Shown one piece after another: positions 1 to 32,498 of a stretch of DNA of 32,498 nucleotides (the first letter of the stretch is position 1; every line of letters begins with the position of its first letter). Below the pieces are notes generated by a model. That model saw only the letters and a list, made by a program, of their open reading frames with translations. It did no database searches and was not told the DNA's origin. Made by a program: the position numbers and the translations under genes. The DNA lies in contig MNYC01000019.1 in NCBI GenBank assembly GCA_001872945.1, positions 1-32,498 on the forward strand, read 5' to 3'. Origin of the DNA: a bacterium CG2_30_37_16. Its GTDB lineage: Bacteria > Patescibacteriota > CPR2.

Positions 1-84
1 TTTTAAAAAATGATTCTTAGGAATAATACTATCATAAAGGAAGTCTCCAAAAAATGAATCGGTGGAATGTTTTTTAAAAGCCAT
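1..84 (-). CDS. Transposase N-terminus, truncated by window edge
   Basis: Reverse-strand reading from ATG at 84-82: MAFKKHSTDSFFGDFLYDSIIPKNHFLK..., preceded by SD-like GGAGGG. The FFGDFLYDxIIPKxHFL pattern resembles DDE transposase N-termini (IS5/IS1182-like). Not in ORF track because it runs off the edge. Confidence 0.6.
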   Translation of the reverse strand, partial: MAFKKHSTDSFFGDFLYDSIIPKNHFLK

Positions 85-276
85 CTAACCCTCCAAAATT
101 AATAACTAACTTATTTATATTTTAGCTTCCTAAGGCCAAAATGTCAATCATTTTAGGGGCGTTTTCTAAGTTATTTAATGAGCCTTTTTTATGTTTTTTA
201 GACAGCTTTTTTTCAAGAAATTTTAAAAAAGTAAGGATTTTGGGGAGTTTTTCAACGGTCTCGGTTAATTAACCAG

Positions 277-305
277 TTGACAATGGAATTCTTTCATTAT
301 ATAAT
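277..305 (+). promoter_or_regulatory. Consensus sigma70-type promoter: TTGACA - 17 nt - TATAAT
   Basis: TTGACA at 277-282 and TATAAT at 300-305, spacer 17 nt; both hexamers match consensus exactly. Confidence 0.6.
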
Positions 306-557
306 ACTACGATCCTTAAATATTTAGGGATCAAAACACCTCTTTCTTTGAGCGGCTAGCTCTTTACCAACAAAACTTATTTCTTCAAGTCAATTTGGTG
401 TGCCCCTTTTGGGCTTCTGCTCTTTTATGATTTATTTGGAAGAAACCTGGGGTGGCCTTCAGGAAAAATAAATCAGAAAATTCGCTCCGGATGATACTTT
501 TAAACTTCAAAACTTTAAACCTATCTACCCACTCCGGAGCTTTTCTTTTACCCAATA

Positions 558-1682
558 TTAAAACCCCCAACCCCCACCGGTGAATTGAAGGGTAAAATAT
601 AGAAGAAGTGATGTAAACAGGATAAAAATAGCTGTAATGGTTATTTTATTTTTTATTTTAGACAAAATCATAAACATGGGAAAAACCATATAAGTGTATC
701 TGGCGTTACTGATTCCCCAACTATATGACGAAATAAAGAGAAGCGAGGATAAGGAATAAATACTGTAAGTTGTGGGTAAAATCCTAATACCAATTAAGGA
801 AACTATTAAGCTAAAAAAAACAAAAATGGCATTCCAGCCGTTTGTCATCATGTAATAATTATCGGAAATAGAACTCGTCTTAGAAGCTATTTCTTTTACA
901 GTGTTAAATGACTCGGAAAACGGCACAATCAAATGTTTGCCGGAATAAAAATTTTGAGCATATTCTTGCTGAAAAAACAAAGGATCGCCAAAGTAATATA
1001 AATTGATCATTAAATAAATAAAAAGACCGATGACTGGAAAAATTATTAAATTCATTTTGTTTCTCAGTTCGACTTTTTTTGAAAAAAACAGATAAAAAAT
1101 AACCGGCAATAAAACAATTCCGGATGTTCTGGTTAGAATTGCAAGACCTGCTAAAACGCTTGCCACTAAATACTTTTCTTTTCTGACATAATAAAAAAAC
1201 ATAATAACCAGCATCAAAAAAAGACCTTCGGTGTAAATTGTTCCCGTAAAATACGAAATAGGATACAAAATAAACAAAAAAGTGGCAATATATGCCCTTT
1301 TTTCGTCAAACTCTTTTTTTACCAGTTTAAATAAATAAATTGACGCTATCAAAGCACAAATTAAAGAGATTAATATTCCGGAACCGACTAAAGACAAGGG
1401 CGTTACAGAAGAAACCGCCTTAATAAGTATCGGGTAAAGCGGCGGGAAGTGGCTTAAAAATTTTTGATAATCTTCCGGATCATTAGGCGATGTATAACCA
1501 AACTCCGCTATAGTTTTATATGCCCTAGTGTCCCACCTATCCCAGATAGAAATTGCGGTTTCATCAGGATATTTTGTATAGTTAAAGTTAAATTCTGCCC
1601 AATAAAATAAAAAGGCCTTAATTAAAATAAAAACGCAAATTATAAAAATGTATTCCCGATTTTTCTTTAAGAATGGTTTCAT
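558..1682 (-). CDS. Multi-pass membrane glycosyltransferase, PIG-V/GT39-like
   Basis: Hydrophobic multi-TM ORF with WDRWDTRAYKTIAEFGY and HFPPLYPILIKAV, typical of PIG-V-like mannosyltransferases. Confidence 0.65.
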   Translation of the reverse strand: MKPFLKKNREYIFIICVFILIKAFLFYWAEFNFNYTKYPDETAISIWDRWDTRAYKTIAEFGYTSPNDPEDYQKFLSHFPPLYPILIKAVSSVTPLSLVGSGILISLICALIASIYLFKLVKKEFDEKRAYIATFLFILYPISYFTGTIYTEGLFLMLVIMFFYYVRKEKYLVASVLAGLAILTRTSGIVLLPVIFYLFFSKKVELRNKMNLIIFPVIGLFIYLMINLYYFGDPLFFQQEYAQNFYSGKHLIVPFSESFNTVKEIASKTSSISDNYYMMTNGWNAIFVFFSLIVSLIGIRILPTTYSIYSLSSLLFISSYSWGISNARYTYMVFPMFMILSKIKNKITITAIFILFTSLLLYFTLQFTGGGWGF

Positions 1683-1710
1683 TAATTTTATTTTACACTA
1701 TTTTGTGCAG

Positions 1711-1991
1711 TCATTGCGAGGTAACTGTTTACAACCCTCGTTGTCATCCCAGACCTGATCTGGGATCCAGAAAATATGGATTCCGGATCAAATGATTGTA
1801 TTTTCTAAAGGAATGTCCGGGATGACAAATAACGGCGGGGAAATTTTGAGATCAAATTTGAGGGGTTGCAGGCAGTTACATTTCGAGGAGTAATCGACGA
1901 AGCAATCTCCTTATACTTGAAACAAGATTGCCACGTCCGGCAACTGCCGGACTCGCCTGCGACTTGCCGAGACGGGCCTGTCTCGCAATGA
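1711..1991. repeat. Composite intergenic inverted-repeat region (tcattgcgag ... ctcgcaatga)
   Basis: tcattgcgag at 1711-1720 mirrored by ctcgcaatga near 1982-1991; also gtaactgtttacaaccctc (1721 on) mirrored by gaggggttgcaggcagttac (about 1860-1880). Contains the 1741-1828 element. Confidence 0.65.
1741..1828. repeat. MITE/REP-like element, copy A (88 bp)
   Basis: Perfect 10-bp terminal inverted repeat TTGTCATCCC/GGGATGACAA; interior GATTCCGGATCAAATGATTGTATTTTCTAAAGGAATGTCCGG is shared with 2694-2779 and 18484-18533. Confidence 0.75.
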
Positions 1992-2000
1992 CAAGGTAAT

Positions 2001-2027
2001 AAAAAAGGTCAGGCGTTTGCCTGACCG
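2001..2027 (-). terminator. Rho-independent terminator downstream of the 131-aa ORF
   Basis: Reverse-strand hairpin GGTCAGGC AAAC GCCTGACC followed by TTTTTT, just after the stop at 2034. Confidence 0.8.
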
Positions 2028-2033
2028 GTAAAA

Positions 2034-2429
2034 TTAACCATTTTCCTTAACTTCTGCAACTTTTGACAACACATTTGCCAACACTTGTGCTGCTTGTTTT
2101 CTTTCATTTGCGTATTGAATTAGCATAAATTGCCCTGGTTTAGCTTTTACCATCTTTGCTTTTGAAACAAATTCTTCCAACATTTTAATGCATTCATTCT
2201 CGACACTACCCGTAAAACCATTTTCGTATTTAGGAGTTAAACCAATAGAAATATCTACGTTATGCTTAAGCGCCGATTCATCAAGCGACATGCTCTGCCG
2301 GATATCTTCCCTAAAACTCTTTTGTTTTTCTTTAGGCCATTCCATGTATTCGGATTCAACATCTACTGCATCTAAAACATCTATTTCCGGATAAATATTC
2401 ATCAGTGTGCAAGTAATATCAATCTTCAT
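2034..2429 (-). CDS. Hypothetical protein (131 aa)
   Basis: ORF with a terminator immediately 3'; no family recognised. Confidence 0.6.
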   Translation of the reverse strand: MKIDITCTLMNIYPEIDVLDAVDVESEYMEWPKEKQKSFREDIRQSMSLDESALKHNVDISIGLTPKYENGFTGSVENECIKMLEEFVSKAKMVKAKPGQFMLIQYANERKQAAQVLANVLSKVAEVKENG

Positions 2430-2484
2430 TTTTTTTCCGTCCAGCTTGTTGTTCTTCTCTCATTTTCATTTTCCGCTTTAAATC

Positions 2485-2601
2485 TCATATAAAATATTTA
2501 TTCCCATAAATATTGTACAAAGCGGCGCCGATAGCAACTTCTTTAGTAACTTCGACAAACGGGTAGGCGCCGGAATAAGCCGCAATTTTTGTCTTCGCCA
2601 T
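2485..2601 (-). CDS. Putative 38-aa microprotein MAKTKIAAYSGAYPFVEVTKEVAIGAALYNIYGNKYFI
   Basis: Internal ATG of the 2485-2688 ORF preceded by a strong SD (GGAAGGTGATAACT-ATG) and an AT-rich -10-like sequence upstream. Confidence 0.45.
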   Translation of the reverse strand: MAKTKIAAYSGAYPFVEVTKEVAIGAALYNIYGNKYFI

Positions 2602-2693
2602 AGTTATCACCTTCCAAATTTTATTTTTTAATGAGCAATTACCCTTAAACTTATAATATAAAATGGTATGATTTAGAAGATGAAGCACAAAGC

Positions 2694-2779
2694 TGTCATT
2701 CCCAACTTGATTGGGAATCCAGAAAAAATAGATTCCGGATCTATTGATTGTATTTATTAATTGAATGTCCGGAATGACA
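2694..2779. repeat. MITE/REP-like element, copy B (86 bp)
   Basis: TIR TGTCATTCC/GGAATGACA; internal inverted repeat ATTCCGGA/TCCGGAAT; same interior as copy A. Confidence 0.75.
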
Positions 2780-2790
2780 TGAAGGAATTA

Positions 2791-3042
2791 ATGAAGCATA
2801 GAATAAACAAAGTAAAAAGAGAACATTCGTTAATTGATGGCGCCATTAAAGCATTAAGTCCTTTAATTAATGATGAAGAAGTTACAAGCATTTTGCCCGG
2901 ACTAATTACCAAAAGCCGGACCTTCACCAAAACCGAACTAACCTTTCAATATAATACCGAGACGGGAGAAAAGTGGTTAATAAAAGGTCACGGCGCCGTG
3001 CAGGAAATTTTTGTGATCCGCCAAGAAAGGAATCGTGAATAA
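2791..3042 (+). CDS. DUF2103-like small protein
   Basis: MKHRINKVKREHSLIDGAIKALSPLINDEEVTSILPGLITKS resembles DUF2103. SD-like AAGGAA at 2782-2787 favours ATG 2791 over the listed TTG 2761, which lies inside the repeat. Confidence 0.6.
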   Translation: MKHRINKVKREHSLIDGAIKALSPLINDEEVTSILPGLITKSRTFTKTELTFQYNTETGEKWLIKGHGAVQEIFVIRQERNRE

Positions 3043-3437
3043 CGTATTAAGAATTAAGTATAAGAATGTAGAATAAGGAATAAAGCAAAGAAAACCTATA
3101 TTCTAATATTCTGTATTCCCATTCTTGGGGCTTTATACTTTATTCTTTATTCATTTTACTGGAAACGCCCTCCCTTAATCCCCTCCCATCAAGAGAGGGG
3201 GATAGCTGCAGTTTTTTTTAACTGGCCTGTCCTGTCTTCGACTCCGAAGTCGCTCACTTCATGGTGACTCAGCGGAACCATACTCGAGGAGAGCTTACCG
3301 AAGGGTTTTTTGTTTACTGATTCCTGGTTACTGTTTCCTGTCCTGAACATTTTTTTTATTCAATTGAGCACGATATATTATCACTAATGTCTCAAACAAT
3401 CTAACGCAAAACCTAACGACTGTCTAAAAAATTAGCG

Positions 3438-4646
3438 CTAAATCTTTTTTCTTATCATAGAAAATTCGGAATATTCCTGCCCCATTTTCACCCAAACAAT
3501 ATGGTCTTTGGTCCCCGGATTTGCTATTGCTACCTGTCCGTTTTTATCAAAAATGTCTAAAATTTTGTCATGAAAAACTTCATCCGGCGTTAAAACTTCA
3601 ACGTCATCCCCCACCTTATACTGATTTCTTGTTAGCAGCTTTGCGCCCGCTTTTTCGTTCTTTTCGATGACCCCAAGAAGATTATATTTTCTTATCGATA
3701 CCCTATCCGGATAAACCTCGCCCTCTTTTGCCTTGCCCAGTAAAAACCCGGTTGTATAGCCGCGATAGTTAATTTTCTCGGTTTCTTCTAAAAGTTCCGG
3801 CAAAACTGCTTTTAACTTACCCTTTTTAATCCCCTCTATGGCATGTTTATAGGCATAAGCGATTGATGCCACGTAATATTCGCTTTTATTGCGTCCTTCC
3901 ACCTTAAAACCGGTAACTCCTGCTTCCGCAAGTTTATCTAAATGGTCAATAAGCCTTAAGTCTTTAGAATTAAAGATATAAGTCCCTTTTTCGTCCTCTT
4001 CTATCGGAAAAAACTCTCCGGGCCTTAACCTTTCCTCTATTTGACCTTTATAAAGCCAGCGGCAAGGCTGGGCACAATCACCCTGATTTGCTTCCCGGCC
4101 CGTCATTACGGCTGAAAGAAGACATCTGCCTGAATATGAAACACACATTGCTCCATGAACAAAAACCTCTAATTCAATATCCGGCACTTTATTATGAATT
4201 TCTTTTATTTCTTGGGTAGTAAGTTCACGGGCTAAAACAATGCGTTTAACGCCTAAATCCTTCCAGAATTTGACCGATTGCCAATTGGTGGTATTAGCCT
4301 GCGTTGAAAGATGAATTGGAACATCAGAATTTTCTCTAACAAAATTTATGACTCCCGGATCGGAAGCAATGATGGCGTCCGGCCCGAATGCGGCAATTTT
4401 TTTAATATCTTCCTCAATTTTCTCCAAATTGTAATTATGAGCAAATATATTGAAAGTTACGTAAAACTTTTTGCCCAAACTATGGGCTAAATCTATGGCT
4501 TCTTTTAAGGTATTAAAATCAAAATCCACCTCCGCCTTTCGAAGACTGTATTTGGCCAGACCGCCATAACAAGCATTGGCGCCATACAAATAAGCAATTT
4601 TTGCTTTATATAAATCCCCTGCCGGTAAAATTAATTCTGATTTCAT
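3438..4646 (-). CDS. Peptidase U32 family protein (YegQ/RlhA/TrhP-like)
   Basis: ELILPAGDLYKAKIAYLYGANACYGGL, HLSTQANTTN, EVFVHGAMCVSYSGRCLLS, GDCAQPCRW are U32 hallmarks. Start placed at the internal ATG 4646; the 42-aa N-terminal extension of the ORF looks non-native. Confidence 0.9.
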   Translation of the reverse strand: MKSELILPAGDLYKAKIAYLYGANACYGGLAKYSLRKAEVDFDFNTLKEAIDLAHSLGKKFYVTFNIFAHNYNLEKIEEDIKKIAAFGPDAIIASDPGVINFVRENSDVPIHLSTQANTTNWQSVKFWKDLGVKRIVLARELTTQEIKEIHNKVPDIELEVFVHGAMCVSYSGRCLLSAVMTGREANQGDCAQPCRWLYKGQIEERLRPGEFFPIEEDEKGTYIFNSKDLRLIDHLDKLAEAGVTGFKVEGRNKSEYYVASIAYAYKHAIEGIKKGKLKAVLPELLEETEKINYRGYTTGFLLGKAKEGEVYPDRVSIRKYNLLGVIEKNEKAGAKLLTRNQYKVGDDVEVLTPDEVFHDKILDIFDKNGQVAIANPGTKDHIVWVKMGQEYSEFSMIRKKI

Positions 4647-5059
4647 AGTCAGAATATTATAAAGGAAATTGACTATTTTTTCAACACTAACGCGGGTTTC
4701 CACTTTATTATTGTTCGACTCCTCAAAGAGGGTGGAGAACTTGAAGCTCCGAACTTCAGGGCTTCGTTTCACTTCGCTCGAAGAATAATTCCGAGTGATT
4801 AATGCTAGGTTTGAAATGCGTGACTAAGCAGGCTTCCCTCTTAGCTCTATCTATTTTTTCCCGCCCCCCACAGTCAAAGGAAGGAAGAAACGAACGATTT
4901 CTCAAAAAAATTCCTACCGGAGGCCGTATGGCCGTGAGGGCGATCCGGAGGAGCGGCAATTTTTTTGTGAACGAATGAGTGCTAATTCCGACACTTTGGC
5001 GAGGACAGTCGAAAGTTTTTGGTCCTTTTCCAAAAAAGGACAATAAATTTTATTTATTC

Positions 5060-5086
5060 TGGATTCCCGCCTCCGCGGGAATGACA
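5060..5086. repeat. Short REP-like palindrome tggattcccgcctccgcgggaatgaca
   Basis: ATTCCCGC/GCGGGAAT hairpin; same family at 6887 and 27372. Confidence 0.8.
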
Positions 5087-5166
5087 GGAAAGGGGATGAC
5101 AGAAGAGATTGCCGCACTTCCTACGGTCGTTCGCCCCGACCTCCTTGTCGGGGACAATTTAAGTAC

Positions 5167-5197
5167 AAAAAAAGCAGCTTGTTCGGCTGCTTTTTAA
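5167..5197 (-). terminator. Rho-independent terminator downstream of foldase gene
   Basis: aaaaaaagcagc ttgttcg gctgcttttt hairpin with T-run on either strand; lies after the stop at 5249. Confidence 0.75.
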
Positions 5198-5248
5198 AAA
5201 ACTAATTATCTTTCGGACTTATCTACTCCTGTCCATCACTATCCTCCT

Positions 5249-6163
5249 TTAAAATAGATATTTTTTAATATCGGCGTTTTTCTTTTGAGCGTCTAGCCAA
5301 TCCTGAAAACTTTTGCCTTTAATTAGGATATGTCTTGCTTTAATTTCTTTATCTTTAATATCCGTTACTTGGATAATATGATAACCATACACCGTTTTTA
5401 CAATGCCGGAAATTTCATCCTTCCTTAGCGCAAATGCGGCATCTTCAAATTCTTTTACCATCTTGCCTTTGCCAAAATAACCTAAATCACCACCATTAGC
5501 CGCAGATGAATCCATGCTGTATTTTTTGGCAAGATCGCCAAATTTTGACGGATCAGCCTTAACTTCGGCTAAAATTTGTGTTGCCTTATCTTTAGCTTCT
5601 TTGTTTTGACTATCGTCGCCGGTAATTTTTTCGGCAACTTTCTGTCTTAAAGTTGTGTAATAAATCTGATTTTTGAAATCCTGAATGGACCACTTGTAGT
5701 AATTTGCCAAAACCTTTTTAAGTTCAGCCTCACCGCCATTGGCCTGCTCTAGCCTTTTGTATTCATTATTGACGTCTTCAGTGGACACTTTTATCCCGTT
5801 AGTGCCGGCAAATTGGCCGATAATGAGGTCTTCTATAAGCTGGGTTGATATTTTATCCTGCAAGTCGGAATAGGTTTTTTTGCCCTCAGTGGAATTAAAA
5901 TCTACCTTCTTGGCTTCCTTCTGGAAATTGACAATTGCATTCAATTTGTCGTTGTATTCCTTCACCGTTACCGTGTCGCCGTTCACTTTTATGGCCGGGT
6001 ATGGGACAACTTCGGTTGCAAAATCCACAACTTTGTTTTTCCAATGATATTTATAAATCCCCAAAGCCATTACTCCTACCGCTACGATCACTAAAAGTAC
6101 GGCCGCACCGACAACGATAGAGGTAATTTTTAATTTTTTTCCTTTAAAAGAAATTTTAGCCAT
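5249..6163 (-). CDS. Parvulin-type peptidyl-prolyl isomerase (PrsA/SurA-like foldase) with N-terminal TM anchor
   Basis: AKKYSMDSSAANGGDLGYFGKGKMVKEFEDAAFALRKDEISGIVKTVYGYHIIQV is the rotamase signature; N-terminal hydrophobic segment. Confidence 0.9.
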   Translation of the reverse strand: MAKISFKGKKLKITSIVVGAAVLLVIVAVGVMALGIYKYHWKNKVVDFATEVVPYPAIKVNGDTVTVKEYNDKLNAIVNFQKEAKKVDFNSTEGKKTYSDLQDKISTQLIEDLIIGQFAGTNGIKVSTEDVNNEYKRLEQANGGEAELKKVLANYYKWSIQDFKNQIYYTTLRQKVAEKITGDDSQNKEAKDKATQILAEVKADPSKFGDLAKKYSMDSSAANGGDLGYFGKGKMVKEFEDAAFALRKDEISGIVKTVYGYHIIQVTDIKDKEIKARHILIKGKSFQDWLDAQKKNADIKKYLF

Positions 6164-6231
6164 TTTTAATACTCCTTAAGTATCATTATTAGAATACTAT
6201 ATTTTATATTTTTTTTCAATCCACCAAAATA

Positions 6232-6774
6232 CTATTCATTATCTTTGGTTATCATGCGCACAACTTCCTCAGACGTTACTTTAGAGTTTTTTGGCCTTGC
6301 GACTAATATTAAATCCCTGGCATCTGACGGATGTTTTACGTCATATAAATCTAGTGTAAGGCCTATGCCGATAACATGCAATGTCCCATAATGGGCCATA
6401 TTGGCCGCCATGCCGATTTGTTCGTATGTAATATCTAAAATTCTGTCCAATTGAAGTTCTTTGACTTCTTTTTTGAAAATTCCACTTTGCTCGATGCAAA
6501 TAAGCCGCTTGTTAGTAACTATGTAATTTGTAAAATACCAAAGAAGCCAGCGATATAAACTCCAGCTCCAAATATAAGTGAGTACTAAGAAAGATAATAA
6601 CTGCAAAATAGTGCTTTTCAAAAAGAAAACTCCGCATAAACCAAAAATAGTACCAAAAGGCAGACCATAAAACGCCCACAGTCTTTCTGCATAAAGACTG
6701 CCTTTTAGAACTTCTACTTCTTTCTCTCCCGGCTTTAAATCCACCGATAACTGCATAACTTTATAATAAACCAT
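6232..6774 (-). CDS. PH-domain membrane protein (bPH2/DUF304-like)
   Basis: TM helices followed by YIVTNKRLICIEQSGIFKKEVKELQLDRILDITYEQ. Confidence 0.8.
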   Translation of the reverse strand: MVYYKVMQLSVDLKPGEKEVEVLKGSLYAERLWAFYGLPFGTIFGLCGVFFLKSTILQLLSFLVLTYIWSWSLYRWLLWYFTNYIVTNKRLICIEQSGIFKKEVKELQLDRILDITYEQIGMAANMAHYGTLHVIGIGLTLDLYDVKHPSDARDLILVARPKNSKVTSEEVVRMITKDNE

Positions 6775-6874
6775 TAAAAGCCCGCTGGCTAGACAGAAAA
6801 TTACACTATGGGTAGCTTAAAAAAAGCTACTTTTTTTTAAAACCTAAACTATTGTCCTCAGACTTATTGTGGCA

Positions 6875-7486
6875 TCATATCTGTTCTAGATTCCCGCCTT
6901 CGCGGGAATGACAACTCAAAGTTAATTCATTTATAGCGTTTTTATGCATAGGTAAAGCAATTTCTTTGGTCTTTTCACTTGTAATCCGATTGTACATGTA
7001 ATCGAATTTAACCCGAACCTTATCATAGCCTAGTAATGGAAGCATGCCAATGAAATGTTCAACATTTGTCTCCAAAAAACTTATACTATCCGCGTCTTTT
7101 AAAATATCTTGCTCCTCATTACCGCCTTCCTCATGGCGAGAGACTAACATTTTGACTCTTCGGGCAACGTTTTTTTCAGCACCGTTTTTCAATAAAAAAT
7201 TCGTCAGCATATTTGATGCATCTTCCTGATGAGATTTTATCAAATCTTTATCTTGCGTTCCTTGACTGCTTTTGCTTATCGCTTGTCTTTGCTCTTCTAG
7301 ATTATAAATTTTATCGAAATCATGGGCTAAAGCTGCAATCTTAAATGATTCATCGGCATCAGGACGCAAAATTAAGACCCAATATGCCGTTCTTTTAAAA
7401 TGCGGGATAAGTTCTTTTAACGCCGAATCTTTTTCCCCCGCATCATCAATAAACGCTTCAACTTTTTTATATAGATCCATAGTCAT
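6875..7486 (-). CDS. HD-domain protein with repeat-encoded C-terminal tail
   Basis: ALAHDFDKIYNLEEQ (HD motif) and LVSRHEEGG; tail LSCHSREGGNLEQI is encoded by a REP-like palindrome. Confidence 0.7.
   Translation of the reverse strand: MTMDLYKKVEAFIDDAGEKDSALKELIPHFKRTAYWVLILRPDADESFKIAALAHDFDKIYNLEEQRQAISKSSQGTQDKDLIKSHQEDASNMLTNFLLKNGAEKNVARRVKMLVSRHEEGGNEEQDILKDADSISFLETNVEHFIGMLPLLGYDKVRVKFDYMYNRITSEKTKEIALPMHKNAINELTLSCHSREGGNLEQI
6887..6913. repeat. Short REP-like palindrome overlapping the 3' end of the HD-domain gene
   Basis: tagattcccgccttcgcgggaatgaca. Confidence 0.85.
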
Positions 7487-7495
7487 AATTATTAT

Positions 7496-7572
7496 TGGTG
7501 CCCCCGGCAGGAATCGAACCTGCGGCCTAGGCGTTAGGAGTGCCTCGCTCTATCCTACTGAGCTACGGGGAC
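7496..7572 (-). tRNA. tRNA-Arg (anticodon CCT), CCA encoded
   Basis: GTCCCCG...CGGGGGC acceptor stem, loop CTCCTAA, GCAGG TTCGAAT CCTGC T-arm, 3' A-CCA. Confidence 0.93.
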
Positions 7573-7589
7573 AGGATTAAAGTTAATGC

Positions 7590-7677
7590 CAAATGTCAAA
7601 TTAAAAATGTCAAAATTTTTAAAACATTTAACCATTTGTCATTCATTTGATATTTGAAATTTGTTATTTGACATTTC
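7590..7677. repeat. Word-iterated pseudo-palindrome (AATGTCAAAT / ATTTGACATT)
   Basis: aatgccaaatgtcaaattaaaaatgtcaaa ... tttgtcattcatttgatatttgaaatttgttatttgacatt, arms in inverted orientation. Confidence 0.65.
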
Positions 7678-7752
7678 TAAATCGTATTTATTCTATCACA
7701 AATCCACAGAAAATTGAAGGACTAGTCTTCTCGAACTACGATTAAACATGGC

Positions 7753-8343
7753 TTAAAACATTGCCTTATGATCGGGTCTGTCCCATTCGTGAATTTCTTC
7801 AGCAGAGAACCAATGGGCAATTTCTTTTTCAGCTTCTTCTTTTGTTTCGGATGCATGAACTAAATTTTTGATTGATCTTTTTTCGACGTTGGCTGCTGCA
7901 GGTGAGTCAACGGAATAATCGCCTCTTATGGTACCAATTTCCGCTTTGTTGGGTAGAGTCGGACCCACAATTTTTCTGACCATATCTCTGGCGTGAATAC
8001 CTTCAATTACCATTGCCACCACCGGAGCTACCGTCATGTAATCTATAAGCCACTGTCTTACCTTTTTACCGGCCTCTAAGTTGTCCGTGGTTCCCATGGC
8101 TTTTTTTAAATCAATTCCCAGTTCATTAAAAACATTAAAACCTTTGTCGCCAAGCCGTTTTATCCAAACATCGTCCGTTGGATAATGAGCAGAAACATGC
8201 TCAACCGAAGGCTTTACCATTTTTAAAGCAACTACTTGAAGTCCCCGCTGTTCCATTCGTTTAATAATCTCCCCAATTAATCCTCTTTGAACTCCGTCCG
8301 GTTTTACCATTACAAAAGTTCTTTCAACTGCCGGCCTTGTCAT
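7753..8343 (-). CDS. ndk: Nucleoside-diphosphate kinase, long form with internal insertion
   Basis: ERTFVMVKPDGVQRGLIGEII and NLVHASETKEEAEKEIAHWF with RGDYSVDS; 196 aa, longer than typical NDK. Confidence 0.95.
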   Translation of the reverse strand: MTRPAVERTFVMVKPDGVQRGLIGEIIKRMEQRGLQVVALKMVKPSVEHVSAHYPTDDVWIKRLGDKGFNVFNELGIDLKKAMGTTDNLEAGKKVRQWLIDYMTVAPVVAMVIEGIHARDMVRKIVGPTLPNKAEIGTIRGDYSVDSPAAANVEKRSIKNLVHASETKEEAEKEIAHWFSAEEIHEWDRPDHKAMF

Positions 8344-8358
8344 ATGTGTCTCCTTTTT

Positions 8359-9618
8359 TTATATTTCCAGTATTTTATCAAACATTTTCGAATTTGGGTA
8401 GGGTCCAATAATCGCCAGGTTCAGTCTTTCCCTTAAAAATAGATCTTTCGCAACTTGCTTTACTTCTTCAAGGCTCACTTTATCAATTTCTTTTTTGATT
8501 TCGCTTATATCTAACGTGCCGCCGGTGTAATAAAGCTGGGTAGCCATACTTAAGGCTAAATTGCTGATATCTTCCATGCTAATTGACAGGATACCTTTGT
8601 AATATTCCTTTGCTCTTTTAAGCTCGTCCTCGGTGATATTTTCAGAAACATTGTCATATTCTTTTAAAATTAACTGCAGTGCTTCCTCTACTTTCTCTTT
8701 TCTGATGCCCGCCATAGTGGTCATCTGGCCGGCATCGCTTAAATTTTCGGATTGAGTTCTGACAGCATAGGCCAGTCCCCTTTTTTCCCGAAGTTCCATA
8801 AATAACCTAGAGCTCATATTTCCACCAAGAACAATACTTAAAAGCTTTAATGCATAACGTCTTTTGTCGGTAAAATGGATACCCGGAACGCCAATTTGCA
8901 AATGAGCCTGCTGAATGTCTCTCTCTTCAAAAATTAGCCTCGGTTGATCTTGGCGCGGCAGAGGTTCCGGCTTACTTATTTTTTTACCTTCTTTAAGCTG
9001 ACTTAAATATTTTTCGCCTAAACCGTTTTCACTTTTTAGATTACCGGCAATAATTAAATATGTATTTGGCGCACTGTAATAATCATTAAAATAATTAGTA
9101 AACGTCTTGCGGTTAAACGTTTTTACCGTTTTTTCTTCTCCGGCAATCGGCAGGCCCAAGGTTGCATTGGCATAAACTAAACCGTCATAAAGATCACCGA
9201 TATGCCACGACGGATTATCCTTATACATTTTTATTTCTTCAACAATTACCCCTTTTTCCTTTTCTATTTCCGTCTCGTCAAACTTAGAATTTAAAACCAA
9301 ATCCGATAAAAGGTCAATTGACTTTGGCAAATGCTCACTGGCAGATTTTATATAATAATAAGTATTTTCCCTGTCAGTTGCCGCATTCACATAAGCTCCC
9401 AAACCGTCCGCTTCACAAGAAATTGTAAAAGCATCCGGTCTTTTTTTGGTACCCTTAAACATCATGTGCTCCGTAAAATGGGCAATACCATTGTTTTTTA
9501 AATTTTCCATTCTTGATCCGGCTTTTACAAAATAGATGACGGAAACAGTTTCTGCACCTTCAACCGGAATTAAAACCAACTGAGAGTTATTTTTTTGCTT
9601 TGTCACCTGAATTTTCAT
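8359..9618 (-). CDS. M16 family zinc metallopeptidase
   Basis: GIAHFTEHMMFKGTKKR (HxxEH) with downstream conserved E and GGNMSSRLFMELREKRGLAYAV. Confidence 0.95.
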   Translation of the reverse strand: MKIQVTKQKNNSQLVLIPVEGAETVSVIYFVKAGSRMENLKNNGIAHFTEHMMFKGTKKRPDAFTISCEADGLGAYVNAATDRENTYYYIKSASEHLPKSIDLLSDLVLNSKFDETEIEKEKGVIVEEIKMYKDNPSWHIGDLYDGLVYANATLGLPIAGEEKTVKTFNRKTFTNYFNDYYSAPNTYLIIAGNLKSENGLGEKYLSQLKEGKKISKPEPLPRQDQPRLIFEERDIQQAHLQIGVPGIHFTDKRRYALKLLSIVLGGNMSSRLFMELREKRGLAYAVRTQSENLSDAGQMTTMAGIRKEKVEEALQLILKEYDNVSENITEDELKRAKEYYKGILSISMEDISNLALSMATQLYYTGGTLDISEIKKEIDKVSLEEVKQVAKDLFLRERLNLAIIGPYPNSKMFDKILEI

Positions 9619-10232
9619 TAATCCCCCTTCTTCTGTTTACGCTTTATTAAAATAAAAACAAGAGCGGCAAACAATAGTACAATTACCAGCAAATCGGCCT
9701 GATGAAAATAAATTCTTAATTTTTCCCAATTGTCTCCCATCTTAACACCAAGGAATGTGAGCATTATTGTCCACGGTATAATACCAACTACTGAATATAA
9801 AAGAAACTTGCCAAATGGCATTTCGGCAAGACCCGCAGGCAAGGAAATGAAGGTTCGAATGATGGGCAAAACTCGGCCAATTAACACAATCTTATTACCG
9901 TATTTCTCAAATGCTTTATCGGCATGATGAATATGGCTCTTTCTAATAAGTACATATTTTCCGTATTTTTCTAATAAGACCCTGCCTTCGGTGGATCCAA
10001 TCCAGTAAGTAATAATGGAACCTACGGTTTGGCCAACCACCCCCCAAAAAACAACCGGCCAAAATGAAAAATTACCCTGAAATACTTGAAAACCGGCAAA
10101 AGGCATAATCAATTCCGACGGTATTGGAATACAAGCACTTTCTAAGGCCATCAAAATCATTATCCCAAAATAACCCGCACTTAAAATAAGGTTAGAAACT
10201 ATCTGGGCAATGTAGTTTAAAATTATATCCAT
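9618..10232 (-). CDS. DedA family (SNARE-associated/VTT) membrane protein
   Basis: ESACIPIPSELIMPFAGF, GRVLPIIRTFISLPAGLAEMPFGKF. Confidence 0.95.
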   Translation of the reverse strand: MDIILNYIAQIVSNLILSAGYFGIMILMALESACIPIPSELIMPFAGFQVFQGNFSFWPVVFWGVVGQTVGSIITYWIGSTEGRVLLEKYGKYVLIRKSHIHHADKAFEKYGNKIVLIGRVLPIIRTFISLPAGLAEMPFGKFLLYSVVGIIPWTIMLTFLGVKMGDNWEKLRIYFHQADLLVIVLLFAALVFILIKRKQKKGD

Positions 10233-11030
10233 TTATACCAAAAAAATAATGATTAATAACGCTAAAAATAAACGGTAGTAAACAAAAATATTAAAATTAT
10301 GATTACTGATATACTTTAACATAAATTTGACGGCTATAAAGCCAAAAATTGCCGAACTTAAAATACCCGCTGCGTAAACTAATATTGCATTGCTTGTAAA
10401 ATCAACCCCTTTAAGCTCAAAGAGGCCGGCACCTAAAGTAACCGGAAGCGAAAGTAAAAAAGAAAATTTAGCGGCGCTTTCCCGGTCAAATTTTAAGAAA
10501 CGACCAAAACTAATAGTGGCACCGGACCGGGAAATACCGGGCATCAAAGCTAAAATTTGAGCGGCTCCAATAATTAAACTATCTTTTAAAGTAATTTTTT
10601 CGAGCGTTTTTTGTTTAATGGTAAAACGATCGGCTATAAATAATAAAGCGGAGCCAAGAAGAAGCGCACAAAGCACAACGGATGTACTGCGAAATACAGT
10701 TTCGGCCAAGTTTTGCAAAAAAACAGCCGCAATAACGGCAGGAATGGAACCCAGAACAATATACAAAGCCAGCTTTTCCTCATAATCACTGACCTTTCTT
10801 TTCTTAATTGATTTAAAGAAAGCTAAAACTAGCTTAATAATTTCTTTTCTAAAATAATAAAAAATGGCCGAAAACGTGCCTAAATGAATGACAGCGTCGA
10901 AACCAAGTCCCAAGTCTGTCCAATGAAAAAATTTGGGTGCTAAAACCAAATGCGCCGACGACGAAATTGGCAAAATTTCAGTTAAACCTTGGATTGCTCC
11001 TAATATTAAAGCTTCTAAAATTTGTATCAT
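10233..11030 (-). CDS. uppP: Undecaprenyl-diphosphatase
   Basis: ALILGAIQGLTEILPISSSAHLVL and ALMPGISRSGATI are BacA/UppP motifs. Confidence 0.96.
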   Translation of the reverse strand: MIQILEALILGAIQGLTEILPISSSAHLVLAPKFFHWTDLGLGFDAVIHLGTFSAIFYYFRKEIIKLVLAFFKSIKKRKVSDYEEKLALYIVLGSIPAVIAAVFLQNLAETVFRSTSVVLCALLLGSALLFIADRFTIKQKTLEKITLKDSLIIGAAQILALMPGISRSGATISFGRFLKFDRESAAKFSFLLSLPVTLGAGLFELKGVDFTSNAILVYAAGILSSAIFGFIAVKFMLKYISNHNFNIFVYYRLFLALLIIIFLV

Positions 11031-11036
11031 TACCGT

Positions 11037-13124
11037 CTATTTTACCTCAATTATGCGCACATTTGAAGTATGATAAACCGTTTTGCCAATTTGGGAAAGA
11101 ATGGGATTGTCTAAGGCACTATATTGACTTTGCTCTAGCGCACCAATAAAGATATAGTCCAATTTATACTGCGCAATAATTTTTTGGGCATCTTCTGCAC
11201 TCCTGGCATTATAAAGTTTTTGCATATCACCTTGAATTTCGAAAAGGCCGTCAGACGATCCATGCCAACCCCATTCGTGACCCACCCAACCCAATGGCGT
11301 CGAGAGACCCGTAAAAGTGGAAACGCGGGAATCATCCGTATAGCTTTCTCCCGGCTTTTCGGCAATAACTTTTGCCCCCTTTACATTGTTACTAAGCCAA
11401 TTTATGGCCGCAAAGTCCTCCGGATATTTCTCTTTTAAGTAAATTGATCCGTCCAAACCGTAATTGCGGCTAAAATTATCGGCCGAAACCTTTACGGAAT
11501 TGGGCATATAATAAATTGACGCCGCAAGAAGAGTCAGTGCAATTGGTAAATATACGTATTTTTCTTTGCCAAAATGCTCCGTAACCTTGTAGGAGATATA
11601 AACAATGGAAATGCTTAAATAAAGCCATAATTGGTAATAAAGCTTAAAAATTGTATTAGCCCGCTGATATTCGATGCCGTAAATATCCTTCAAATAAAAC
11701 ATTTCGCAAAAAACAATTATAAAAAAGGACATGGCCGTTAAAAGATAATTAAACCTATCCTCCGTTGTCGCCTTTCCGTCTTCATACATAAGAATAACTA
11801 GTAAAAAGCCGAGGATAAAAACAAGCGGCAATATTTGACCTATTTTATAGGTTAAAGTCCCCACCAGCACAACTGTCAGAATCGGTAAAATAAAGTCTTT
11901 TCTATCCCTTACTTTCTTTAGAAAACTGGCGATAAGATAAAAAGACAAAATAAACATTTGCATACCAAAAAGCAGCAAGAAATTCTTTAGTTCGGTCCGC
12001 GGAGCAGTCACAATTTGAAACCCCTTGGATCCCGGATCAAAAAATAAATAAAATGGGATTATTCCGATGGCGCTTACTAAAGTTACCAAAGAACCAAATT
12101 TTACAGTCTGTTTAAATCCTTTTAAACTGAGGCCATTTTTATATAAAAGAGCTAGTCCCAAAAACAACATGTAAATTAAAAAATCCCATGAGTTAGTAAC
12201 AAACATTATGCTGTACAAAATACCCATTGGGATCCACAAATATTTAACGTTTTCCTTGATGACAAGGTACAAAAATGTTAACGTCAGCAAGGCAAAAGGA
12301 AGATTTAGGTAGTGCGCATGAAGATCTCCCAATAAAAAACTGTACAATGGAAATTCATTGATTGTCCCCGGAATTATTCTTGTTGCCTCCGCCCACCAAA
12401 CCGATGCTTCTTTTTGAACAAAAATGCCGTAAAAATAACTTAAGTTCCCCATAAAAGCCGCAACTATAATTGAAACACCCGCCCAAAAATATTTTTTGGT
12501 TAAATTGTAAACAATGCTAAAAATTCCGACTGCATAAAAAACATAATTGGTTACTACCATCAAGTTAAAAGTGACGGCCGACTTTATAAAGGTTAGTTTT
12601 GTTAAAATGGCGGTAATTAAATGTCCGAAATAATAATAATTCATAGCGTGACCGGCCAGCCAAGGATCTTGGGGTGGAAAATAATCAGTCCGAAGAAGAG
12701 CATTGACGAAGGCAAAATCCATGAACTTTTCGATGTCTTTTATGCCCGAGTGATAAAAACGATACCAGACGAACAGAGCAAAAAGTGCCAAAAATATCAG
12801 CTCATAAATAAATGCTTTTTTTATAAAATCTTTAGGCAAGACAAATTTTTGCTTATATAAGATAAATCCTGAAATTGCCGATAGTATGATAACAGATACA
12901 ATAATAACCGGCAAATCAAATTTAAATAACTTAAAGTTTACCAGAAGCCAAGTTATGTAGCTTAGCAGTCCGACTCCGATAATACGATAAAACGGATACC
13001 CATAATCGGATAATTTCCCCAAGAAATAATAGCCAATAGGAAGAGCTAAAATCCCCAACAGAAATATAGTTATATACCAAAGGATAATATCGAACATAGA
13101 GAAATTATAACGGAAGAATACCAA
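11037..13124 (-). CDS. DUF2298 (Chlor_Arch_YYY) membrane protein
   Basis: PPQDPWLAGHAMNYYYFGHLITAILTKL and EFPLYSFLLGDLHAHYLNLPFALL. Confidence 0.85.
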   Translation of the reverse strand: MVFFRYNFSMFDIILWYITIFLLGILALPIGYYFLGKLSDYGYPFYRIIGVGLLSYITWLLVNFKLFKFDLPVIIVSVIILSAISGFILYKQKFVLPKDFIKKAFIYELIFLALFALFVWYRFYHSGIKDIEKFMDFAFVNALLRTDYFPPQDPWLAGHAMNYYYFGHLITAILTKLTFIKSAVTFNLMVVTNYVFYAVGIFSIVYNLTKKYFWAGVSIIVAAFMGNLSYFYGIFVQKEASVWWAEATRIIPGTINEFPLYSFLLGDLHAHYLNLPFALLTLTFLYLVIKENVKYLWIPMGILYSIMFVTNSWDFLIYMLFLGLALLYKNGLSLKGFKQTVKFGSLVTLVSAIGIIPFYLFFDPGSKGFQIVTAPRTELKNFLLLFGMQMFILSFYLIASFLKKVRDRKDFILPILTVVLVGTLTYKIGQILPLVFILGFLLVILMYEDGKATTEDRFNYLLTAMSFFIIVFCEMFYLKDIYGIEYQRANTIFKLYYQLWLYLSISIVYISYKVTEHFGKEKYVYLPIALTLLAASIYYMPNSVKVSADNFSRNYGLDGSIYLKEKYPEDFAAINWLSNNVKGAKVIAEKPGESYTDDSRVSTFTGLSTPLGWVGHEWGWHGSSDGLFEIQGDMQKLYNARSAEDAQKIIAQYKLDYIFIGALEQSQYSALDNPILSQIGKTVYHTSNVRIIEVK

Positions 13125-13386
13125 ATTTCAAATGACAAATGCCAAAAGTAATCATTATAATTGTTTCACTTTTGACACGATCGTTGCATTTATGAAACAT
13201 TTGGCATACACATATTATAATGTCAAAAGTCTCCGCCCAAGGCGGATCAGCCTTTGTCTGAAAAGCTCAAAATGATTCATCCTTCACAGTGCTACGAAGA
13301 ACGGATATATTATAAATCAAAAAAATATTTAATTATATATTTCAAATTTTGAATCATTGGTTGCTATCAAATATTCTTTAACTTAA

Positions 13387-13937
13387 CTAAAACTTATTCC
13401 AATACTCCACCGGCATAGAACCCTTTTGTTCATTTGCGGGTAATAACCAACCAGAGGTGCTCTGAATAAACATTTGATATGGTGTGCTGCTATCTTGGTC
13501 GCTACTTAAAACCAAGGTGTAACCAAGTCCGTTTTTTGGATCCTTGGGAAAACCGCCCATTAAATATCCGTCAGATAAGATTTGGCAGAACCCTTAATTA
13601 TTGCATCATGCTTATTTGTTATAGCGAGATTTGCGATAAATGTATCCTCGTTGAGCACCAGCCCATATTCACTGTCTTTAATCCCATTAGTGCATGATCC
13701 TGGATCATCGTCTAGACAAGAACATTTGGGTACATAACATTGTATTGTCCCACCATCAATTTTAAATAGTTTTAAAGCTTTTGTAATTGCATCAAAATCA
13801 GCAAATCTTTTCGCATTTCTAGCATCAGCCATTGAAGTCGTAATTCTTATAATAATTAAAGCGGCTAAAATTCCAATAATCGCAATAACCACAATTAGCT
13901 CAATTAACGTAAAACCTTTTTTGTTTTTTTGATTCAT
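13387..13937 (-). pseudogene. Type IV pilin-like/pseudopilin gene with apparent frameshift
   Basis: 13937-13560 encodes MNQKNKKGFTLIELIVVIAIIGILAAL...; the C-terminal pseudopilin part (ILSDGYLMGGFPKDPKNGLGYTLVLSSDQDSSTPYQMFIQSTSGWLLPANEQKGSMPVEYWNKF*) continues in another frame to a stop at 13387. Confidence 0.75.
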
Positions 13938-13984
13938 AAAGTAACAATTTTTTTGTATACATTAATCTTAATATTTTCAATATA

Positions 13985-14126
13985 AAGCCCTTTCTAGAAA
14001 ATTCTCAATTATCAATTTTTCAATTTTCATTGAATTTTCAGGTTCTAATTTTCAATTATTTATATTTTAAAAATTGAATCATTGTTGATTGATTGGGGAT
14101 TGGAAATTGAAATTTGAAAATTAGTT
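13985..14126. repeat. Word-iterated AT-rich pseudo-palindrome (CAATTTTCAATT / AATTGAAAATT type)
   Basis: ctcaattatcaatttttcaattttcattgaattttcag ... ggaaattgaaatttgaaaattag. Confidence 0.55.
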
Positions 14127-14215
14127 AAGGTAATTTGAGCCTAGACATTAAACCGATGAGATTGCCACGCCTTATGGGCTCGCAATGACGGCCATCCATT
14201 AACCTACTCACTCAT

Positions 14216-16006
14216 TTATTTTTTAAGCATCGTGAAAAAGGCTTCTTGGGGGATATCTACCCGGCCCATTTTTTTCATTCTTTTCTTACCGGCTTTTTGT
14301 TTTTCCAGTAGCTTTCTTTTCCGGCTATAGTCACCGCCATAAAGTTTAGCAGTTACATCTTTTCGGAGGGCCGGAATGGATTCTCTGGCTATAATTTTTG
14401 AGCCAATTGCCGCTTGAAGGCTAATCTCGAACATTTGTTTTGGAATAACTTTACGCAAGTTTTCTAACACCGGGCGCCCAATATAACCCGCCTTTTGTCT
14501 TGGGATTATAACTGATAGCGGATCCACAATGTCACCGGCAATCAAAATATCAAGCTTCACCAAATCCCCGGGTTTATTACCGATAAAATCATAATTATAT
14601 GAGGCGTATCCGGAAGTCACTCTCTTTAAATTGTCATAAAATTCGGTGATAATTTCGGCTAGAGGAATTTCATAAGTAATGACTACGGTTGTTTCTTCAA
14701 GATATTTCATATCCTTGTAAAGACCCCTTGAGTCCGTACAAAGCTCCATAACCGCTCCCAAATATGACGACGGTGTAATAATTTCTAAAGATACATAAGG
14801 CTCGGCAATTTCTGCGATTACCGCCGGATCCGGCAACTCTGACGGATTATTTATACTTAAAACCTCGCTATTATTTTGTAAAACTTCATAAGATACGCTG
14901 GGAGTGGTTACCAAAAGATCAAGATCATATTCCCTCTCCAACCGCTCTCTGATAATATCAAGATGAAGAAGACCCAAAAACCCGCAACGGTAACCGAGAC
15001 CAAGTGCCGGTGAATTTTCCGGCTCAAAAGTGAGAGAGGCATCATTTAGTTGAAGTTTCTCTAAGGCGTCCCGAAGTTCCGAAGGTTCTCCATCAACCAT
15101 AAAGATAGATGCAAAAACATAAGGCTTGATATATTTAAACCCCGGCAACGGCATTATTTCTTCATTGTTTATTGTTTCTTGCTTATTGTTTTTTGTTTTT
15201 ATTATTGTGTCACCAACTTTAGCATCCCGTACGGATTTTAACCCCGTCACAATGTAGCCAATCTCCCCCTCTCCCAAACTTTCGGTGGGTACATATTGGG
15301 GTCTAAAATAACCCACTTCCAAAGCCTCAATTTCTTTATTAGTCGCCATAAATTTAATTTTGTCGCCTTTTTTTATCTGACCATCCTTGACCCGAACATA
15401 GGCGATAACACCCTTATAGGAATTAAAGACTGAATCAAAAATAAGAGCCCGCATTCTCGTACTATTCTTAAATTCCGGAGCCGGAATTCTTTTGCAAATA
15501 GCCTCTAAAAGCTCCTCGACGCCCGCGCCGTCTTTTCCCGAAGCTAAAATTATATCCTCTTTTTTAACCCCAATAACATTTATCATTTCCTCGGTTACTT
15601 TTTCAATCTCCGCCGAAGGTAGATCGATTTTGTTTATCACCGGGATAATTACCAGATTTTGATCCTGTGCTAACCGAAGATTGGTTAAAGTTTGAGCCTG
15701 AATTCCTTGAGTGGCATCAACCAACAAAACCGCGCCTTCCACGGCGGCAAGAGAACGTGAAACCTCATAAGTAAAATCAACATGTCCCGGAGTATCGATT
15801 AAGTTCAGCTGATAATTATTATAGCTCATCCTCACCGGCTGCAATTTAATAGTAATACCTCTTTCGCGTTCTAAATCCATCTGATCTAAAAGCTGCTCCT
15901 TCATCTCTCTTTTGGACACAGTTCCGGTAAATTCCAAAAGACGATCGGCCAATGTCGATTTACCGTGGTCAATATGAGCTATGATACAAAAGTTACGGAT
16001 ATTCAT
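14216..16006 (-). CDS. lepA: Elongation factor 4 (LepA)
   Basis: NIRNFCIIAHIDHGKSTLADRLLE, DTPGHVDF, NKIDLP, LGYRCGFLGLLHLDI, KAGKKRMKKMGRVDIPQEAF. Confidence 0.98.
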   Translation of the reverse strand: MNIRNFCIIAHIDHGKSTLADRLLEFTGTVSKREMKEQLLDQMDLERERGITIKLQPVRMSYNNYQLNLIDTPGHVDFTYEVSRSLAAVEGAVLLVDATQGIQAQTLTNLRLAQDQNLVIIPVINKIDLPSAEIEKVTEEMINVIGVKKEDIILASGKDGAGVEELLEAICKRIPAPEFKNSTRMRALIFDSVFNSYKGVIAYVRVKDGQIKKGDKIKFMATNKEIEALEVGYFRPQYVPTESLGEGEIGYIVTGLKSVRDAKVGDTIIKTKNNKQETINNEEIMPLPGFKYIKPYVFASIFMVDGEPSELRDALEKLQLNDASLTFEPENSPALGLGYRCGFLGLLHLDIIRERLEREYDLDLLVTTPSVSYEVLQNNSEVLSINNPSELPDPAVIAEIAEPYVSLEIITPSSYLGAVMELCTDSRGLYKDMKYLEETTVVITYEIPLAEIITEFYDNLKRVTSGYASYNYDFIGNKPGDLVKLDILIAGDIVDPLSVIIPRQKAGYIGRPVLENLRKVIPKQMFEISLQAAIGSKIIARESIPALRKDVTAKLYGGDYSRKRKLLEKQKAGKKRMKKMGRVDIPQEAFFTMLKK

Positions 16007-16060
16007 CTTGGAATTATAACAAATTTAATGGTGTTTGAGAAGTGTTGATGAAGGAGTAAT

Positions 16061-16178
16061 AAATGCCAAATGTCCAATTACAAATTACAAATGAATGACA
16101 AATGATTAAATGTCAAAAATTAGGATTTTAGTCATTAGGGCTTGATTTGATATTTGGATTTTGTCATTTGACATTAAA
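16061..16178. repeat. Word-iterated pseudo-palindrome, same word family as 7590-7677
   Basis: aaatgccaaatgtccaattacaaattacaaatgaatgacaaatg ... tttgatatttggattttgtcatttgacatt, directly downstream of murJ. Confidence 0.65.
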
Positions 16179-16184
16179 TTTATC

Positions 16185-17831
16185 CTAACTCTTGGCCAAA
16201 ACTCTTTTAATTTTAGACAGAATGTCTCTGGATTCCCTAATATTCATAAGAAGAGTAAGGACAAAATAAATTATGATAGAAATGGCAATTGACAAAATTG
16301 TCTGCGGGAATAAGCCTTTGGCAATCTTCCCGCCCGAAGCCTGAACTAACGGGTCAAATAAATAAAGTAAATAATGAGCCGCTATTCCCATAATGCTTGC
16401 CGCAAAAATCACTTTAATAAAATCAACTACAATTTCTCTGCTATAGAGATTTCCAACTTTTTTGTGCAAATAATATAAAGATAAAAGTAAATTGACGTAT
16501 CCGGCCAAGACAAATGCCAAAGCAACCCCGCCAATACCAAGTTTTCCTTCATGGCCGGTAATTGGCATATAAACGTACGGCAAAGTGACGCTGCCGATGG
16601 CGTTAACAATCATGGAAATAATTGCAATTTTTAGCGGTGTTTTTGTATCCTGAAAAACATAAAAAGTCCTAGTTAAGAGCGGAAGTAAGCCTTGGGCAAC
16701 TAAACCTAAAGCAAATGCCCCCAGAACATAAGCGGTGGGTCCGGTACTTTGCCAAGTAAAATTACCAATCCCAAATATCAAACGGACAATTTGCGCCCGA
16801 AGCACAATAAGGCCAATTGATGCCGGCACCATAAAATATAAAATTCTTCTAAAACTTAGGGAAAACGCTGACCTAAAATCCTCATATCGTTTTTGGGCAA
16901 TCGACTCGGACAAAAATGGGAAAACAGCCGTGGCAATAGCTACGCCGAAAACAATAGTGGGCAGACCCTGAATGCTGTTTGCATAATTTAAAATGGCAAT
17001 TCCTCCGGCAAAATAAGAAGCCATTATGGTGTCAACAAGCAAATTAATTTGGGTGATTCCAATAGTAATGCTTCGCGGCACCATCAGTTTTACAATTTTT
17101 CTTATTCCGGCATCTTTAAAATCAAAAACTCTCTGAAATCTAAAACCGGTATCCCTAACGGCGGGTAATTGAATTAAAGCATGCAAGCTGGCCCCTATAA
17201 TAACACCAATCGCAAGTCCATAAACGGGAATGGCCATATGTTCTGCTAAAAAGACGGCTGACAAAATGATGGTGATATTGTAAATAAGCGGGGCCACGGA
17301 ATAGGCCACGAACTTTTTAAAGGAATTTAATATTCCGGAAAAAACCGCAGAGATGCACATAAATATCGGCGACAAAAGTAAAATTCGAGTGGTGTTTACG
17401 GTAATATCCATCATATTAACACCCGACACAATTTTTCCTTTAAATCCCGGCACCAAAAGCGGAACCAAAAAAGGAGCAAAAACAGCAATTAAGATGGCGG
17501 CGACAATTGACGTTATCAGCATTAAATTTAAAAAAGAATTCGCCAGTTTCCAGGCCGCCTCTCTTTTTTCTTCAACCAGCCTCTCAATAAAAATAGGAAT
17601 AAAAGCCGCGGACAAAGCGCCGTAAATTAGAATATTAAAAATAAGATCGGGCAACCTAAAGCTTGCCGTATAAATTTCGGCGAAATGATTAGTGCCAAAC
17701 ATGGCCGCAATAATTCTTTCACGGTATAAACCCAAAATGTTGGAAAGCAGAGACGTTAAACCTAAAATAATGGCCGCCGAACCGATCGTCAGTTTCTTTT
17801 TGGATATCTCATACAAGTATTTTTTCACCAA
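16185..17831 (-). CDS. murJ: Lipid II flippase MurJ/MviN
   Basis: SLLSNILGLYRERIIAAMFG, MVPRSITIGITQINLLVDTIMAS, ISAVFSGILNSFKKF. Confidence 0.95.
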   Translation of the reverse strand: MVKKYLYEISKKKLTIGSAAIILGLTSLLSNILGLYRERIIAAMFGTNHFAEIYTASFRLPDLIFNILIYGALSAAFIPIFIERLVEEKREAAWKLANSFLNLMLITSIVAAILIAVFAPFLVPLLVPGFKGKIVSGVNMMDITVNTTRILLLSPIFMCISAVFSGILNSFKKFVAYSVAPLIYNITIILSAVFLAEHMAIPVYGLAIGVIIGASLHALIQLPAVRDTGFRFQRVFDFKDAGIRKIVKLMVPRSITIGITQINLLVDTIMASYFAGGIAILNYANSIQGLPTIVFGVAIATAVFPFLSESIAQKRYEDFRSAFSLSFRRILYFMVPASIGLIVLRAQIVRLIFGIGNFTWQSTGPTAYVLGAFALGLVAQGLLPLLTRTFYVFQDTKTPLKIAIISMIVNAIGSVTLPYVYMPITGHEGKLGIGGVALAFVLAGYVNLLLSLYYLHKKVGNLYSREIVVDFIKVIFAASIMGIAAHYLLYLFDPLVQASGGKIAKGLFPQTILSIAISIIIYFVLTLLMNIRESRDILSKIKRVLAKS

Positions 17832-17881
17832 CCCATTTTAACATTTTTTGCAGTTGGTTTGAAGTAGGAAAAATAATTTTG

Positions 17882-17890
17882 TGTTATAAT
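17882..17890 (+). promoter_or_regulatory. Extended -10 promoter (TGT-TATAAT)
   Basis: TGTTATAAT about 36 nt upstream of the TTG start at 17927; no well-spaced -35. Confidence 0.5.
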
Positions 17891-17926
17891 GGCGAAAGCA
17901 CATTACCAACCAAAGGAGTGATTAAG

Positions 17927-18361
17927 TTGTTTGGAAAATTATTGGAAGCCAAAGTAATTTATATAAAGAAACGTCACCTTCATCAAATGCATGACCTGTT
18001 TGGTTCCAACAAATATGGATATTCTACCTTAGGCTCAGATTGTATATGGATAAAGGATCAAAACATCATAAATAATCTAAGTAGCGTTTTTAAAGAAAAG
18101 GAACTCTTTGAAGACATTGGTCCAATCGAAGAAGAAGGTGGAAATTTCGGACATGTCTATACTTGCTATAACATCAACGTAATTTCTGAAGACATGAAAA
18201 ATATTATTTTTATCATGCATGTCAGAGAAAATTATGCCAATGTTCTAAGCGGAGAAAATTGGAACAACATTCGCGGATACAAATATACCGGCGATATAAA
18301 ACTTCAAGATCAAATTGAAGCAATATGCAAAAACCTGCCAAAAGACTATAAAATTTACTAA
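17927..18361 (+). CDS. Orphan hypothetical protein, probable TTG start
   Basis: AAGGAG at 17913-17918, 8 nt before TTG 17927 (listed start 17879 lies upstream of the promoter); terminator 3'. Confidence 0.65.
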   Translation: MFGKLLEAKVIYIKKRHLHQMHDLFGSNKYGYSTLGSDCIWIKDQNIINNLSSVFKEKELFEDIGPIEEEGGNFGHVYTCYNINVISEDMKNIIFIMHVRENYANVLSGENWNNIRGYKYTGDIKLQDQIEAICKNLPKDYKIY

Positions 18362-18379
18362 GGGAGAATATAAAAACAT

Positions 18380-18408
18380 AGCGGAGTAATAACCTCCGCT
18401 TTTTTTAT
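18380..18408 (+). terminator. Rho-independent terminator
   Basis: AGCGGAG taataac CTCCGCT followed by a T-rich run. Confidence 0.88.
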
Positions 18409-18483
18409 TTTTTTTGTTTATTTAGAAATTAGGATTTAGGATTTCATTTGATATTTTTAATTCGACATTTGACATTAATTCAT

Positions 18484-18533
18484 AGATTCCGGATCAAATG
18501 ATTGTATTTTTTAAATGAATGTCCGGAAAGACA
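18484..18533. repeat. MITE/REP-like element, copy C (right half only)
   Basis: gattccggatcaaatgattgtattttttaaatgaatgtccggaaagaca, almost identical to the right half of copy A; left half absent. Confidence 0.7.
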
Positions 18534-18589
18534 AGGGGAAGACTTGTATTATTTTCCAAAAAAAGTAAACTATTATAAGAGGGTAAAAA

Positions 18590-19126
18590 ATGGGAATCAA
18601 CCTTCTTCCAAACCAGGAAGTTGTAACCGAAAACAAAAATACAAATTTCTTAGCAATTATGATTGTTTTGTCAACATGCTTAATTGTTTTAGGTATTTTT
18701 GGAACAAGATATTTAATAAATAGTCTTAAGATTAAGAAACTCAATTCCAATATCGCTTCAGCAGATCAAAACATCTCCGATCTTCAAGTATATATAGACA
18801 GCTATGATACTTATAAGAGTAATGACATTACTAAAGCTTTACAAAGCCGGAAGCTTATTTCGCCTATTTTGGATGCAGCTGAAAAGAAATCTCCAAGTTA
18901 CATAAAAATAACGAAAATAGAAATCATCAAAGATGGTGCTTTAGTTCTTAATGGTGAAGCAAAAAACGATAACAACCAAGGGTTCACCAATATGACTAAA
19001 TTTATAAATTTATTGGAATCCGAAGCCGGAATGAGTGTTTCGAAAATTAATAACCCACGTGCTACAGACCAAACGATTATTTTTAGCGTCGAACTAAAGG
19101 GCACACCGAAAGAGATAAAAAAATAA
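18590..19126 (+). CDS. pilN: Type IV pilus PilN-like assembly protein
   Basis: MGINLLPNQE start, single TM, coiled coil, position before PilO-like gene. Confidence 0.75.
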   Translation: MGINLLPNQEVVTENKNTNFLAIMIVLSTCLIVLGIFGTRYLINSLKIKKLNSNIASADQNISDLQVYIDSYDTYKSNDITKALQSRKLISPILDAAEKKSPSYIKITKIEIIKDGALVLNGEAKNDNNQGFTNMTKFINLLESEAGMSVSKINNPRATDQTIIFSVELKGTPKEIKK

Positions 19127-19689
19127 TGCTATTAGAACAAGGTCAACGACCAAAAAAAATAAGAAAACCAATCGGCATACCGGCCTTCATTTTTTGCTTA
19201 GTGCTAATTGCGTCATTATGTTACTTTATAAACACAAAGATTAAAGGACAAAACCAGACTATCAACAACAACATTAAAACACTAGCAGAAAAAAAGGAAA
19301 CAACCGAAGAATTTGAAAATCTAAAACAAATCTGGCCAACATTACCCAAAGACATCGATATATTGAAAAAAACAAATGATAATCTTGCTCTTAAAAAAGC
19401 AGATCAAAAACAAATAATTGCCGAGATTGAAAGGACAGCAGTCGAAGCCAAACTTATTTTAAAAGAAATTAAAATTGATATAACCAAAGGTAAGGTTTAC
19501 CAATCAACGCTTACCGGAAAATACGAAGATATTAAAACATTTATCAAAAAAGCCGAAAATAATAATCTTGTATTAACTATGAACATTTTTAGAATTGAAC
19601 CAAAAAAGGACGAAAACCATGCACATCTAGAAGACGAGATGGACATGAATTTTTATCTTGAAATTAGCGCTTTTGGAGACAAAAAATGA
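19126..19689 (+). CDS. pilO: Type IV pilus PilO-like assembly protein
   Basis: N-terminal TM, coiled coil, ferredoxin-like C-terminal half (STLTGKYEDIKTFIKKAENNNLVLTMNIFRIEP); overlaps pilN stop. Confidence 0.7.
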   Translation: MLLEQGQRPKKIRKPIGIPAFIFCLVLIASLCYFINTKIKGQNQTINNNIKTLAEKKETTEEFENLKQIWPTLPKDIDILKKTNDNLALKKADQKQIIAEIERTAVEAKLILKEIKIDITKGKVYQSTLTGKYEDIKTFIKKAENNNLVLTMNIFRIEPKKDENHAHLEDEMDMNFYLEISAFGDKK

Positions 19690-19970
19690 ATACCAATCGA
19701 AATATTATAGAAATGATTATTTTAAGCATAGTAGCAATAACTTGTTCTTGTCTTTTTGTCCTTATTCAATTTTTTGCAGACAGCAAAAAAGAAAAGGATT
19801 TAAGACAAGGGCAGGAAATAACAGAGAAAGAAAAAATTTTTATTCAAGGTCTGCAGAGAATAGAATTGGGCGGCAACCGAAAAGTATTGGAAGATTTAAG
19901 TAAAATGGAAGATTTTTACGTCTCCTTAGAGGAAACGAATAAAGGCAAAACTAATCCGTTTAAATACTAG
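19686..19970 (+). CDS. Small single-TM protein in pilP position
   Basis: 94 aa, one TM, C-terminal GKTNPF motif; translationally overlaps pilO. Confidence 0.5.
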   Translation: MNTNRNIIEMIILSIVAITCSCLFVLIQFFADSKKEKDLRQGQEITEKEKIFIQGLQRIELGGNRKVLEDLSKMEDFYVSLEETNKGKTNPFKY

Positions 19971-19977
19971 GACTAAA

Positions 19978-21186
19978 ATGCCAACTTATGACATTCAAGC
20001 TAAAAATAATCAAGGAAAAATTATTTCCGGTAAGATTCTTGCATCCTCCGAGGAAGAGGCTTACCGAAAAATGGTTAAATCCGGCCTAATACCGAAATCT
20101 ATTATTGAAATTCCGGAAGCTTTTGATATAAAAAAATTTTTAAATCAATATTCCAGAATAAGTCTTAAGGCTCTTATGTTTTTTTCCAAGCAGCTTTCAT
20201 CAATGGTTGGTGCCGGTCTTCCGATAGCAAGATGCTTGGAAACTCTTGCTGAAGAAGAAGAAAATGAGAATTTTGCAAGGATAATAAAAGCTGTTTCAGC
20301 AGAAATACAGAGCGGCATCGCTTTTAATGAAGCTTTAAGCAAATATCCCAAGGTTTTTCCAAAAATATACATTAAGGGCGTAAAAGCCGGTGAAGCGGCC
20401 GGCGAGCTTGATAAAATTCTGGGGAAACTTTCTACTCAATTAGAAAATGATTACGAAACAATCTCCAGAATTAGAAGTGCTATGATGTATCCCATTTTTG
20501 TGTTGGTAATCCTTGTTGCGGTTGGCGTTGCTTTGCTTACTTGGGTTATTCCACAAATAAAAGGAATTTTTGTTGATACCGGAATGGTTCTTCCCCTTCC
20601 TACACGGCTATTAATCGGCTTGAGCGATGCTATAATCCACTACGGCTTAATAATGCTAGGCGGTTTAGTTGGAGCTCTTTTTGGTTTCAAATATTATATT
20701 AATACGGAACAAGGTAGATTTTTATGGGACAGTTTTAAGTTAAAAATCCCTGTTTTAGGAAAATTATTTCAAAAAGTATATATGGATAGGTTTACCGGCA
20801 CCCTCGGAACTCTCCTTGCGGCAGGATTACCGATATTAGAAGCAATCGAGATTACCGGCGAAGCAATAGGCAACAAAAAATACCAGTCATTTTTAATGAA
20901 TGCTAGGGAAGTGGTTAAAGATGGCACGCCGCTTTCAGTTCCGGTTAAGGAAAGTAAGTTATTTCCACGAATGGTTTCACAAATGCTAGTTGTGGGCGAA
21001 GAAACCGGCAAAACCGATGAATCTCTCGATGAATTAGAGAAATTTTATCACCGAGAAGTAGAAATAATAGTAAAAAGCATTTCTTCTTTAATTGAGCCTG
21101 TCTTAATCCTTATAATCGGCTTAGCCGTATCCGCTTTAATTGCTTCCATCATTTGGCCAATATATAATTTAACCAATTCGTTATAG
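19978..21186 (+). CDS. pilC: Type IV pilus inner-membrane platform protein (PilC/GspF)
   Basis: FFSKQLSSMVGAGLPIARCLETLAEE, GVKAGEAAGELDKIL, VVGEETGKTDESLDELEKFYHREVE. Confidence 0.96.
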   Translation: MPTYDIQAKNNQGKIISGKILASSEEEAYRKMVKSGLIPKSIIEIPEAFDIKKFLNQYSRISLKALMFFSKQLSSMVGAGLPIARCLETLAEEEENENFARIIKAVSAEIQSGIAFNEALSKYPKVFPKIYIKGVKAGEAAGELDKILGKLSTQLENDYETISRIRSAMMYPIFVLVILVAVGVALLTWVIPQIKGIFVDTGMVLPLPTRLLIGLSDAIIHYGLIMLGGLVGALFGFKYYINTEQGRFLWDSFKLKIPVLGKLFQKVYMDRFTGTLGTLLAAGLPILEAIEITGEAIGNKKYQSFLMNAREVVKDGTPLSVPVKESKLFPRMVSQMLVVGEETGKTDESLDELEKFYHREVEIIVKSISSLIEPVLILIIGLAVSALIASIIWPIYNLTNSL

Positions 21187-21188
21187 AT

Positions 21189-21782
21189 ATGAATAAGATA
21201 TATTTCTTTTCAAACCGGCAAAAAGGCATGTCCTTAATTGAAATGATCGCGGTTATAGCTATTATTGGGATTTTATCAAGCGTTTCAGTAGTCGGCTATA
21301 AAAGTTTAAGTAAAAGAAATAGGATAACTATTGCAACGGAAGAGATAAGATCTGCACTTATCGAAACCCAAAATCTTGCCATGGCTCCAAATAATCCCGC
21401 AAATTCAAAAAGTTACGGAGCCTATTTTAAGAAATCATCTGATGACTATTACATTTTTAAAGACACTAATAACAACAGAAACTACGATTCCGGAGAAGAA
21501 ATTAAAAAAAACACGCTAAAAAACTATAGAGTCAAAATAGATAAAATTTCCGGGAACGGGGAAAGTAATGAAGTATCGGTCATTTTTAATATACCAAAAG
21601 AAAACAACTACGAAATTTATAATAAAGATATTTTTTTCAATCCTATCGGTACCGCAAACGGTAAGGGCAGTGTAGCTGCCGGCAAAGAAGGAAACGGTTC
21701 AATTGAAATATTATCGGAAGATGGATCCCAAACCAAAACCGTAACTATCAATTGTTATTCAGGGTTAATAAGCACAAAGTAA
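21189..21782 (+). CDS. FimT/FimU/GspH-like minor prepilin
   Basis: KG^MSLIEMIAVIAIIGILSSVSVVGYKSL prepilin signature. Confidence 0.85.
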   Translation: MNKIYFFSNRQKGMSLIEMIAVIAIIGILSSVSVVGYKSLSKRNRITIATEEIRSALIETQNLAMAPNNPANSKSYGAYFKKSSDDYYIFKDTNNNRNYDSGEEIKKNTLKNYRVKIDKISGNGESNEVSVIFNIPKENNYEIYNKDIFFNPIGTANGKGSVAAGKEGNGSIEILSEDGSQTKTVTINCYSGLISTK

Positions 21783-21786
21783 AATA

Positions 21787-22302
21787 ATGAAATATAAAAT
21801 TCGAAAAATAAATAGCAGCGGTTTCGGCCTTTTAGAAGTTATAGTTGCCTTAGGAATTATTATTACTGTTGAGGTGTCAATATTAAGCTTAAGTGCCTCC
21901 AGCATTAAGCTGGGAACTTTAAGCCGCCAAAGGACTCAGGCCACGGAAATTGCCAGACAAGGACTGGAAGTTGTTAGGAATATCAGAGATTCCAATTGGG
22001 CTTCTGGTGTCTTATGGAATAATTCTTTCACTACAGATGATTGGTATAAAATAAAATTTAACGATGTTAGCGCGACTAACAAATACTGGGAATTAATCAA
22101 GGTCGTTTCCCCTACTCCTAGGGAAGAAACAATAACAATTGATGGGGTTAACTTTACAAGGGAAATCGAAATAAAGAATAAGACGGCAAAGTTTGATGAC
22201 ACCACAGATATCGATTATGCTGACGTTAAGGTAATAATAAAATGGGGAAATACAAATACCAAAAAAATCGAAATAACCGAGTATTTAACTAATTGGAAAT
22301 AA
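21787..22302 (+). CDS. PilV/GspI-like minor prepilin
   Basis: SG^FGLLEVIVALGIIITVEVSILSLSASS ... ATEIARQGLEVVRNIRDSNW. Confidence 0.85.
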   Translation: MKYKIRKINSSGFGLLEVIVALGIIITVEVSILSLSASSIKLGTLSRQRTQATEIARQGLEVVRNIRDSNWASGVLWNNSFTTDDWYKIKFNDVSATNKYWELIKVVSPTPREETITIDGVNFTREIEIKNKTAKFDDTTDIDYADVKVIIKWGNTNTKKIEITEYLTNWK

Positions 22303-22304
22303 AA

Positions 22305-23783
22305 ATGTTAAAAAAACACAAAACTTTTACAATAAATAATTACGGATTTACATTAGTAGAGATGGTTGTATCTGTTTCAATTTTTGCAACAGTTGTCCTA
22401 ATTGCTTGTACCACTTTCATTAAAGTCTTACACGCCCAACAAAAGACTAATGCCCAAAGAAAAGTAATTCAGGAAGGACGATATTTGCTAGATTCAATTG
22501 CCAGAGAAATAAATTTATCCCAAGGATCAGGAACAGATAAACCGTGGGTACTTAGAAAAGATGATGGTACGATAAGCATTGATGGTACCGGGAGTCAATT
22601 AGATATTATATCAGCGACACCGGATTATAGTAACCCAACAGGATCAACCAAAAATAGCAATAAAACTTATAAGCTTTCAAGTAATGGGACAAACAATACG
22701 ATCGAATTCTCTGAAAACAACAATAATACGGTCGCCTCAACCGAAAGAAGCTATTTAGATATTGTTCTTATTTTTGATCTTTCTAGAAGCATGACTTATG
22801 GCGATGCTTCAGGTACTACCACCAGATACGAAGCCGCTAAAGAAGCCGCTAAAAATTTTCTCGACACTTTGGACCCGGTTTATGACCGATCTTCTTTAGT
22901 AACTTTTGCCGGCAATGGTACTTATAATTTTACTAAAGTCAGGTCACAATTAACCGATACCATTGGTACTACACGCCAGAAAGTTAATGATATAAAATCA
23001 GATCGGGAGTTTTTTTCGGGCCCTCATTATGCCAATGTTGGTTGGAACGGATGCGAAACATTATATCCTTGCATTTTTGGCAGCACTCCCATCGAACATG
23101 GACTTAGTTTAGCCAATAGTCTGCTCCAAGACTCTAATGTACCTCCAAGATTAGATGCCAGCGGAAACATTGTTTTAGATAATGACGGAAATCCGGTCAC
23201 AACAAAGAGAATAGAAATTTTACTTACCGATGGTTCGGCTAACCGATTAGAAAATGGCACTTGGTGCGATAGAAACGATCCTCCATATGGCGCTGATGGA
23301 ACAACAGTGGTAAACAAATGCAAGGCTTATGCAATTATGCATGCTAATGAAGGCAGAACAAATTTTGATTTAAAAATGTTTACAATACGTTTTGGATCCA
23401 CCGCTGTCGGGGGATCCGACGAGCAAACCTTACGCCAAATTGCAGGATCAAGTGACCTAACAACTCCTGTCAATCCCGGAGACTGCCTAAATAATTACTG
23501 TAATGCTCCAGGAGCAGACGACCTTGAAAATGTGTATCAAAACATCGAAAATGTTATTAAAAATTATACCGATACCCCAATAATTTCAACCCCAAATTCG
23601 AATATTACATCAGATACCGTCAATATTGGAAGCCTCAAATTTACTGAAGGCGCTAATTCTGGCGTCCCATTCCTAAATATCTCCATAACACTAATAGTTG
23701 ATAATGGAGGAAGTAAAAAATCAAAAATTACCTTGGAAACTACCGTTACCTCAAGGGCTTATGAACAATTCTTACATTTATAA
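22305..23783 (+). CDS. PilW-like minor prepilin with inserted von Willebrand factor A domain
   Basis: YG^FTLVEMVVSVSIFATVVLIACTTFIKV prepilin N-terminus; VWA MIDAS pieces DLSRS, GSTPIEHGL, LLTDGSAN; C-terminal SDTVNIGSLKFTE...ITLETTVTSR returns to a PilW-like pilin end. Confidence 0.9.
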   Translation: MLKKHKTFTINNYGFTLVEMVVSVSIFATVVLIACTTFIKVLHAQQKTNAQRKVIQEGRYLLDSIAREINLSQGSGTDKPWVLRKDDGTISIDGTGSQLDIISATPDYSNPTGSTKNSNKTYKLSSNGTNNTIEFSENNNNTVASTERSYLDIVLIFDLSRSMTYGDASGTTTRYEAAKEAAKNFLDTLDPVYDRSSLVTFAGNGTYNFTKVRSQLTDTIGTTRQKVNDIKSDREFFSGPHYANVGWNGCETLYPCIFGSTPIEHGLSLANSLLQDSNVPPRLDASGNIVLDNDGNPVTTKRIEILLTDGSANRLENGTWCDRNDPPYGADGTTVVNKCKAYAIMHANEGRTNFDLKMFTIRFGSTAVGGSDEQTLRQIAGSSDLTTPVNPGDCLNNYCNAPGADDLENVYQNIENVIKNYTDTPIISTPNSNITSDTVNIGSLKFTEGANSGVPFLNISITLIVDNGGSKKSKITLETTVTSRAYEQFLHL

Positions 23784-23795
23784 TCAGAGGTCAAA

Positions 23796-24191
23796 ATGAA
23801 AAAAATAAAATCACAACTAAATAACGGCTCGGCATTACTCATAGTTATAATTATTGTAATGACGGTTAGCGTGGCAGCACCCAGCATGAGTACAATGATA
23901 CTTGCCGAATACAGGATGTCTAGAGCCTCAAGAGATTCCTTACAGGCATACTATGGTGCCGAATCGGCAACTGAAGTTGGACTGGCCCTAGCAAAGCTCG
24001 GCGCAATTGGAGCGCTACCATCGCCGGAAATCCAATTTCATGGCAGTGGAGAAATAAGCGGAATGACTACTAAATTTCAAGTAAGTTCCGGCCCGAGTAG
24101 CACAATTATAAGGGTAACGGGTAAATCCACTGTTAATAGTAGCAAAACAGAAAGAACGCTGGAGTTTGAAAGGGACACAACGGCATTCTGA
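23796..24191 (+). CDS. PilX/GspK-like minor pilin
   Basis: NG^SALLIVIIIVMTVSVAAPSMSTMILAEYRMSRASRDSLQAYYGAESATEVGLA; hydrophobic prepilin-like N-terminus without Glu5. Confidence 0.75.
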   Translation: MKKIKSQLNNGSALLIVIIIVMTVSVAAPSMSTMILAEYRMSRASRDSLQAYYGAESATEVGLALAKLGAIGALPSPEIQFHGSGEISGMTTKFQVSSGPSSTIIRVTGKSTVNSSKTERTLEFERDTTAF

Positions 24192-24192
24192 T

Positions 24193-26085
24193 TTACTTTG
24201 CTTCTGCTTTTTTCTTCCCCATGACCTGTTCGAATTCTTCGGCTGATAGGGTTTCTTTTTCTAGAAGTTCTTTAGTCACTTTATTTAGAGTTTCACGATT
24301 TTCACTTACCACATGTTCGGCCTTTTTTAATCCTTGTGCAATAATATCAGAAACTTCCTGATCTATTGCATTGGCCGTAGCTTCAGAATAATCTTTGGTG
24401 TGCTCGCCAAGTTCGCGTCCTAGGAAAACCAAATCTTCTTTGTGACCAAAAACCCTGGTGCCCATCTTTTCGCTCATTCCATATTCCACCACCATTTTTC
24501 TGGCTAGTTTTGTTGCTTGACGAAGATCATTTTCGGCACCGGTTGTTACATTGTCTTTGCCGTAAATAATTCGTTCGGCAACACGACCGCCAAGCATCAT
24601 GGCAATTTCATCCTCAAATTCAGCCTTGGTATGAAGATACTTGTCTTCTTCCGGAATACTCCATGTATAACCTCCGGCGGAACCTCTGGAAATAACAGAA
24701 ACTTTGTGAACTTTATCGGTATGCGGGAGAAGATGGCCCACAATGGCATGACCGGATTCGTGATAAGCCGTAATTTCTTTTTCCTTTTCAGATAAAATAT
24801 GGGATTTTCGCTCGGGGCCTAGAAGGACTTTTTCTACCGCCTCGGTCATCTCAGCCTGATGAATAATCTTTTTATTGCTTCTGCCGGCAAGAATAGCTGC
24901 TTCATTTATGAGGTTTGCAAGATCTGCTCCGCAAAAACCCGGTGTATGCTTAGCAATTTCTGCTAAATTGACGTCATCTGCCAAAGGTTTGCCTTGTGAA
25001 TGAACCTTTAAAATTTCTTCCCGGCTCTTTAAATCCGGTGCATCTAAAACAACTCTTCTGTCGAACCTGCCCGGCCTAAGCAAAGCTGGATCCAACACGT
25101 CCGGCCTATTTGTTGCCGCCATTAAAATGACGTTTGTATCTTGTTCAAAACCGTCCATTTCTACTAATATTTGATTTAAGGTTTGCTCGCGCTCATCGTG
25201 AGATCCGCCAAGTCCGGCACCTCTTTGTCGTCCTACAGCGTCAATTTCATCTATAAAGATAATGCAAGGCGCATTCTTTTTAGCCCTAGCAAACAGGTCT
25301 CGCACTCTTGATGCGCCGACGCCAACAAACATTTCCACGAATTCGGAACCGGAAATTGAGAAAAACGGCACTCCCGCTTCACCGGCAACAGCACGGGCAA
25401 GTAAAGTTTTGCCGGTTCCCGGAAGGCCAATAAGCAGAACGCCTTTGGGAATTTTGGCTCCAAGATCCGTAAATTTCTTCGGGTTTTTTAGAAAATCAAC
25501 TATCTCGGTCAGTTCCTGTTTTGCTTCCTGAACACCGGCAACATCGGCGAAAGTGACTTTCTTTTTGTCCGGTCCAAAAAGTCTGGCCCGGCTTTTCCCA
25601 AACATCATAGCCTGGTTATTAGAACCTTGGGCCTGCCTTAACATGGTATAAAGGAAATATCCGATTAGTAAAATTGGAATCACCGTGATGGCAATATTTA
25701 TCCAAAGTCCGGTATTTGCACTGGGCGTTACTTTAAAATTATCGATTTTAGCCGGATCAACATTGTAGTCTTTTAAGATAGTAGTAAAAGACTGATCCGG
25801 ACTGGTAAATGATTTCTGCTTCTTGCCGTCTTTTAACTCTATGGCTAAATTTCCGCTTTGTTCGTCAATTGACTTAACCTGTCCATCTTTAATTTCCTGA
25901 ACCAATTTTGATACAGGAACTTCCTCAACTTTTTGATTGTCACCCAAGTAGGTATAAATTGCGGCAACGATAAATAGGCAGATTAAGAAATATATAAACG
26001 CCCGCGAAGACTTGGAGTTCGGAACCGGCTTTTGAGGCATTTTAGGCATCTTAGGTACTTTAGGTATATTTGGTATTTTTGGCAT
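24193..26085 (-). CDS. ftsH: ATP-dependent zinc metalloprotease FtsH
   Basis: Walker [59 protein letters not shown]. Confidence 0.98.
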
Positions 26086-26156
26086 TTAATTCTCCTTTCT
26101 AAAAATAGAAGTTTATCATATTAATTATATATAATCAACGCACAAAAGTTAAACAA

Positions 26157-26768
26157 TTAACTTAAACTAAATTCAGTTAACTTTTCTTTTATTTTCTCGT
26201 CTTCCACTGCAAACTCGGGCATAAAAATCACTTCTTCTGAATGGTCAATATCTTCATGATAGGCAAGTTGAACCCGAAAATTTTTCTCATTAAACTCATT
26301 GCCATAAATTTGTTTTCCTTTTTTAGAAATCTGGGAAACGGAAAAGTGAGTACTTAAAATAAAATACAAATCTACGTAATCTTTCCATTTTGCTCTACGG
26401 CCAAGAGCGTAAGCTTTCATTGCTGCCAAAGTTAAAAGATCAGGCATTTTTATAGAACTATCAACTTTTACGGAAAAATGGATTGGGAAAGGATAATATA
26501 AAAATGTTAATCGAACACCATTAATAATAAGTTCATATTGGTCTTTTTCGTCTCTTATAACTTGGTTGATTTGGCCTTTCCCCGCAAGGATATTTCTAAT
26601 CTTTTCATTCTCAAAAGGTTTGTTAGAAAACAAATCAAAGTCTATTGATTGTCTATGACCAATCTGAAGTGCAATTGCCGTACCGCCAACCAGACCAAAA
26701 TCCTTTGAAAATACGGCAATGAGTGGCAAAAGGCTTTCTTGACTACTTGTAAGTATTTCCTTATGCAT
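26157..26768 (-). CDS. Nucleotidyltransferase AbiEii/AbiGii toxin family protein
   Basis: FGLVGGTAIALQIGHRQSIDFDLFSN and LLTLAAMKAYALGRRAKWKDYVDLYFIL. Confidence 0.88.
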   Translation of the reverse strand: MHKEILTSSQESLLPLIAVFSKDFGLVGGTAIALQIGHRQSIDFDLFSNKPFENEKIRNILAGKGQINQVIRDEKDQYELIINGVRLTFLYYPFPIHFSVKVDSSIKMPDLLTLAAMKAYALGRRAKWKDYVDLYFILSTHFSVSQISKKGKQIYGNEFNEKNFRVQLAYHEDIDHSEEVIFMPEFAVEDEKIKEKLTEFSLS

Positions 26769-27018
26769 GTTGCTTGAAAAAGAGTTTAAAATAATGTTTT
26801 ATCTTCGGGTCAAAATTATTTCTCTGAGACTCAATTTTTTTAAAAAATATCTGGGCTACTTTTGGGCAGCCAAGAATTTTAATCAGTTCCTGCACATCCT
26901 CGTAGTCACCATATTCCAAAATTCCCTCGACGATAGCTTCATTTGAAAGATGACTATAATTTTTGGTTGACCAAAAAAGATAGGGCCTTTTGGATGCAAA
27001 ATTTTGTAACGTTGTCAT
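26761..27018 (-). CDS. Cognate antitoxin-like small protein (DUF6922-like)
   Basis: 85 aa, overlaps the AbiEii gene by 8 nt; YLFWSTKNYSHLSNEAIVEGILEYGDYEDVQELIKILG resembles small partners commonly found 5' of such toxins. Confidence 0.65.
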   Translation of the reverse strand: MTTLQNFASKRPYLFWSTKNYSHLSNEAIVEGILEYGDYEDVQELIKILGCPKVAQIFFKKIESQRNNFDPKIKHYFKLFFKQHA

Positions 27019-27228
27019 ATCTATATTATAGCAAATTTTACTGGGTAATAAAATGGGAATTACTATATGTTTCTATGATAGCAGAGGCGATCCGCCTACT
27101 CCGGCTATCACCGGATTCGGACGGGTAAAGATTTTACGAGCGGGTTCTGTGCCGCACCCCTTTCAAGAAATAAAAAAATCCATGAGCTATTAGCTATGGG
27201 CTACCCGTGAAAATCTTTGATTTTCCTT

Positions 27229-27305
27229 TGGTAGCAGGGGCGGGATTTGAACCCGCGACCCCAGGCTTATGAGTCCTGTGCTCTGACCAGCTGAGCTACC
27301 CTGCC
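27229..27305 (-). tRNA. tRNA-Met elongator (anticodon CAT), CCA encoded
   Basis: GGCAGGG...CCCTGCT acceptor, CTCATAA loop, GCGGGTTCAAATCCCGC T-arm, A-CCA. Confidence 0.92.
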
Positions 27306-27338
27306 GCGTCGGAATGTTCTCCGAGATTCCTCCTCTTT

Positions 27339-27366
27339 CATTAAAAATCTTTTCAGATTTTTAATG
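27339..27366. repeat. Perfect 12-bp inverted repeat CATTAAAAATCT-TTTC-AGATTTTTAATG
   Basis: Read directly; lies 5' of tRNA-Met. Confidence 0.85.
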
Positions 27367-27371
27367 AGTTT

Positions 27372-27398
27372 TGTCATTCCCGCGAAAGCGGGAATCCA
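27372..27398. repeat. Short REP-like palindrome tgtcattcccgcgaaagcgggaatcca
   Basis: ATTCCCGC/GCGGGAAT hairpin; same family as 5060 and 6887. Confidence 0.85.
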
Positions 27399-27625
27399 TT
27401 CTTTTGCCTCTAACCATAGGCTTTCTGGATTTCGGATCGGGCCTGTCTCGCTTTGCTCATCAAGGCGGGCATGGAATAACTTGTAAAGAACGAGCACAGC
27501 CCTTACTTAAAATCTAAAATTAAGAAATTGATTCGAAATTCTTAATTCAAAATTTTTCATTTATCTCAACCATTTTAACAAAAAAAACGTATCTTTTCAA
27601 TTGTTTTGGTATAATTCCTTACTTA

Positions 27626-27653
27626 AAAAGCCTACCCATGTTTGGCAGGCTTT
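27626..27653 (-). terminator. Rho-independent terminator downstream of M23 gene
   Basis: Reverse-strand AAAGCCTGCC aaacatg GGTAGGCTTT TT. Confidence 0.75.
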
Positions 27654-27659
27654 AGTTTT

Positions 27660-28442
27660 CTACTCCAAGGCTTTTTGGAAAATATCTGTTACATTAGTCA
27701 AAAAGTTCATTGTTTGTGTAGGTATTTTTTCAGTTTTTTCAGCAGCTTTTGTGAAGAAATTAAATATGTCGAAAACCGGTTTATACTGACTGGGCACCAG
27801 CCCAATCTCTTCTAGTCCAGTTCCCCTATGAGAGTTTATATATCCCGCCGAAGGATCTTCGTCTGTTGTCGCATCTGAAGGATCATAATAGTTCTTTTTT
27901 ATATCGTCTATGGTTCTGGGCCAATAGTCTGCGGCAAGCCTTACTTTTCGAATTTCTAAATGCAAATGAGGAGCATAGCGGTTACCCGCCCCTTTGCCTA
28001 TCGTGCCAATTTGCGTTTTCTTATAAATTTCCTGCCCTTTTTCTACGGAAATGATGTTTAGATGCGCATACATTGACCAGCACATAGTGCCGTCTAAATT
28101 CGTATGTTCAATTTGAACTATATTGCCCCACACCGGATACCAACCGGCATCAATCACTGTGCCTGAAGCAACAGCATAAACGGGATCATTAAAATCATCG
28201 CCCGGACTTCGGTTCCAGTCCTCACCCGGATGTCCGGGCCAAACGCCTCCGTATTTTAGATATTCCTTACTTAATCTGTCACCGGCATTAATAACATAAA
28301 CCCTTGCTCCGGCCGGTTGTCCGCTATGCCCTAACGGATAAACATAGCCATCAGCGTATAATACTGCCCAAGCATTTTCCACGAAACTTCCCATAAATAT
28401 CACCGTCAAAATAATCAAAACTAAAAGACACCGATTCCGCAC
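27660..28442 (-). CDS. Secreted M23 (LytM-like) metallopeptidase
   Basis: Signal peptide; HPGEDW, VYAVASGTVIDAGWY, GNIVQIEHTN, HLHLEIRK. Confidence 0.9.
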   Translation of the reverse strand: MRNRCLLVLIILTVIFMGSFVENAWAVLYADGYVYPLGHSGQPAGARVYVINAGDRLSKEYLKYGGVWPGHPGEDWNRSPGDDFNDPVYAVASGTVIDAGWYPVWGNIVQIEHTNLDGTMCWSMYAHLNIISVEKGQEIYKKTQIGTIGKGAGNRYAPHLHLEIRKVRLAADYWPRTIDDIKKNYYDPSDATTDEDPSAGYINSHRGTGLEEIGLVPSQYKPVFDIFNFFTKAAEKTEKIPTQTMNFLTNVTDIFQKALE

Positions 28443-28622
28443 TCAAACCACCCCCCTGAATAATTTTTTTTATCGGTCATCTATTATATAGTTCATTTAT
28501 TCAAAACTAACTACGGCTAATTCGAATAAACTAATTGTTCTTTTTTCTAAATTTCAAAAAACTGTCCGCAACCCTCTAAAATTAATGTTATCAAAAAAAC
28601 ACTATCTTAAGCAATAATATTT

Positions 28623-28844
28623 TTATTGGTTTTGGTCTTGGGTATTTTGTTGATTGTTAACTTTGTCTTTCAAATCATTTGCTTTGTCGATGGCATCCTG
28701 TCCGGTGTTTATAGTCTTATCTATCTGATCAATTTCTTTACCGGCAATGTATCCCCTTAAAGACACATAAGCGATAATTAAAATAGCAAAAATAACAACG
28801 ACAACAATTATGCCAACCAACCCTTTTTGGTTATTTTTATTCAT
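28623..28844 (-). CDS. Small single-TM protein (73 aa)
   Basis: KGLVGIIVVVVIFAILIIAYVSL TM followed by a polar Gln/Asn-rich tail. Confidence 0.55.
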   Translation of the reverse strand: MNKNNQKGLVGIIVVVVIFAILIIAYVSLRGYIAGKEIDQIDKTINTGQDAIDKANDLKDKVNNQQNTQDQNQ

Positions 28845-28975
28845 AGATTTATTATAACAGATTAGCAGGAATCAGCTAATTATGATTTGAGAGAAATATA
28901 TTTGTCAAATTTCACTAAACAAAAATAGCCAAAAACTATAAGCTAAAGGCTATTTGTAAAAATCTTTGATTTTTC

Positions 28976-29050
28976 TGGTAGCGGGGGCAGGACTCGAACC
29001 TGCGACCTTCGGGTTATGAGCCCGACGAGCTGCCACTGCTCCACCCCGCG
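28976..29050 (-). tRNA. Initiator tRNA-fMet (anticodon CAT), CCA encoded
   Basis: CGCGGGG...CCCCGCT with unpaired first position, three G-C pairs in GGGCTCATAACCC, A-CCA. Confidence 0.94.
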
Positions 29051-29053
29051 TCA
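29039..29053. repeat. 15-bp direct repeat DR1 ctccaccccgcgtca (tRNA-fMet 5' end)
   Basis: Identical to 29276-29290. Confidence 0.9.
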
Positions 29054-29281
29054 ATAATTATCTTTTCGATAGCCAAATGTTGGTTCTTTATATTTCAGTT
29101 GCCAATCATATGCTCTTGCAGCTGTTTTTGAAAAAAAGGAATTACTTGAATTGTGCTGATCTATTCTTACCGTAACATCATGAGTATATCCAACATAATA
29201 CTTGTCTAACATTTTACTATAAATGATGTAAATGTAATAAATTATTCCCTCCAAGCTGCTCCCGACTTGTCGGGACTCCAC
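29051..29281 (-). pseudogene. C-terminally truncated GIY-YIG nuclease-domain ORF
   Basis: YYIYIIYSKMLDKYYVGYTHDVTVRIDQHNSSNSFFSKTAARAYDWQLKYKEP matches GIY-YIG N-terminal half; the later part normally carrying the catalytic Glu is absent. Confidence 0.75.
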
Positions 29282-29290
29282 CCCGCGTCA
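29276..29290. repeat. 15-bp direct repeat DR2 ctccaccccgcgtca
   Basis: Identical to DR1, 237 bp away. Confidence 0.9.
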
Positions 29291-29314
29291 TCAATAATAT
29301 ATTATATACCTTTT

Positions 29315-29698
29315 TTATTTTTTTTCAAGTCTATTTGTTAGAAAAAGCCACCATTTTTCCGGGTTGGATTTTTCCTTTGTTTCTGCTCCCGCAACTTCGG
29401 CCGGCTTGTTATCCGGAGTGATGACAATTACGGTTTCGCCCGGTTTTTGCTTATTTAATTTTTCTCTGGCTACTTTTTCTTTATATTCGTCAGTCTTAAA
29501 ATATTCGATATCGGTTTTTAGCTTTTGATTTTTTTTATCCATTTCTTCAACCTGTTTTTCTAAAGTCGCTAGGTCCCGATCGAATTTATAATTTGTGTAC
29601 ATCTTTTGGCCAACTAAAAAAGCCTCATAAAACATAATGATGATAGCGGCGATAAGCCACAATGGCATTTTTTTTCTAAGCCCGATCGTATTTGACAT
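29315..29698 (-). CDS. FtsB/DivIC-like septum formation initiator protein
   Basis: N-terminal TM then coiled coil DLATLEKQVEEMDKKNQKLKTDIEYFKTDEYKEKVAREKLNKQKPGETVIVI. Confidence 0.8.
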   Translation of the reverse strand: MSNTIGLRKKMPLWLIAAIIIMFYEAFLVGQKMYTNYKFDRDLATLEKQVEEMDKKNQKLKTDIEYFKTDEYKEKVAREKLNKQKPGETVIVITPDNKPAEVAGAETKEKSNPEKWWLFLTNRLEKK

Positions 29699-29727
29699 AA
29701 ATTTATTATAGCAGAATTCAAAAAATA

Positions 29728-29757
29728 TTTACTTTTTTAGTTTTTTCTTGTTATATT
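29728..29757 (+). promoter_or_regulatory. Promoter with extended -10 (TTTACT - 18 nt - TGT TATATT)
   Basis: Precedes the 29803 CDS; similar TGT-TAtaaT -10 to that upstream of 17927. Confidence 0.45.
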
Positions 29758-29802
29758 AACCACAAGCAGTTTGATCCTTAACAAAACAGGGGGTGGAAAA
29801 AT

Positions 29803-30525
29803 TTGGCCGACATATCATATGGCTATGTAGCGGATTGTGACGAAAACCAGCACCATCATGGACTTAAAGAAAGTGATCGCGAGACCCAGCTAGAAAAAGA
29901 CAGGGCTGATGAAAATGCCATAATTAAAAAAATTATAGTAATAGTTGATAATGAACCAGTGATATATCTTGAAATACCTGAACCAATAACATTATATAGA
30001 ATTCATCGCAGTCTTGTTTTAATAGTGTGCGGGGAAAGACATTTAAATTACCATCATTTTTTCGATAATGAAAATAAGTGTATAAAAAAGAAAACCTGTA
30101 TTGGACATTGTAAATATTCGAAAATATGTTGGGCTTGGGAAATTAAACCTTACATTAGGAAAATGCGAAAAGAAGGTAAAGAAATTAAACTCAAAAAGCC
30201 GATTCTGGCCAATCCAATTCCGCACCTATGGGAGCTAGACCACCTTGATATTGACGCTATCAAGGCGCTATTACTTGAGACGGGGAAAAAGTTTAAGAAA
30301 CACGATATAAAAATTGGCCCAATCCATCCGATAATCCGGCCACGAGAGCTTAAAAGCAACCCTGTTATACCACAATATCTAGTTCTAGAAACTTATGTAA
30401 AAAGCATCAATAAATCTGATGTTGTGATAATGACCGATTCTATAGAAATAGATGTCCACGAATTTCTTGGCATACCCCCCAAAAAAGAAAAGACCAAGAG
30501 AGGAAGACGCGCAAGAAATAACTAA
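29803..30525 (+). CDS. Orphan hypothetical protein with Cys4 cluster, TTG start
   Basis: SD GGGGGTGG before TTG; CIKKKTCIGHCKYSKIC (C-x5-C-x3-C-x5-C); basic C-terminus KKEKTKRGRRARNN; terminator 3'. Confidence 0.7.
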   Translation: MADISYGYVADCDENQHHHGLKESDRETQLEKDRADENAIIKKIIVIVDNEPVIYLEIPEPITLYRIHRSLVLIVCGERHLNYHHFFDNENKCIKKKTCIGHCKYSKICWAWEIKPYIRKMRKEGKEIKLKKPILANPIPHLWELDHLDIDAIKALLLETGKKFKKHDIKIGPIHPIIRPRELKSNPVIPQYLVLETYVKSINKSDVVIMTDSIEIDVHEFLGIPPKKEKTKRGRRARNN

Positions 30526-30532
30526 TATTTGC

Positions 30533-30569
30533 CAAGAGTGAATTGCAAATTGCACTTCACTCTTTTTTT
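30533..30569 (+). terminator. Rho-independent terminator
   Basis: AAGAGTGAA ttgcaaattgca CTTCACTCTT TTTTT. Confidence 0.85.
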
Positions 30570-30591
30570 ATGCCCATATTACATTTTAAAT

Positions 30592-30622
30592 AAAAAAGCC
30601 GGCATTTTTTATTTGCCGGCTT
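30592..30622 (-). terminator. Rho-independent terminator
   Basis: Reverse strand AAGCCGGC aaataaaaaat GCCGGCTT TTTT. Confidence 0.85.
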
Positions 30623-30626
30623 CTAT

Positions 30627-31190
30627 TTATTGAGTTGCATTAGTTTTCGGATATTGCCTTAACAATTTATAATATTCAGGCAGCATATCTTCCGGCGCCG
30701 GATATGCCCAAAACCATTGCAGGGAATGGAAACGATAATATCTTTTATGCATAATCGGATCCGAAAACATAAAGATGTTATCATACCAACTGTAATCATC
30801 GCTCCGTCTAAAATAATAACCATTTTGTCCTTCTCTTACAAACACCGGATCAGCGATGTAATAAATGAAATAATAGGAACCATCCCGGCACTTCATTTGA
30901 AAACTACAGCTTCTGGTAAGCGCATTTCCGAATTCGTCTCTTATTGGCAAGCCATTCTCATCTTTATTAAGCCTTAAATCGGTTCCAATCAATTTGTAAT
31001 CCTGCAGTTCTTTTTTAACAAAAGGTATTGGTCCCAGCATTTCTCGATTATGAAAATAGGGTTTAAAATAAATGACGCAAGCAAGAGCAACTATGATGAC
31101 AAAGGGCAGAATTAACTTTTTTGTATCAAATTTTTTTAATTTATAATTGGATAGCTCCCGACTTTCGGCAGTGTTTTCACCGTCTTTCAT
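30627..31190 (-). CDS. Hypothetical protein with N-terminal TM
   Basis: ATG at 31190 preceded by AAAAAAGGAGGGG; the listed 31250 start lies upstream of this SD. No family recognised. Confidence 0.65.
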   Translation of the reverse strand: MKDGENTAESRELSNYKLKKFDTKKLILPFVIIVALACVIYFKPYFHNREMLGPIPFVKKELQDYKLIGTDLRLNKDENGLPIRDEFGNALTRSCSFQMKCRDGSYYFIYYIADPVFVREGQNGYYFRRSDDYSWYDNIFMFSDPIMHKRYYRFHSLQWFWAYPAPEDMLPEYYKLLRQYPKTNATQ

Positions 31191-31293
31191 CACCAACCCC
31201 TCCTTTTTTAAGGTTCCAACCAAACATATTTGACTAAATACTACCACCATGAATTGTATTTAACAATCGATTGATAAAACCAGCAAAAGATAT

Positions 31294-31321
31294 AAAAAAA
31301 GCCGCTTTTTAAATAAGCGGC
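31294..31321 (-). terminator. Rho-independent terminator
   Basis: Reverse strand GCCGCTT atttaaa AAGCGGC TTTTTTT. Confidence 0.85.
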
Positions 31322-31335
31322 GAAAATCATTATTT

Positions 31336-31641
31336 TTACTTGTTATTATTCTTTTTCGGATCAATATAATTTCCATTTTTTTTTATGCGCTGATAATGGC
31401 CGATTACCTTTCCTTCCTCTTTTGCTGCTTTTAAGGGATCATCAAGCATAAAGAAAGCTCCCTTGTATCCGTCAATAAAATAAAATATTTTTACCGCCCC
31501 ATCATTACATCTTGCTTCTGCATATTCGGTGTCACGGAAATAATTTCTCTCAATTATATTCTGTTTCCCTAGAGTTTTTTCGACAATATCCATTCTTTTT
31601 ATGGTTGTGTAGTAGTTTCGGACAAATGTCTTTGTTGCCAC
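31336..31641 (-). CDS. Hypothetical protein; start uncertain (GTG 31641, ATG 31593, or frameshift from 31700)
   Basis: ORF track; the best SD lies upstream of a different reading frame. Confidence 0.5.
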   Translation of the reverse strand: MATKTFVRNYYTTIKRMDIVEKTLGKQNIIERNYFRDTEYAEARCNDGAVKIFYFIDGYKGAFFMLDDPLKAAKEEGKVIGHYQRIKKNGNYIDPKKNNNK

Positions 31642-31700
31642 ACCCAGCCGTTAAGATCATAACCATCAACAGAGTAAAAATCGATATTCATTAACTTCAA
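31599..31700 (-). CDS. Putative short leader ORF (about 33 aa) overlapping the 31336-31641 gene
   Basis: AAGGAGTGAGGGGA-TTG (31700) then in-frame ATG at 31691; reads MKLMNIDFYSVDGYDLNGWVWQQRHLSETTTQP* ending at 31599. Confidence 0.4.
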   Translation of the reverse strand: MKLMNIDFYSVDGYDLNGWVWQQRHLSETTTQP

Positions 31701-32263
31701 TCCCCTCACTCCTTTTTTAAAGTTCGGACTTAAACTGTGCGTTTATTCTAGCACAAGATATAAAAATTGCCACATGAAGGTGATTTTGGTTAAATGCTCC
31801 GGACTCATGAAATTGTTTACTGTCTTCTGGATCCAATTTCTGTTTTTAAACTTGGCTTGCCAGTTGAAGCTTTAGCGAAAACTGGTCGCAATTACTGAAC
31901 GAAGCTCGAACCTTTTTCGAGCGAAAATCGCTCGAATGATTTGAAACCCCGCCCCAGCGTTTCCGCCCGCCGAAACTCGGCGAGCAAAGCAAAATAATTT
32001 TCTTTTCAATTCTTTAATTTTTCGCGTGACCCTTTTTCTTTTAAAAGGATTTGAAAATTGTTTCGCTTTGATGTCTTGATACCAAGACTGCGGAAACGCT
32101 TCCCACCCCACTGCGCCTACGGCGCGGAGCAGGCGGGCAAAAATTCCTTCCCCCCAACCCCATTCCTTTTCGCCCGCCTGATTGGACGGCCAGAATTTTT
32201 TGCGGGCGGACGGCAGGACCTCAAATTGGGTGGCGGGTGGGGTTAGATTCCAAAGTAATTCTA

Positions 32264-32498
32264 TTACCCCCCTTTTTTTGATATAGCTTGATCAATAGTT
32301 ATTTCCGCCATGTTCATTACATATCCTCGTAAACGATCCAAACTGTCAACCACAATTATCTCTTCAAAAGATTTTACAGCTTTATCTACAGAAAGGATAC
32401 TTTCAATTTCCGGATTCTTATTTAAAATTTTATGAGCTAAAATTTTATCTAATTTTTTTACCATTTCCTCAGAATATTCCAAAAGAGGCAGAACCTTC
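32264..32498 (-). CDS. C-terminal part of an unidentified protein, truncated by window edge
   Basis: Frame stays open to the right edge (...KVLPLLEYSEEMVKKLDKILAHKILNKNPEIESILSVDKAVKSFEEIIVVDSLDRLRGYVMNMAEITIDQAISKKGG*). Confidence 0.5.
   Translation of the reverse strand, partial: KVLPLLEYSEEMVKKLDKILAHKILNKNPEIESILSVDKAVKSFEEIIVVDSLDRLRGYVMNMAEITIDQAISKKGG

Follow-up and report, generated by a model that had tools for sequence, protein, structure and literature searches.

The gene at positions 22305-23783 combines a prepilin N-terminus and a von Willebrand A (VWA) domain in a single chain, and it poses the question of how the domain is accommodated by the pilin and what it may be used for there. 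The window analysed, 32,498 nucleotides long, corresponds to one entire contig (G000:C53) of an 896-kb genome which is 97.75% complete and distributed over 61 contigs; the members of the same phylum with which it was compared have genomes of mostly 0.5-1.5 Mb, so that its source is most likely a patescibacterium (CPR). The features of the locus are compiled in Table 1.

Table 1. Pilus-related features of the window and the matches on which their assignment is based.
Feature	Position	Strand	Basis
PilN-like	18590..19126	+	position and INLLP motif; no significant Pfam match
PilO-like (weak)	19126..19689	+	PilO 0.01, below cut-off; position
PilC-type inner-membrane platform protein	19978..21186	+	T2SSF 6.4e-58
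FimT/GspH-like (H) minor prepilin	21189..21782	+	N_methyl 3.4e-7; ComGD 1.7e-7 and GspH 8e-5, both below cut-off
PilV/GspI-like (I) minor prepilin	21787..22302	+	GspI 7e-5 and PilV 0.004, below cut-off; GFGLLEV prepilin motif
Modular J-type (PilW-like) minor prepilin with nested VWA, 492 aa	22305..23783	+	ORF listing, Pfam, PilW-like HMM
Prepilin leader to G14; predicted cut before F15; E19 = mature Glu5	22305..22346	+	sequence; N_methyl
Pilin module, N-terminal part (alpha1 and first beta strands, residues 14-148)	22344..22748	+	PilW-like HMM 2e-22 (14-134)
VWA domain, residues 151-424	22755..23576	+	Pfam VWA_2, VWA; profile against VWA structures
MIDAS codons	D158/S160/S162 22776-22790; T261 23085-23087; D309 23229-23231	+	residue positions
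Pilin module, C-terminal part, residues 427-486	23583..23762	+	PilW-like HMM 3.6e-5, separate domain
PilX/GspK-like (K) minor prepilin, without Glu5	23796..24191	+	PilX_N 4.8e-6, above cut-off; GSALLIV N-terminus

The frame of 492 residues extends from an ATG at 22305 to the stop at 23783, and an alternative TTG 12 nt upstream would lead to 496 residues. A class III (prepilin) signal is present at residues 11-34 (Pfam N_methyl, E-value 1.4e-5), and the VWA domain is recognised by Pfam VWA_2 at residues 153-238 (6e-7) as well as by Pfam VWA (1.5e-5), all of these matches being above the curated cut-offs. The MIDAS is complete, with D158-x-S160-x-S162 forming the DxSxS motif and T261 and D309 providing the Thr and Asp ligands. 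Hence, the prepilin N-terminus and the fully equipped VWA domain which a previous sequence-only reading of this DNA had described are both confirmed. The same reading had counted six cysteines within or beside the VWA domain; these are Cys250, 256, 321, 339, 394 and 399, the seventh of the protein, Cys35, being located in the membrane helix. Compared with solved VWA structures, a profile derived from the three nested cases dealt with below finds 4rck as its best match (5e-13), and Mfa5 and integrin alpha-M too. AlphaFold2, run on the single sequence, returned an unreliable model with a pLDDT of 35 and a pTM of 0.20, from which no fold was taken.

Within its operon the gene is the third of four in the order H-I-J-K (FimT-like, PilV-like, VWA pilin, PilX_N-like), and the Pfam and NCBIfam matches follow one another as expected for the FimT-PilV-PilW(VWA)-PilX cassette that had been proposed. 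Minor pilins of the H/I/J/K type cap type IV filaments, K being devoid of Glu5, and as a set they presumably start filament formation (PMC8179133, PMC9934059, PMC10191384). The designation PilW/GspJ (J) is taken from the gene order, and the label "PilW-like" is additionally backed by a hidden Markov model (HMM) of relatives. To this extent the label stands; no curated PilW model of Pfam or NCBIfam, however, matches the protein, and its similarity to GspJ and ComGF is N-terminal and remains below cut-off (GspJ: E-value 4.3e-4, 20.2 bits versus 64.85). The genome encodes three PilB-type ATPases, one PilT-type ATPase and the PilD peptidase, and 14 of its prepilin motifs score above cut-off.

Contig C24 of the same genome harbours a second cassette with a plain PilW-like pilin; its neighbours there are the start of a PilX-like gene and a repeat ORF of 737 aa, which occupy different frames. 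The latter two (L025:5700-8633), a PilX-like N-terminus followed by an out-of-frame ORF of beta-propeller-like repeats, resemble a broken or frame-shifting modular PilX, which could reflect an assembly error or phase variation. On the minus strand of the window itself, two overlapping ORFs (26157-26768 and 26761-27018) have by eye the look of an AbiEii-like nucleotidyltransferase-type toxin-antitoxin pair, and an ORF at 27660-28442, likewise judged by eye, resembles a secreted M23-like peptidase with an HLHLEIR motif.

The placement of the VWA domain was assessed by means of a PilW-like HMM whose training set comprised 16 minor pilins devoid of VWA, taken from relatives and sharing the operon position or the N-terminus; the own genome was excluded, three same-family members were stripped of their C-terminal extensions beforehand, and E-values refer to a search space of 1000. 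This HMM matches the protein twice and in a collinear manner, residues 14-134 corresponding to HMM positions 1-132 (2e-22) and residues 427-486 to positions 114-180 (3.6e-5). Taken alone, the C-terminal part reaches 24.5 bits versus a maximum of 7.3 bits in 2000 shuffles, and the VWA part -0.4 bits. Excision of residues 146-425 raises the score from 92.5 bits for the full chain to 103.1 bits. If an excision of 280 residues is moved along the chain, the best score is obtained for the cut at 148-428; all cuts starting from 104 to 152 lie within 5 bits, however, so that this procedure locates the N-terminal boundary of the insert only approximately. According to the alignment, the insert occupies the turn between a strand ending near residue 140 and a conserved [LI]TSxxVxI.xLxF strand, "ITSDTVNIGSLKF" being the conserved strand which follows the turn that holds the VWA. 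Since two collinear HMM stretches flank the VWA domain, its excision improves the score and the C-terminal part surpasses the shuffles, the domain is, as judged from these sequence comparisons, nested in one turn between beta-strands of the pilin head and not appended to it. Both the return of the chain to the pilin and the insertion between strands had been anticipated by the sequence-only reading. The module is thus found inside the pilin, at residues 151-424, and not behind it by way of a short linker as is usual for modular pilins; nor does it lie C-terminal to a full pilin module as in orthologues of S. sanguinis PilB, as residues 427-486 complete the module after the VWA. The VWA-free paralogue on contig C24 is 33% identical in the N-terminal part, the BLAST alignment of the C-terminal part being weak.

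The nested architecture recurs in other genomes of the phylum. A complete second case of 376 aa with its VWA at the same turn is present in G178, which belongs to a different family; the gene order there is PilC, FimT-like, PilV-like with LamG, PilW-like with internal VWA, PilX-like and major pilin-like. In G030, from a third family, a contig edge retains the end of a VWA pilin which is 35% identical to the G000 protein and is followed by a PilX-like gene retained near pilC/N/O/M genes. The tail behind this VWA matches the PilW-like HMM at 2.1e-6 and the insertion turn is that of G000 and G178; its nesting is deduced from the C-terminal match because the N-terminus lies beyond the contig edge. 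Both G178 and G030 retain the MIDAS Thr and Asp. The nested VWA is seen in two distant lineages and probably in a third. Three of the 380 phylum genomes sampled possess the nested form, which is a lower bound since the first-look search filter can skip members: one search missed the VWA of G000 itself, which another found. The full-chain query mostly returned the shared prepilin N-terminus, and VWA-only and VWA plus C-terminal queries were used instead. Searching 55 genomes from the class to which G178 belongs revealed no further nested case, and the same-family relatives of G178 contained no orthologue for an empty-site comparison. Scanning viral contigs with the nested-VWA profile yielded no relative; a scan of genome contigs yielded a single, uninformative VWA fragment (37%) from Micropruina.

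In at least three further genomes the VWA is apparently situated at the C-terminus of the PilX-like pilin. Pilins of this kind, PilX-like and last in the order of minor pilins, their VWA following the pilin part, are seen at L163:4092-5204, L083:2074-3111, L164:3328-4920 and L097:3592-4809 (G081, G106, G146 and, more weakly and hence only probably, G192), the PilW-like pilin there being plain. The VWAs of G081 and G192 are under the Pfam cut-offs; that of G081 matches the nested-VWA profile at 1.5e-19. A tree of the VWA domains groups G000 and G030 with a membrane VWA protein (85/86) and G081 with G106 (99/99), G178 being placed elsewhere with no resolved position, and is consistent with one or several insertions. 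The close relatives G001 and G002 carry Fib_succ_major on PilW and RCC1-like and LamG modules on PilX or PilV. Of their cassettes, in which PilV, PilW and PilX bear these modules, L024 (G001) stems from the same genus and L023 (G002) from the same family; in G002 the cassette is present as a tandem pair, and masked (N) stretches lie in the PilV-like N-termini. An unusual expansion is seen in G370, a small genome of the phylum, where contigs C1, C5, C9, C11, C12, C13, C19 and C22 encode twelve VWA proteins of 1200-1760 aa.

These data bear on two other views of the architecture. The nearest published VWA pilins end with the VWA (PMC8179133, PMC12607857), and the PilX-like VWA pilins of the relatives appear to do the same, which would speak for a simple C-terminal graft after the manner of S. 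sanguinis PilB, with an unrelated tail making up the last 65 residues. This is very improbable, however, as the tail resembles the terminal part of VWA-free pilins with a score above all 2000 shuffles and also follows the VWA in G030; the two-part HMM match and the shuffle test both disfavour it. An assembly or annotation artefact might also have fused the gene of a pilin with that of a VWA protein, as chimeras of this kind occur and the genome is a draft in 61 contigs. Yet the frame is single and unbroken and the same join is present in independent genomes, complete in G178 and, within its contig, in G030. The misassembly which the earlier reading had named as a threat to its interpretation is thereby in practice refuted, its residual probability being close to nil.

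Concerning function, we consider it likely that the protein is a modular J-position minor pilin of a type IV pilus which belongs to the tip complex and whose VWA domain binds a partner cell or surface via the MIDAS metal. After processing by PilD, the N-terminal helix would pack into a four-pilin H-I-J-K tip complex (encoded at 21189-24191), and the VWA, inserted before the "ITSDTVNIGSLKF" strand, would project outward at the pilus tip beside K. With a divalent metal (Mg or Mn) in its MIDAS it would bind a ligand on the partner cell or surface, and retraction of the pilus would then draw the small cell towards the bound partner. Of this picture, the analysis demonstrates the coding frame, the prepilin motif, the VWA with its full MIDAS, the nesting as far as sequence can tell, the operon setting, PilB/PilT/PilD in the genome and the recurrence of the nested form; tip location, metal binding, adhesion and partner are what we infer. 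Adhesion to a partner cell appears to be the likeliest use of the nested VWA because of the analogy with S. sanguinis PilB and TM7x PilX2; in TM7x, host binding falls to about half when pilX2, the gene of an RCC1-propeller pilin, is deleted (PMC12206443). The partner, if there is one, would more probably be another microbe and not an animal. The term "metal-dependent adhesin" may be too simple, since metal proved dispensable for the binding of fibronectin by S. sanguinis PilB in vitro (PMC8179133).

As the main rival to adhesion, the VWA might chiefly act as a mechanosensor or serve in the assembly of the tip complex, passing tension from the tip to the pilus; roles of this kind have been suggested for CpaL and for the PilY1 VWA of P. 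aeruginosa. Nesting tethers the domain at both ends and load could pass through it, its loops contain Cys pairs, and CpaL, a Tad minor pilin of Caulobacter with a vWA, affects surface sensing (PMC12607857). We nevertheless deem this unlikely: a sensing pathway was not identified in this analysis, and a binding role is suggested because relatives carry lectin-like modules on neighbouring pilins of related cassettes. That the cassette forms a type II secretion-like pseudopilus with the VWA engaged in substrate handling is most unlikely. Although type II secretion systems also possess H/I/J/K sets and GspH/I/J are weakly matched here, the PilT-type ATPase and the PilN/PilO-like genes are as expected for type IV pili.

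Reading the protein as an adhesive tip pilin invites comparison with known systems. S. sanguinis PilB is a minor pilin with a MIDAS VWA which was modelled to fit at the tip only and binds host proteins; its VWA, though, follows a complete pilin module C-terminally via a short loop, and it belongs to a PilABC set and not to H/I/J/K (PMC8179133). CpaL/TadG likewise combines a pilin-like domain with a MIDAS VWA in a predicted tip complex with two small pilins, but it is part of the Tad system, is linked to surface sensing, and its C-terminal VWA is itself split by a beta-rich domain (PMC12607857). ComZ of Thermus thermophilus and GspK of the type II secretion system have a module inserted in the pilin sheet and are counted as modular, this module, however, being a beta-solenoid or an alpha-domain and not a VWA (PMC8179133). 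PilX2 of TM7x (Saccharibacteria), an ultrasmall episymbiont, is a minor pilin with an additional binding-type domain needed for normal host binding, but that domain is a C-terminal RCC1 propeller on a PilX pilin and no VWA is present (PMC12206443).

In diderm type IVa pili a MIDAS VWA is displayed by the minor-pilin tip complex as well, there in PilY1/PilC, a distinct protein which is not a pilin and whose C-terminal part is a beta-propeller (PF05567); Pfam finds no such propeller in the protein studied here. The sequence-only reading regarded the tip adhesin as fused into the pilin. As far as a VWA nested in a J-like pilin is concerned, this is borne out; a fusion of PilY1 itself is not supported, given the absent propeller and the tree, in which the VWA groups with VWAs of the same phylum including that of the membrane protein. 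The search for a separate PilY1 or a second VWA in the genome gave no match for either, bearing in mind that the VWA search can miss weak domains and that the PilY1 propeller search lacked a positive control and was also silent in control genomes. For these reasons it is plausible, though not more, that this pilus can dispense with PilY1.

Modular pilins comprise over 1,200 proteins in 264 architectures, with vWA among the 15 commonest and several representatives from candidate phyla (PMC8179133). In the open-access literature we found no report of a J-position pilin with a nested VWA, although that InterPro-based survey may already include relatives among its vWA pilins, their topology unremarked. 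Sticky and modular VWA pilins are known, and so are inserted modules; the combination, a VWA nested in the pilin head, is new. Together with the PilX-like cases it indicates at least two ways in which the VWA reached tip pilins, by nesting in a J-like or by attachment to a K-like pilin. As a tentative and rather doubtful extension, the turn which precedes the final strands in J-position pilins might be a reusable socket into which a VWA was inserted more than once, the tethering at both ends making a force-gated, load-bearing tip adhesin in episymbionts; separate insertions are allowed by the tree because the VWAs of G000 and G030 group with the membrane VWA and that of G178 does not.

How ultrasmall episymbionts recognise and hold their partners is an open question for which pilus tips are a leading candidate. 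The locus contributes a defined protein with a residue-level prediction at the MIDAS Asp158, and it suggests that tip pilins act as interchangeable supports for modules of the VWA, LamG, RCC1-like and Fib_succ types.
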